This document shows positions 1 to 64,000 of a stretch of DNA of 64,000 bases, piece by piece. Made by a program: the position numbers and the translations under genes. The notes below the pieces were generated by a model. That model made no database searches. It saw only the letters and a list, made by a program, of their open reading frames with translations, and was not told the origin of the DNA. Each line of letters begins with the position of its first letter. Within the stretch, counting starts at the first letter, position 1. Source of the stretch: Cyrtodaria siliqua (Eukaryota; Mollusca; Bivalvia; Adapedonta; Hiatellidae); the NCBI GenBank assembly GCA_037043455.1, contig JAWPHD010011437.1:19956-83955 (forward strand), written 5' to 3'.

Positions 1-2637
1 ATAGTCAAACAAATACTGTAAATTAAAAATGGACTTTACGGGTGGTCGAAAGGATGGAGGGACTGACAGGTGGACGAACAAGGGTAACACTAAATGCCCG
101 CTCCACTTTCGTGGCTGTCCAGCAGCTGTGCTTCTATTTCTTGTTCACTGAACAAATAGTCCGTTCGAACAGCGTCCTAACTTCTGTTTAGGCGGGCGCA
201 GATGCGATCTAATTTTTTTTTAAATATCCAAAATTAATCGACTTAACTAAGAAATTAAAATATAATAAAGTTAATTAAATGTAAATTAAAAAGAACAGAA
301 ACTTTATTTTAAATACATATTCACATAATTTATTTTTGGAATGCGGTTATGATATCGTAATTTTGTCAAAGAGATGCAATTTGAGATCAGATGAAGGTGT
401 CTTCTGAAACACTTTTAGACGAAGACGTCTTAATTAAGTCATCATAAACCATAAGGCCGATATACGTTTCCGTAGTAAGAGGTTAACACTAAAGATATGC
501 TTACTAGTAATAACATGTACCATAGTTAATGCGATACTATGCCAGCGATTCGAGCGAATCAGACATGATGCATAAAACACAAATACAATTTGGATTTTTC
601 ATATTAACTCCAGAAAAGAAGAAAAAATAATACAAATAAAGAAAAAAGAAGTTGAAAACAGTATTTACTACGTATTAAAAACATAAATGTATCAATGTTT
701 GTTTCCAGTGTTTGCGTCATGGTCGTTTACATTATATGTACGATGCGACGTTGACAGAGACGTCATTTTCGTAAGGGTGTTGTGTTCATTAAAACAAACA
801 TACTGAAACAAATATTCCGATGACCAGCAACTTTTATTTTATATTCCGATAGGAAATTCAATTCTCGACAACATATTAAAATTGTGCAGTTTTTTATCAA
901 GCCATTTAATAGATAAACGGCTTTAATGTCGTTTTTTCTTAAAATGTTCAAGCCCAAAAAAGGGTTAAAGAAATAGGAAATTCTAGAAATAATAGTTTAC
1001 AGCTTAATTTAAATGATATAATTTATATATCAGATGAAAGGTCTCATCATGACAAACAGTGTGATGTAAAACTAATTGCATGCTACTAAACTAACGTTTT
1101 GTGATGCTAAAAACGTTGATAATTGAGTACAAACGCGACTTTTATGAAAAAAAGTCAAACATAGCCATATTTGAGACGTTATTATTAAACTATTGTTTAC
1201 ATGACGACAAAACTAAATTCAGATTCAAATCGCAAATATTTTCAAATTTACAAATATATATAGTTTATATGCGTACCCTTAAATTTTCCAATAGGTCAAT
1301 TCCCCCTTAAACACCTTATTGAAACGAAACATACATTATTATAATCCCGGTTTGCTGTTAACTATGAATCTTTTGAATGTATTCTCATCAAAATCAGTGA
1401 ATAATTGAGAGAGAAATAGAAGGAAAAGTTAAGGTGCCACGTGATATTGTAGTAACTTCAATTGTTAAGATATGAAGTTTCCTATCTGTTTATTAATATG
1501 CCTGTGGTTAAAGGCAGGTATAATAATTAAATCTAAAACAACAAACAAAAAACGCGTGCCCCAATAAGATGTCAACAATTGTAATTTGATCGACAGCCAT
1601 ACTTCTTCACGAACGCCTCCAGTCCCTTTATATAACATTTAATAAAATTAATGGCTTATATCAATAGTTTTAATGCGATGGAGAAACAATAAACATACTT
1701 GCAAAATCATGAACAAAGCAATTTAATTAAATCACAAATAACTATATTTACTTTCTCTTTCCTACATATAGTCACACGCTAAAAATGTCAACTGTTTCAA
1801 ATCCTGTTTGCAGATTGAAAAGAACTGTGTCGAATCCACATTGCATTACCTGTTTACCTTTATTCTCCCATTCTTAAACCATGTAAACACACATTTTATT
1901 CAATGAAAAATGATTAAAACTGCCATAATCCCAATAACTAATTATTTAAACGCATTATGCCAGGTGGATCAACACTCACTTCGAAAACAAAATGGAAGTA
2001 CACGTTATTGTTACCCCTTAACAACAAGTAATAACATCCTGATTCAACATTTTCAGTGCTTTTACATTAACACTACCAGGAAACGGTAAACTTGACAGTT
2101 CAATACAGGTACACACCTAACGTAAATAAATATGATCAATAAAGGGTCAAGGTTTTGGGGCTACATTTGATTAAAAAACAAAAACAAAAAATCTATGTAA
2201 CGTGAAATGGTTCAAAGATAAAATGGAACATTAAGTTTCCTGTCATACAGCGCAATAATTATTAATGATAAATTACAAAAAGGCGTATTAGTCCAATGAG
2301 AAACCCCAAGTTATAAATAGACATCACGCGGTGGCAAATCGGCGATTTACCGCCAAGTTTAAAATAGCTATCTCTGGCGCATAACCATTGTAGGAGCTAC
2401 GTCATGCAAATAATACTTATTTTTACATACGACTTAGTATCAGTTTTCAATATATGTTTCTCTCCGAGACTATCAAGAAATGTTCATATGATGTTTAAGA
2501 GTTAAATGTGATAATAGTAGTACTGGGGCCGGTTTGGATCCACGACTGCGTATGCTCGGGCGCCATTTTGTTTTCTAAAAATAGAACGTGTTAGGTCACG
2601 TATGTGTGCCATTTGCATATGAATGTATTGTGGGTAG
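1..2637. other. gene-free AT-rich stretch
   Basis: I see no coding region, RNA gene or clear repeat here. The open frames at 763-957 and 1101-1310 are short, have no recognisable motif and look like chance in AT-rich DNA. A TATAAATAG box lies near 2312-2320. The same box recurs twice just before the integrase of the next element, so the left end of that element could reach back to about 2.3 kb. Confidence 0.5.
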
Positions 2638-3092
2638 AAGGGATTAGTGACATGATGTTCTTACAAAGGATATTGACTTAATCCTTTAGCGTACCCACGC
2701 AATAGGATGAGTGTCACAGGTTAATCCTTTTATTCAATCGACACTATTGAGAGACAGGATGTCTGAGTTCCTTTTGTATAAAAACCGCAAAGGGTATTAG
2801 GGACAGGATGTTTGAATAACAGGTATTGACATTTAGACTTAATCTGCGGACATTATAGAGACAGGATGTCTGAGTTCCTTTTGTATACAAAATGCAACGG
2901 GGATTACTGCCATGATGTTCGTACAAAAGGTATTGACATTTAGACTTAATCTGTGAACATTATAGAGACAGGATGTCTGAGTTCCTTTTGTATAAAAAAC
3001 GCAGAGGGGATTACTGCCAGGATGTTCGAACAACAGGTATTGACATTTAGACTTAATCTGTGGACATTATAGAGACAGGATGTCTGATTTGA
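2638..3092. repeat. tandem repeat, about 107-bp unit, roughly four copies
   Basis: The landmark CATTATAGAGACAGGATG recurs at 2851, 2958 and 3065, a period of 107 bp, with an older copy starting near 2742 and a partial unit from about 2638. Each unit also carries GGTATTGACATTTAGACTT. The array lies just before the integrase, where a Polinton terminal region is expected, so it may be a subterminal array. I find no matching array at the right side (about 11 kb). Short open frames across it are by-products of the repeat. Confidence 0.85.
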
Positions 3093-3145
3093 AAACAAGA
3101 TTTGACATGTTAAGACCTTCTATCAATAGACTTGATGTTGATTTC

Positions 3146-3268
3146 TATAAATAGCACAAACGGACCCGACCGTAATAGAGAAAGTAAACAAAGGACCGGA
3201 AACCCTCTATTATACCAACACATTGAACACACTATTTGACATGTTTGAATACGTAGTTCTATAAATAG
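3146..3268 (+). promoter_or_regulatory. two TATAAATAG boxes upstream of the integrase
   Basis: TATAAATAG occurs at 3146-3154 and 3260-3268, each in a CTATAAATAG context, about 190 and 75 bp before the first ATG of the integrase frame. They match the metazoan TATA-box consensus. A third copy lies at about 2312. They are candidate core promoters for the plus-strand genes. Function is inferred from sequence and position only. Confidence 0.45.
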
Positions 3269-3335
3269 ACATGACGTTAGAGCCTATTAATAGCATAAAC
3301 TGACCTGACAATGATTTAAGAGCTTACTAAGGTCA

Positions 3336-4438
3336 TTGACTATTGTATTTATCTATAGTGAAAATGACAGACTGGAAACAATATTTAGCTTCCCAAGTCA
3401 GGCCTCAAGTTTTACAGCTCCCGAAAAGTTGTACAAAGTTGTAAAATCTAAGGGCAAATTTAAAATTGGTAGACATAGGATTAGAAAATGGTTGCAAGAT
3501 CAGGAAGCGTATTCTCTTACCAGAGGAGCCAGAAGAGCGTTTCATCGATCGGGGTGATCATCAATGGATTGGACAGTATGTGGGACATAGATTTGATGGA
3601 TATGGTGTCGTTGGCTTAACAAAGTGATAATTATAAATGTGTTCTCGTGGCCATAAATGTTTTCTCCAGATATGCTTGGTGTCAGCCTCTCAAGAATAAA
3701 ACGAGCGTGGAAGTGGTTAAAACATTAAACGTTATTTTGGAGGGTCAAGATGATATGTTTTGACAAGGGAAGAGAATTTCAGAATAAGGAGGTGAACAAG
3801 TACTTTAATAGTCTAGATATTCATCATTTTGTTACCCAAAACGAAACCTAGGCTAATTACGCAGAACGGGTTATTAAAACGATAAAACAAAAGCTGTTTC
3901 GTTATTTGTTAAAACAACGGATACAGCGCTACATAGACGTGTTGCAAGATATTGTCAATTATTTACAATAACACAGTTCATCGGAGTTTGGGTGATAAAC
4001 CGGTATTCATTAGTAAAACGAACGAAGGAGAGAGCAGATTACAACAATATCTACTCAGACACAAACCTGTGAAAATACAAAGAAGATACAAATATAAAAT
4101 TATTAAACAGTTAGAATTTCACACGTGAGAAGCTTATTTGACACAGAATACTCACAAAAATGGACCGGGGAGTTGTTTAAGATTCGAACACGTTTCAAAC
4201 GAGAAGGTCTACCCATTTACACTTTACGAGACTGGTCAGGTGAAGAAAATATAGATGGTACATTTTATGAATCCGAATTACAAGACGTGAACGTGGATGA
4301 TACTACGGAATATCACATAAAAAAGTGTTGAAGAAATGTGTACGCAACAAACAAAGGAAAGTACTCGTACGTTGGTTACATTGGCCAAAGAAGTACGATT
4401 CTTGGATTCCCGAAAAAGACGTCAAACACTACTCCTAG
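3336..4438 (+). pseudogene. Polinton-type DDE integrase, broken
   Basis: This is a retroviral-like (c-type) integrase that inserts the element into host DNA. The N-terminal region has the Polinton signature GKFKIGRHRIRKWLQDQ. Catalytic landmarks are visible in different frames: an Asp in WDIDLMDM (about 3587), an Asp in DKGREF (about 3762) and a Glu in NYAERVIKTIK (about 3864), the last two about 34 codons apart. The open frame at 4125-4331 is the barrel-like C-terminal part (GTFYESELQDVNVD). It is followed in another frame by a chromodomain-like tail with KVLVRWLHWPKKYDSWIP, ending in TAG at 4436-4438. In-frame stops near 3556 and 3628, further breaks near 3760, 3850 and 3970, and a frameshift near 4325 disrupt it. 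An AATAAA at 4519-4524 could be its polyadenylation signal. The family is certain; the start is uncertain. Confidence 0.9.
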
Positions 4439-4518
4439 TTGTTGCATTGTATCATCACATTAACTTTGTTTTTTGTACTGTATGTATTTGTATATAGTTT
4501 TATATTTATATATAAAAG

Positions 4519-4524
4519 AATAAA
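4519..4524 (+). terminator. AATAAA polyadenylation signal after integrase
   Basis: AATAAA lies about 80 nt after the integrase stop and about 95 nt before the next gene, in an A/T-only tract. Its position fits a polyadenylation signal for the integrase transcript. Confidence 0.4.
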
Positions 4525-4619
4525 GTATCTAAACGTCATATGACTTGTTTGTCTTTTAAATACTACTGTCAGTTCATTTATTACTCCATTAAGGCGTCAG
4601 TCTTCGAAGAGATAACATC

Positions 4620-5531
4620 ATGTTTATTACTAATGTGGTGTGTAGGGCCAATTTGGGCTGTACTATCGACTTGAGACAATTATGTTATCGTATTACGAAC
4701 GCTAAGTACAACATTTGGCATCATAAGAGCATAGGAGGAAACTGTTTTGTGTTCTCAAATGGCAAAATCAATTGTAATGGAAAGGCAAATAATTTTCCGG
4801 AGGGTATCAGAAGATTGAGACGATATGCCCGATGTTTACAAAAACTGGGGTTTCCGGTCTTATTTAAAGATGTCGAGTACCTGACGGCCTCAGCTTGCCA
4901 TACATTAAGTTGTAATTTAGACCTAGAGCTAAAGGAAAGAAAAGGCCTGTATGAACCTGAAAAATGCGCGATTATTAAACTAGAGGGAGTTACTTTTAGC
5001 TGTTTTACAAGTGGTAAAATCGTGATCACGGGTATCAAAGCGCCATGTGAGATAGTCATCTGTCCTGCACTCATTGAACTGGAACTGAGAAAGACTATGA
5101 AAATGACATCCGAGGGAATGTTGCAGTTTGACACAGATACAGATACAACATCAGCTTTAAGGACACACATCAAGGCTATTAAATGGATCGGATCGATAGT
5201 TATAGTTATCGTGATGTGTATGTCTCCGATTTTAATATTGACTAGCATTATACTCTCAAAACCATCTCCACCGTTTTACTATGAGACTGCTTGTCTCTAC
5301 GTAAAAAGATACGATCTGAGAGAGTATGTATATGTGACAGCGTGTAACAGAGGCGGAGACATTGTGATCGATCTCAGACAGTTTAATAATGATACGGCTA
5401 CCATTAAAGGCATCCCGCTCAGCCTTAACCAATGGTTATCCTTAAAACAGATGACGTCATTTATCGACACAGCTATACAGGAAATGGGAACATACTGGAA
5501 CACTGTAAATACATCTATAATTTACAATTGA
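4620..5531 (+). CDS. TBP-like domain + membrane segment + PC4-like domain protein
   Basis: This is an intact 303-residue frame. Residues 1-83 and 85-155 look like the two direct repeats of a TATA-binding protein. Repeat 1 has NLGCTIDL, FSNGK and RRYARCLQKLGFP; repeat 2 has YEPE, FTSGKIVITG and a closing amphipathic stretch. Of the DNA-kinking Phe pairs in TBP, one per repeat is kept (F45, F129). The partner positions look deleted or changed (Cys116 in repeat 2). Residues 188-213 are strongly hydrophobic (IGSIVIVIVMC...) and read as a membrane helix. Residues about 224-289 resemble the PC4/SUB1 single-strand-binding coactivator fold (IVIDLRQF, then GIPLSLNQWLSLK, then FIDTAIQEM). The inferred role is DNA binding to direct host RNA polymerase II, or tethering element DNA to a membrane. 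It lies between integrase and capsid genes, same strand. The linker could be an old frameshift or a fusion of two genes. I know of no described protein with this layout. Confidence 0.72.
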   Translation: MFITNVVCRANLGCTIDLRQLCYRITNAKYNIWHHKSIGGNCFVFSNGKINCNGKANNFPEGIRRLRRYARCLQKLGFPVLFKDVEYLTASACHTLSCNLDLELKERKGLYEPEKCAIIKLEGVTFSCFTSGKIVITGIKAPCEIVICPALIELELRKTMKMTSEGMLQFDTDTDTTSALRTHIKAIKWIGSIVIVIVMCMSPILILTSIILSKPSPPFYYETACLYVKRYDLREYVYVTACNRGGDIVIDLRQFNNDTATIKGIPLSLNQWLSLKQMTSFIDTAIQEMGTYWNTVNTSIIYN

Positions 5532-5618
5532 ATATGTTTTATAAAGATGCAATTGCAAACATCCGGTTCCAAACAACGTAAGAACGCCATGAAATGAAAG
5601 GAATGAGAAGGCGTAAAC

Positions 5619-6050
5619 ATGACAGAGATTTATCTCTATCTTAACAGTCAAGATTCCATCGATATACGTAAGAAGAACAACCCTGCCGATTTTTGGATCC
5701 AGTTTCCCAAGACATATACCCTCGAAGGTGACTGGGTGTGCTCTTTAAAAGAAATATCATTCACTTGTAACTTTATACCAAAAATTCTGAGACTATATCT
5801 CTGTTGCCATATAGTGGAAGAGTTATACGTCAGAACAACGACACTTCCGGTACTGAAAAATATCGAGCTTAAAGGCCTTTACAACAAACTGAAGGCTGAA
5901 GAGTTTGTCAATCCAGTATACGTTCCCGTGAAAGTGACCAACTTGAATACAATACGATTGTACTTGAAGGACGAGAATCTTAATTCAATAGAGTTTGAAA
6001 CCAACGACCTTTTTTGTGTCTTACATTTGAAAAAGAGATGGGTTTCATAG
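5619..6050 (+). CDS. Polinton minor capsid (penton-like) protein
   Basis: This is an open frame of 143 residues with the hallmark N-terminus of the Polinton minor capsid/penton family: a short beta-rich start (EIYLYLNSQDS), FWIQFPKTYTLEGDWVCSL and a KEISF segment. The C-terminal half has IRLYLKDENLNSIEF and a final beta strand (FCVLHLKK). The family forms the single jelly-roll vertex protein of the predicted virion. At 143 residues it is somewhat short for the family, and an internal deletion around residues 55-75 is possible. The start follows the previous stop by 87 nt. Its end overlaps the start of the next gene by 13 nt (ATG at 6038), typical of these packed late gene clusters. No stops interrupt it. 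Confidence 0.7.
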   Translation: MTEIYLYLNSQDSIDIRKKNNPADFWIQFPKTYTLEGDWVCSLKEISFTCNFIPKILRLYLCCHIVEELYVRTTTLPVLKNIELKGLYNKLKAEEFVNPVYVPVKVTNLNTIRLYLKDENLNSIEFETNDLFCVLHLKKRWVS

Positions 6051-6412
6051 AAATATACGATTACCAACTACAGAAATGGGTACCGTACGTTGCAGACCCC
6101 GACACATGGTATCAACACTTCAAAGATCTAAGAGACGGTTACGTTCAGCCCGATCATATGGGGCGTTATATCGTGGGCAGCGGAGCTAGAAACAGGAGAT
6201 TGAAAGAAGTAGAAGAAAAAGCTATTCAACGGCCAGTAGTCAATCTCGTGACACCCGTGGCTCAAGCGATCGAGATCGCTAAATCGGAAGTAGACCGTGA
6301 AAATGTTCGTAAGAAGGGAGAGGGGAAAAAGCGTAAGAACACGACAAACGTAGTGTTACAACATAAACGTTTCAAGACATTTGACAGGGATTCACAACTG
6401 TATTCAACATGA
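6038..6412 (+). CDS. small Polinton virion-type protein with protease-site-like motif
   Basis: The frame is about 124 residues from the ATG at 6038, preferred over the upstream ATG at 6014 because the family starts at IEIYDYQLQKWVPY. After WYQHFKDLRDGYV comes GRYIVGSGARNRRL. IVGSG resembles the adenoviral-type protease cleavage consensus (hydrophobic-x-Gly-x-Gly), fitting the protease encoded 1.2 kb downstream. Then come VNLVTPVAQAIEIAKSEV and a lysine/arginine-rich tail (RKKGEGKKRK). Such proteins lie next to the capsid gene in many Polintons and are thought to be processed minor or core virion components. The basic tail could contact DNA. It overlaps the penton-like gene upstream and the capsid gene downstream (ATGA at 6409-6412). 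It is intact. Confidence 0.65.
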   Translation: MGFIEIYDYQLQKWVPYVADPDTWYQHFKDLRDGYVQPDHMGRYIVGSGARNRRLKEVEEKAIQRPVVNLVTPVAQAIEIAKSEVDRENVRKKGEGKKRKNTTNVVLQHKRFKTFDRDSQLYST

Positions 6413-7632
6413 ACCGAGACGATTATCACCAACAAGAATTATCCATATTTGTAGCGTCTCCATCGGATGCGTCATTACAGTCAAGAGAATAGATCGAATA
6501 TCATCCGATGAATCAGATTACTGACACGTCCGCTTTGGATTTTAACATTTCGGCTCAGTCAACAGCTTACGTCGACCTCAAGCGAAGCGTTCTAAACGTC
6601 ACACTAAGAATTGTGAAAGTGGACAACGATGGTAGTTAGACTGATCAATCTACCATTCCATACTGTATTCAGACAGGTTGATGTCACCTTTCAACAAACA
6701 CCATTGTCTCATACTGGAACAAATTACCCTTACAAAGCTTATATTGACACTATCTTGAAAACGAACGAAAACCCTCAACGGAACATACTGACTAGTGAGT
6801 TGTTTTACAAAGATACGGGAGATGTCGACACGTCAGATGCTAAGACAGGCAGTAAAAATGGATTATTTCAAAGGTACCATAGCACACTGGGTGGTAAAAT
6901 CGTTGATTTGGAGGGACCATTCTCCTGGATTTGTTTCAGCAATCGAAACTAATACTGAACGGCGTAAATGTAGGGATCAAACTATGGCCAAGCCAAGACG
7001 CTTTCAGTCTGAATAACGACTCGTTACAACCGAACTTTAAAGCACAGATCGTGGCCGCACGTTTAAAACTTTGTGTCCAAAGACTCAATGGGGCGGTCTT
7101 AATAGCCCACGAAAAGCTTATTCAAGACAATCCAGCTATTTACCCCTATCTACGGCCGGAGATCAAGACAACATCCATTGCCGCCGGACAGTACAGCTAC
7201 AGCGCAGACGACATATTTCAAGGACTAGTACCAAACAAACTCATCGTGGGACTAGTATTCAGTCCTGCTTATACGCCAAGAACCCTTCCAACTTTAAGAA
7301 TTACGATTGTAGTTCAATGGGTCTGTACGTGGATGATCAGTCCTATCCATCGCAACCTTTACAGCCAAAATACGGTGCCAATCTGTACATCAACTGTTAC
7401 AGGACGTTAGGTCTATTTAGCAATGATGTCAACGTGTCCAGGGATGAGTATAAGAACGGATACTGTCTGTACGTCCTCGACATTGATCTCTACTCAACAC
7501 TTAAAGGAAAGGTCACTCTCAACTCGAACTCAAGTTTGCCACTGCTATACCGGAGAGCGTTACTTTGATTATGTGCGCTACTTTCCCTGAATTCTAAACA
7601 TCGATAAAGCCAGAAGCGTGTACGTCAGATGA
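6409..7632 (+). pseudogene. Polinton major capsid protein, broken
   Basis: This gene encodes the double jelly-roll major capsid protein. Landmarks in order, spread over three frames, include ALDFNISAQS and YVDLKRSVLNV (about 6535), LPFHTVFRQVDV, GTNYPYKAYIDTILK, GPFSW, FQQSKLILNGVNVGIKLWPS, ARLKLCVQRLNG, TTSIAAGQYSYSADDIFQG, PNKLIVGLVFS, NLYINCYRTLGLFSND and YKNGYCLYVLDIDLYS. The last part ends at a TGA at 7630-7632. About 400 codons is within the smaller end of the family. The ATG at 6409 overlaps the previous stop. Breaks are a TAG near 6490, a break near 6630 and frameshifts near 6880-6930, 7280 and 7520-7600. The conserved segments are well kept, so decay is fairly recent. The TGA overlaps the protease ATG. 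Confidence 0.92.
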
Positions 7633-8052
7633 ATAATGTACAACTCTCAGATCTCCTTTAAGGATACCCCGTCACGATATGTTCGGACGACCAAATCAGA
7701 ATACAAGAAGGGCGATTCGTTATTTCAAATACAGACACCAGTGATGGGCCGGGGAAGCATTGGGTGACAGTTTATTTTCCCACCAAAGGACCGGACGAAT
7801 ACTTCGATTCTCTCGGCAAAAAGCCAAGTTTCTACAATGTAGGCTTCGAAACACTATTGCAAAACCGCTATTTTATAAACTGTGACCAGTAACAACAATC
7901 CACGTCGGACATTTGCGGACTTTATTGCGTTTATTATGTCATGAATCGACACCATAGCAAGACAATCAGGAACATTGTGAAACCCTTTAGCGTGAATAAT
8001 CATTAGCTGAATGATCAAAATATCATGACATTTGTAAAGAAAAACAAATAAA
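7629..8052 (+). pseudogene. adenain-like cysteine protease, broken
   Basis: Read from an ATG that overlaps the capsid stop (ATGA at 7629-7632). The family matures virion proteins and is related to adenoviral proteases and Ulp1. Catalytic landmarks are visible: His in KHWVTVYF (codon 7758-7760), Asp in EYFDSLGKKP (7806-7808), Gln in CDQ (about 7887) and Cys in SDICGLYCVYYVMN (7914-7916). About 140 codons end with TAA at 8050-8052. It carries TAA stops near 7660 and 7890, a TAG near 8006 and a frameshift near 7700, so it is inactive as it stands. It is the last gene of the plus-strand capsid cluster; a cleavable-looking IVGSG site lies in the protein encoded at 6038. Confidence 0.85.
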
Positions 8053-8110
8053 TGTATTTTTTATGTATTTTATTGTATACTGTATTATTATATTATACAA
8101 GATATATTAC

Positions 8111-8116
8111 AATAAA
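8111..8116 (+). terminator. AATAAA polyadenylation signal of the capsid cluster
   Basis: AATAAA lies about 60 nt beyond the protease stop, at the junction where the plus- and minus-strand gene blocks converge. Position and sequence fit a shared 3' end for the late plus-strand genes. Confidence 0.45.
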
Positions 8117-8203
8117 ATGTAGAAAAGAAAGTTATTGTTTTTGTTGGTTATTCAAAATGATATGCAATCGATCGATACATCAGTCTTGTCTCTTCCGTCT
8201 TCT

Positions 8204-8368
8204 TCATGTTTCCTTTTTGAAGTGGTGTGGTTCTTTTTTTATAGAAGGGTTTACATGAATTCTCCGTGGTTGTGGATAAGTGTTCATTTTCACCTTGCCT
8301 GTACCGACCTGTGCCGTCTCCACCATTCGCTGGTAGTTGTCGTACGGAACCAATATCAGTTTCTGCAT
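8204..8368 (-). CDS. small conserved-looking Polinton protein
   Basis: This is a 54-residue frame whose ATG (8368-8366) overlaps the TAA of the upstream gene as TAATG, a stop-start arrangement. It begins MQKLILVPYDNYQRM, a start I associate with small proteins encoded next to the capsid block in Polintons. It continues with a Gly/Lys segment (VGTGKVKM) and a basic, proline-rich part (PQPRRIHVNP). Homologues are probably longer, so a frameshift near the lysine/glutamate-rich end (about 8210) may have shortened it. Function unknown; a minor virion role is only inferred from its place. Confidence 0.5.
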   Translation of the reverse strand: MQKLILVPYDNYQRMVETAQVGTGKVKMNTYPQPRRIHVNPSIKKEPHHFKKET

Positions 8369-8691
8369 TACCGTAGCAAGGGTTCTAAATAGACTACAGC
8401 AATTTTCACCAGAGTATGAATGAGACGTTGGTTCTTCTGAATGATCTCTTTTTTGTGTTGATATCCCAATTTTCTGTCTCCCAATATATGCACAAGGCGC
8501 CTCTCACGTTTGAGTTGATCCTTCTCAGTGGGAGTTAACCGTATTTTGAATTTGATGACGTTGTAAGCGATCTGACTTAACACTCTCAACTGACTCTTGG
8601 TTATAGTTTGTAATTATACTTTCTTCTGAACTGAGGACGTCTGAACAAATAATTGCAGAAAATGGCGTTGTTGCTTGATGAGCTCGACCAT
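8368..8691 (-). pseudogene. small basic Polinton protein with one in-frame stop
   Basis: The frame starts at an ATG at 8691-8689, has one in-frame TAA after about 25 codons, and then runs open to 8368. The main block is RVLSQIAYNV, then LTPTEKDQLKRERRLVHILG, DRKLGYQHKKEIIQKNQR and a hydrophobic C-terminal end (VKIAVVYLEPLL). A helix-rich, strongly basic protein of about 107 residues with this pattern is common in Polintons between the ATPase and the capsid block. Its function is not established; a DNA-associated or internal virion role would fit the charge. It lies about 40 nt after the ATPase stop and overlaps the next gene by TAATG. Confidence 0.6.
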
Positions 8692-8730
8692 GGTTATTCT
8701 TACGTGTTCGTACTAATCTTTCGAGCGTTC

Positions 8731-9383
8731 TTACGTCAGTCGGTAGACGATAGGGGCCTGCCCAGGAAATATACGTGTCCTCAATCTATATCGATCATCC
8801 TCCTGAGGACTCATATCCACGATAAAGTAACTGTGATTCGAACGCAAGGCATCTTCATAGTCTTTCATGAACCCTTTGACTTTACCAGGGGATAACTGAC
8901 GTCCGAGAATACTGACCTGAGAGACATCTCTCAAGTTTTCATGTGCACCAGGTACCACGTATTTAATGCGATGGTTCTGGCGTGTTTACCTCTTGGATAT
9001 AGGTTTTGCGTGATGAAAATAACGCTGAGTCTTCTATGATGACATCCTTGAGTGAACAATAATTCCATGTTTTGGTTTTGAACCACCGCGTGAACTAAAT
9101 CATCGATTACAATTAAGCGATGTCGTCTGTCACGAGTAAATTCGTTTAACTGTTCTTCTGAAGGTAAACCTTGTTGGCAACTAAAGTTAGGTATTGTTTG
9201 TTTCATTTCGTCGAATAATTGTTGATATATACCGTAACAGTAGAAAACGTGTAAAGGCGGCTCACTGGTATACATGTTATTTAAGATTTGCAAGAAACGG
9301 TACACCCAGCGTGTCTTGCCACTACCGGTTTGACCACTAACGCATATACTGGAACACGGCTCGAATGGAAGAAGTGACTTCAT
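8731..9383 (-). pseudogene. FtsK/HerA-type genome packaging ATPase, frameshifted
   Basis: This is the P-loop ATPase that pumps DNA into Polinton-type capsids. Walker A is ICVSGQTGSGKT (residues about 13-24 from the ATG at 9383). Walker B is RLIVIDDLVH. A sensor-like segment reads LSVIFITQNLYPRG, followed by ARTIALNTWYLV. A frameshift at about 8940-8955 splits the protein. The second part (ILGRQLSPGKVKGF, FIVDMSPQEDD) continues in another frame to a stop at 8731. The full length of about 215 residues is normal for the family, so only one lesion is needed to explain the break. It lies between PolB upstream and two small genes downstream on the same strand, the usual Polinton order. Confidence 0.9.
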
Positions 9384-9478
9384 TTCTTGAGTTTAGGGTT
9401 CGGTAGAGCATATCCTATACAACTACTTAATAGACTAATCCAAAGTTCCGTGGTACCGTTTTTCAAAGACAATGAGAT

Positions 9479-11143
9479 TTACATAGTTCGACAGTCTAGA
9501 CAAGTCATCTTCTTTAATGGAGTATAACCTTCTTGACATTCCAGGACTTCATCCTGGCTACATTCAAAATCGAAAAATACAAATTTGGGTCTGAACATTT
9601 CTTCGGCGGGTGTGGCTCGAAGGTAGCATAGATGATCGTCTAAGACAAACTGTTGACACAAACTGCAATGGTACTCTCCGCATCGATGGTCCTCTTTTTT
9701 CTCTTCATCGTATTGATCACCTTGTAACAAGTAGGAACTTTCCACCATTTTTGACATTCAGATATACCGTTGACTGCTGAATTTGATGACGGCGGTAACA
9801 GTCTGCGGACCTACAATTCATATTACATTTGTTACAATCGATGGTAGTCTCGGTTTTTGGACAGTGGTCGCATTTACAGATGATACAGGTCGTTTCGCAC
9901 TGGTGTCTTTCTTTGTTGTTGTAATGTTTGAGACATGTGGCGCAGAAGTATCTTGAGCTGAAGAAGCCAGTTATACTGGTAATGGCGTGGAAATGGTTAT
10001 CGTCCACAAGGTAGATGTAAACGCTTGGCCGTTGATCCGTAGTTGAACCGGTAATAAACTTGTTACCCAACCTGGCACTGACCACCATCACGCGGATGTT
10101 TAGGGCCTCTTTAAAAATGTCGTTTAGACTGGCGGGACGGTCCAATGGTACTCCAGCAAGTATGTTAATGGCTACGGCCAGTTGTTGTTGTTTATCTCTT
10201 GTCTTTGCACTTAGATCTCTGGAACTTGTCTATGTTCCAAAATCATCTGTAAATTACTTTTCCCATGTCGTTGTCTTGTAATCGTCTTCCATTCATCGGG
10301 GGTACACCGATGAAATTTAGCCCAGCTTACCCCGATAGCCCTGGCCATACAGAGTTGTCGTCATTTTCGATGGTGACAACTGATTTCTTTAAGTCGAGAT
10401 ATCTGTTCTTCCCGCGCAGCCTCGTGATTCGTCGCCTAGGACCACCACTTCCTTTTGGTAGGTCAATCGACCCCACAGTTATTTTCGAAACTGTCAGTGA
10501 CAGCGAGGTCTTGTTTACTGTTGAGGACTCTTTTGACGATCGCCATGACAGTGTCGGCATTTAACATGTCCTATGGCTGTAGAGGAACGACGATAGCATC
10601 TTGTAAGCCCTCGTGGTTTATAACAACTCTCCCTAAATCATTTCCCGCCAAATCTCCACGAGCTTGATCGAGTATCTCGTCAAACAGTTGATGTAAAACT
10701 TCGTGAATATCCCTCAACCGTTGACCTTGGTGTTTTTCGTCTATTTTAATTTGATATTTTTTTATCTACAGCCGCATTTTTAGCGTAAGTACGCTCCGAT
10801 TTCTTTCGAATGGTATATTGTAGACCGGCGGGTGTGTCACAAGGTGTATCCGTGATGTTTGACGGTCCTGGCTGAGTCTCATCTCCCCTCCCTCTCTTAA
10901 TGGCTGGTGAAGTTGTGGGGTTCCATTCACCGTCATTTAAACACATGTAACAGGTTTCTTCCATTTCGTCATCAAATAAAATCGCTTTAATATATCCATC
11001 AATTACCTCCTGTTCTCTTACATATTCCTGAGTCATGTCGAAAAATCCTCTTCTATAGATGGAGGTGTTAATGGTCCTCCTAAATTTTCATTCATAAAGG
11101 CGGCAGTCGTACTCTGGAGCACTGTGTCTATCGAATCTATGAC
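9479..11143 (-). pseudogene. protein-primed type B DNA polymerase, N-terminal half only
   Basis: This is the Polinton polymerase that replicates the element by protein priming. It is read from the minus strand: an open frame may begin as far up as 11143, with an ATG at 11036. Segments in several frames cover the long N-terminal region (ERTYAKNAAVDKK; LRDIHEVLHQLFDEILDQAR; RYLDLKKSVVTIENDD). A cysteine-rich zinc-binding part follows (CATCLKHY, CIICKCDHC, CNKCNMNCRS), then HCSLCQQFV, and finally the first exonuclease motif KFVFFDFECSQDE at about 9560. The frame ends at 9479, where the rest of the exonuclease and the whole palm (motifs A, B, C) should follow. Instead the ATPase starts 95 bp later, so a large deletion removed the catalytic half. 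Stops and frameshifts occur near 10570, 10490, 10350-10150 and 9740-9760. Family certain, copy dead. Confidence 0.88.
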
Positions 11144-13213
11144 TACAAAAGAAAAATGTGGGTTAAACAGTTTTCTATATTTTCAATACATCAAGTGACA
11201 TTAGAATGATTAATACTGATGATGATAAGTTTTGCTTTACCCTCGCCCTATGGCACTGGGCCTTTTGGCGAGCTTTTCCGAAGATGATTAGGGTTGCGGG
11301 AAGAGTCCGGTCTAGGAGTATAAGCCACATCCCTCGTCCAAATAAGTTTACAGTAGAATACCAGCAGTAGAAGTTTATAGTGAAAAAATCCAACGTAGAT
11401 ATTCTGTAGATGTTTCTATTCTCGAGTTGAAGATTTTGGCCAATCGGATTGCCTGCAGAATTGTGACTAGGTTAATCCGATTGCCGGCTCGAACTCGTTT
11501 TAGCCAATCAGAAGATTAGACGCGCCAATTGAGTCCCAAGTAGGTCAATCCTGTTGATCGTGATGCCCGTGTCCCTGTTGGTAATGGCTCCTCAGTTATC
11601 CACACCATCGTATGATGGTAATTTCAGGACCCTCTGGTAGCCATACAGCATACGACTAGTGTATATATCCTAGGGTTTATCCAACGTCGGTGCCCGTGAT
11701 AATGCCAAAGATTATCCGTGCCACATGCGGGAGCTTGCAGTGACAAGTAGCATCTCGACGTCGGTAGTTTCCAGTAGTTGTTTATCAATCACCACTCTTT
11801 AGGACCACGTTAAAAATAAAAACATATGTACAACATAATACATCATTTGTTTCCGCAGCGTGGGCCACATATACCACGGTGGGGAGATTCCAGACAGCGG
11901 CCCTTTCTGCGGGGTCACCTTGCTCCAGACGGCCGCAACACGTCCTGCCTGTTCGATGGCCTGAACTGGAATGGAATGATTAATACGACCTGTACATGTT
12001 CTTATATAGGTTGATCAATTAAGGGTGACCCCAAAACAGTAATATCACCTTAACTATAAGAGATAGATAAACTAACGTATACATTTTTAGAATCAGCGTG
12101 AACAGATCTATCAAATGGCATCAATTGTATATGGTTTAAATTACAAATTTAAAAATGTTTAAAACTGCTCTTATGCAATAACTATAAAAGTCTAAAAACA
12201 AAATCGACGCGAGTACCCCAGGTTTATTCGAAAGGTCTTAGTTAGATGTATTAGAAAATGAAATAAAATTTAACAAAAGACATTGAATAATACCCTACGG
12301 CTGTAAAACTGATTTTAAGTTATTTTCCGAAACAAAAGTTTCACATTTGTTTATACCATCAGATAGCATGTGCAATTCCGAACATTTTGGTATATACAAA
12401 TATGTAGTTAGGTAGAAAAATTTTGAAAATATACGAATATAATTTTTATACCATATAAACTTGACTTTAAAACTATCGGTTAACATTTACGATTTAATCC
12501 CCTAATGGTCAAAAGTTAATCCGTTACCTGGGCGACTTAATATTAAAAGTAAATACATGATCAGCTTTCTAAAGAAATGGGTTCAATGACCTTTTAATCC
12601 CAGTGACCTTTTAATCCCAGTTCAAATCACAATCGCTAGACAATACATGTATTAACATGTATAATACTTGTAATGAAGAATACGACTTCTATTAAAGATA
12701 GAGTATAATTATTATATAAACAATAACTACAATTTTTCAAGTGGACATGTATCATATGAAAGATGTGTAAATGTTGTGTTCCTGCACGATAAACCGGTTC
12801 TTCTATTTACATAAACACTCCTAATTTATTTAAGTGGGGTACATATTTGACGATGTAAGTACTTTTTAAATATATTTTTCTATGTTTTAGATGTTGTAAA
12901 TGTAGCTTATGATATACCTCTTCCTTTAAGTTCAATATATTGTCTCCGAGCCGTGTCTTTAGGACGTGATACAGTAATTCATAATTATGAAAGGTTAGTG
13001 TTTGTTCATGTATTATTTTATCGATGCGTATGTTTTTTTGTGTAAACGCGACAGTTTCAACGTATACCTAGTCAGTGTTGTATTTTGTTACGTCACCAAT
13101 GCAACAAAGATATGACGTTATCTATTGTATAAACAAAAGTAGAATTATTCAGGGGTTATGCGTTCACAAATACATCTAAATTATGTAGGAAATGAAATGT
13201 TTTTGAATGGTAT
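11144..13213. other. gene-free stretch right of element 1
   Basis: I see no gene. The region should contain the right end of the Polinton, but I cannot find a terminal repeat matching the left side. Around 11420-11510 the segment GCCAATCGGATTGCC and related CCAAT-type words recur in both orientations. The frame at 11826-12014 has no recognisable motif. From 12.0 to 13.2 kb the DNA is AT-rich without visible structure. Confidence 0.45.
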
Positions 13214-13319
13214 ACCAAAGTCACAAAGTTAATATCGCGTGTGACCACTCGAGCGAAGGTGCCAGGCATTGTTAAACGCTCGAGGTGGTCACACGCGATA
13301 TTAACTTTGTGACTTTGGT
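13214..13319. repeat. foldback (hairpin) element
   Basis: A 42-nt left arm (13214-13255) and a 43-nt right arm (13277-13319) are inverted copies differing by one inserted G. They are separated by about 21 nt. The outer ends are ACCAAAGTCAC and GTGACTTTGGT. The near-perfect pairing suggests a recent foldback MITE or a hairpin formed by template switching. It has no coding capacity. Confidence 0.85.
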
Positions 13320-13553
13320 TTATGAAGTGGGTAACTTTGAATAAGTAAACATACATGAATTTTCTGTACGATATTGATGAAATTTGGCAAATGAATAAAA
13401 TAAAGATGATATATGAATACTACAACATTTTATTGTTGTAGCTTTATGGGATCATAATAAATTTTATCAGCAAAAAGATGTGCGTTTTCAAATGTACTGA
13501 GTGTATTAATCTCTTTTAAACATGTTCAAAAATGCTTCATTTCATTTTACTAT

Positions 13554-14225
13554 ACACCCGTTTGAATAACGGGACGTATTATAGTATGGGATTGTCCGTC
13601 CGTCCGTCCGTCCGCCGGTCTGTCCATAAACACATTGTACGTAGTTAATATAAAGGATTAGAACGAAAGACGATTGTACACACATTGCCCGTAGTTAGTA
13701 TAAATGATTAGAACGAAAGACGATTGTACACACATTGCCCGTAGTTAGTATAAATGATTAGAACGAAAGACGATTGTACACACATTGCACGTAGTTAGTA
13801 TAAAGGATTATAACGAAAGACGAGTGTACACACATTGCCCTTAGTTAATATAAAGGATTAGAACGAAAGACGATTGTACACACATTGCGCGTAGTTAGTA
13901 TAAATGATCAGAACTAAAGACAAAGCATTGCCTGTAGTTAGTATAAGGAATCAGTACGAAAGACGAATGTACACACGTTGCCTGTAGTTAGTATAAGGGA
14001 TTAGAACGAAAGACGATTGTACACACATTGCCCGTAGTTAGTATAAATGGTGAGTACGAAAGACGATTGTACACACATTGCCCGTAGTTAGTATAAAGGA
14101 TCAGAACGAAAGACGAATGTACACACGTTGCCTGCAGTTAGTATGAGGGATTATAACGAAAACCGATTGTACACACATTGCACGTAGGTAGTATAAAGGA
14201 TTAGCACGAAAGTTCATAATACAAT
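13554..14225 (-). mobile_element. pearl-like non-autonomous element with 50-bp tandem core
   Basis: Read on the minus strand, the parts are in order a tandem core, a GGAC-type microsatellite (13590-13612) and a small hairpin (CCCGTTATTCAAACGGG, about 13556-13575). This order matches the bivalve pearl elements, which are thought to be Helitron/Helentron-derived. The core has about 12 copies of a 50-bp unit (ACATTGCCCGTAGTTAGTAT...) between 13631 and 14215. Copies start at 13631, 13681, 13731, 13781, 13831 and 13881, then become irregular. The exact left terminus is not visible. Confidence 0.6.
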
Positions 14226-15127
14226 TGCATAAAGAGACTGAGGATAAAGCCCGAGTTAAACCAATAATTTAACCTAGTAAATTGGAAGTTTGCAACAAAT
14301 GTTGTGAAAGTTGAGATTTATTTCCATGCAGAACCACCAAAAAACACATGAACATAATTGCACTTATATATCAAAAACAGTATACCCAGAATATTACAGA
14401 GGCTTGGAAATTGCTTTTGTTTTGAAATTACAGTTTTTGTTATGTTTTAAATGGATTTATGTTTTGCACGGTAACAAAGTCACACAGTAAAAGTATTTCA
14501 TGACGCATTGAATGTTTAATCAAATGCAATATTTAAGAAAAAATCTGAGCAAACAATGTCAAATTATACTGGTATGACACTCGTATCATAGCAATACCTA
14601 TTTGAAGTCCTTTGATTCATTCGGTCGTAATCTTTCTTTTGACATGATAGAAGTAGTCCTCGGTTCTTGTCTCAGTAAATAGTTTACCAAAACAACCACT
14701 TAAGCCAACTTAAAGATTTAGCAAATACAAAATCAGTTTCAACTGATGTCAGCTTGACATATTGATAGTGTGTACTTCTATATAGCCAAGATGCATGATT
14801 AATCCATGCATTTAGTATAAGATAACGTTCGTATTAAGAAGGGAAGAGGCCTCAACTGATATATTTTAGCATTTATCAATTTATATTTGGAAAATTACAT
14901 TTTATCTCTATAAAAGTTAAACTGGTGCACAATAATGAATTAAACATATCGGATAGGCTATCCGAGTTATACCATAACCATAGGAACCGTCCTTTTGAAT
15001 TCACATGTCTGTTTACATATTATGTTATCATAAGGTAAATCGATGAATTATACTCAAACATTTAGTTTTTTTGGAACTTTTTCAGAGATTCAGTCTGGTG
15101 TGCAAATCTTGTGAAGAAAATATTATT
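14226..15127. other. no feature seen
   Basis: AT-rich sequence without a supportable gene or repeat. A short segment at about 14235 (GAGACTGAGGATAAAGC) resembles one at about 58786 (GAGATTGAGGATAAAGT), suggesting a dispersed repeat fragment. Confidence 0.4.
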
Positions 15128-15400
15128 GTTAGTATCGTTCTCAAACTCGGCGTCACAACAGAAGGGCTTCTCGAACTCGGTGTCACAACAGAAGGGCTTC
15201 TCAAACTCAGCGTCACAACAGAAGGGCTCTTGTCGAAAACCACACGCCGCGAGAGATTGTTATCATTCTCAAACTCAGCGTCTAAACAGAAGGATTGTCA
15301 AATTAGAAGTCTCAACAGAAGAGCTTATGAAACTGGGAGTCACAACAGAAAGGCTTCTCAAACTAAGCGGCACAACAGAAGCGCTCTTGGCGAAAACCAT
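15128..15400. repeat. minisatellite, about 30-bp unit
   Basis: The unit resembles CTCAAACTCGGCGTCACAAC plus AGAAGGGCTT and recurs about eight times with variable spacing. Two places are interrupted by a CGAAAACCACACGCCG-type segment (about 15234 and 15391). It is open in two frames at once because the unit is near a multiple of three. That explains the 112- and 225-codon frames there, which I do not call genes. Confidence 0.75.
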
Positions 15401-15684
15401 ACGCCGTGAGATTAGATTGTTAGCAGTCAGATGCGCTCTGGTAAAAAAAACACATGTTAAGAGTGTGTTGAAAAGTAATATAGATGTGCAGCATTCAAAC
15501 ACGTTTTTAAATATTTGTGTTGTGCAAGCATATACGTTTCATTGCATTTATTCATGTGTAAGTGCATCTGCTTATGAAGACATTGTGTTATATAATAAAG
15601 TAAACAAATATAAAGCGTATATATATTACAGTTCACCAGCGAGACCCAATCTAGTGTTATGTTTCAACAGTCGATATTTTGTGA

Positions 15685-15950
15685 AACGAGATTACCTATG
15701 GGCCGCCCAAACCGAGATTACCTATTGGCCGCCCAAACCGAGATTACCTATGGGCCGCCCGAACCGAGATTACCTACTGGCCGCTTAAACCGAGATTACC
15801 CATGGGCCGCTCAAACCGAGATTATCTATGGGCCGCCCAAATCTCGCTATAGGCCGCCTAAACCGAGATTACCTTATTGGCCGCTCAAACCGAGATTACC
15901 TATGGGCCGCCCAAACCGAGATTATCTATGGGCCGCCCAAACCATCAACA
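15685..15950. repeat. minisatellite, about 25-26-bp unit (GGGCCGCCCAAACCGAGATT)
   Basis: Ten to eleven copies of a unit like ATTACCTATGGGCCGCCCAA plus ACCGAG run from about 15685 to 15945. Copies vary between TATGGGCCGC and TATTGGCCGC. It is GC-rich compared with its surroundings. Because 25 is not a multiple of three, the repeat cycles through all reading frames and stays open, giving Pro/Arg-rich frames that I regard as artefacts. Confidence 0.85.
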
Positions 15951-16224
15951 TATAATCTATAATGCTCTTGTTGTTTCTTTGAACGTCCCATCTAATGAAT
16001 TCTTAAATAAGTATTTAGCAACAATACAAACCCCACAGTCCTTCTGGCGTCTTTTCTATTAATTTGATTCAAACATTAGATTTTAAAGTAGCGTAGCATC
16101 GATCCATTAAAAACACAAGAAACGTGGAAATTCCACGAAAACCAGGTTTGCCATTTGAAATGCTATTACAGTACCGCTAAGATGAAAATGAAATAACAAG
16201 AGGCAAGTTTCATTCAAATATCTC

Positions 16225-16705
16225 ATTCCTTATTTAGGTTATTGGGCGGAAACCGTTTTCCTATTTTTAGTAACAGTGACCTTGACCTTGACCCAGTGAC
16301 CCCAAATGTAATCCCAAGCTTCCTTTCCGTATACAGCAAGTTTCCTTCCAATATCTCTTTCCCAACTAAAGTTATTGAACAGAAACCAGTTTTTCTATTT
16401 TTAGTAAGAATGGCCTTGAACTTGAAACCAGTGATTCCAAATACATACCAAACTTCCATTCGACATAAGCTACCTACATAGCGTTATTCCAATATATCAT
16501 TCCTTACTTAAGTTATTGCGTGGAAACCTTTTTTCTACTGTTAGTAACAGTGACCTTGACGTTGACCTCAGTGACCCCAAATGCAATTCCTAGCTTCATT
16601 TCCATATAAAGTTATTGGACGGAAACAAAGAGCTTGACGCCGCACGCACGCCCGACCGCACGCTCGACAAGCGACATACCGCAATCTAATAACAAGGTTT
16701 TTCTT
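16225..16705 (+). mobile_element. pearl-like element, about 130-bp degenerate core repeats
   Basis: A segment like CGGAAACCGTTTTCCTATTT followed by TAGTAACAGTGACCTTGACC recurs at about 16248, 16379 and 16525. It is followed by a GC-rich low-complexity tract (CGCACGCACGCCCGACCGCA, about 16641) and a short tail ending near AACAAGGTTT. The order, core repeats then microsatellite-like tract then tail, is that of pearl-type elements. Short open frames in both orientations fall on the repeats. Confidence 0.5.
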
Positions 16706-16740
16706 TTCAATCGATGTAACTGCCGGGGCTCCTAGATATG

Positions 16741-19230
16741 CACTGTCGAGTACGAAACACAGTGTCGCGTTTTTTTAACACAGTGCAGATTTTACAAGAT
16801 GGCGGACGAGCACGTGTGTGAAAGTAGGTATCGTTTAACTGTAGCCGTATTTCATGTATTGAGTACATGATTACCATTGGGGCTGAACCAGTGTGCGCAA
16901 GGATGTTTTATTTCAACAAGCCAGCCCTTTATTAATCGTTTTCTCTCATTTTAAGCGTATAGACTGTGTTCAAAATCGATGATTGTCTTGTTTTGAAAAA
17001 TCGAAGCGAGGGACGGTCACTATTTTTGCTGCATCTGATGAACTGAAAACATATTTTTTACGTGCAAGATATAAAAGTAACCAATTTTTAATCTCCGGAA
17101 TACAATGGAATAGTCTACTGGTTGTCGAAGTTGGCAGAGATATTATGCCCATGTACATATTGTCTTCAAGATTCATCAAGATTATACATGTTAAGGTTAT
17201 TGAGCGGACACTGCAAACATCATTAATTTTCAACAATCAAAGGGCCATAATTCCTGCATTATGAATGCGATCTGGCTGGTTATCGTATTCGGCCGAACTA
17301 ATGTTGTCATAAATATTGTCCCCAAGTGTCATTAAGATTGGATTTTTAGATTAAGTTATTTAGCGGAAGTTGCAAAAATCATTTTTCAAAAGTCAAAGGC
17401 CAAAACTCCGGCATTATAAGTGCGATCTGCTTTAATTTTCTAAATCGGCCGACATATTATTCCCATAAATATTTCCCCCCAAGTATGAAGACAATGCATT
17501 TAGAATCTCTCTTTTAAATGATTGGAAAACAATTATTTCGATCTACCGCCCGCCCACCCGCCACCCGACCAGTGTGAAAACATAATACGACCCACTTGTG
17601 TTTTTTTTTAAACGGGCGTATACAAAACTGAAAATACTTATTAGCTCTATTTACCTCGTCTTTAGTTCGAGTCCTGAATATTACATTATTAATGGTTTGA
17701 GATATGACTAAAACATCATGCCAAAAATGTCACTTTCTCTCTAAATAATGCCCAATTGCACGTTTCAATAATTCAAAACGTTACCTCATTACTGTTTAAT
17801 CCTGAACCAAACAATTTCGGAATTTATGTAAATTATTATCGAACAGTGCTAAAAGCAAAGCGGAAGGGTATAATGATGTAACTATACTGTGACATTTTGA
17901 CTTCCGCTGATCCGACAAATGTTTTTAGTCATACCATGATAAAAGAACGCCGCTCTTCAAATGGAAATAGCAAAAGAATGACAGCTCGGCGTTTCGAGGT
18001 AATTTTAGTGGGTTGGAGAGATCATAATTAGGATTTATTTTAATTGTGTTTAACGGCGCTCAGATAGCTGATAGAGACAGAGAGGAACAGTGGGTAGGAC
18101 GTAGTTTGTGGGACGTTTATTGTTATTACTCGATTGCTTGATACGATATGTATGACTGTACCGCATAGTCCCCCAAACAAGATTACAATATTATAAAATT
18201 GCGCATATGAGATTGAAAGAGACGACCGTGTTACCTCTAGACCACGCAGTTGGCATTTGAGAAATTAATTTGGAGAAAACATGTCCATGTAATGCAGGGC
18301 GGAAGGTTTAAATTTAAGATAAGGGGAGTCGGGGGAGAGGGGGACAATGATATTTAAGTTGCCAGAACTGAAAAAAAAAAACATTTTTTCACCTGCATTT
18401 TCATAAATACTCATATTTTAGGAAATGGGGAGAGAGGGTTGAGGGGGAGCAACTTGCAAAAAAAGTTTATAACAGAAAAATGACTGTCACTTGAATATTC
18501 ATAACTTCTACCCCGCCTTCGCTTAAAATCAGCGCCTGAAATACAAGGTAATAATATTGCTACGAAGAGGTGAATGTTAAATATAATAGTTATTCTATGT
18601 TTTGCTTTGCTTTGACAAAAATCGTATATTTCCATAATGCTATTTGTGGGTAGAATAAGACGTTCACTTAAAGACAATACCATTTGCATGAAGCACATAT
18701 ATTACACTACACAGCGTCTAAATTTGAAAGCTACACTGTTAAAATAGGCAGAAAATGATGAAGTCGACACTGTGTTGTCAGCAAAATGCATGCGCTACAC
18801 CGTGTACTTCGTGTTATTTTCAAATAACATAATACGCCTCAATGGCAAGTTTTTCAGAGCAATACACTATTTCATTGAATTCCGGAGATAAAAATTATCT
18901 TATTTATATGTCGTACATGTAATAAAATGTTTTCATTTATCAGAAGAAGCAAAAATAGCGAGTGTCCCTCGCTTCGATTTTTAAAAAAAGACAATCGTCG
19001 GTTTAATACACAGTCTATAGGCTTAAAATGAGAGAAAACGATTAATAGAGGGCTGGCTTGTTGAAATAAAACATCCTTGCGCACACTGGTTTAGCTTGAA
19101 TGGTAATCAAGTACTAAATACATGAAATTCAGTTAAACGATACCTACTTTCATACACGTGCTCTTCCGCCATCTTGTCAAATCTACACTGTGTTTAAAAA
19201 TGTCGTCACAGTGTTTCGATCTCGACAGTG
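16741..19230. mobile_element. 2.5-kb element with long terminal inverted repeats
   Basis: The segment 16741 to about 17125 is present in inverted orientation at about 18850-19230. The outermost bases are CACTGTCGAG on the left and CTCGACAGTG on the right, exact complements. Further paired blocks include the CAAGATGGCGGA region, CACACTGGTTCAGC-like words, AACAAGCCAGCC / GGCTGGCTTGTT and CGAAGCGAGGGAC / GTCCCTCGCTTCG. The arms are about 380 bp and clearly diverged. I see no transposase inside, only a pearl-like insertion at 17100-17640 and AT-rich filler, so this is a non-autonomous DNA transposon or foldback element. Flanks GATATG and ATATAAG hint at an imperfect ATAT target duplication. Family unknown. 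Confidence 0.7.
17100..17640 (+). repeat. degenerate tandem repeats with C-rich tract inside the 2.5-kb element
   Basis: Segments reading AAGATTGGATTTTTAGATTA and TCAAAGGCCAAAACTCCGGC recur two to three times at about 150-170 bp spacing (17160-17510). They are followed by CGCCCGCCCACCCGCCACCC at 17550 and a tail ending GACCCACTTGTG. This is the layout of a third pearl-like family, apparently inserted in the larger inverted-repeat element. Confidence 0.45.
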
Positions 19231-19254
19231 ATATAAGTAAATTGATGCATAAAC

Positions 19255-19353
19255 AAGCGCTGATAAGTGTGTCGCGACATCATAACACGTCCACCGGGAG
19301 GCAAAGTGCCACCCGGTGGATGTGTTATGATGTTGCCATGCATTTATCAGCGC
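19255..19353. repeat. foldback (hairpin) element
   Basis: GCGCTGATAAGTG near 19258 pairs with a diverged CATTTATCAGCGC near 19341, and CATCATAACACGTCCACCGGG pairs with CCCGGTGGATGTGTTATGATG around a short loop (GGCAAAGTGCC). Arms are about 44 nt with a few mismatches. It sits 25 bp outside the end of the 2.5-kb inverted-repeat element. Confidence 0.8.
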
Positions 19354-22300
19354 ATGTTTCATACGCACAATCAACATGTTCACGCATGCATATATCTCAT
19401 ATGGTATAGTTCATATGAGTGGGAGTTGGTGGGTCATATTCACTCATGGGGAATCGCATAGTACGAAAGGTTATATCAATGCAACTTATTAACACACTTT
19501 GACGGTGTTATTGTGTGTGGCTTATCATGAAACTCCGATAATTTCAAACATAGACAATATACTTGGAAGTATTGAAGTACTACCTGGTAATCATTCTTAT
19601 TTTTTCAGTTTCGTAATGTGTGTTATTTGTATCTAGTGAGTCCATTCCATTCTCATAATTTGTAGAAATTATGTATAAAATGATCAAAGTATCAAATTTG
19701 TGAAAAACAATTGCCAAATATATATGGGTAATGTGAAAGTCATATCAATATACATGTGCCAAACAAATTCAGCTACTTAAACTAACGCATTCAGAAACTA
19801 TCTGCAACTTTGTTACTGTGCGCTACGAAGTAGAGAGGATCGCAGTACAGAAAGATAATATCTACGTCAATAGCTGTAGCACGAGAGATAGCGCTTATCT
19901 GATACAAATATACGCTAAGGTTGCTTTGATTTAAACATATCTTGTTGCCAATAGTGTACATAAGAGCAACTATAAACATATATACGATGTAAATAGTATA
20001 ATGACACATTAGTTTAAACTCTTCCCAGTTAACATTTTAAAATTGCTAATGTATATGGCTGAGTGCAATAAAATACAATGGCAAATACATTGGGGGAGAA
20101 AAAAGTTAAATAAGTAAACGCTACGCTTGCATAATAGCGATCTGATTCTAATGTAATTTACCGTGTTCGCTGCGTACATATTTCATAGGAGTGAACACGT
20201 ATTGAAAAAGTCAAACCATGTGAAAAGAAGTTTTGGCAAAGTTAACATCCGAATTTACCATATTTTTAATCTAACACTAGCTTCAGTGTGCGAACTGTGA
20301 GAAGCCGATCTACATGGATGGCTCAGCTAGAGGACTATACACATCATGTTGTGGGGGAGGGGCGTGAGGGGGGTGGGGGTATTGATATTGGAGAAAATAC
20401 AATTTAAAAATGCATACAAAGACAATATTGGTTGCAATCAAAATACATAGAGATCATTTGATATGCGGCGTCGACAGCTTGCAGATTATACGCAGTTTCT
20501 CTTATTCGGACACAGGCAATCTTGATGTTTTAGTATTCCTACATAACTTGCAAAACTAACGAAGATAAAAATGCAACACAGCAATCTTGAAGTGTTTATC
20601 AAGCACTGAAATTAACATCTCGATTTATTTATCCAGTATCTTTTGACTTTAAACCTGTTTGCATATAATTAAAAAACATTTCGAATTTCCCCTTTTTCGT
20701 GCTATAGGTTTAAGTAGTTCATGGTTCAATATAATCAACAATTAATAATATGCAAAAACGATTTGCTTTATACTATTCTTATAATTAATTGACGTCAGTA
20801 ATGATTGAAAAATGAGGTTATGTAGGAAAACTAACGGGACGCCGCGAGTTTAAAAAAAATCCAGATTGCCATATGTCCCTTTAATACAACGTGGGAAACA
20901 GCTTAACTTGGACGACAGCGTACATAAACGGGGAGAAGGATTATGTATAAAAGTAAAAAGTACCCATTTTTCGTCCCTTAACAGCAAAACTGGAAATAGT
21001 AAATGATGTATATAGAATAATTAGATCGACCACCACCAATAGTCCGAACAATATTTTTTTTTGAAAAGTTCAGTACACAAGCAAGTTATCCCCCTTTTTC
21101 TCAAACCATGCATTTTTGGTAAAAACACATAAAATCTACAAACATTACCTTAATTTGTCCAAGACAATATTCTTTCGTTGCTTTCGAAAAAAAACACCAG
21201 AAAAACACAACACCGATTGTGTAGGAAGCAGATTTTGATTATCAAAACTCATTAAATTACCTCCCTTTAAGGTTTCCATAGCATCCATAAAAGAGGATTG
21301 CTTTGCAAAATTTGAAACTGTTTAAAGGAATATTTAGTACTCAGTGAAGTGTGCTTAAAAAGCATCAAACATTGTTTAATTAAAGCGCTTTTCAAGCTTT
21401 CCTACGCCCCCCCCCCCACCCCCTGCCCCTCCCCCCCCCTCCCCAAAAAAAACACAACTGGCCTATGGGAATAACAGCAATAAGAAAATTGTTTTGTGTA
21501 TATTAAGCTTGATTAGAGATATGGTTAAACTGCAAAATAACGAGTGTAAATCGTCTGCTCTGATTGCATGAACATATTTTAAAACTTTTAAGTCAATGTG
21601 TTTTCTTAGAAATAAGTTATAACACTTATACAACTGGGTATATAGGATTTTATTAAGAACTTCGAATTAGTGAAGCTTTCGATGTTCTTAATTCTAAAAT
21701 ATGGCAGTTAAAAATATTTGACATCATGTTTTACTAGCATTACCACTATAATTGCGTTTGCAAAAGAAATTTTCGAAATATTTAATGTTAACGCTGAATT
21801 ACAGTTACTTGAATTTCAAACAATATTCAATTTAAAGGGAGTTAATTTAAGATTATCCATATTTCATTTTTTTATAGACGGAAAATCTGCGATAAATGGG
21901 TCAATTTTTTATGTTTTTTTCTATTATTTCATACCAATTTTAAGAATTTTATATCTTTAAGGAATCTTTGACTCATGTTATATGTTTTATCAGTACATTT
22001 CATGTTTTCATATAAAGGGAGGGTAACTCTAAAAAGATGTAACAATTTAAACAAAAAATAAATGTTTTACAAACTATTGATCAAAACAAAATACTTATCA
22101 TATATCTATTCTAAAATATATTTAAAATAAGAAAATTAGTTAAGATACAAAAGTTGATACTTAGAAATTTTGTTCAGTGTAGTTATGTAATCTATATAGC
22201 GATAAACATTGATCGCTAAATGTCTTTATAACAGCATTATTAAAGCGTTGGTTTACTGCAACGTTAATTTCTAACTTTTTATCCTCCCACATCCTAGTTT

Positions 22301-22478
22301 GGGATTTTCCACAATTCGTGCTTGGTCGCTTGGAATGGAATCGAATGTTGTTAAACACTCACCAACACAGTATAAGTTATTAAGATGCCGCACCAGAGAC
22401 AGAGAAATGATGCAGCAGCATCCGGGATTATGTCCTACACTTACTGACGAATATATTTCTATGCTACTTTAACGTTTT
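19354..22478. other. gene-free, low-complexity stretches
   Basis: No gene is supportable. Low-complexity tracts are a G-rich run at 20350-20385 and a C-rich run at 21403-21445 followed by an A-run. Short frames such as 21718-21960 are AT-driven and carry no motif. Confidence 0.5.
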
Positions 22479-22625
22479 TGGTGGACAGACTCCAAACCGC
22501 CCAGTTTACGTCCCCATCCGACGGACGAGGCTAAGGGAAGGTGTCTTCCGCAAGAAATCAGTGGAGCCAGTGGGACTTGAACCCGGGAGTCCACCTGGCT
22601 ATCCAGTGGGTCGCACTAGCCCCCA
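22479..22625 (-). mobile_element. SINE fragment, tRNA-derived
   Basis: On the minus strand a B-box-like GGGTTCAAGTCCC is followed by a body with CACCTTCCCTTAGCCTCGTC and GGGGACGTAAACTGGGCGGT. The same body (CTTTCCCTTAGCCCCGTC, GGGGACGTAAACCGGGCGGT) is in the fuller copy at 56631-56939. This copy is truncated at both ends. Confidence 0.6.
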
Positions 22626-25600
22626 TGTGTCACTTGAAATGCGATCCATGTGTAAAGGTAACTGTAGCCACGACTATAATGTTAAGGTAAAAAAAAAAGG
22701 TTTGTTTCCGCTAACGGCTTCAAAAAAAAATGGGTAGGCAAAACTTTTATTTCTTTTATTTTTTTATTATTAATGACCTTATTTTTGTTAATGAAAAAAC
22801 ACTTTTGATATGATAAAAAATACTGGGGAAGGTATTACTACCTAGACAATACATGGTTATGGCCCTTTTTCAATATTTGGTAATGTACACTGGAAACCAC
22901 AGGGGTCGTGGGTTCATATCTCACTGGAGGAATAATTTTTTAATTTGTTTTATCTCCATGAGAAACCTTGGTTCATGGGTTCAACATTTTTTAAAAAAAA
23001 TATTTTTTTTTAGTTTTTTCTTAAAGTTTTGTTTTTTTTGCAATAAAAAAAGTTAGAGTCGGCGGCTTAATAATAGTGTCGGTCGGGTTAGCGGAAACAA
23101 ACACTTTTTTCTTTTAAGCCTAATGACAGTGTCGATTTGCCTTATTCAGGTTAGTAATTTGTCTTGTTAATTTCGGCAGAGATTACGTTGCGCTGAAATA
23201 TGAACGTTGTGAATTTTGCAGTCGATGTGGTAAACTTCTTGTGTAGTTAATCAGCATAAATGCGCACTTGAAGTTTTAACTACAACATGATTAATAATAC
23301 AGGTGGATTATATGCCAGACACGGATTTGAAGGAAGTTACGGTCTTATCTCGATTACAGAAATATCCTTATTCCCTACGTACTGAACTCGAGGTAAAGCA
23401 GAGCGGGGTAATAAATAAATCAATATATGAACAGAGGATTACATTCCCGGGGGTATCGGTTTTGGTGCAATATTCATGTAACATTTATTAAACATTTTAT
23501 ATTTGCATTGAAGCCATTTATTCAAGGCTTTATCCAATTCTTATAAAGCTGGATTGAATGTAATATATGTTACGGGTAACACGTAGCAAGAAAGGAAGTA
23601 AAACCAGCAACAACTATTTTTAAAATAAAATCAACAAATTTATTCAAATACTACAATGAAACATATTCACTTACAGATAACACATAAACTGGATCCAGTA
23701 CTTTTTTAAATCCGATATACGAATAAAGTCCAAATAATATTGGTAAGAGTCCTTTTAGTCTTAATTGCCTAGTGTCCCTTTAATCTTAATTGCCAAATGT
23801 TCCTTTAATCAAAGTTCTCATGTGTCCCTTTAATCCAATTTCATTTCAAATCTTTCCTGGTTATTTCATTCACAATTGTTCAAATGTCTAAATAATCCAC
23901 TGTCATTCTTATTTTTATTATAGACGAGCACACTAATTTGTTATCCTCTCGCACATATATTTTAATTTACAGCATCCAATATTTTGTAAATTTTCAATTA
24001 AATAATGAACCAGATACTCCAAGTTGAATACTGATACTGAAGCCGCGAAGTTTTACTAAGGTCAGCTTTATATGCTAACATCGAACATTCTAGATTAAAG
24101 AATGTTCTGTAACAATCTACAAATCTCAGTATGTAAACAATATGCATGAGGGCAACATATAATAAATATTTTGTTTTTTTATATGGAGATTTAAAGGTAG
24201 ACTCGTTTTTCCTTTGTCAGCGATCATCTACGTTCGCTTCAATTACCACATTGTGGACTGATGGTATGACATGTCTTCAACAGCGAACATCACCACCAGT
24301 GTCAGTAGAGAGACGAATAAAAAATAAACACATCCCAAATCCTTGGTAGGCTTACACGTGTACTGATTTTTCTCCTTCAACATGATTGGAATAATTTTTT
24401 TGAATAAAATCATTTCCAATTTAATATTTCTCCTGTAGATTAGTCTATTAGTTTATAAGATTCAGTTAGTCGATTTTTTGTTAACTGTTATTGTTAAAAA
24501 AGGAATGACAACAAACTGTACAACCCGTATGCCGGTGTCAGATAAAAGGCAATAATGTAAAACAAAACTAGTATACTGAAGCCATTTAAGAACTCCATTC
24601 TGAGTTGCTGGTTTTTAAATGTACTAATGTCAGGTTCAACAACCAGTTTCACAATCATATTCCGCCCAATGTATATGCACAAAAAGGATAGAACCAAATG
24701 ATATAGAACCTAATATTGAAGGCGGTCATCCGAGGGATAGACTAATTCACAGAAGAATAGGTCCATTACACTATATCTTTTCCCTTCTCAACCAGTATAA
24801 AGGAGATACCATAGAAACAGACGTCCATCGCGAAACTTTCTCTACATGTTACTTCGTGTAAAACAATCCGTTCCAATCTTTTCTCCTAGGATTTGTCAGA
24901 AACTGTTTTATGTCCGAGATAATATTTACATTCACTCGATACCTTTAAAGGAGGCGGAGCTACTGCGAACGCATCCACTGTACAAGTTGAACACAGAGGA
25001 GTGATCAATTATTCTTTCGGACCAACACACTATATGGGGCTTTGATTATCTAAGGTTATTTAAAGGTGCCCCAGAGAGAGGCATGTCCAAATAGCAAAAT
25101 CTCAATTAAATGCGACTGTCCTCATCAAACGAACAATGTTAATGAAATGTCTTGCCCATCTACACACCGACACACCCAGTGGTGAAAGTAAAACGCGAAC
25201 ATGTGATCTCTGGATTGAATTCTTACCATGCAACCCAGCTAACATCTGGTCAATTGGAAGCATACCATTAAAGTTCAGCGCCTGTTCTGATTTAAATAAG
25301 CTGCTCGCCAAGACATTTTGAAAGAACAAGAAAATAATATACCGACTTCCATTGTGTGTGGCGGCTTATTACTGAATTCTGCTTTATTAAAGCTCAGCAT
25401 TAAGGTGTACCGGAAGTAACTCTAATCCCATTGAGTCCAATGCAATATTTTCCAAGCTTTCTAGTTAGCCATTTTTCAAAATGAAATTCAAACTAAGATT
25501 CACTTACATGTTCTTTGTCATGAGACCTGCCTCTCTAGAAAACTGCTGAGAATAGTAGGGGTCTTGTGGCATATAAGAAAATAAAATTCTGATCTTTGTT

Positions 25601-26134
25601 GACACCGTGAACAAACTGCCTTCATTCGGCACCTCTTAAATGTGTTCTACTTCACTTTCAAAACTTTCAAGTTGATAAATAAAATCATCATACAACCATG
25701 CAATTGGTTTTTAGCTATCACAAACAAGTCAATAAAGTCATTTCAGCCAGAAAAACAGGCCTTAAATACTCAAAAATGCCTTTTATCACAAAAAAAGTTA
25801 GGGCTTATATATTTGGGAACTCCTTTCGACTACACCAGGCATGAATACCGCAGTGAGTTACTTCCTATACTAATAACCTTTATCGGATGGCTTGACGATC
25901 AACTCAGGTTTATTGAGGCGCAGTTATCTATGGTTGGTGGATACAAGCGTGGGAATTAGTAATGTACCAAATAATCCTCAACTATGACCAATTATCGTTT
26001 ATCTAGTAATCAGACATTCATTACGTGATCATCGCAAAATTGTAAAACTAGCAATGTTATTATCGCTAAAAACAAGCACATACAAGAATCAGTCGAATTA
26101 CTATAATTAACTATAAAAAAAACTCTCTTTTATA
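22626..26134. other. no gene; minor repeats
   Basis: No gene is supportable. A small array of about 33-bp units (GTCCCTTTAATC with variants) lies at 23745-23845. T-rich tracts lie at 22985-23055. Open frames at 25102-25329, 25136-25321 and 25642-25959 have no recognisable domain. Confidence 0.45.
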
Positions 26135-26621
26135 TACACTTCTCAAAACTGCTAACTACACCGCTCACGTTTTGGGTTATATATATCGATGGGTTGAATG
26201 TTTTTCAATAAAATAAAAAGGAAATACCAATTCAATCATTTTTACATCATTTCATTTTATTTTTTTCATGGGCAATGCTAGAACTAAACCACAATAAGCA
26301 ATTACAAACGACCCATGTAAACACTAAAGTCACACTTTTCCCATATCTACACATGTAGATATGGGAAAAGTGTGACTTTAGTGTTTACATGGGTCGTTTG
26401 TACATGTAGATATGGGAAAAGTGTGACTTTAGTGTTTACATGGGTCGTTTGTAATTGCTTATTGTGGTTTAGTTCTAGCATTGCCCATGAAAAAAATAAA
26501 ATGAAATGATGTAAAAATGATTGAATTGGTATTTCCTTTTTATTTTATTGAAAAACATTCAACCCATCGATATATATAACCCAAAACGTGAGCGGTGTAG
26601 TTAGCAGTTTTGAGAAGTGTA
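26135..26621. repeat. near-perfect 487-bp palindrome with duplicated centre
   Basis: The left arm (about 26135-26347, 213 nt) begins TACACTTCTCAAAACTGC and is matched, base for base as far as I can read, by the inverted right arm ending GCAGTTTTGAGAAGTGTA at 26621. In the centre, the inner 51 nt of the right arm (GATATGGGAAAAGTGTGACT region) is present twice in direct order, at about 26352-26402 and 26403-26453. It has no coding capacity. Identity of the arms implies a very recent origin, a hairpin-based copying event, or an assembly artefact. Confidence 0.9.
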
Positions 26622-26799
26622 CATCGCTTACGAAATAAAACAACACACCACACAGCTTATACAAATCACTCTGGGTGGCGCGGTTGACCCTGGTGCATCC
26701 ATCTAGTCGCAGTGGCGCTCAATTGCATTACACGGACATAACTTAATGCGGTGTTTTTATTCCAGAGGTATTAGCCTTGTGAAAAGATATGGTCAGATA

Positions 26800-26858
26800 T
26801 TGGAACCCGTTAACTGAACAGAAGTAATCGTTACTTCTATTTAGCAAACGGGTTCCAA
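26800..26858. repeat. imperfect hairpin
   Basis: TGGAACCCGTTAACTGAACA with GAAGTAA pairs with TTACTTC and AAACGGGTTCCA around a TCG loop. A stem of about 28 nt with a few mismatches; no further context. Confidence 0.6.
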
Positions 26859-27433
26859 TTTTTACCAAGTTTGACAAAGTTTTATTTCTTTTGCCCTTGT
26901 TTAAGTAAAAAGGCATGCCTAGTCCATGTTATAAGTCACACACACAATTGCGGTCTTTTGTTGAAGGTCATGCAGTTTTCATGTCCATTTCATAACTCCT
27001 ACACCGCTTGAGATAATGAGATGAAACTTAATTTGCATATGTGTTTTCAAAGGACCGTGTGATGTAATGTTTGTTTTCATTCCAATAACGATGTTTAGAT
27101 ATTGAGATGAAACTATTGTTTATGTGTCATTAATATAGGGTGTGCACAACAATAATGTTCGGTCTAAAGATTAAGGTCAATATCATGTTTTATTTCTGTC
27201 CTTAACTTCTAAACTCCCGAGAACACACACTGTATACCACTCCTATATGTAAGCAGACAATGTGTTGAACACCAAATACCAGGTCATGCTTTGATTATGC
27301 CAAGTTCAGCTAGTTAGCGGAGGACCGATATTTGTTTTAAAGGAAAATAAGAGCTGAACATCGAAGGAAATCAAAAAATATTTTCTAATACAGCTTTACT
27401 TGTAGTAAGGATGCTTAATTTATTCGGGAGATA

Positions 27434-27745
27434 GTGTGACCCAGTGGAGAGATGGTTACACTTGACATCCGAAGATCACTGGTTCGAGCCACGCCAATGC
27501 CATTGAGCTGCTTCTGTGTTTTCTTGCGCAATACAATTTCCTTTGGCTCTCTCCGTCAGATATACCGTTAATTGGGTGGTCCAAAATATCACAGATTATC
27601 CTCCTAGCATGTTAAACAACAATTAGAATCTGTTTGATAGTAATAGTAGGGCAGGGTTCCAGGATCCCTATATATCCTTCCCCTCTTACTGGGGTGGCTC
27701 TAAATAACCATAATGGGTTCATGAGACGTTAAACAACAGTTGAAC
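27434..27745 (+). mobile_element. SINE, tRNA-derived
   Basis: Starts with an A-box-like region (GACCCAGTGGAGAGATGGTT) and a B box (CTGGTTCGAGCCACGCC). It continues with a body that matches the copy at 56631-56939: AGTAGGGCAGGGTTCCAGGA, TATCCTTCCCCTCTTACTGG, GGTGGCTCTAAATAAC and the closing GACGTTAAACAACA. Parts of the middle are more diverged. The tail is not a long poly(A). Confidence 0.7.
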
Positions 27746-28514
27746 TGTGTTGTTTTTTGTGCATATTATTGATGGAATGAATCATGTCTTCCTCACGTTA
27801 TTTTCATTGTTACAGGTATGAGAGTCATTGTAACCCTAGAGCGTCCTCAGCATCTCTTGTTGTGCAATATTGCCTGATGAAACAATAGCATACAATAATA
27901 GCCACTCAACTCTATTGACAATTATACTTATCATACATTAATAAATATTACATTGTAAAAGTGTGCAATGGAAAGACCCTTTTTCTCACTTTCTTTAACG
28001 TTTTCAACAATAAAAACAATCGAGTATTGGAAATGCCCACAAATCGACTGCAAGATTTAATCCCTATTAATATTGAGGTCAGTAAATCTAAGGTCAATGT
28101 CACAGTGACTTGATCATGAAAAATCGTGTCCGCAACTCTTTTTTACTTTCTCTAAAGCTAATTTCATAAAACGTCATACTTTGACTGCCTTTGGTGAAAT
28201 GATAATCCTTGTTTATTTTAATGTCAGTAGTTGAAAGGTCAGTTACCATGACCGGAAAATGAAAAGTCTTGCCCACACAGTTTTTCCTCTTCACCTAAAG
28301 CAAATTTCATTAAACTTCATTGGTGGAGAGTGGAAAGAGGATGATCCGTTTGATTTTTAGGTTAAAGGTCAAGTTCCCTGCTGACATCCACTATCACACA
28401 TTTATTAACAAGGATAAGCAGCGGGGGTAGACATCTGGTTTATAAATATTACAACACACATATGTTACAACACACGTTATAATATTAATGGTATAATATA
28501 TGAGTATTTTCTTG

Positions 28515-28604
28515 CACAATGTTGAATCCAGTAAAACAAGTGGTTTTGTTCACCGATACTGTCGCCTGTGAACCACTTGTTGTTAAACAGGATTCAACAG
28601 TGTG
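28515..28604. repeat. foldback (hairpin) element
   Basis: CACAATGTTGAATCC and AACAAGTGGTT at the left pair with AACCACTTGTT and GGATTCAACAGTGTG at the right, with small bulges. The spacer is about 25 nt. Similar in size to the hairpins at 13214 and 19255 but different in sequence. Confidence 0.7.
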
Positions 28605-29279
28605 TAAGACATATATTCCGATCAACCATTTTTTTTTAAATCGTAAATTAAAAATAATAATATTAAAACAAACAACACATGCTATTTGATGAAAACAGAC
28701 GTATTCAAGTTTTCAAAGTAGCAATATTCGCAGAATATAGTAGATTTCAACTGCTGAAAACAAACATGTATTTTTTTTTCAGGAAAAAACATTTCTATGA
28801 ATATAGTATTTATCATCGTTATATATTTTGAGGGAAATGTTTAATATGTCTGTTTTTAAATACTACAGATCGTAAAACACCGCACATGTATATTCAGTAT
28901 TTACTTTCAATATAGTAGTGAGTATGACTGCGTTCTGGGACAGATATGCAACCAAAAAAATAAATATAAAAGAATAATATATTTAGGTTAAAAAACTATC
29001 TATGCCATATAAAGATAACAGACCCGCACTTTTTGGATTCACGCGTACAGTGTTTCACAACACCACAAATATGGCAAGTGCTCCATTGACACAATGTCAT
29101 GTCCACATGTTTATGTTATGCAATCTTCGAGTCTACACTATATCATGGTTGTCAGTGACAGTAGCATGTCTGTTACTCGTCAGTCATTTATTTACTTGCC
29201 AATCTTGCTTTCTTTAAAACTCGAGTCGCCCCCTCAGTTTTAAACGAACAGTTAAAAGAATATACTTCTGCCTGTTAAA
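28605..29279. other. no feature seen
   Basis: AT-rich. The frame 29002-29217 lacks any motif that would support a gene. Confidence 0.4.
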
Positions 29280-30405
29280 CTTATATTAGTTTATCGCTTT
29301 TTCTGATTTCGAAAATTAACTCTGCAACGTATAGTGCCGCCATCATGATTTCATTTTCCGATATACCGTTGCAACATTGTTTGTTAAAATAAATTGGGCA
29401 CTCTGACATAAACCCATGAACGTCGATTCGGCGTATTTAAGCGATTACGGTGTACTTCGTTAATTTTCGGGAGAAATAAGTACTTACCTCCGATTTTTTA
29501 ATATTTTACATATCGACAGAGGCAAGTTGTATCTACGCGTACATGTTGTTGTTTTTTTCTCGCTTCTAAAATGATGAAATAAATCGAATTTGATTAAAAC
29601 TGCGCATTCGCAGCTATATACAACATAATCAATACGGTATGGAGGGTGGTGGGGGTGGGGTGAGGGGCGGGGTTGCAGGGATACTACCGTAATAGTGTCC
29701 TTGAGAAGAACTGTGAACATTCTACTCTAATAATTTATTAAATGCAGAACAATGTTGAAATCAATATATCTCTCAAAAAGGATTTCATAATATCCCGCGT
29801 GAACATTAACTTCGAAAGGCGAATTTTAGCGAATACGGTGTACTTTGTTAATTTTGGGGGGTACTTTTTTCTGATTGACTTTAAATTTTGGTTTCTAATA
29901 GTAGACATGTCAATGAACACTTTCATAAAACAAAATCATTCTCGCTGTTAAAACTTCATTTTTTCGCTATTTTTTCGGATTCAGAAAATTAGCACTGCAA
30001 CATATATTTTCACCATCCTCATTTCCTTTCCCGACGTACCGTTGCAATTTGGTTTGTTAGAACCTATTTTGAGCACTCCGGCATAAACTAAAAGCATGTA
30101 TAGATCAGAAATTTAATCTGGAATGCATGGATACATACATTTGAAATATATGTATTGAAATAATGAAATTATTTCATTTCTTGTGTACCCGGTCGCGTTT
30201 GTAAATGTATATGCATTATGCCGTCTTTGAGTCCGTGGGTCATGTTAGTTAATTTTGGGGTAAAAAAAGTGCTTGTCTCCGATTTCATTAAATTTTGCAT
30301 ATGGACAGAGGAAAGATTTATCTACGCGTACATGCATTTGTTTTTATTCTCGCTTTTAAAATGACGAAATAAATCGATTTTGATTTAAAAGGGCATTATC
30401 GGCAA
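29280..30405. repeat. diverged direct duplication, about 650-660 bp apart
   Basis: Two blocks recur in the same orientation. GATTTCGAAAATTAACTCTG ... CGATATACCGTTGCAA at about 29304-29370 matches GATTCAGAAAATTAGCACTG ... CGACGTACCGTTGCAA at about 29979-30050. CAGAGGCAAGTTGTATCTAC at 29517 matches CAGAGGAAAGATTTATCTAC at about 30305. The second block continues through ACGCGTACATG, CTCGCTT and AATAAATCGA. A third short piece near 29815-29860 repeats GCGAATACGGTGTACTTTGT. The order suggests an old tandem duplication or diverged repeat copies. No coding content. Confidence 0.6.
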
Positions 30406-30475
30406 TTTAAACCTTAAAACAACCTAAATTCATCCCTTTGAAAAATACCTTAAACTATTAATGGGAATTACACGA

Positions 30476-30625
30476 AGGCTTAGTAGCCCAGGGATCGCGC
30501 GTTCAATCCCAGCGAGGACCGAATTTGGGTTTATTATCGAAATATTACAAAAAATATTACAAAAGTATTTCCTACCTGACCAGTCCTTCGGATGAGACTT
30601 TAAACCGAAAATGCTTAGTGCAATA
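30476..30625 (+). mobile_element. SINE-like fragment
   Basis: GTAGCCCAGGGATCGCGCGT plus TCAATCCC looks like the second half of a tRNA-derived head. It is followed by a body with CCTACCTGACCAGTCCTTCG and GATGAGACTTTAAACCGAAA, a conserved-looking invertebrate SINE body. The start is eroded. Confidence 0.45.
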
Positions 30626-31005
30626 CAGCGAGGATAAATAAACGCTTACACGCACGCATATTGTGTCATAATCACAGTTTATAGATATGAGGTGTATAAC
30701 TCTGACCTGTGAAAATTTCCAGGTAATGTCATTTTGTTATCGATTTTATCACGTGACCTTGTTTGATAAATCTATTATACGCCATAGCGCTGGCGTTCCT
30801 ACTGTTATGCGCATCGGGCACAGATTTGTATCGCAAAACGGCGAATATTATATTAATATAAAAATATATATATTATATAAACTATATAAACCCGGATACA
30901 ATACGCGATGTTCATAAACGTCCAATGCCTTGCACAATTTTCTCATTTTGAATTGAATTACAGTACTGTATGAGCTACCAACTCAAACATCATTCTACGC
31001 ATATT

Positions 31006-31115
31006 CAAGTATGGCATAATAGTCTAGCGTTCGCATCGCATGCGGGAGGTCGTATGTTGAAACTCCGGCCGGGTCATACTAAAGACTTGATAAAAAAGGG
31101 TACTAGTAGCCCAAT
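31006..31115 (+). mobile_element. SINE-like fragment, tRNA-derived
   Basis: ATAGTCTAGCGTTCGCATCG resembles an A-box region, GGAGGTCGTATGTTGAAACT plus CC a degenerate B box, and CGGCCGGGTCATACTAAAGA with GGTACTAGTAGCCC a SINE body. Several tRNA-defining positions are lost, so it is not a functional tRNA. Confidence 0.5.
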
Positions 31116-31768
31116 TCAATATTTCTTCTCTCCTAATTTCATGACAGTGGTGTGACTTCTCACTTCACGACTTCATTTCTTCATGACTTCAAACGTTATG
31201 ACATCTAATTCAGGAAGTCGAAGTTTTTAAGTTGGGGCAGCACCATCCCACACACCCACCCATACCCACACCAACCCTCCACCACTCCATTCACTGGGTT
31301 CATTCAACATAAACCTTGGCGAAGCGCTAGTGTTTACATGTACATTTCTCAAAGAAAAGTATTTATAGCAACTAACACATCTGATTATCGGGTTGCTGAA
31401 ATCAACAAGACAATCTAACAATAGACTTCCCGTGTCGTCTATTATTTTAAACGTTTTAAATAACTCGGCATTTGCCGCAAACCACAAATCGTGATGCTGC
31501 TAGTATTTTCACTGTAATTTATGTCAATATTTAATTGTGTCATCCATCGTGTTAATAAAAAACAATTTTGATAGTTATATGAAGAAGAAGAAATAAACTA
31601 TTACATAGTTTTTCATCATATAAACATACGTTTTACAAATATAATTTAAACACAATAGCAAGATTAGTACAGGTTCATAAAAAATAAAAAATAAAAAATA
31701 TCACCCCATATGTAAATAACTAATTCGTTGTTAAATAGATAAGCCAATATACCATATAGTTTATTTGT

Positions 31769-32152
31769 TTGTTTGTTTGTATGGTGTTTTACGTCATTTT
31801 CAACACATGTAAGGTTATATATGACGGTCGATTTTTTGAATCGCTGAATCGTGGGGGCACAAACCTGTCTATTCACGGTACCCGTGTTGTCAGCAACAGA
31901 AACCGCGATAATAATCCCCGAGGTGACAATCATACGCGTGGAACTTCCGACAACCGTAGACGAGACGACTCTAACAGAAGCACATCCCGCTCTGATAGTG
32001 CTAATGACCATGGTCCGTCTAGGCAGAATGCACCTATTGGTCGTCCAAGTACTGGTACTACTACTAGCAACAGTGAACGAACCGGACGGAACAGTGGTAA
32101 CCAAAGCGGAAGCAGTAACAGGCGTTGTGGTGGCTACCGAGGGAGATTTTAG
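31769..32152 (+). CDS. LINE N-terminal low-complexity frame (ORF1-like)
   Basis: Open for 127 codons and rich in Arg, Asn, Ser, Gly and Asp (DNRRRDDSNRSTSRSD, then GGYRGRF at the end). It resembles the disordered nucleic-acid-binding region of a LINE ORF1 or an extended ORF2 N-terminus. It ends in a TAG that is directly followed, without a gap and in the same frame, by the ATG of the endonuclease part (TAGATG at 32150-32155). It could be a separate protein with re-initiation, or the stop may be a later mutation. The true start is uncertain; the first 28 residues look unlike the rest. Confidence 0.45.
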   Translation: MFVCMVFYVIFNTCKVIYDGRFFESLNRGGTNLSIHGTRVVSNRNRDNNPRGDNHTRGTSDNRRRDDSNRSTSRSDSANDHGPSRQNAPIGRPSTGTTTSNSERTGRNSGNQSGSSNRRCGGYRGRF

Positions 32153-33311
32153 ATGCATGCCGGGTTTTGGAACGTTCGAGGATGGAACATTAATGTAGGA
32201 AGTGACAATTACTCTCTTAGATCCTCATGTGTTAATCACTTAGAGCTTGATATTATAGGAATTGCTAAGACCCATCTAAATGGAAAAGCTGGTTTAAAGC
32301 TAGATGGATGTCGCTGATTTGGTAATTACCGTAAGAACATGCATATCCGTGCTAAAACGGGTTCCGGTGGAATAGGTTTCTTTATTCGAAACGATATTTT
32401 TAATACGTTTAATATACATGTGTTAGACTGTTCCACAGAAGGTATACTGTGGTTAAAGATGCAACATAAATTTCAGAATGTTACGGTATTTCCATGTGTT
32501 TGCTACATTCCACCAGAAAACTCAAGTCGTAGTGTTGATGTCCATGACTTTTTTGACTCTCTGCTGGCTGATATATACACTTATCAAAATGATGGTATAG
32601 TTTATTTATGTGGTGATTTTAACAGTCGTTGTGGTGACATACCTGATTTTATTGCTGGTGTAGACACGATTTGTGATCGTAATGTTGTCGATTTTAAGAC
32701 AAATTCTTACGGAGATATTTTAATTGATTTTTTAATTAATGTTAATATGTGCATGCTTAATGGGCGAAACTTTGTTGGCGACGATTTTACTTCTGTTCCT
32801 GTCAAAGGCTGTTCTGTGGTTGACTATTGTTTCATTATTTGAAGAGTTTAAAGTCACACGAACTGTTGATCTTATAAATCAGTCAAGTTATGCAAATGTC
32901 CTCGCTCCATCTGGCTTTCCAGACCACTCAGTTCTTACTTGGAGCATAAACCTAGGATTTTCTATCATGGATGATCCTTGTGTTCTGGATTCTGGTATAG
33001 ATAATCAGTTTGATAGGTTTAATGTTAAAGCGGTTCCAGCCATGTTTCTATCAGATCAATAAGTTTTATTTCTAGTTAATACAACAATAACAGACTCGGA
33101 ACGCAGCTTTCGAACACAAGAGCATATTGATATAGCATTTGACGGGTGGTGTGATCTTGTTAAAACAGATATGTACGCAAAGTTGCCTTACAAGTCTATA
33201 CAATTTGGATGCCACAATAAAAGAAGAAACTGGAAAGCCATGGTGGAGTGCTGAACTTTCAAGGTTATGGAATAACGTTTGTCAGCTAGAGAAAATATGG
33301 TTACAAACTAG
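32153..33311 (+). pseudogene. LINE ORF2, endonuclease part
   Basis: The apurinic/apyrimidinic-type endonuclease domain nicks target DNA to prime reverse transcription. Seen in order: FWNVRGW (start of the fold), LDIIGIAKTHL (a catalytic Glu would be expected where Lys is, as in 'xxET'), GGIGFFIRND, GDFNSRCGD (catalytic Asp/Asn) and VVDYCFI. After a frameshift at about 32830 comes PSGFPDHSVLTW, with the terminal Asp-His pair. There is a TGA near 32313. Beyond 33062 the frame breaks again. The end joins KPWWSAELSRLWNNVCQLEK, a typical linker before the RT, and is cut at 33311 by the gypsy insertion. Confidence 0.85.
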
Positions 33312-33742
33312 TGTCACAGAGTCAAAATATCCCATTTGGCATGTTGTCCAAATCCTATATTTTCCCTATATGTTGTGGCCCTCCTGTTCAATCCAATATA
33401 CTAAGTGTCCGGTATTTGTCCATTGTCAGGTGAGTCCATGCTTGTTATGTCATGTGCATGTATACATCAGTGTGGTCGAGTGATCTGATTGGGTATGAAT
33501 GAACCTTAACCTCTTCTTTATATGAAATATGAATTCCCGCAAATTGGGGAACGCTCGCACTAGGCCATTTTGAACAGTCGCCATTTTATAGATCGTTGAC
33601 TGTATTTGCATTTACATGCACTACAACTATTACTAGAATATATCTTAAGAGATCTCGAATATACATCCATCCATGGTCACCTAATAAAGGAATAAAAGAA
33701 AACCCCACTGTACAGAGTTATGTTTGCACGACCCCGATGACA
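33312..33742 (+). repeat. 5' LTR
   Basis: Starts TGTCACAGAGTCAAAATATC and ends GACCCCGATGACA. It contains CTTCTTTATATGAAATATG (possible TATA region) and AATAAAGGAATAAAAG (possible polyadenylation signals). Compared with the 3' LTR it has scattered substitutions and a few small indels, for example around TTGTCAGGTGAG and ATTCCCGCAAATTGG. The insertion is therefore not brand new. Confidence 0.92.
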
Positions 33743-33743
33743 A

Positions 33744-33757
33744 TGGCGCCCAACGTG
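33744..33757 (+). other. tRNA primer-binding site
   Basis: TGGCGCCCAACGTG begins two bases after the LTR end, the expected place and style of a minus-strand primer-binding site complementary to a tRNA 3' end (TGG start pairs with CCA). The tRNA species is not identified. Confidence 0.8.
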
Positions 33758-34355
33758 ATTTATTCCATTGTTGATCATGGATTGGACAACATTAGTGTGT
33801 ATTATCAGACCAGGGCAGACCATACAGAGCTCTCAACGACTTTGAGGAAAATCCGGCCGGTTATACCAGTAAATATGCAGCTGCAGCGAAGTGTTGTATT
33901 TTCACCCCGCGGAACAGATTTTTTTTAGTGCACTACGTTTTGATTTAGCAATCAAACGATAATTTTTTGAGATCTCGACGGGAGTATGATTCATGTGGCT
34001 AGCCTGAAAGGAAGGATTCGGTTGTTCGAAATGGGGAGGATGTTGCGATTGTGAGACTCTACACGCGTCGTGTTGTGTTGGATGAAACAAACGTTTGGAT
34101 ATTGACAGTTTATTAGAGTTTGTGTGTTATTTAGTGTGAATTAGTTGTTCTTTATGCTAGACATGCGTATGGATGCTCTAGTTTTGTCATATTTTAGGAG
34201 TTAGATGGAAAACGGGTGAGTCTAGATATTGACCTTTTTATTTTGTTAACCTGTGTGTAGAATTACTTCTCACATATAAAAGTGCATGCCTTGGTCAAAT
34301 ATAAATCATAGGTTTACCTGCATACTGGCATAGCCTTTGGTTACAAACAGTATTT
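33758..34355 (+). other. gypsy leader, no gene
   Basis: The untranslated leader lies between primer site and gag. Short frames here have no motif. It would be expected to hold packaging signals, which I cannot identify. Confidence 0.5.
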
Positions 34356-35535
34356 TTGTGGTATTCAGGGAATAATGTTTCCATGAGTACTCCTTACTCA
34401 CAATTACCCAAACTACCTTTGTTTTCAGGGGATGAGCCAGCACCTAAGGGTGAAATCAATTATGAAGTTTGGCGTTTTGAATTTAAATGTATATTCAATG
34501 ACCCTTCATTAACAGAACACCAGATGCATGCAGCCAGAATGTCCCTTAGAGGCACTGCTAGACAGATATTAATACCATTTGGAGAAACAGCTACTAGCAA
34601 GGATATTTTACAGAAACTTGATACTTTGTATGGGAATGTTTCTACCAATGAAAATGTCATGCAGAAATTTTATACAGCTGTCCAGCATGATTTGGAATCA
34701 GTTACATCTTTTGGTTGTAGCCTGGAAACCTTACTGCATATTGCTGTTGATAAAGGACATGTTAAACCTATGGCGAAGAATGACATGCTGATCCCTTAGA
34801 GGCACTGCTAGACAGATATTAATACCATTTGGAGAAACAGCTACTAGCAAGGATATTTTACAGAAACTTGATACTTGGTATGGGAATGTTTCTACCAATG
34901 AAAATGTCATGCAGAACTTTTATACAGCTGTCCAGCATGATTTGGAATCAGTTACATCTTTTGGTTGTAGCCTGGAAACCTTACTGCATATTGCTGTTGA
35001 TAAAGGACATGTTAAACCTATGGCGAAGAATGACATGCTTCGTTCTAAGTTTTGGACAGGTTTACGTGATGAGACTTTGAAGTCACAGACTCGTCATAAA
35101 TATGACACTGTTTTTTCATTTGATGCATTACTTCGTGAAATTAGGTCAGTGGAGCAGGAGTTGTCTCTTTCAGGTAGCAAGAGATCCCCCAATGTGCCAT
35201 CGAGTGTACCATCTCATACTCATGTCAAACATAATCCAGTTTCAGTATCTGATCCATCTAGCAAATTGGACAAGATGGCTGATCAAATGTCGAAGCTCAT
35301 GGAAAAACTTCAAAAGCTAGAGGAGAAAGTAGATAGACAAGAGGACTCAAGGCTACATCAAAGCACTAACCAACAAAGTTCTTTTTCAGGATACAACGAT
35401 AGAGGTCATGGCAGAAGTTATCGCGGTTCTTCTGGGCCCAGTAGAGCTCACGATAACAGTAATAGAGGTCAATCGAGAGGAGCCGGACGCGGTATTTCTC
35501 GAGGAAGCCATACCTATTACAATGATAGAAACTGA
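34356..35535 (+). pseudogene. gypsy gag, split by a 250-bp tandem duplication
   Basis: Gag forms the retrotransposon particle. It opens at about 34356 (LPKLPLFSGDEPAPKGEINY, a typical gag start) and runs with a capsid-like region (WRFEFKCIFNDPSL, TARQILIPFGETATSKDILQ, LDTLYGNVST). The 250 bp at 34542-34791 is repeated at 34792-35041 with only about two differences. Because 250 is not a multiple of three, the copy shifts the frame and creates a TAG. The correct downstream frame resumes at 34909 or earlier and continues to 35535: FWTGLRDETLKSQTR, then a coiled-coil candidate (KLDKMADQMSKLMEKLQKLE) and an Arg/Gly-rich tail (GHGRSYRGSS, GRGISRGS). No CCHC zinc knuckle is visible; the RG-rich tail may replace it in RNA binding. 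Confidence 0.85.
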
Positions 35536-35583
35536 CCATCATTTAAACTTCTAACCTCCTCAGTTAAAGGGCAACGTGGGGAG

Positions 35584-36462
35584 GTGAATCATGTTCAACA
35601 TGATAAAGACCCTGACACACCTAAAATTCCTAAACCTGAATTACTCAGTAGAATGGTTGGAAGTTCTAACCATAGTAAGATCAACATATGTGGTGTTGAA
35701 TCTGATGCGTTGATTGATAGTGCAAGCATAGTTACTTGTATCTCAGAGGAATTCTTTCGTTCACTTAATCCTGTACCATCTCTTCGCAGTATGGATGATT
35801 TTGAACTGAACGTTTTTGCAGCTAGAGGAACTAAACTACCTTTCTCTGGATACATTGAAGCTGAGATTGTCATTCCATTTCTTTCTTCATCTGCGTTTGT
35901 TATCCCATTTCTGGTAATGCCTATGAAGGATTACGTCCAGTCTGTTCCTGTCATTGTTGGTACCAATGTCATCCGACTTTGCAAGAATGTAGACGATCAT
36001 ACTGAACCCGAAGAATGGCAGACAGCTATTGACAGTATGTGTACTGTCAAAAGTATCCCTGTTAGAACTACCAATAGTATTCCTTTTACTATTGCACCCC
36101 ATCAAGTTGTTACTATTCATGGGTTTGCCAGGAAGTCCGGTAAGTTAGACAATGCAGTGACCGAAGTTGTTTCTTCTGCACAGTCTCAGTGTTACACCGT
36201 ATGTCCTAGGGTTGTTTCTCTTTCGAAAACATCTGGCAAATCTGTTCGCATACCTGTTCGAGTGTGTAATCTGTCTGCTCATCCTATACGGATTTTACCA
36301 AAGTCAGTGATTTGTGCATTGAACGAAGTCAGTGTCCTTGACAGTTGGAAACCAGAGCCATCTGTGTCTAATCCTAGAGCAGTGGTAAAGGATCTCCCCT
36401 TGAAGATCTTGGAGTTCAGATCAACAAGGAGAACCTTACACCAGAGCAACTTAATAGGTTGA
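35584..36462 (+). pseudogene. gypsy aspartic protease region, DSG changed to DSA
   Basis: Retropepsin-like domain at the start of pol. The active-site region reads DALIDSASIVTCIS; the catalytic Asp-Ser-Gly triplet appears as Asp-Ser-Ala, a change expected to harm activity. The flap and second-half landmarks (FPVLV-type strand, VPVIVGTNVIRLC) follow. The frame is open for 292 codons and ends at 36462 just before the RT, where a frameshift near 36430 breaks pol. The region after residue 140 is the protease-RT linker. Confidence 0.8.
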
Positions 36463-38362
36463 CAAGTTCTTGGTTCTTGGGATCACTTGTTCTCCAAGTC
36501 AATAGTGGACTTAGGAAAGACAGATACTGTCGAACACCGTATTCATCTTACAGACGATGTACCCTTTAATCAACCCTTTAGGCGAATTTCTCCAGTTTTG
36601 TTTGAAGAGGTCAGACATCATCTTAAGGAAATGATAGAAGCTGGAGCAATACGGAAGTCGAAGAGTCCTTACTGTTCTAATGTAGTCCTTGTCAGGAAAA
36701 AGGACGGTTCTCTTCGCTTCTGTATTGACTTTAGACAGCTGAATGCAAAGACTATACGGGATGCATACTCTCTTCCTCGTATAGATGACACTCTAGATAG
36801 TCTCATCGGTGCCAAATACTTCAGTAAACTCGACCTTCGTTCAGGTTACTAGCAGGTCGAGATTGCTGAAGAAGATAGGCAAAATACCTCTTTTTTCTGT
36901 TGGGCCCTTAGGGTTCTTCGAGTGCAACAGAATGGCATTTGGCCTGATCAACGCACCTGCCACGTTTCGGCGTCTTATGGAAACGTGTATGGGCGAAATG
37001 AACCTCAAAGAGTGTTTGATCTTCTTGGACGATATTCTGATATTTTCGAAGACCTTTGAGGAGCATATCGAAAGGCTTGAGGGTGTGTTTGAAAGTCTGG
37101 CTAAGTACGGCCTGAAGCTCAAACCATCCAAGTGCGAGTTTTTCAAGACGTCGGTTACTTACCTTGGTCATGTGGTTACCGAAAGTGGTATTGAGACTGA
37201 CCCTGAAAAGATCTCGGCGCTTACAACTTGGCCCATTCCTACCTCGGTGAAGACTCTAAGATCTTTCCTTGGATTTTCAGGGTATCACCGCCGTTGTGTT
37301 AAGGATTACGCCAAGGTTGTTAAGCCGCTGAACGACCTGTTAATAGGTCATCCCACTAACAAAGCATCTAGAAAATCTGGACTAGCCAAATCTAAATGGG
37401 AATGGGGCGAATCCCAAGAGAAAGCGTTCAATACCATTATTGGATTGCTTACTTCCCCTCCTGCGTTGGCTTATGCAGATTTCCAGAAGCCTTTTGTTGT
37501 ACATACCGATGCTTCCATCGATGGTCTTGGTGCAGTGTTGTATCAAGAGCAAGATGGAAAGCAACGAGTTATTGCGTACGCAAGTCGCGGACTGCGTAAA
37601 AGTGAGCGCAACTACCCAGCGCATAAGTTAGAGTTTGTATGCCTCAAATGGGCCCTTACAGACAAGTTCCATTACTATCTGTATGGGAACAATTTTAAGG
37701 TATTGACTGACAGCAATCCATTGACGTATGTCACCAAGTCAGCGAAACTGGATGCCACAGGGCATCGATGGCTTGCAGCGTTAGCCAACTACAATTTTAA
37801 GTTGGTGTATCGACCTGGTAGGTTAAACGGGGATGCAGATTTTTTCTCACGTCCACCACAGCAAACAGAAATGTTTCCTGAGGTTGTTAGAGCTATCTGC
37901 AGCGCCGCATTAGCTTCCAGGGAAGTACTCCCACTTATTGAAAGTTTGGCCGTCACAGGTAGTGCAGAGTTGAGTTCTTTTGAATCCGAAGTCTCTTTGG
38001 ATGCCCAAGACTTCAGCAGCATTGACTGGTGTAAGGAGCAAGCTGCTGATCCAGTCATCGATAGGGTTTTGCACTACTATTATGTTGGACATCGACCAGC
38101 ATCAGAGGAGTGCAAATCGGATTCGACCGATGAACAGTGTTTCGTACGTGAATGGAAAAATCGTCAACTCACTGATGGAATACTGTACCGTAACACAACA
38201 GTAAACGGTGAGGATGTCCAACAACTTGTTTTACCCTCTGCATACAAATCCATTGCATTGAAGGGACTACATGACGATGTTGGACATCAAGGCCGTGACA
38301 GAACCTTAACTTTGGTTAAGAGGAGGTTCTTTTGGCCGAACATGGAGTCTGACGTTGAGTGA
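36463..38362 (+). pseudogene. gypsy reverse transcriptase, RNase H and integrase zinc finger
   Basis: The RT begins around [20 protein letters not shown]. Conserved parts are [42 protein letters not shown] and [10 protein letters not shown] (motif A, Asp present). A TAG at 36850-36852 plus a frameshift interrupt it; the next frame continues with MAFGLINAPATFRRLM, ECLIFLDDILIFSK (catalytic LDD), KCEFF and YLGHVVTESG. RNase H follows: FVVHTDASIDGLGAVLYQ, the Glu in KLEFVCLKWAL and KVLTDSNPL, all catalytic acids visible. Then comes a linker and the integrase HHCC finger start (GHQGRDRTLTLVKRRFFWP). A TGA at 38360-38362 breaks pol just before the CxxC pair. Confidence 0.92.
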
Positions 38363-39256
38363 AAGGTTGCTCAATGTGGACGCTGTATTCGACGAAAGAC
38401 CCTACAGTACCTCGTGCAAAACTTGTTCCCATTCAGACTTCTCGTCCAATGGAACTGGTTTGCATTGACTATTTATCCATCGAGCGTTCCAAAGGAGGGT
38501 ATGAGGATATATTGGTCATCGCCAATCATTTTACTCGGTATGCCCAAGCATATCCTACCCGGAACCAGAGAGCACATACGACTGCTAAAGTGCTATTTGA
38601 ACACTTTATTTGTCATTACGGCTTTCCAGCAAGGTTGCACAGTGATCAAGGTCGTAACTTCGAAAGTAACACCATCAAGGAACTGTGTAATATTGCTGGA
38701 ATAGCCAAGTCTAGCACAACGCCCTATCATCCAATGGGGAATGGTCAGGTTGAACGCTTCAACCAGACCTTAATCAAGATGTTAGGTACGTTGGAAGACA
38801 ATCAAAAATCTGATTAGAAGTCTTTTGGCACCGCTTGTACATGCATACAACGCCACAAAACACGATTCCACTGGTTTCTCTCCTCATTATTTGATGTTTG
38901 GATGGCACCCTAGGTTAGCAATAGCTGCTTACCTAGGCGTCAACAATACCTCAAATGAACATGTTAGTCGAGAGAATTACGTCGCCAAGCTCAGTAAGCG
39001 ACTAGACTTTGCGTACAAAGTGGCACAGTCCCATGCTGACAAGCTTGCAGAGAAATACAAGACACATTACGACGCGAGAGTTAGAAACTCTGAACTCGCA
39101 GTCGGTGATCGTGTACTTGTAAGGACTGTTGGGTTAAAAGGGAAGAATAAGCTGGCCGATAAATTGGAGAAGGATACGTACATTGTCAGGGTATTCCTAA
39201 TGAAGACGTACCAGTTTACCAAGTTAGGAAGGAAGTTGGTAAAGGTACCATTATAA
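38359..39256 (+). pseudogene. gypsy integrase, broken
   Basis: Ty3/gypsy integrase core. The CxxC of the zinc finger (CGRCIRRK) lies just after the upstream TGA. The catalytic triad is intact: Asp in CIDYLSIE, Asp in HSDQGRNFES and Glu in NGQVERFNQTL, with TTPYHPMGNG before the Glu. A TAG at 38815-38817 breaks the frame before the C-terminal domain. That domain runs 38825-39256: HAYNATKHDSTGFSPHYLMF, WHPRL, then an SH3-like region with VGDRVLVRTVGLKGKNKLAD, in which the GPY/F-type motif is degenerate. Breaks are few, so decay is moderate. Confidence 0.92.
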
Positions 39257-40422
39257 CTTTACATAGGAATCTTCTCCTTCCATCTGTCGCCATACCTTGT
39301 GTCGAACCTGATATTGTTACTGATTCTAACCCTACAAGACAGGTTAGAACCAGACCAAAATCCAAACAAGCACCGGTTCCAGATTCAGAAGAGAGCTCTG
39401 AATCTGACGCGGACAAAGAATCATCACTTGATGATGCTCCTAGATACGTCATTCCTGCGAGACGTGAAACAAGGTCTAGGCCTAGCCTTGTTTCTACATT
39501 CTCTGAGGACAGGACGGTCTCTTTTGCGAGGACATCAAATCACAGGTGTCTGAACAGTAACAGAAGTGTGCAAAATGATGTAACAACCTCTGCACCATTT
39601 ACATGGTCTAGGAATAGTTCGTTAAAACGTTCTGAACCTTCTGGAACTGTTCAACAAGATGTGAACGACTCAAAAAAAGGGTAAAAATATCGGACAGGGA
39701 AAGCAGCATTCAAGGACGACAGTCAACCACAAAACACAAAAACAAACACGCAAACAGACAAACGAAAAGACAAAAGTAATAAAAAATGCAAACGACATCA
39801 CAAACACAAAAGGGTTGACAATAGGGCTACCGCCTTGGAACGGTCAGTGGCAAAGTAGGCCACTGGGGGTTTAAACCGGTTCTAGGGTGCACCAAACCTC
39901 ACACTTACCCTACTGTCATCCCATTCAAACAGGACAGTGTAAATAAAGAAATCCCTGCCATGATCTAAACTCTAACCAACAAGGCAGCATCAATAGGCAA
40001 TATAAGTAAAACACAAATATGCTCGTGTAAATATAATACAAAAAAACAATAGCCTAGAAAGCCACAATGAAGGTACTCAATTACTTGGCAGAAGCCAGAG
40101 CAGTAAGAGAATACAACATTAAGGGCACGACAAGAAAGAACATGGACAAACATCAAACGCCACCGTCCCAACGATAAATAATTGCAACAACTGCACCTCT
40201 TAGCATTGCACTTATAAATAGAGGGAAACACCCTGCGTCTTGAATGAACTAAATGATTTCTGAAAGGAGACTTTACATGGTATTTCCTCAACCCCGGATA
40301 TGACTGCTACTAGTGTGGAAACACCGTCCACAAGTATTCCGCCAGATATGTCGATGGCTTCTCCGCCTCCGCGTCGGTCAACACGCAACCGTAAACCGCC
40401 AGACAGATACGGACTGGGTTAG
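39257..40422 (+). pseudogene. gypsy pol C-terminal tail with an inserted segment
   Basis: The tail of pol continues after 39256 in shifted frames, acidic and serine-rich (EESSESDADKESSLDD in one frame), to about 39680. Its last part reappears at about 40291-40422, ending RRSTRNRKPPDRYGLG and a stop, a common end for this family. Between them, about 39685-40290, lies an unrelated non-coding segment of about 600 bp with A-rich start (ACAAAAACAAACACGCAAAC) and ACTGTCATCCCATTCAAACA. I cannot classify it; exact borders and any target duplication are not clear. Confidence 0.6.
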
Positions 40423-40939
40423 AGGTTGTCGTGTGTAGTTAGGTGGAACCGTAACAGGGGAGAATGTCACAGACAAGTGTACTTATGTGTACCACTTCAG
40501 TTATTTTATGATAAAGACGTATTTTAAAATGTTTGTTTTTATTTCAGTTAGCATACACCAACACAGTCACATTTATGTTACTGTGTATGTTCTTAGATGT
40601 GTTAAAATGACTGACTATAGTTTGCATAATGTACTATAAGTATAATGTGGTACAATATTATGTATGTAATTTACATTAATACAGGTTAAAATGATGCATT
40701 ACAAGTCATTGGTTTATTGTATAAAGCATTGTATTATTTTTCAGCTGAAGTAATTGCTTCAGCTGGATGGCACCCAGTAACCATTTACACTAGCATTATT
40801 GAGTATATTGTATGTAGTAAATTGTCAGCTCAAGAATGCAATAAGATCTATAGAGTTGGTATTTCAGCTGAACGGATTTTATAGTTACTGTTATTTTAGA
40901 AGTGAATGCCAGGAGTCATTTTCTCTTAGCAGGGGAGAA
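40423..40939 (+). other. gypsy 3' untranslated region with polypurine tract
   Basis: The polypurine tract AGCAGGGGAGAA (40928-40939) abuts the 3' LTR start TGTCACAG, as needed for plus-strand priming. An almost identical junction, ACAGGGGAGAATGTCACAGA, occurs earlier at 40453-40472 but is followed by sequence that does not match the LTR beyond that. The space between is AT-rich with no gene. Confidence 0.75.
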
Positions 40940-41370
40940 TGTCACAGAGTCAAAATATCCCATTTGGCATGTTGTCCAAATCCTATATTTTCCCTTTATG
41001 TTGTGGCCCTCCTGTTCAATCCAATATACTAAGAGTCGGGTATTTGTCCATTGTTTGTATATGTAAGTCAGGTCAGTCCATGTTTTGATATGTCATGTGC
41101 ATGTATACGTCAGTGTGGTCGAATGATCTGATTGGGTATGAATGAACCTTAACCTCTTCTTTATATGAAATATGAATCACGCTTTCACTAGGCCATTTTG
41201 AACAGTCGCCATTTTATAGATCGTTGACTGTATTTGCATTTACATGCGTTACAACTATTACTAGAATATATCTTAAGAGATCTCGAATATACATCCATCC
41301 ATGGTCACCTAATAAAGGAATAAAAGAAAACCCCACTGTACATAGTTATGTTTGCACGACCCCGATGACA
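40940..41370 (+). repeat. 3' LTR
   Basis: Pairs with the 5' LTR at 33312-33742: same ends (TGTCACAGAG ... GATGACA) and same interior apart from scattered substitutions and small indels. It is followed by CTAG, the target duplication, and then the interrupted LINE frame. Confidence 0.92.
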
Positions 41371-43412
41371 CTAGCAATGTCTCTGAAAAAAAAGAGTTTT
41401 AAGTCAGACTATTGTTCTGCTAAGAGAAAATTCGACCGAGAGGTACGGAGGTCGAAGCGTATTTTTTGGTACAAGATGCAATCTGATATTCTTGAGGAAG
41501 TACACGCCGACCAAACTCAGTTTTGGAAGTCGATAGGTAAGATCGGCATTAATCAAACTAAGAAACGTGTTATCCCTATGGAAGTACTCTTGGACGACGA
41601 TACCTTGTTAACAAATGTAAAAGATGTTCTATATAAATGGGAACGGGATTTTAGTAATCTGTTTAATTCTAGTAATGTAATAGTTCCTGAAATTGATGAT
41701 TATACGTTCTCCCCGTCTGACAACGGCCATACCAATATTGCATTGGATAATCATATTTCGTTGTTCGAATTTAAAAAAACTATTGACGATGCTAAAAGGG
41801 GTAAAGCTTTTGGTGTTGATTTAATACCGGCGAAAGTATTAAAACATGACACGTCAGTATTGTTTCTGCATGTTTTATTTAATTTCTGTTTCGATACTGG
41901 TGTAGTTCCCAGCCTATGGGGGAAAAGTATTATTAGTCCTATCCCAAAGACAAGTACCGCTGATCCAAGAGACCCTCTATCATACAGAGGCATTGTGCTC
42001 GCATCATCAATGTATAAATTATATAGTTCAATTTTGAATACTAGACTAACCGTATGGTCGGACTTAAATGACAAGATTACTGATGAGCAAAACGGTTTCA
42101 GAAAAAAACGTAGCACTATTGATCATTTATCCGCCTTAACGAATATTATAGATACTAGAAAAAGGTTATAGTTATCAACATTCTGTGCATTTATTGACTT
42201 TCGAAAAGCATTTGATTTCATAAATAGGGATAAGCTTTGGGAACGTCTACAAGATACTGGTGTTTCATGTAAAATGTTGACAGCAATTATGTCATTATAT
42301 ACATCTGTGTCTGCGTGTGTAAGAATCAATAATTCTTCTACTAACTGGTTTAGTGTCAATTCTGGACTGCGGCAGGGGTGCTCCCTGTCGCCAATTCTCT
42401 TTATTTGACTTTAAGAATCAAAGCGCTTGGTAGAGGTATAGAGCTTGCCAATGAACGTGTCTGTATAATGTCATATGCTGATGATATTGTTTTAAATGCC
42501 AATAATGAAGAGGACGTACAGTGTATGCTACACGAGCTTAGCGAATGGTGTAACACAAATGATATGTCTGTAAATAACAAGAAAAGTGGCGTTGTTCATT
42601 TTAGACCAAACTCTGTTTTAAAAACGGACTTTTCCTTTAAATGTGGAAATGATATTATTGATGTTGTAGATCGATATGTTTATCTTGGATTAACATTAAG
42701 TGAGCATTTAGATTATAATATTATGGCTAAGGTCATTTCCCAGAGCGCAAGTCGCGCTTTATGTTTACTGATCGCTAAATACAAAAGTATAGGCGGAATG
42801 CCATATGACGTGTTTACAAAGTTATATGATTCTCTTGTTTCATCCGTTATATCATACGGTGCTGCAATATGGGGATCGAAGACATTTTCTTGTATTAATG
42901 CAATACAAAATAGAGCCATGCGGTTTTATTTAGGAACTGGCAAATATACACCTCAGCTGCCATAGAAGGAGATATGGGCTGGGTGCCATCTTATATTAAA
43001 CAAATGGAAATGTATTTGTATAGATTGTTTAAATCTGAATATATTGTTTAACCTTATGTTTACACTAATACTACCATTAAAGCACAGGTCTGCATTTGCC
43101 AAATTTAGAAGTGGGGTCGCACCCTTAAGAATTGAAACTGGTCGATATGAAAATCTAAGAGAAACTCAACGCTTTTGTCCCTTTTGTGTTTAAGAGTTTG
43201 AGGATGAAAAACATGCTATTTTAAAGTGTAGCATGTATGTTGACATCAGAAAGGTCTTGTTAGACAAGGCATATTCTTTTTGTCCGGATTTTGTAAATTT
43301 AAACGATATGGATAAAATGATTTACATTATTTCCAATAAGGAGATGATTCGATTATGTGCCAAAACCTGTTTTAACATTCTTCAAAAACGGAATGCTGTT
43401 TTATATACATAG
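41371..43412 (+). pseudogene. LINE ORF2, reverse transcriptase and C-terminal part
   Basis: This continues the LINE frame after the gypsy insertion. It has a linker (KRKFDREVRRSKRIFWYKMQ, FWKSIGKIG) and then RT landmarks: KRGKAFGVDLIPAKVLK, PIPKTSTADPRDPLSYRGI, DEQNGFRKKRSTIDHL, FIDFRKAFDFINRDKLW (motif A Asp), GLRQGCSLSPILF and SYADDIVL (catalytic YADD). After the palm come YVYLGLTLSEHLDYN and ISYGAAIWGSKTF, then FCPFCV followed by a DEKHAILKC-type Cys/His motif near 43170-43230. Breaks: TAG near 42170, a stop and frameshift near 42405, TAG near 42964, a frameshift near 43050 and TAA near 43190. The last codon ends at about 43412. Confidence 0.9.
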
Positions 43413-44608
43413 TAAATAGTAGTTCTGTGAAAATTATAAAGCATGTTGTCTGTTTTACAATTCAGGGTATATAATATACCTATTATTTACATAAATATAT
43501 ATAAATTTTTTAATACATGTTTTGTTTGCTGTGGTTTAACTATGTTTTAACTATAAATAAAAACTAAATTTGTATGCATATATACTGAATTTATATCATG
43601 CTTTTATAATGCATCTACAATCATAATTTTAGAAATCCTAGTATATGTCTTCTATGGTGTATTAAGCGTGGGGACTTCCCTATCTAATATAACCATAGCT
43701 GAAATATATATATATATATTTATATAAATAAAAGCCTATTCGATTGATCCCTTTGGGGTATTGCTTCAGTAGTGAGTCTGATGTGTGACACGGCTGGTGC
43801 AATATATCCAGGACTAATCGAATAAGTTAAATGTCTATCATATTGTTTTATTGTTGTGAATGTGAAATTTAATTGCATATAGTGTCTTGTAATTATTTTA
43901 GAATGGCATAGTTAAAATCATGTGTAATGTTTTATTGTATATACTATTGCACTATGACGAGACTTAAAGAAACTATAAAACTATCTTCCATCACACCCTC
44001 ACGGCAAAGTTCGAGCAGGTCTAGGTTAACCTGACAGTAACTGTTCGTATATTATTTCAAATATTAGATAGTTTTAATTGTCGATCAAATAAAGTTTTCG
44101 TCAGGTTAAATTTCTAAATAGAATAATTATCCTGTAATTAATCATGCTTGATTGGACATTTGCGGGTAGAACGCGCCGTTCTTGTGAAGAGGTGAGAAAA
44201 GGCAGACGCTTTTATTACCCCGATATCCGCTCTGGCGGCAATAAATGATAAATTAAAAGTAATAAAAGTGATGTTTATATGGGTTTACACAATGCATTTG
44301 GCCACTTACCTTTTTTTTATTAGTTCAACTGCTAGATGTGTTTTGTAAGTGTTCATGAATACATTAGACTGTTTTTTAGTACAAATAGTCAAATACGAAA
44401 AACAAAAAGTGCGTGTGAATTTTAGGAATAGTTATAAACTAGAATTTATCATCAATCGGTATGTACACTTTTAATTAAAAAATAAATAAATAATTTACAA
44501 TCGTGCATATAGATGTGTACTGTGTGTAGATATTGGTTTCTATAATGCAGTAAGTGTTAAGGCACTAACCTTATTCTCACACTATTCAACACTACTCAAA
44601 TAAGAAAT
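43413..44608. other. no gene; AT-rich spacer with TA microsatellite
   Basis: The LINE 3' UTR probably lies in the first part. A (TA)n tract lies at about 43706-43722. No other supportable feature before element 2. Confidence 0.45.
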
Positions 44609-44744
44609 TTAAAAAAAAGTATACGAAAAAATCGTATTTCTACTTGAATAATCTATACATTTGTGATGCCACAAAATAATATTAACACCACCTGAACTTG
44701 TTTCCTCGCTTCCAAGATCATTAAAAAGTCCCATTAATATGATT

Positions 44745-45317
44745 AGATTAAAGTTACGCCTTACTAATTTCCTCGGACGATCGAGATACAGAAAATCGTA
44801 CTGTTTGTCAGTTGCTTTTTCTGTACTGCTCTTTGCTAACACACTGTTCGTTGGAAAGCATACCCAGCTCACGATTAACTGGTGTTGTGAAGAAAATGTA
44901 ATGAGAACAGTTTAAACGAATGTCTTTGGGAGTTTTGTAATAAGATTGTCACAAGTAAATCACACAACAATTCTTATGCCTGCCTTGGATGAATTAATCG
45001 ACAATATCATTTGGGTTACGCTCGCAAACATAATCATCAAAAATAGCTATTTTTTGAGTATCAGAATCCAGATCATTCACATGGATAACTTGATCGTTTG
45101 AACACTCCAGTATATCTTCGACTGGAATAGTATTCTTTTTTGCTATCTTTTCAAGTTTTTGCGACAAGACCTGATATTTCGACTGTTCCAAGTTTTTAGC
45201 AAACAAATATATCTTGTCATAGTAATCTAAAGGTTTCAGCAACATGTGAACTAATGTGTTTGTCTTGCCAGATCCTGAATTACCACATACAAGCATTCTA
45301 AAACAGCAGTCTGGCAT
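44745..45317 (-). pseudogene. packaging-type P-loop ATPase (A32/HerA-like), broken
   Basis: From the ATG at 45317: RMLVCGNSGSGKTNTLVHML is Walker A at about residues 8-20, KIYLFAKNL follows, and KIAIFDDYVCE is Walker B with the acidic residue. The frame stops at 44994, but recognisable continuation (FIQGRHKNC, VIYL then SYYKTPKDIRLNC) follows directly after the stop. A C-terminal piece (TDKQYDFLYLDRPRKLVRRN) follows near 44820-44750 in a different frame. The gene therefore had about 190-200 codons, with a stop near 44995 and frameshifts near 44945 and 44850. Its role is pumping DNA into particles. It is divergent from the next gene by about 130 bp. Confidence 0.75.
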
Positions 45318-45449
45318 GAAGTTCCATATCTATTTGAAATTACCGTTGTCTGTCTTCATATCATAGTTTGGAATTTCCATTATAATAATACTTGGATAAT
45401 ACTCAACTAATCTTAACTCTTGTTAAGTTAATATAACCCTATAGTATAC

Positions 45450-48400
45450 ATGTCTTTGTTAAAGTGGAAAGAATTAGCAGATAAAATGAAAATATTGAAT
45501 TATCTTGTTAAAGAATTTGAAAATAAAGTTATTCAAAAAAGACTAGAAAGAGGAGCTAGCAAGGATTTATACCAAAAAATGCTCGAGCCAGTAACTAGTG
45601 GAATAACAGAGCAAACAAGACAGCTAGCTGAACATTTGGTTACCCTTCCAGAAATACGCCAACAGTTGGCTATACTTCCGGAGGCACTACGCCCGCAATT
45701 AGCTGCCCCGCCTGAGCGTGGAGCTATAGCTCCACCGTAACCACCACCACCACCACCAACGCTACTACCACCACCGCAACCACTCGTTTTTAAACAAGAG
45801 GTCAATGACCTTGAAGCTCTACTGATAGATTTTGATAGCTAGGTGAAGTGAAGTTTCATAAAAACTGTCAAGTAGTTTCAGAGGAGTAGTCGCTACAAGT
45901 TGAAGTTTTTACTATATAACTCTAGGTAAACAAAGATGGCCACTGGCAGCCATGTTTAATGTCGAATCAAAATAATTTTTGACAAGGATCAACATCTTGT
46001 CATGCTGATCATTTCAGAAAAAGTCCCATATCAATATCACTTACAGTGTTCAAGAAGTAGTCGCTACAAACTTGTTTTTAAAAATCTATGTTTAGCTGTG
46101 GTGGCCATCTTGAATTTCCAGCCGACCTGAAATTGTGCTAGGATCAACTAGACATCAAGAGCAACATTCCTGTGAAGTTTCATGAAAATCCGTCTAGTGG
46201 TTTCAGAGGAGTAGTCACTACACATTTTTACTATACAAACTCTTATGTAAACAAAGATGGCCACTGGCAGCCATGTTTAACGTCGAATCAAAATAATGTT
46301 TGACTAGGATCAACATAATGTCATGCTGATCATTTTAGAAAAAGTCCCATATCAATATCACTTATAGTTTTCAAGAAGTAGTCGCTACAAACTTATTTTT
46401 TAAAAATCTATTTTTAGCTGTGGCGGCCATCTTAAATTTTTGGCCGACCTGAAATTTTGCTACGATCAATTGGACATCAAGAGCAACATTCCTGTAAAGT
46501 TTCATGAAAATCCGCCAAGTAGTTTCAGAGGAGTAGTCGCTACAAGTGTTTACTATATAACTCTATGTAAACAAAGATGGCCACTGGCAGCCATGTTTAA
46601 CGTCGAATCAAAACGATTTTTGACAAGGACCAACATCATGTCATGCTGATCATTTTAGAAAAAGTCCCATATCAATATCACTTACAGTTTTCAAGGAGTA
46701 GTCGCTACAACTTGTATTTTAAAAATCTATTTTTAGCTTTGGCGGCCATCTTGGATTTTGCATCAACATGAATTTTTGCTAGGATCAACTAGACTTCATG
46801 GGCAACATTTCTGTAAAGTTTCATGAATATCCATCCAGTAGTTTCAGAGGGGTAGTCGCTACAAGTTTTTACTATATAAATCTATGTAAACAAAGATGGC
46901 CGCTAGCGGCCATGTTTAAAGTCGCATCGAAATAAATTTCGACAAGGATCAACATCATGTCATGCTGATCATTTTAGAAAACGTCCCATATCAATATCAC
47001 TTACAGTTTTCAAGAAGTAGTCGCTACAAATTTATTTATTTTAAATCTATTTTTAGCCGTGGCGGCCATCTTGAATTTCCGGCCAGCCTGAAATTTTTCA
47101 AGGATCAACTAGACATCAAGAGCAACATTCCTGTGAAGTTTCATGGACATCCGTCAAGTAGTTTCAGAGGAGTAGTCGCTACAAGTTTTTACTATATAAC
47201 TCTATGTAAACAAAGATGGCCACTGGCAGCCATGTTTAACGTCGAATCAAAACGATTTTTGACAAGGACCAACATCATGTCATGCTGATCATTTTAGAAA
47301 AAGTCCCATATCAATATCACTTATAGTTTTCAAGGAGTAGTCGCTACAAACTTGTATTTTAAAAATCTATTTTTAGATTTGGCGGCCATCTTGGATTGTG
47401 CATCAACATGAATTTTTGCTAGGATCAACTAGACTTCATGGGCAACATTTCTGTAAAGTTTCATGAATATCCATCCAGTAGTTTCAGAGGAGTAGTCGCT
47501 ACAAGTTTTTACTATATAAATCTATGTAAACAAAGATGGCTGCTAGCGGCCATGTTTAAAGTCGCATCGAAATAAATTTCGACAAGGATCAACATCATGT
47601 CATGCTGATCATTTTAGAAAAAGTCCCATATCAATATCACTTATAGTTTTCAAGAAGTAGTCGCTACAAACTTGAATTTAAAAAATCTATTTTTAGCTTT
47701 GGCGGCCATCTTGGATTTCACATCAACATGAATTTTTGCTAGGATCAACTAGACTTCATGGGCAACATTTCTGTAAAGTTTTATGAATATCCATCCAGTA
47801 GTTTCAGAGGAGTAGTCGCTACAAATAAAAGTTAACGGACAGACGGACGGACAGACGGACAGACGGACGACGGACGCCGCACCACGGCATAAGCTCTGCT
47901 GATCTCTGATCAGTAGAGCTAAAAACCGGCTACCAAGCAAACCGCAGATTCTAAAGACCGGACACAGCCGACTGATTATATGGAGGAATAGAAGCGGACA
48001 AAAGAGTCTGGACCAAAATTAAGAAAAACTCCAGAAAAAGTGCCCAGATCAAAACCTACGGGAGAATTATATGAAAAAATCAAACAAAAACTTACTTCAG
48101 CTAATCCTGAGGAAGAAATACTAGAAGAAGAAGAATGAGAAGAAGAAGAACCTGCTGCGAGGCTTAAGGAACCAACGTATAATGTTGACTTGGATGCTGG
48201 CATGGATAAAAAAAGTACTTGATGAGCATGGTTTGCTAGTCCCATCTAAAATACCAGATATTATGAATGAGGATACTGATTATGAAAAGTATGTCAGAGA
48301 GAGAGGCTAAAAAACACGCAAAGAACTGTCTGACAAGTTAAAAGGTCTAAACATACGAGTAAACAACCTCAGCAAAGAAACACTTAATGAAAGGTTTCAA

Positions 48401-49078
48401 AAATCGGGAACTACAAGAACTGATGATATGCTTACAGAATTAATGGATAACCCTAAATTACGAAAGAAAACTTTAACCCCGCTTAAACCTGAACGTGATG
48501 AGGTGGTTGATGAAATGAAAGCTATAGAGTTTTACATAGAGAAGTTACCAGAACGAGTTAAGACAGCTAGCGAGACTACAAAAAATACTTCCGGCGAAGG
48601 TATGCAGCAAACAAGAAATTCATACAAAATAAGCAAAGATGGTCACTACGGTATGTTGCAAATTGATGTACCTAATCTTGTTGGTCATCACAAACTAATT
48701 GCTAGACAAGGAGGGTCAGTTGTGCTAGATTTGAAAGTGGATGATGATTTTATTGATTTGGTGACAAAGCGTTACAACAATGGAAAAGCATACTCGAAGC
48801 TATCTCAAAATGCATTCAAGGAACTAACAGAATTATCAGATTTACCAATTCATAAAAGTTCTTCAAAGTACAAGAAGATTTTATGAGGTTGTGCAGAATA
48901 TTACAATAGTCCCGATGATCTGGTTAATGATCTAGAGTTAGTATGTGGGAGTATCGAATCAGGAAATAATAGTCCACGGATGATAAATAAAGGTATTATC
49001 ATAATCGACGAGCTATTAAAATATGGTAATATATCAACCGGAGAACACGAGCAATTGTTTTCTAAATATTTCAATTAA
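45450..49078 (+). pseudogene. unrecognised gene of element 2, interrupted by a pearl-like insertion
   Basis: The 5' part (45450-45791) encodes a helical N-terminus (LADKMKILNYLVKEFENKVI), a region PEIRQQLAILPEALRPQLAA and a proline run, with one TAA near 45738. It is cut at 45792 by a 2.1-kb repeat insertion. It resumes at about 47926 with an acidic stretch (EEEILEEEE) and, after stops, runs 48428-49078: KLRKKTLTPLKPERDEVVDE, GMLQIDVPNLVGHHKLIARQ, LKVDDDFIDLVTKRYNN, YSKLSQNAFKELTELSDLPI. After a TGA at 48884-48886 it ends in LLKYGNISTGEHEQLFSKYF. I recognise the block around FIDLVTKRYNN as recurring next to such polymerases in invertebrate genomes but know no function. Removing the insertion would give about 490 codons. 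Confidence 0.55.
45792..47925 (+). mobile_element. pearl-like element A1, tandem array of about 320-bp units
   Basis: Starts AAACAAGAGGTCAATGACCT and ends GATCAGTAGAGCTAAAAA. GTTTCAGAGGAGTAGTC recurs at 45875, 46200, 46522, 46841, 47161, 47481 and 47801, a period of about 320 bp. Each unit holds two related halves of about 160 bp, the second marked by TTCAAGAAGTAGTCGCTACA. A GGACAGACGGAC microsatellite (47833-47876) and a terminal hairpin (GCTCTGCTGATC / GATCAGTAGAGC, 47893-47919) close it. Core length, ACGG-type microsatellite and terminal hairpin match descriptions of bivalve pearl elements. Units alternate between two subtypes, so 640-bp pairs recur. Confidence 0.75.
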
Positions 49079-49091
49079 TCTAACTGTTATA

Positions 49092-49518
49092 ATGAAAGAA
49101 ATTAAAAGCAAGGAGGAATTAATTATTTACTTGACTCGACAAGCGGCAGCATACAGACTTAGTTACAAATTATGTGGTAGAATTAACACGGGGTTGCAAA
49201 TCCCAAGTGGGATAATTGGTTGTACCGCTGCATTGGTATTAATCCCCGCAGTTCCTGTTTTCATAGCTATCGTTGGAGCAATTCCCCCAATAATTGCGGT
49301 TTTGATGAACACAACTAAAATAGCGGAGAAAAAAGGTTTTATTAAAATCATATCATAGGAGTTTCAAACAACTTCTTTCATATGTGCAAACATCTAATAT
49401 GCCAGATGGGGAGATAATTCCATCATGTTTTTCTAAAATACTCCACCTGCAGCAAAATGATAGTTTTACTGAGCCCTTGGAAAGGTATATTGAGAAGTAT
49501 AAGTTAAACGGCTACTAA
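49092..49518 (+). pseudogene. small membrane protein of element 2, frameshifted
   Basis: The ATG at 49092 is preferred over the earlier ATG at 49023, because the earlier start would overlap the end of the preceding gene. Residues about 1-32 are charged and helical (KEIKSKEELIIYLTRQAAAY). Residues about 35-75 hold two hydrophobic segments rich in Ile, Ala, Val and Pro (IGCTAALVLIPAVPVFIAIV, IPPIIAVLMN). The frame stops at 49358. A matching continuation in another frame (LHLQQNDSFTEPLERYIEKY) runs to TAA at 49516-49518, so one frameshift near 49365 explains the break. Function unknown; membrane-fusing or pore-forming roles cannot be inferred from sequence. Confidence 0.5.
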
Positions 49519-49523
49519 ACCAG

Positions 49524-50051
49524 TTATTTTTCAACTTGTTTCCATATGGCATCGTACTTGTCTCTAGTAGCTTTTGTCTTAATTGGTTTTGTTTCTTTTT
49601 TTATGTCTAATAGCTCGAATATCTTCTGGAAAATGTAATTAAATTCAATTACTCTTTTCCGGCCTCCTATCTTATCTAAAAAAATTACAGTCTTGTAAAA
49701 CAAATCCTCGCATCTCTGCTTGTCTATTGGGGATAAATTGTACCCCCCAAAAGTTTTTCTAGATGTTATCTTCTGTGATAAACGCTCTTCTTGCGAAATC
49801 CCCGATAATCTGCAACAAAGATCATATCCATTGTGGGTCCCACATTCCAAACAAATACGTTCCCTATCAAAAACCTCGCAAGTGCTATTACAATTTGCGC
49901 ATGCATAGGTGAAATTGTAACAAAGTCTATACCCAACACAATTTTTACAGTGCGTCTTTTTGTCGACTATGTAAAACAAAAAACAATCCATGCAAAATTC
50001 AGAAGAATAAAAAACACCTAATAATCTCTTACAATATAAACAGTTCATCAT
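49524..50051 (-). CDS. zinc-ribbon protein, VLTF3-like late transcription factor candidate
   Basis: Intact frame of 175 residues. The N-terminal half is cysteine-rich with at least four CxxC pairs (CLYC, CKNC, CANC, CLEC), giving two or more zinc ribbons. The C-terminal half is helical: YNLSPIDKQRCEDLFYKTVI, then GGRKRVIEFNYIFQKIFELL, then RDKYDAIWKQVEK. The end pattern (R-K-x-V/F-I-x-F/Y-N-Y-x-x-x-K-x-x-E-L-L, then K-Y-D-x-I-W-K) resembles VLTF3-type transcription factors of large DNA viruses and some Polinton-like viruses. If right, it would direct late transcription of the element. It lies 65 bp from the divergent small gene at 50117, sharing an intergenic promoter region. The match is by eye only; a generic zinc-ribbon protein is the alternative. 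Confidence 0.5.
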   Translation of the reverse strand: MMNCLYCKRLLGVFYSSEFCMDCFLFYIVDKKTHCKNCVGYRLCYNFTYACANCNSTCEVFDRERICLECGTHNGYDLCCRLSGISQEERLSQKITSRKTFGGYNLSPIDKQRCEDLFYKTVIFLDKIGGRKRVIEFNYIFQKIFELLDIKKETKPIKTKATRDKYDAIWKQVEK

Positions 50052-50078
50052 ATAATATACTATTATTATTATTTATTT

Positions 50079-50092
50079 AATTAGGGCTTAAA
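50079..50092 (+). promoter_or_regulatory. upstream motif AATTAGGGCTTAAA, copy 1
   Basis: Lies 24 nt before the ATG of the gene at 50117 and is followed by AT-rich TATAATATTATA. The same 14 bases occur at a matching place before the next gene. A candidate element-specific promoter. Confidence 0.55.
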
Positions 50093-50116
50093 AGAATAAG
50101 AATAGTATAATATTAT

Positions 50117-50440
50117 ATGGTATACACAGATGATATAGAAAGTCTCAGAAAAGATTGCGAAAAGCAGGCTGTGTTAGTTGATTTTGAGGGTACAAATAAA
50201 ATTGACAGAGAACTATTATTTTTTGCAAACTTCAAGGATTTGTTTGAAAAGATTATAACTGACTCTCAAAAGATGAAACTCTCGTGGAAAATAAGAAAAC
50301 ATGATGTAAAAAGATTCAACAGATTGCGTGATAAAATGATCACACGAGCAACTAACGGTCTCATAACTATTGCTTTTTTTATTTATTACTACGGTAAGTT
50401 ATTGAAAGAGGGAATTGATATTATTTTTTATGCCGGTTAA
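50117..50440 (+). CDS. unrecognised small protein of element 2
   Basis: Open for 107 codons. The N-terminus is charged (DDIESLRKDCEKQAVLVDFE), the middle mixed basic and helical (WKIRKHDVKRFNRLRDKM), and residues about 82-104 hydrophobic (LITIAFFIYYYGKLL), possibly a membrane segment. I recognise no family. It sits between the zinc-ribbon gene and PolB, with the AATTAGGGCTTAAA motif in front and another right after its stop, which belongs to PolB. Confidence 0.5.
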   Translation: MVYTDDIESLRKDCEKQAVLVDFEGTNKIDRELLFFANFKDLFEKIITDSQKMKLSWKIRKHDVKRFNRLRDKMITRATNGLITIAFFIYYYGKLLKEGIDIIFYAG

Positions 50441-50447
50441 ATTAATT

Positions 50448-50461
50448 AATTAGGGCTTAAA
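50448..50461 (+). promoter_or_regulatory. upstream motif AATTAGGGCTTAAA, copy 2
   Basis: Lies 26 nt before the ATG at 50488 of the polymerase gene and is followed by TATTATATATATTATATA. Identical over 14 bases to the copy at 50079 and at almost the same distance from the start codon. Confidence 0.55.
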
Positions 50462-50487
50462 TAATTCTGTATTATATATATTATATA

Positions 50488-52780
50488 ATGAGTGTAAAAG
50501 AAATCGAAAGATCCCCGAAACAATATAGTAAGGTTTTCTCTGTAGGTATTGTGGATAGATTAAGTCCACTCGCTCAGCTTCGTCTGACGCGAAAAACAGT
50601 CACAGAATTCCTCAAGGCCGAATTACAAAGAACTAAAGGATTTAAATTATGTGTTACTTTGAAAATGACTTTCTCCAAGACAGCTAAAATCAATATTGTA
50701 GAGACAACTACATACAAAACAGCTTACTTTACATCAAAGGCGGCAATAATCTTAAATGAAAAGGATATCAAGGGTGCTTTAGATACAGCAACTAATGAAA
50801 TTAGGGAAATAATTGGAAACTGGCTCTGGAATGGAAGTGGATGGGTAATTGAATCAGTGGATATGCATTATGTAAACAGGGTGAAGTATAAGCCATTGAG
50901 GGGTAGCTCTTATCTGAAGTTACCAAAAGAACTTTCTCACCATATGAAAGGTTTAATAAATATAATAAATAAAAAAGATGATGAGTGCTTCAGATGGTGT
51001 CATTTGGCATATAAATTTCCAGCAGCAATACATCCAGAAAGAATAACAAAGTATAAAAAGCACATTGTTGATCTTGATTACGCTGGAATTATATTTCCTG
51101 TAACATTAAAGCAAATTCCCAAAATAAATAGAAAAACAAAACAATATATGTTTTAATATATTTTGATATGAAAAAAGTGGGGTGTATCCTCTGTACATAT
51201 CAAAAAACAGAGCTGGAGAAGAATGCGATATGCTTTTGATTGTTGAAGAAGAAAAAAATTATTATGTGTGGATAATAGATTTTAACCGGTTGATGTTTAA
51301 TCAAACATTACATTCAAATAAAAAATGGTTCTGCAAAACATGCCTGCAATGCTTCAAATTCGAAAAAGTCTTAGAAAAACATAAACCTGATTGTCTTTCT
51401 TTGAATGGCAAGCAAGCAATAAAAATGCCTTTTGCGAGTGAAAAGGTTTTCTTTAAAAACTACAGCAGGCAATTAATGGTTCCACTTGTTATATATGCCG
51501 ACTTTGAAGCAATAACGGAAAAAAAATCTCTTCAGCTACAAATAATTAAAAAAACTCGTGTACAGATGCATAACAACAACATACTGATTGTGGTTATGGA
51601 AACAAGGCTGTCTGCTGCTATGATGACAAATATTCCAAACCGGCTGTTACATACAGAGGACCAAATGCCGTTTATAAGTTTTTAGAACAAATGATAGAGG
51701 AAGAAAAATATTGTAAAAAACTGCTAGTGCTTGTTTTAAAAAAGATTTGACAATGTCATATTTGTGATAAACGATATATGACGTGTGATAGAGCAGTTAG
51801 AGATCACTGCCACATAACTGGGAAGTTTAGAGGAAGTGCCCACGATGCATGCAATCTCAGTTTCAAGTTGACTAAAAAGATACCTGTTGTGTTTCATAAC
51901 TTGAGAGGCTATGACGCTCACTTTATAATGCAGCACATTGGAAAGTTCAAAAAACGATAAATGTTATACCAAATAACATGGAAAGGTATATGGCTTTCAT
52001 GTTGGAGTCAAATTTGGTGTTTATAGAAAGTTTCCAGTTTATGTCACAGTCACTCGATAACTTGGTGAAAAAAAATTCCGTTGTTTAAATATATCTCTCA
52101 AGAATACTCTGATGAAAAGTTAGAACTGCTAAAAAGAAATGTTTACCCGTATGATTATATGGATAGCTTTGAATGCTTCAAGGAAAAACAATTGCCTGAC
52201 AAGAAAAGCTTCTACTCTCAGTTAAATGATGCAAATATTTCAGATGAAGGTTATGAGCATGCTAAAAAAATATGGAAGACATTCAAGATCAAAAACATGG
52301 GGGAATATCATGATCTGTATTTGAAAAAGCGATGTTTTTCTGCTAGCTGATGTTTTTGAGAGCTTCAGAAAAATGTGCTTTGATTATTACAAATTAGATC
52401 CTTGTCATTACTTCAGCAGTACCGGTTTATCTTGGGATGCCTGTTTGAAAATGACTGGGATTAAACTTGACTTGATTACTGATACTGATAAATATCTGTT
52501 TGTGAAAAAAGGAATGAGAGGTGGTGTGAGTTATATTGCGACTAGATATTCGAAAGCTAATAATAAGTATATGAAAACTATGATAGTAGTAAACAAAGTA
52601 AGTATATATTGTATATTGATGCTAACAACTTGTACGGGTGGGCGATGTGTCAGCCTTTACCAACTGGTAATTTTAAATGGTAAACAATTTACCGACCTTC
52701 TTAAGAGGTGTGTACTATTCAAACCATTAATGGTATGGAAATACGTAATATACCAAAATGTTAAGCATATGTTAGGCTAG
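50488..52780 (+). pseudogene. protein-primed type B DNA polymerase of element 2, truncated
   Basis: A replicative polymerase of the organellar/viral B2 type. The N-terminal part (50488-51156) has LRGSSYLKLPKELSHHMKGL and DDECFRWCHLAYKFP. A frameshift follows; then WFCKTCLQCFKFEKVLEKHK is a zinc-finger-like segment and VIYADFEAITEK the first exonuclease motif (about 51490). After further breaks come VRDHCHITGKFRGSAHDACN and VFHNLRGYDAHFIMQ (second exonuclease motif, about 51890). The frame 52081-52350 has YDYMDSFECFKEKQLPDKKS. 52373-52780 carries the start of the palm (MRGGVSYIATRYSKANN). In another frame DANNLYGWAMCQPLP gives motif A with its Asp (about 52617). The gene stops at about 52780; motifs B and C are missing. 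At least six breaks. Confidence 0.85.
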
Positions 52781-52930
52781 ACTTAAGCTGCATTTTACTT
52801 CCGCTGTCTTCAAACATCTGTGGTAGGAATAGCAAAATGTGATTTTTGTCCCATGGTTGCCCGGTCTCCCCTAATAGTTGCATGCTTGCATATTTGCTTT
52901 TCCTTTTGGTTTCATGTAAAAATACATTAT

Positions 52931-53914
52931 AAACAAGAGGTCAATGACCTTGAAGCTCTACTGATAGGTTTAGAAAGCTAGATCAGCATTCCGGTGAAGT
53001 TTCATGAAAATCGTCAAGTAGTTTCACAAGAGGAGTCTCTACAATTTTTTACTATATATCTCTTGTAAACAAAGATGACCGCTGGCAGCCATGTTTAACG
53101 TCAAATCAAAATGATTTTCAACAAGGACCAACATCATGTCAATTTTTTATTTTCAGGAAGTAGTCGCTAAAAATTAGTTTTTTTAATCTATTTTTAGCCG
53201 TGGCGGCCATCTTGAATTTCCGGCCGGCCTGGAATTTTGCTAGGATCAATTAGACATCAAGAGAAATATTCCTGTGAAGTGTCATGAACATCCGTCAAGT
53301 AGTTTCAGAGGAGTAGTCGCTACAAGTTTTTATTATATAACTCTATGTAAACAAAGATGGCCACTGGCGGCCATGTTTAATGTTAAATCAAAACAATTTT
53401 CAATAAGGATCAACATCATGTCATGCTGATCATTTTAGAAAAAGTCCCATATCAATATCACTTATAGTTTTCAAGAAGTAGTCCCTACTAACTTGTTATT
53501 TAAAAATCTATTATAGCCGTGGCGGCCATCTTGAATTTCTGACCGATCTGAAATTTTGCTAGGATCAATTAGACAGCACGAGCAACATTTCTGTGAAGTT
53601 TCATGAAAATCCGTCAAGTTGTTTCAGAGTAGTAGTCGCTAACAGTGTTTATTATATAACTCTATGTAAACAAACTTTTTTTTAAAAAATATATTTTTAG
53701 CTTTGGCGGCCATCTTGGATTTCACATCAACGTGCATTTTTGCTAGGATCCACTAGACATCATGGGCAACATTCCTGTGAAGTTTCATGAAATCCATCCA
53801 GTAGTTTCAGAGGAGTAGTCGCTACAAAAAAAAACGTTTACGGACGGACGGACGGACGACGGACACCGCACCACGGCATAAGATCTGATCATCTTTCATC
53901 AGTAGAGCTAAAAA
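52931..53914 (+). mobile_element. pearl-like element A2
   Basis: Same left end (AAACAAGAGGTCAATGACCT) and right end (ATCAGTAGAGCTAAAAA) as A1 at 45792, same orientation. About three 320-bp units with internal deletions (for example near 53120 and 53660) precede a GGAC microsatellite (53837-53870). A1 and A2 flank the coding part of element 2 but are independent insertions, since A1 lies inside one of its genes. Confidence 0.75.
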
Positions 53915-54460
53915 CACATAAGGTTACATTTTTTCATAAGGTTACACTCCACTAATTTTTATGTAAGACCACATATTTATACCCCCGCCAAACAAGGTTT
54001 ATTTGATTTTCCATTTTGGTATGATGTGAACATACTTATTGAAAACCATATATGGTTACATTCCACTAATTATATAATTATAAGACTCCACTAATTTTAC
54101 TGAAGACCACATATTTTAATTATTTGTAACGTTATTTAACAGATAATCAGGTAATTGTTGCATAATTTCTTTTCCTTTTTCTTATTTGCTATGCGAGACC
54201 AAATATTTTTTAATTATATGTGATTGAGACTCTGCTCAGCACAAACTTCAGAGTATTCCCACGCATCCATATTAAGGAAATGATACCTATTTTGACTGGA
54301 CACCAATACGGGAGTATTAATCACCTTCACATAATTTGCATTAAATTTGTTTTTTAGTTAATTTGTATGAAAATACAGCATCAGTACCTTTTTTGAGGAT
54401 ACACACATATTCAAACAGCTCACAGCTATCCAGCTGGCTTGCAGAATGTCGGTGGTTCTA
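53915..54460. other. no gene seen
   Basis: AT-rich spacer. TCCACTAATTTT-type words recur at about 53948 and 54087, hinting at a small degenerate duplication (CACATATTTATACC / CACATATTTTAATT). Confidence 0.4.
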
Positions 54461-54531
54461 CTCAGGTGCCCGCCCGTGCACGAAAATTGCCCGGAGGGGC
54501 ACCTGAGGTCTTCCTACACCAGTGGAAGCTG
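54461..54531. repeat. short hairpin repeat (AGGTGCCC...GGGGCACCT), copy 1
   Basis: AGGTGCCCGCCCGTGCACGA to GGAGGGGCACCTGAGGTCTT forms a stem with ends AGGTGCCC/GGGCACCT. It is followed by CTTCCTACACCAGTGGAAGC. The same arrangement occurs at 57990-58060. A dispersed repeat fragment. Confidence 0.6.
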
Positions 54532-56212
54532 GGGGTGGGGGGGGGGGGGGGGGGGGGTACGTTTTTTCAATGGAAATAACTCGTTTATTCAAGAAAAGTA
54601 AGGAAACAACTCTTTTTTTTAGGGAACGTAACTCGTTTTATTTTGAAGAAGAGTAACTTGAAGGAAAGAGTAAGAATAAACCCGGTGTGGGGTGGGGGTG
54701 TTTATTTTTTTTCCAGGGAAGTTACTTGTTTTTTCCAGGGAAGTATCTACTTTCATCAGTGGAAGTATCCCCTTTTTTTCAAGGGAAGCAACTCGTTCAA
54801 GGGAAATAACTTTTTTTCAGGGGAGGTAACTCACTTTTTCAAGGGAAATAACTCTTTCAAAGGAGGTAATTTGTTTCTTTTCGAATGAAATAACTAGTTC
54901 TTTTAAGGTAAGTTTTACTTCTTTTCAAGAGAAACAACTGTTTTTTCATGGGAAGTAACTTGTTGTTTTCAAGGGAATTAACTCTTTTTTTTCAAAGAAA
55001 ACTCCTTTTTTAGGGAAGGCATCTCACTCTATTTTCAAGGGAAGTAACAGTTGTTGTTTTCAAGGAAAATCAAAAAAAATCAGGGCAGATAACTTCTTCA
55101 GGGAAGTAACTCGTTTTTTCAAGGGAAGTAACTATTTTTTCAGTGGAAGTAACCCGTTTATTTACAAGGGAAGTAACTCGATTTTCAAGGAAAATAACTA
55201 TTTTTTCAAGGGAAATAACTCGCTTTTTCAGGGAAGGTCATTTGTTTCTTTTCAAGGGAAATAACTGGTGTTTTCAGGGGAGGTAACTTGTCTTTTTCAA
55301 GGGAAATAACTATTTTTTTCAAGGGGAATAAAGCTTTTTTCAAAGGAAGTAACTCGTTTTTTCTAGGTTAGTATCTGTTGTTTTTTTAAAAGGAATAAAA
55401 AAAAATTCAAAGGAAAGAAACCCGTTTTTTTTCAAGAGAATTACCATTTACCATTTTTTCAAGGGAAATAAATCGTTTTTTCCAGGGATGCAACTCGTTT
55501 CTTTTCAAATAATGTAACTCTCTTGAAGGAAAATAAAAACAATTATTCAGGGGAGGTAACTTGGTTTTTGTAAGGGAACTAAATTCTTTTTTTTATCAAG
55601 GGAAGTAACTTTTTTTCAGTGGAGGTAACTCCTTTTTTCAAGGGAAGCAACTCCTTTTTCAAGAAATAACTCTTTTTTAAAGGGAAGTAACTGTTTTTTA
55701 AAGGGAAGTAACTGTTTTTAAAGGGAAGTAACTGTGTTTTTTCAAGGGAATTAAAAAAAAATCAAGGGAAGTAACTCATTTTTTTCAAAGGAAATATCTT
55801 CTTTTCAAGGGAAGTAATTTTTTTTCCAAGGGAAATAACTATTTTTATCAATGGAATTAACTCGTATTTTTCAAGGGAAGTAACTAGTAAATCTTCTTTT
55901 CAGGGGAGTTAATCTTTGTTTCAATGGAAGTAACTATTTTTTTAATGGAAATAACTGTTTCTGCAAGGGAACTAACTCGTTTTTGAAGGGAAGAAACTTT
56001 TTTCGAGGAAAGTAAAAAAAATTTCAAGGGAATCAAGTATTTGTTCCAAGGGAAAAAACTCTTTTCCAGGGAAGTAACTTCTTTTTTTCAACAAAAGTAG
56101 CTCATTTTAAGGGAAGTAACTCGTTTTTCAACGGAAATAACTCTCTTTTGTTCAAAGGAAGTAACTTGTTTTCAAGCGTAGTAACTCGTTTTTTCAAGAT
56201 TTCAGAGAAGAT
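54530..56212. repeat. 1.65-kb T-rich minisatellite, about 21-24-bp unit
   Basis: Begins with a poly(G) run (54531-54557). Then a degenerate unit, roughly AAGGGAAGTAACTCGTTTTT plus TC, repeats some 70 times to about 56212. Length of the T-run and the AAGGGAAGTAACT core vary from copy to copy. The 81-codon frame at 54643-54888 falls within it and is not a gene. Confidence 0.85.
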
Positions 56213-56414
56213 TTGTTAAAGCTGTAGTCCATATTTTAACTTGTAATAACTCATGAATATGAATGAGTCAAGTGTGAAGTAGTTTTAAATCGACGAACAC
56301 CCTAAAAGTCAGTATATAAGCAGAAATCGATGCGTAATATTTCACATTTTTATTTAGCCTCCGTACAGGTAACATCAATAAATATACGTCTCTAGAATAT
56401 GTGATAAAAAAATA

Positions 56415-56494
56415 GTTGCCTGGAACGGGATTTGAACCACAGCCTTGCACTTGTAAGTTTTGAAAGATGTACGCTGAACCACTAGACCACTGCT
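56415..56494 (-). tRNA. tRNA-like sequence or SINE head
   Basis: On the minus strand TAGCAGTGGTCTAGTGGTTC looks like the 5' half with A box, and GGCTGTGGTTCAAATCCCGT like the T arm with B box. A 3' end CCAGGCA does not pair well with the 5' end, so the acceptor stem is poor. More likely a pseudo-tRNA or tRNA-derived head than a working tRNA gene. Isotype not assigned. Confidence 0.35.
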
Positions 56495-56630
56495 ATTTAT
56501 TGGTATGTTGTAGCATTTTTAACAGTAAATAGGCACTACGTAAAAACAAGCGCGCACACACAAACTCATCAAGAGCTCAATAACAAGTCAAGATTTGTTT
56601 GATTTGAGGCAGAGTATTAGATTCATATTG

Positions 56631-56939
56631 AGAGGGCTGGCGTGGCGGATTTGTAACCGGAGGCTCCGGGTTCAATCCTCCGTGGTGCCACTGAGTTTCG
56701 TCGGTGTGTTCTTGGGCAAGACACTTTCCCTTAGCCCCGTCCGTCGGCTGGGGACGTAAACCGGGCGGTCCCGAGTATCGGTCTTTCCTCCGAGCACATT
56801 AAAGAACCATAGGAATCCATTCGATAATAAGAGTAGGGCAGGTTCCCGGATTCCTTTGTATCCTTCCCCTCTCTCTGGGGCGGCTCTAAATGACTCTGTG
56901 TTGATGAGCCGTTAAACAACATTCAATTCAATTCAATTA
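56631..56939 (+). mobile_element. SINE, tRNA-derived, most complete copy
   Basis: Head: GGCTGGCGTGGCGGATTTGT, with B box CGGGTTCAATCCTCC. Body: GTTCTTGGGCAAGACACTTT, CCTTAGCCCCGTCCGTCGGC, GGTTCCCGGATTCCTTTGTA, CCCCTCTCTCTGGGGCGGCT. Tail: GCCGTTAAACAACATTCAAT with (ATTCA)n. Shares body blocks with copies at 22479-22625 and 27434-27745. Pol III-type boxes imply mobilisation by a partner LINE. A direct repeat at the ends is not evident. Confidence 0.75.
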
Positions 56940-57096
56940 GTTTCATATTGACAACACCAGGCAATGTTAATTTACACGTGCGACAATATGGACTACATAT
57001 TTATTGATCCATCTTTAGTTGCGTTCAAATATGTTCAGTTAATTTGCCTCATAATATATGGTAGTTAGTATACTATTTTCTCAAGAAGCATTGTTG

Positions 57097-57160
57097 TTCA
57101 GTGGATAGAGCGCCGGACTCAGAAGGTCGTGTGTTCGAGCCCCGAATAATAGTTAACTTT
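57097..57160 (+). tRNA. tRNA-like sequence or SINE head
   Basis: GTTGTTCAGTGGATAGAGCG resembles an A box and GTCGTGTGTTCGAGCCCCGA a B box with T loop. Acceptor stem pairing is poor and the anticodon arm unclear. A SINE head or pseudo-tRNA is more likely than a functional gene. Confidence 0.35.
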
Positions 57161-57439
57161 TTTTCCTGTAAAAATTACCGTTACCTGTGTATAGGTATGA
57201 TGTGCACTGGTCGATTTCCTGCGCTATATTTGTTCGCTTAAATACCGGATTTCGACATGAGCTGGTGAACATGAAGTTAAAATAGACACGCCTACAAAGA
57301 AGAAATCGATTGATACAGGGACTCTGTAGCTGGATCAGCCTTGTGAAGTTTTGTCACAATTGACGAAGCCGTTACTGAGAAGTTGTTCAAGCTAAAGTTA
57401 ACGACAGATGGCTCCGGCGAGCTGAAACGGTATTATTTC

Positions 57440-57870
57440 CTAACTGAGCGCTGCCTAGCGGGGCATATACGCTTGTCGTTGCCAAGGTTAAGTTTTTTCA
57501 AAGGGAAATAATTCAAATATGAACCACAGAGTAATATGGGCCTTCATAAGATGTCTTCATTGGATCATGTTGAAGATATGTTCAGTTTCATTGTTGTACA
57601 TCTAATACTTTGCCACAATCACTTGTAAAAGGCAAGGTTAAGTTCCTGCCTTTTTTCAAAGGGAAATAATTCAAAAGATATTAACCAGAGTTATTGGCCT
57701 TTATCAGCTGTATTGATTGGATCACACTGAAGATGTTTACAAAGTTTTATTGTTGTAGACCTTTACTTTGGAAGATATAAGCCACAATCAGTTGTCAGGT
57801 AAACGTTAACGGTCAGATGGACCGACAACACCATGACATAATAAATTATGTGCCTATGGGTGTATAAAAA
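57440..57870 (+). repeat. two-unit tandem repeat with short tail, pearl-like
   Basis: CAAGGTTAAGTTTTTTCAAA plus GGGAAATAATTCAAA at about 57483 recurs as CAAGGTTAAGTTCCTGCC...AAAGGGAAATAATTCAAA at about 57632, a period of about 150-170 bp. The second unit is followed by GTTAACGGTCAGATGGACCG and CACCATGACATAATAAATTA. The layout is that of a small pearl-type element. Confidence 0.4.
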
Positions 57871-57989
57871 AATGCCCGTTTCACTAATATATGAATTATT
57901 TATGTATCAGTTTAACCTTTTTTCGTAAAAACAAGCGCCTCAAACAATAGTTTATCCTGGGGCCAGGAATCTTTATGTGGATAGCTTTA

Positions 57990-58100
57990 CTAAGGTGCCC
58001 ATCCATGCACAAAAATTGCCCAGAGGGGCACCTAAGAGTCTTCCTGCAACAATGGAAGCTGGAAAGTCGCTGTATGACCTTAGCTGTTGGTGTGATATTA
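57990..58100. repeat. short hairpin repeat, copy 2
   Basis: AAGGTGCCCATCCATGCACA through CAGAGGGGCACCTAAGAGTC matches the copy at 54461. It is followed by CTTCCTGCAACAATGGAAGC and CGCTGTATGACCT. The open frames on both strands over this segment are by-products of the stem. Confidence 0.6.
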
Positions 58101-59294
58101 AAATCCAATTTAATTCCAACAATAGTATGCAGCTTAAACCGAAGTCTTTTAATGCAGTGCTTTTAATTCTGTTCATTCTTGTTCAGAGTTATTGCTCTTG
58201 TAAGCCCTACTGGTCGTAGACCATGAAAGCTTGGGGTTTTTTCATCCTAAAATTACCCCCAATAATACCCCAATAGTAGTAATACCTTTCTAAAGATTGA
58301 AAGAGTGATCTCCCCTATTTATAAGAAAACTAACCCCAGGCTAGTCCACCCCAGAATTTCACACTGGTAAATAAATCTGAAGTTGGTAATAAAAACTTAA
58401 TACAAAAATAAGCATCTTGTTATATAATTTTATTAATTTAATTTCATTTTATTTTGAAAAAATCTGTTCTAATTATACAAACATAGAGCACATTTGGTAG
58501 TGTAAATTATAACTTTCACATGACATCATCAAAATAATTTGACCAATCAGTGATCAATAAAATAAAAGACCTCCACATTCTGGTAGGGGGTAAACTCGGT
58601 GTTTATCGTTGGTGCTCAACTGACTTTAGCCCTTTATAAAACTAGTTTGTAGTGATAATTATATTAAAAGCTTTATTTTTTGTGTACATCTATGTATCCT
58701 CTTTTGGTGTTGTCTAATTTTAAAACACCAATATGGATACATTTAATTTAAATCATGGTCTCATATTTCGTTTTTCATATAGAGATTGAGGATAAAGTCC
58801 GAGTAAACCCTTTTATTTTCACCTACTGAATATTTCGACCTACCGGAAGTTGACCGGATGTCAAAGTTATGAATCTTTGAAAAAACAACATCTAAATATA
58901 CCTTTTGAGATCAATTTGAAATGCTACCAACGTGTAGAACATTGAAATAAGATTCATGAACAAGGTTGGTATATACAATAATGGCACTTTTAACCATAGC
59001 ACATATGTGCAAAATATGTATTTAAAGCACAGTTGGCATGAAATGCTTATATTCTGCTGTACTCAAAGTTTGCTAAGCACCAAACCATTTTTGCCTTTCA
59101 CCCCAAATACCGTGGGAAACTGTATTTTGTAGGGCAACATGCAAACTAGAACTATCACTGAAGGTGATAAATACACCCACTTTTTGATCTGTTGTTATGC
59201 TAATATTAAGTTTGGTAACAAGCCATTCAAAACTGTTTGATGAATACAAGTAAAAAAAATGTGTTACGCGACAGGGTGGGAAAGAACAACCTGC
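58101..59294. other. no gene seen
   Basis: AT-rich. A short dispersed fragment GAGATTGAGGATAAAGTCCG lies at about 58786. Frame 59073-59303 has no recognisable motif and ends in the next repeat. Confidence 0.4.
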
Positions 59295-60638
59295 AGAGGT
59301 CAATGACGTTGAAGCTCTACTGATAGGTTTTGATAGCTAGTTCAGCATTCCTGTGAAGTTTCATGAAAATCTGTCAAGTAGTTTCAGAGAATTAGTTGCT
59401 ACAAGTTTTTACTATATAATTCTATGTAAAAAAGATAGCAGTTGGCAAGCATGTTTAAAGGGGTTGATGCACCATTTTCAAACAATGTTTATTTTAAAGG
59501 GCTCTGAAAAACTTGAAAAAAGCTGAAAGAATTATCAAAATGCCATGACAAATAAAAGAGATATGACCTATTGAAAATTTGGAAAGAACATAAATGGAGG
59601 CGGCCATATTTGAACGATGACGTCATTGCGCCTTTTTACCTTTATGGAATATTGATAAACTATATTTTATAGCAAAGAAAATCACTTCAAATTAATTAAA
59701 AATAAATATACAGACGCAAAATGAATAAATGGTATGCTTATTTTTCATTTGCAATGATTTTCTTTGCTTTAAACGACATTTTGCCAATTTGCCATATACG
59801 GTAGAAAGGCGCGATGACGTCATCTTTCAAATATGGCTGCCTCCATTTATGTTTCTTTGCAAAGATTCAATAGGTCATATTTCCTTTATCTTTCATGGCA
59901 TTTTGATAATTCTTTCAGCTTTTTTCAAGTTTTCCAGAGCCCTTTAAAATAAACATTGTTTGAAAATGGTGCATCAACCCCTTTAATGTCGAATCAAAAT
60001 AATTTTGAACAAGGACCAACATCATGTCATGCTGATCATTTAAAAAAAAATCATATCAATATCACTTATAGTTTTCCAGAAGTAGTCGCTACAAATTGGT
60101 TTTTTAAAAATCTATTTTTAGCTGTGCCGGCATTCGTAAATTTCCAGGCAACCTGAAATTTTGCTAGGATCAACTAGACATCAATAGCAACATTCCTGTG
60201 AAGTTTCATGAAAATCCGTCTAGTAGTTTCAGAGGAGTAGCCACTACAAGTTTTAACTATATAACTATATGTAAAGATGGCCGCTGGCAGCCATGTTTGA
60301 TGTCGAATCAAAATGATTTTCGACAAAGACCAACATCATGTCATGCTGACCATTTTAGAAAAGGTCCCATATCAACATTACTTATAGTTTTCAAGAAGTA
60401 GTCGCTACAAACTTCTTTTTTAAAAATCTATTTTTAGCTTTGGCGGCCACCTTGAATTTCACATCAATGTGAACTTTTACTAGGATCAACTAGACATCAA
60501 GGGCAACATTTCTGTAAAGTTTCATGAAAATCCATCCAGTAGTTTCAGAGGAGTAGTCGCTACAAAAGTTTGCGGACAGACAGACGGACATTGCACCACG
60601 GCATAAGCTCTGCTGATCTTTGATCAGTATAGCTTAAA
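59295..60638 (+). mobile_element. pearl-like element A3 with a nested MITE
   Basis: Left end AGAGGTCAATGACGTTGAAG, right end GATCAGTATAGCTTAAAA, same family and orientation as A1 and A2. About two and a half 320-bp units remain, with a short GGACAGACAGACGGAC tract at about 60575-60590. The first unit is split at its TTAA by the MITE at 59459-59982; the array text continues on both sides (ATGTTTAA | TTAATGTCGAATC). More diverged than A1. Confidence 0.75.
59459..59982. mobile_element. 524-bp MITE with TTAA target duplication
   Basis: Terminal inverted repeats begin AGGGGTTGATGCACCATTTT and end AAAATGGTGCATCAACCCCT. Pairing extends, with mismatches, for about 200 bp on each side (AAGGGCTCTGAAAAACTTGA / TCAAGTTTTCCAGAGCCCTT, and further GGCGGCCATATTTGAACGAT / ATCTTTCAAATATGGCTGCC). 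TTAA is present on both flanks (59455-59458 and 59983-59986), whereas homologous pearl-like units have a single TTAA there. TTAA duplication is the hallmark of piggyBac-type transposition. No coding capacity, so non-autonomous. Confidence 0.85.
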
Positions 60639-62467
60639 ATGTGTTCCGCGACGGGACAAGAAGAGACATTTAACGGGCAGCGTGATTCCTATATAGTACC
60701 CCACTTCACTTTGTGAAAGTATGGGTAAACACAAGAAAATTGTTTTCTAATATATCTTGACAATAAAATAATGAATTTCACATAATCGTAAAACAAAATC
60801 AATTGTTGCTGTTGTTAAAATCAGCCACCGTAAAATGTTGAATTGAAATCTTGGTGCTTAGAACATTTTGAGCAGTATATAATGCCGAACAACTAATTCT
60901 TTAACTCTACAGATGGTAGTTCTGTAAAAAAATCGTTAATACTCTATGATAATCACCTAAATAACAAATAGATAGGAAACTGCAATCCAGTATCTCAAAT
61001 TCACATGGCACACTGGGGAGATTTCACGAAATTGTCCACCTTTAAACACAAATATCATACAGAGTTGCAACACATTTCATTCATGCCAAAATCTTTCATA
61101 AATTTATTTTTCTATTGCCGATTATGATATTGTTATTACTTAAAGAAACTAACCTGCCAAATAACGGCAAAATTACACTACAAAACCATTGATCAAACCT
61201 CCAACCAGGTGTTCAGGTCATATAATAAAGTATATGTCTTGATTAAAAGTATAGGTATATTCATTTTCTTAAAATACCCGTGAATGAATATGCGAAAAAT
61301 GAATTATGAGTTGGTAACTCGACGCTCCAGTTTCGGAGTTTGGCTGGTTAAAGCAGTTTATATTGTGTCTATAGATTTCGCATTCTCAAAATATATATGT
61401 TGAATATATCTTGTCGTCAGTAGGTATAGAAATGGTGTACATATGGTGAAAATTTGGCAGTTGTTGTCGAGATAGCTACACGGCAATCTTGAATTTTGTA
61501 TCTCAATTTATTAATCCAGTATCATTTCGCTATAAACCGTTAAAACCTACTTGCATATTATTAAATACAATTTTGAGTTTCATTATAATGTTTAAGCATA
61601 TTATTTGGTACAATAATGAATATCATTATGTCGTCCTGCCTTAATTCCATTAAGCGATGGGAAAGCTTATATTAGCAGAAATTTATAACAGATATTTCCA
61701 CAATAAAACACGTTTAAAAAATGTTTTACTGACAAATGGCAATAACCTTTTTAAAATTACCTATTAAATGTATTAATCTTAAAATATGTAAACGTTTTAG
61801 GCCGAAATTAAGGTTTTATTTCATACCCCAGCCAACCCCGTTTTCCCTTCTTGAAGAAGGGGTTGGATGGGGTATGAAAGTTAATACTCGGACCACGTAA
61901 TGTATCGATAGTCAATAAATGTAAATACATTGTTTTAAACTGTTCCAATAATTATTATTTATGATTGCAAAAATACACGTTACGTAGAAAAACTAACGTT
62001 TTAAGTTTCGAAGTTGCTGTGTGTCGATTTTAACACGAGTTCCAGATTCTCAAATATGTTATGCCACAATTAATTCCTACCAATTTGTGCAAGAAAATAG
62101 TTTTTTTTGGTGAAAAATAGATGTGAGCTCCATAACTATAATTGTATATGGGACACAGAATTTTGAACATAGGATTTCCAGCTCAATATTTTTCCTGTAT
62201 AATATAAGAAGCTTTCATAGGTATCAGGTGAAGAGTGGGAATCAAACACAAGGTATGCTTTTGTTTTAATCAGCTCAGCTAAGTTCATATTAAAACACTT
62301 ATGCAGAGGGTTGGAATTTCCCTATCTTTACCGGATATCCATGATTGATTCTTTTTCTTGCATACTAATTGCTGAGGTCATCGGCATCTTTGATGACGGC
62401 GTTTTGAATGTTTATTTACACAATGACGTCATGAAATTGCTGATGTCATCGACATCTTTGATGACAG
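60639..62467. other. no gene; one hairpin
   Basis: AT-rich. A hairpin at 61820-61878 (TTCATACCCCAGCCAACCCC / GGGGTTGGATGGGGTATGAA) is the only structure I see. Frame 62311-62523 has a small internal duplication (CTGATGTCATCGACATCTTT-like) and no recognised domain. Confidence 0.45.
61820..61878. repeat. foldback hairpin
   Basis: Arms TTTCATACCCCAGCCAACCC and GGGTTGGATGGGGTATGAAA with a TCTTGAAGAA-type loop and about one mismatch. Same size class as the other foldbacks in the window but different sequence. Confidence 0.7.
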
Positions 62468-62473
62468 TTTATT
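62468..62473 (-). terminator. AATAAA polyadenylation signal after PFAS
   Basis: AATAAA on the minus strand (TTTATT on plus), about 126 nt beyond the PFAS stop codon. A plausible polyadenylation signal for the last exon. Confidence 0.45.
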
Positions 62474-62598
62474 CTATTTATCTACACTCGTTGGTTAGAC
62501 AGGATTTTCTAGCACATTTGTAATTGATATGAATATTTTTTTACCCTGTATATCAAAGTATATATAGCATTTTTCTGAACTAATCGAAATCTTTTGTT

Positions 62599-62924
62599 TC
62601 AGTCACATGACTTGTTAATAGTTTGAATGCTCCAATCAAAAGCGTTCTGAAACATTTTCATCCATGGTGAAGCATCCAAGCTTGTCCGCATTTCACTCGG
62701 CATCCACGGACATTGCCATGGCAAGAAACACCTCTCAGGATGTGGCATTATGGCAAGGTGGCGGCCATCTTGGGAACAAAGGGCAGCAACTCCATCTTGA
62801 GTGCCATTGGGGTTGAAAGGGTAGACAGTGGTTGGCTCCCCTTGATCATTAACATAACGGACTGGAACTAGATTGTTGCTAGTCAGCTGGTTGTAGATTT
62901 CTGGAGATCTGAAGACCATTTTAC
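62599..62924 (-). CDS. PFAS: phosphoribosylformylglycinamidine synthase, last exon
   Basis: C-terminal end of FGAR amidotransferase, the cytosolic enzyme that turns FGAR plus glutamine and ATP into FGAM in de novo purine synthesis. This exon encodes the end of the glutaminase (class I GATase) domain. KMVFRSPEIYNQL is followed by NLVPVRYVNDQGEPTTVYPF, then PNGTQDGVAALCSQDGRHLA and IMPHPERCFLPWQ. That stretch holds the His and Glu of the Cys-His-Glu triad in HPER; the Cys is encoded upstream outside the window. The end SPWMKMFQNAFDWS is the usual family terminus. The open frame extends a few codons further up, but TTTTGCAG at 62932-62925 is a good splice acceptor, so I start the exon at 62924. 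Stop TGA is 62601-62599. Intact, and the only host gene part I can support. The remaining exons should lie beyond 64000. Confidence 0.93.
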
Positions 62925-62940
62925 CTGCAAAAGTAGACAT
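62925..62940 (-). promoter_or_regulatory. splice acceptor of PFAS last exon
   Basis: On the minus strand TCTACTTTTGCAG precedes GTAAAATGG. A pyrimidine-rich run followed by CAG fits a 3' splice site. The downstream GTAAAA should not be mistaken for a donor. Confidence 0.7.
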
Positions 62941-63094
62941 CATTGGTATATGGTAGTTTTGGTAAATAATAACTCAACCTTATACGGGGGCATAAAACAT
63001 GTTAATAACAAGAGCTGTCGGAGAACAGCGCAGCTCGACTATTCGATTTTTCAGAGATTAATAAATTTATAGCTAGTATATACCATCAGAAAAC

Positions 63095-63934
63095 AAGGCT
63101 ACAACAATGTGGGGTGGGGTTGGGGGCACAACATAACTATGTGTAAGAATTGACCAAAACTACACAGAAATATGTAAAAATAATAATAAAAAATCGAGTT
63201 TTGAGTGGGGTGTGGGGGTGGAGGTGGGGGAGAGGCGGGGTAGATGGTGGGGGTAGTGGGGGTGGTGAGGGCAACACATATGTGTAAGAAGCTATGTAAG
63301 AATTCACCAAAACAACACAAAAATATGTAAAAAAAATAATTTAAAAATCGAGTTTTGAGTAGGGATGGGGGAGAGGCAGGGGTTGGGGAGGGCAACATAT
63401 ATGTGTAAGAAGCTATGTAAGAATTGACCAAAACAACACAGAAATATGGTAATACAAAATAAAAAAATTCGATTTGGGGGAGTACAGAAATATGAAAAAT
63501 AAAAAAAATAAAAATTCAAGTGGGTTGGGGGTGTGGGGTGGGGGGTAGTGTGTGGGAGGGGTGGAGGGGCAACATATATGTGTAAGAAGCGATGTGTAAG
63601 ACATTACCAAAACAACACAGATATATGTAAAAAACAATAAACATTAACAACACAGAAATATGTAAAAAAAAAAGTTTCAAGTAAGTGTGTGTTTGGGAGG
63701 GTGGTGGGGGGAGTTGAGAGAAGCAGGGGTATGTGTGGGGTGGGGGCGGGGAACAACATATGTGTAAGAAGCTATGTGTAAGACATTACCAAAACAACAC
63801 AGATATATGTTAAAAACAATAAACATTAAATCAAAATATTCCAGTTTCGAGCGGTGGGGGGGTGGGGGGGCAACATAGGTATGTGTAAGAATTGACCAAA
63901 ACAACACAGAAATATGTAAAAAAATAAAATGTTT

Positions 63935-63936
<2 letters not shown>
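63095..63936. repeat. G-rich tandem repeats, about 130-190-bp units
   Basis: CATATATGTGTAAGAAGCTA, ATTGACCAAAACAACACAGA and AATATGTAAAAA recur in about six units (near 63130, 63270, 63395, 63570, 63755, 63875). They alternate with G-runs such as GGGGTGTGGGGGTGGAGGTG. The many G-tracts could form G-quadruplexes. They lie upstream of the PFAS last exon on the minus strand, so probably inside its last intron. Pro/Tyr-rich minus-strand frames across them are by-products. Confidence 0.8.
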
Positions 63937-63990
<54 letters not shown>

Positions 63991-64000
63991 GGGGGGGGGT
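63937..64000. repeat. (TG)n microsatellite and poly(G)
   Basis: A run of TG dinucleotides from about 63937 to 63982, then GAGGTGGGGGGGGGGG to the window end. Confidence 0.95.

Follow-up and report, generated by a model that had tools for sequence, protein, structure and literature searches.

A TBP gene and a PC4-like gene accidentally joined in a decayed Polinton of Cyrtodaria siliqua

The open frame at positions 4620-5531 (+) of the window, by which we mean the whole 64,000-nucleotide stretch of Cyrtodaria siliqua DNA that was analysed, came about when a chance deletion joined two adjacent genes of a decayed Polinton in frame. Judging from the other copies, it is nearly certain that the join in the window is an accident and that the family encodes its TBP and its PC4-like proteins as separate genes. 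The explanation that we find best overall, and moderately favour, combines this accidental join with TBP and PC4 genes of the family's own that would recruit the host Pol II.

An ORF check of the window confirms that 4620-5531 (+) is a single open frame of 303 codons, as the sequence-only reading had claimed. The two TBP-type repeats described there are borne out by Pfam TBP, which hits residues 1-155 in two stretches (E 4.6e-15, 55.7 bits, cut-off 22.9) and the entire 303-codon frame with E 4.2e-14; residues 1-155 also find human TBP in the PDB (E 2.5e-14). A hydrophobic segment had been placed at residues 188-213, and the 19-residue Kyte-Doolittle mean indeed peaks at 2.85 starting from residue 193 (residues 193-211, positions 5196-5252 +). 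The PC4/SUB1-like module, at residues 224-289 in the limits of that reading (5289-5486 +), stands only in part. Pfam PC4 gives E 0.0083 for the whole frame and a weak match of E 3.8e-4 for 5280-5528 alone, and the domain passes the cut-off in a relative, L033, but the window copy itself reaches 20.3 bits where 25 are required. The neighbouring genes that were said to be broken are broken in the window.

We give practically no weight to the possibility that the resemblance to TBP and PC4 is due to chance. Although the PC4 part of the window is by itself under the Pfam cut-off and the predicted structure of the second gene product is poor, relatives carry PC4 above the cut-off, and chance would also have to account for the Pfam value of the TBP half and its 102 protein-database relatives at E <= 0.1. 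For TBP the idea is refuted by these two results and by the 44 PDB chains, all TBPs, that are discussed below.

The two parts of the frame are the remnant of a TBP gene whose own stop codon is gone and which has lost several stretches (4620-5096 +), and the remnant of a gene for a membrane protein with a PC4-like domain, here called TM-PC4 (5097-5528 +), which in sister copies is a separate ORF with its own start, for example L003:1507-1959. They meet at a deletion junction (5087-5097) that is private to the window copy. The animal's own genome (2.88 Gb, 26,948 contigs) was searched and gave at least 140 matches. Among the matches listed, those to the TBP half never extend beyond residue 185, the window excepted, and the joined TBP/TM-PC4 frame is in no copy found besides the window. 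Thirty loci were fetched, and 13 of those with DNA on both sides were aligned across the junction (L004-L010, L015, L018, L025 and L028-L030, with L004 and L005 being a near-identical pair on one contig); C551 (L016/L023) also spans the junction but was left out of the alignment. In the aligned loci the alignment to the window breaks at or near 5087|5093. By eye, each of the 13 has a stop codon that closes TBP, and the second gene starts about 55-70 bases further on; the inter-gene stretch absent from the window amounts to 73-78 alignment columns.

The claimed fusion of TBP, membrane segment and PC4 therefore falls, as 13 of 13 aligned sister copies have two genes instead, and a single designed TBP-TM-PC4 protein was rejected on account of these separate genes. 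The sequence-only reading had itself named what would make the fusion an artefact, namely homologous Polintons with two genes and a boundary at the hydrophobic stretch. In substance this is what the sister copies have, with the boundary near residue 159, just before that stretch and not inside it.

In a divergent family of the same genome, TBP and TM-PC4 face opposite ways, with 2.7-2.9 kb between them in most cases and 5.6 kb in C20139. According to the merged table for this genome, a TM-PC4 match lies within 8 kb at 21 of 84 TBP places, and the pairs within 8 kb are 12 adjacent same-strand ones (the window included) and 10 opposite-strand ones at 9 places. The 102 protein-database relatives cover at most 53% of the frame, and in all of them TBP is the sole precomputed domain. 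When 18 relatives were aligned with the frame, each was found to stop just past the TBP core, where the window frame continues.

The window copy also differs from its sisters inside the two genes. In addition to the junction, five short stretches kept by at least 6 of 10 sister copies are missing, each with a length that is a multiple of three. Two of them carried stirrup phenylalanines (each F in 88 of 89 relatives), with the other two stirrup positions of the window still being F, and another carried a sequon ahead of the PC4-like part. Two of the four DNA-kinking phenylalanines are thus lost, and the copy is therefore decayed; by its sequence the frame is a TBP homologue, from which a working TBP should not be expected.

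The indels might nevertheless be read as a sign that the joined frame is functional and maintained by selection. Window-only indels leave the frame open in 5 of 7 cases inside it (6 of 6 if a -7/+1 pair is counted as one) vs 3 of 13 in the neighbouring genes, with a Fisher value of 0.062 on raw counts. At the rates seen in the neighbours, one would expect 3.85 indels that break the frame and 1.15 in-frame ones inside it, giving P(0) of 0.021 and P(6 or more) of 0.0012, but these odds are biased because the frame had been chosen for being open. The TBP half has in addition dN/dS values of 0.50 and 0.44 against two sister stretches. The TM-PC4 half, on the other hand, has 1.39 (dN 0.046, dS 0.033) against L003, a sister in which the second gene is open. 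Together with the two missing phenylalanines and the missing sequon, the confinement of the join to one of the copies found, and the occurrence of another one-off join of neighbours at L040 (see below), this makes a selected fusion very improbable.

We now turn to the TBP gene as it occurs in the other copies. From the sequences, the element family encodes a free-standing core TBP of about 170 residues. The 102 database relatives were split by score, the first 89 being stand-alone TBPs of 166-218 residues and the 13 lower-scoring ones ordinary TBPs. The window's TBP part is 45-60% identical or lower to the free-standing relatives in the protein database, and we infer that these relatives likewise reside in Polintons. 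One of them, P0005, matches Pfam TBP with E 5.2e-27, and its structure is predicted with a pLDDT of 96.0. Searched against the PDB, this model finds 44 chains at E <= 0.001, all TBPs, with a TM to query of 0.81-0.91, and the predicted fold is that of the TBP saddle. The comparison with TBP by profile and structure that had been proposed thus came out in favour of TBP, with the Pfam match for the window and with the modelled fold for P0005. In BFVD the same model matches 32 viral models at E <= 0.001 and 8-20% identity, and the named ones come from giant-virus groups, asco-, irido- and asfa-like viruses, and herpesviruses.

At the four stirrup positions 88, 89, 88 and 50 of the 89 relatives have F, the fourth position being His in 36 and Tyr in 3. 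The positions of the E-P-E-L/I motif, a stirrup that we take to be the TFIIB contact of TBP, are kept in 77, 87, 85 and 88 of them. Ordinary TBP has an Asn in repeat 2 where 88 of 89 relatives have Thr, and in 36 relatives His takes the place of the fourth stirrup Phe, so the DNA preference of the family's TBP may differ from that of ordinary TBP.

A measurement of dN/dS across copies had also been suggested. Constraint is seen between the TBP subfamilies of the genome, where dN/dS is 0.12-0.22 (13 pairs, finite dS 0.49-2.5, several near saturation); the TM-PC4 half of the window gives the value of 1.39 quoted above. One more between-subfamily pair and all pairs involving the window have saturated dS, and within TBP subfamilies the values are 0.25-0.52.

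A quick tree was calculated with 63 rows, namely 45 of the 89 relatives, the 13 ordinary TBPs, the window, three genome subfamilies and the contig L001. A branch with an SH-aLRT of 100 separates the 49 Polinton-type rows from the rest, the group labels being those of the score-based split; the support for the ordinary TBP rows is 28, and L001 has a long branch. The host's own TBP is found in pieces on C2010 (E 2.3e-25), and its first piece is 33-41% identical to four element-group proteins vs 64-82% to three ordinary TBPs.

Other collections gave little. With NCBIfam, P0001 and P0005 match prokaryotic TBP models, but far under the cut-offs of those models, and PHROGs has no match for any of four proteins. 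Scans of IMG/VR with P0001, the tandem PC4 protein described below, A5 and P0050 yielded no relative. With A2 one contig was obtained, L001, which has giant-virus-like genes and an ordinary TBP (29%), and with P0058 one weak match (L064, E 3e-4).

Two side observations concern these TBP genes. The Mercenaria mercenaria proteins P0008 and P0021 fall in the Polinton-type TBP group yet are annotated as host genes, one of them as TATA-box-binding protein-like 1, which exemplifies that host gene sets can contain element TBPs. The loci L004 and L005 (G000:C250:166711-167235 and 347141-347665) are TBP copies that are nearly identical and lie 180 kb from each other on a single contig, due to either a recent duplication or an assembly effect.

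The second gene, TM-PC4, has ORFs of 147-181 residues in six relatives. Five of these have a best 19-residue Kyte-Doolittle mean of 2.05-2.62, and in them the segment is preceded by positive charges and followed by an N-x-S/T sequon. The membrane check proposed for residues 188-213 thus gives a hydrophobic peak both in the window (2.85) and in these relatives. Pfam PC4 exceeds its 25-bit cut-off in L033 (E 4e-6, 26.7 bits) and stays below it in L032 (23.1 bits, E 5.2e-5) and L003 (18.3 bits, E 1.6e-3). With a profile made from eight TM-PC4 copies, one of them the window's, human PC4 is retrieved from the PDB (E 5.3e-5) and the tandem-PC4 family is matched with 88% probability. In the profile check of the C-terminal part, one of three relatives is thus over the cut-off and the window copy is below it, and the structure prediction for TM-PC4 gave a poor model. 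For the TM-PC4 half there is no protein-database relative at E <= 0.1 (6 candidates).

The positive charges before the hydrophobic segment and the sequon after it point to a PC4-like part on the lumenal or outer side of the membrane. For TM-PC4 a role in the virion or in a membrane seems likelier than one as a transcription factor. The earlier idea that the element tethers its DNA or its transcription to a membrane loses its basis, since the segment is in the second gene alone and the PC4-like part is suggested to be lumenal or outside.

A further PC4 gene encodes a tandem protein, with ORFs of 189-206 residues that have two PC4 stretches each. Pfam matches are above the cut-off in L033 (E 1e-15, 57.4 bits), L048 (9.2e-22, 76.7 bits) and L053 (1.1e-11, 44.5 bits). 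The protein has ten database relatives at 53-61% identity and 145 matches in the animal's own genome, and at no fewer than 46 of the 84 TBP places a match lies upstream of TBP, on the same strand and within 4 kb. At 3305-3306 the window has a site without some 1.4 kb that the C1426 copy possesses, tandem-PC4 remnant included, such that positions 660 and 2097 of L061 abut in the window. This remnant, at 233250-233642 of C1426, shows 33% identity (E 3.2e-10); the remnant ORF of L061 by itself has no Pfam match.

A second, independent join of neighbours is found at L040:3300-4163 (C14417), where the frame of a tandem-PC4 remnant continues into TBP. It also looks like a one-off, because L046 and L048, of the same subfamily, keep a stop after tandem PC4 and a separate TBP start. 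One subfamily has an inhibitor-of-apoptosis (BIR) gene between tandem PC4 and TBP (L053:973-1299 on C4216, Pfam BIR E 3.1e-23), and the BIR copy of L054 (C5088) is, by eye, likewise found between the two.

As read from its genes, the element is a Polinton. In the window, 2516-3161 is terminal repeat sequence of the element, which matches the C1426 copy directly at the left end and inverted at the right end; it is through this shared sequence that the inverted ends of the C1426 copy are seen. A broken integrase gene follows at 3315-4438 (+), whose DNA is 88.5% identical to L062, with an rve ORF there (E 1.6e-8); the window's integrase piece alone gives rve at E 0.0092, under the cut-off. A piece of a broken adenain-like protease gene at 7662-7892 (+) was assigned through its by-eye likeness to an ORF of L032 (Peptidase_C5 E 4.8e-4, under the cut-off). 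The ATPase-like ORF at 8931-9383 (-) is probably the packaging ATPase (AAA_22 E 1.8e-5 and Pox_A32 E 0.0014, both under the cut-off). At 9485-9925 (-) is part of a broken PolB region, 88% identical to L065:5744-6204, which adjoins a DNA_pol_B_2 ORF (E 2.9e-14; 1e-14 in L066). The relative L039 has an rve integrase (E 3.2e-13) with a chromodomain (E 6.3e-7). For the capsid, candidate ORFs of L032, L037 and the window have no Pfam match.

As to the role of these genes, the element TBP would adopt the usual saddle fold, its stirrup phenylalanines would kink TATA-like boxes in element promoters, and its conserved EPEL/I stirrup would recruit the host TFIIB and Pol II. Tandem PC4 would bind melted or single-stranded DNA and aid opening or re-initiation. 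From the sequences and from analogy, we put recruitment of the host Pol II by the element TBP at about even chances. A more far-reaching version, an animal Polinton clade with its own Pol II kit (TBP, tandem PC4 and matching promoters) that forms an element-specific pre-initiation complex as in beta/gamma-herpesviruses, is a tentative possibility. The notion of an element-encoded initiation factor, which had been put forward for the fusion, is hence the best reading for the free-standing TBP genes of the family but not for the window fusion itself. TATA-like hexamers occur within 150 bases upstream of 8 of 9 TBP or tandem-PC4 starts vs 2 of 12 other starts, in a comparison made without a shuffled control, in which several rows are near-copies and one start is some codons off. 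These upstream boxes are a hint, to be taken as a lead only.

Two other roles were considered for the free-standing genes. PC4 domains bind single-stranded DNA, and TBP and tandem PC4 could instead serve replication or DNA handling, with PC4 as the single-stranded-DNA-binding protein of a protein-primed replication and TBP bending the terminal repeats. The PolB and the inverted ends of the elements, and the position of tandem PC4 as a neighbour of TBP, are consistent with such a role, but most relatives keep the EPEL/I stirrup, the TFIIB contact referred to above, which would be needless for a pure replication factor, and we consider this role unlikely. Somewhat more doubtful still is a role of the element TBP as a decoy or modulator, in competition with the host TBP or through binding of host factors, so that host transcription is lowered. 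It would fit a core fold lacking the long N-terminal part of several ordinary TBPs, and the altered residues of repeat 2; real DNA kinking is favoured, however, by the stirrup phenylalanines, since 88 or 89 of the 89 relatives keep F at three of the four positions.

Relative to cellular TBP (PF00352; human core PDB 1cdw), the Polinton TBP of the P0005 type has the same two repeats, a saddle in the predicted model (TM 0.90 to query, 1.8 A), most stirrup phenylalanines and EPEL/I. It differs in being 28-31% identical to most solved TBPs, in having no long N-terminal part and in the Asn to Thr change of repeat 2, and it is intronless and resides in a Polinton, while the host TBP is a different gene, in pieces. 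The PC4/SUB1 domain (PF02229) has matches in TM-PC4 and, twice, in the tandem protein; the tandem form and the form behind a membrane segment set the element's proteins apart from PC4/SUB1 itself.

A TBP fold encoded by a DNA virus has precedents among large DNA viruses, including B263R of African swine fever virus (PMC5825884, PMC11410667), the latter paper giving three plus four families of large dsDNA viruses; the BFVD models, however, are 8-20% identical to the Polinton TBP, and the elements here are far smaller. TBP genes are also described for Cymbomonas elements of putative mirusvirus origin (PMC10675990). The job proposed here resembles that of the beta/gamma-herpesvirus TBP-like protein (EBV BcRF1, ORF24), which brings the host Pol II to virus promoters and works on the TATT promoters of late genes (PMC4893493). 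Unlike it, the present protein is a compact, near-canonical TBP with PC4 companions, and the promoter match is putative.

The rve integrase with chromodomain, PolB, adenain-like protease and inverted ends are shared with Polintons/Mavericks and adintoviruses, the chromodomain integrase being a stated adintovirus mark (PMC11071296). TBP, tandem PC4, TM-PC4 and, in one subfamily, the BIR gene set the present elements apart, with no such report found in the searched literature. The earlier statement that TBP and PC4 are not standard Polinton genes agrees with this, as the literature searched, which excluded the adintovirus description and the nematode Polinton survey, holds no report of either in Polintons. 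Within the passages covered by a term search, three adintovirus, Polinton and Maverick papers (PMC11071296, PMC11071308, PMC8097293) contain neither TATA nor PC4.

What appears to be new, on the sequences, is thus a Polinton family with its own TBP and PC4-like genes, virus-encoded TBP as such being already known. Polintons are considered to be close to the root of many eukaryotic DNA viruses. Viral TBPs are known from large DNA viruses, and here TBP occurs with PC4 companions in Polintons; if functional, the genes would explain how elements of this kind control their own expression inside an animal nucleus, and a virus-specific Pol II pre-initiation complex could be studied in them on a small scale.

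Some further features were seen in the elements and in the window. At L034:1970-4795 (C20139) a 942-residue ORF that by eye resembles a non-LTR reverse transcriptase is found between TM-PC4 and a capsid-like ORF. The stretch 62001-64000 of the window has a strong GC skew (0.306), unlike the remaining window. A repeat of about 320 bases, in arrays or pieces, occupies 45848-47824, 53150-53915 and 59982-60590 of the window, and the same repeat lies beside or within Polinton copies in L060 and L063.
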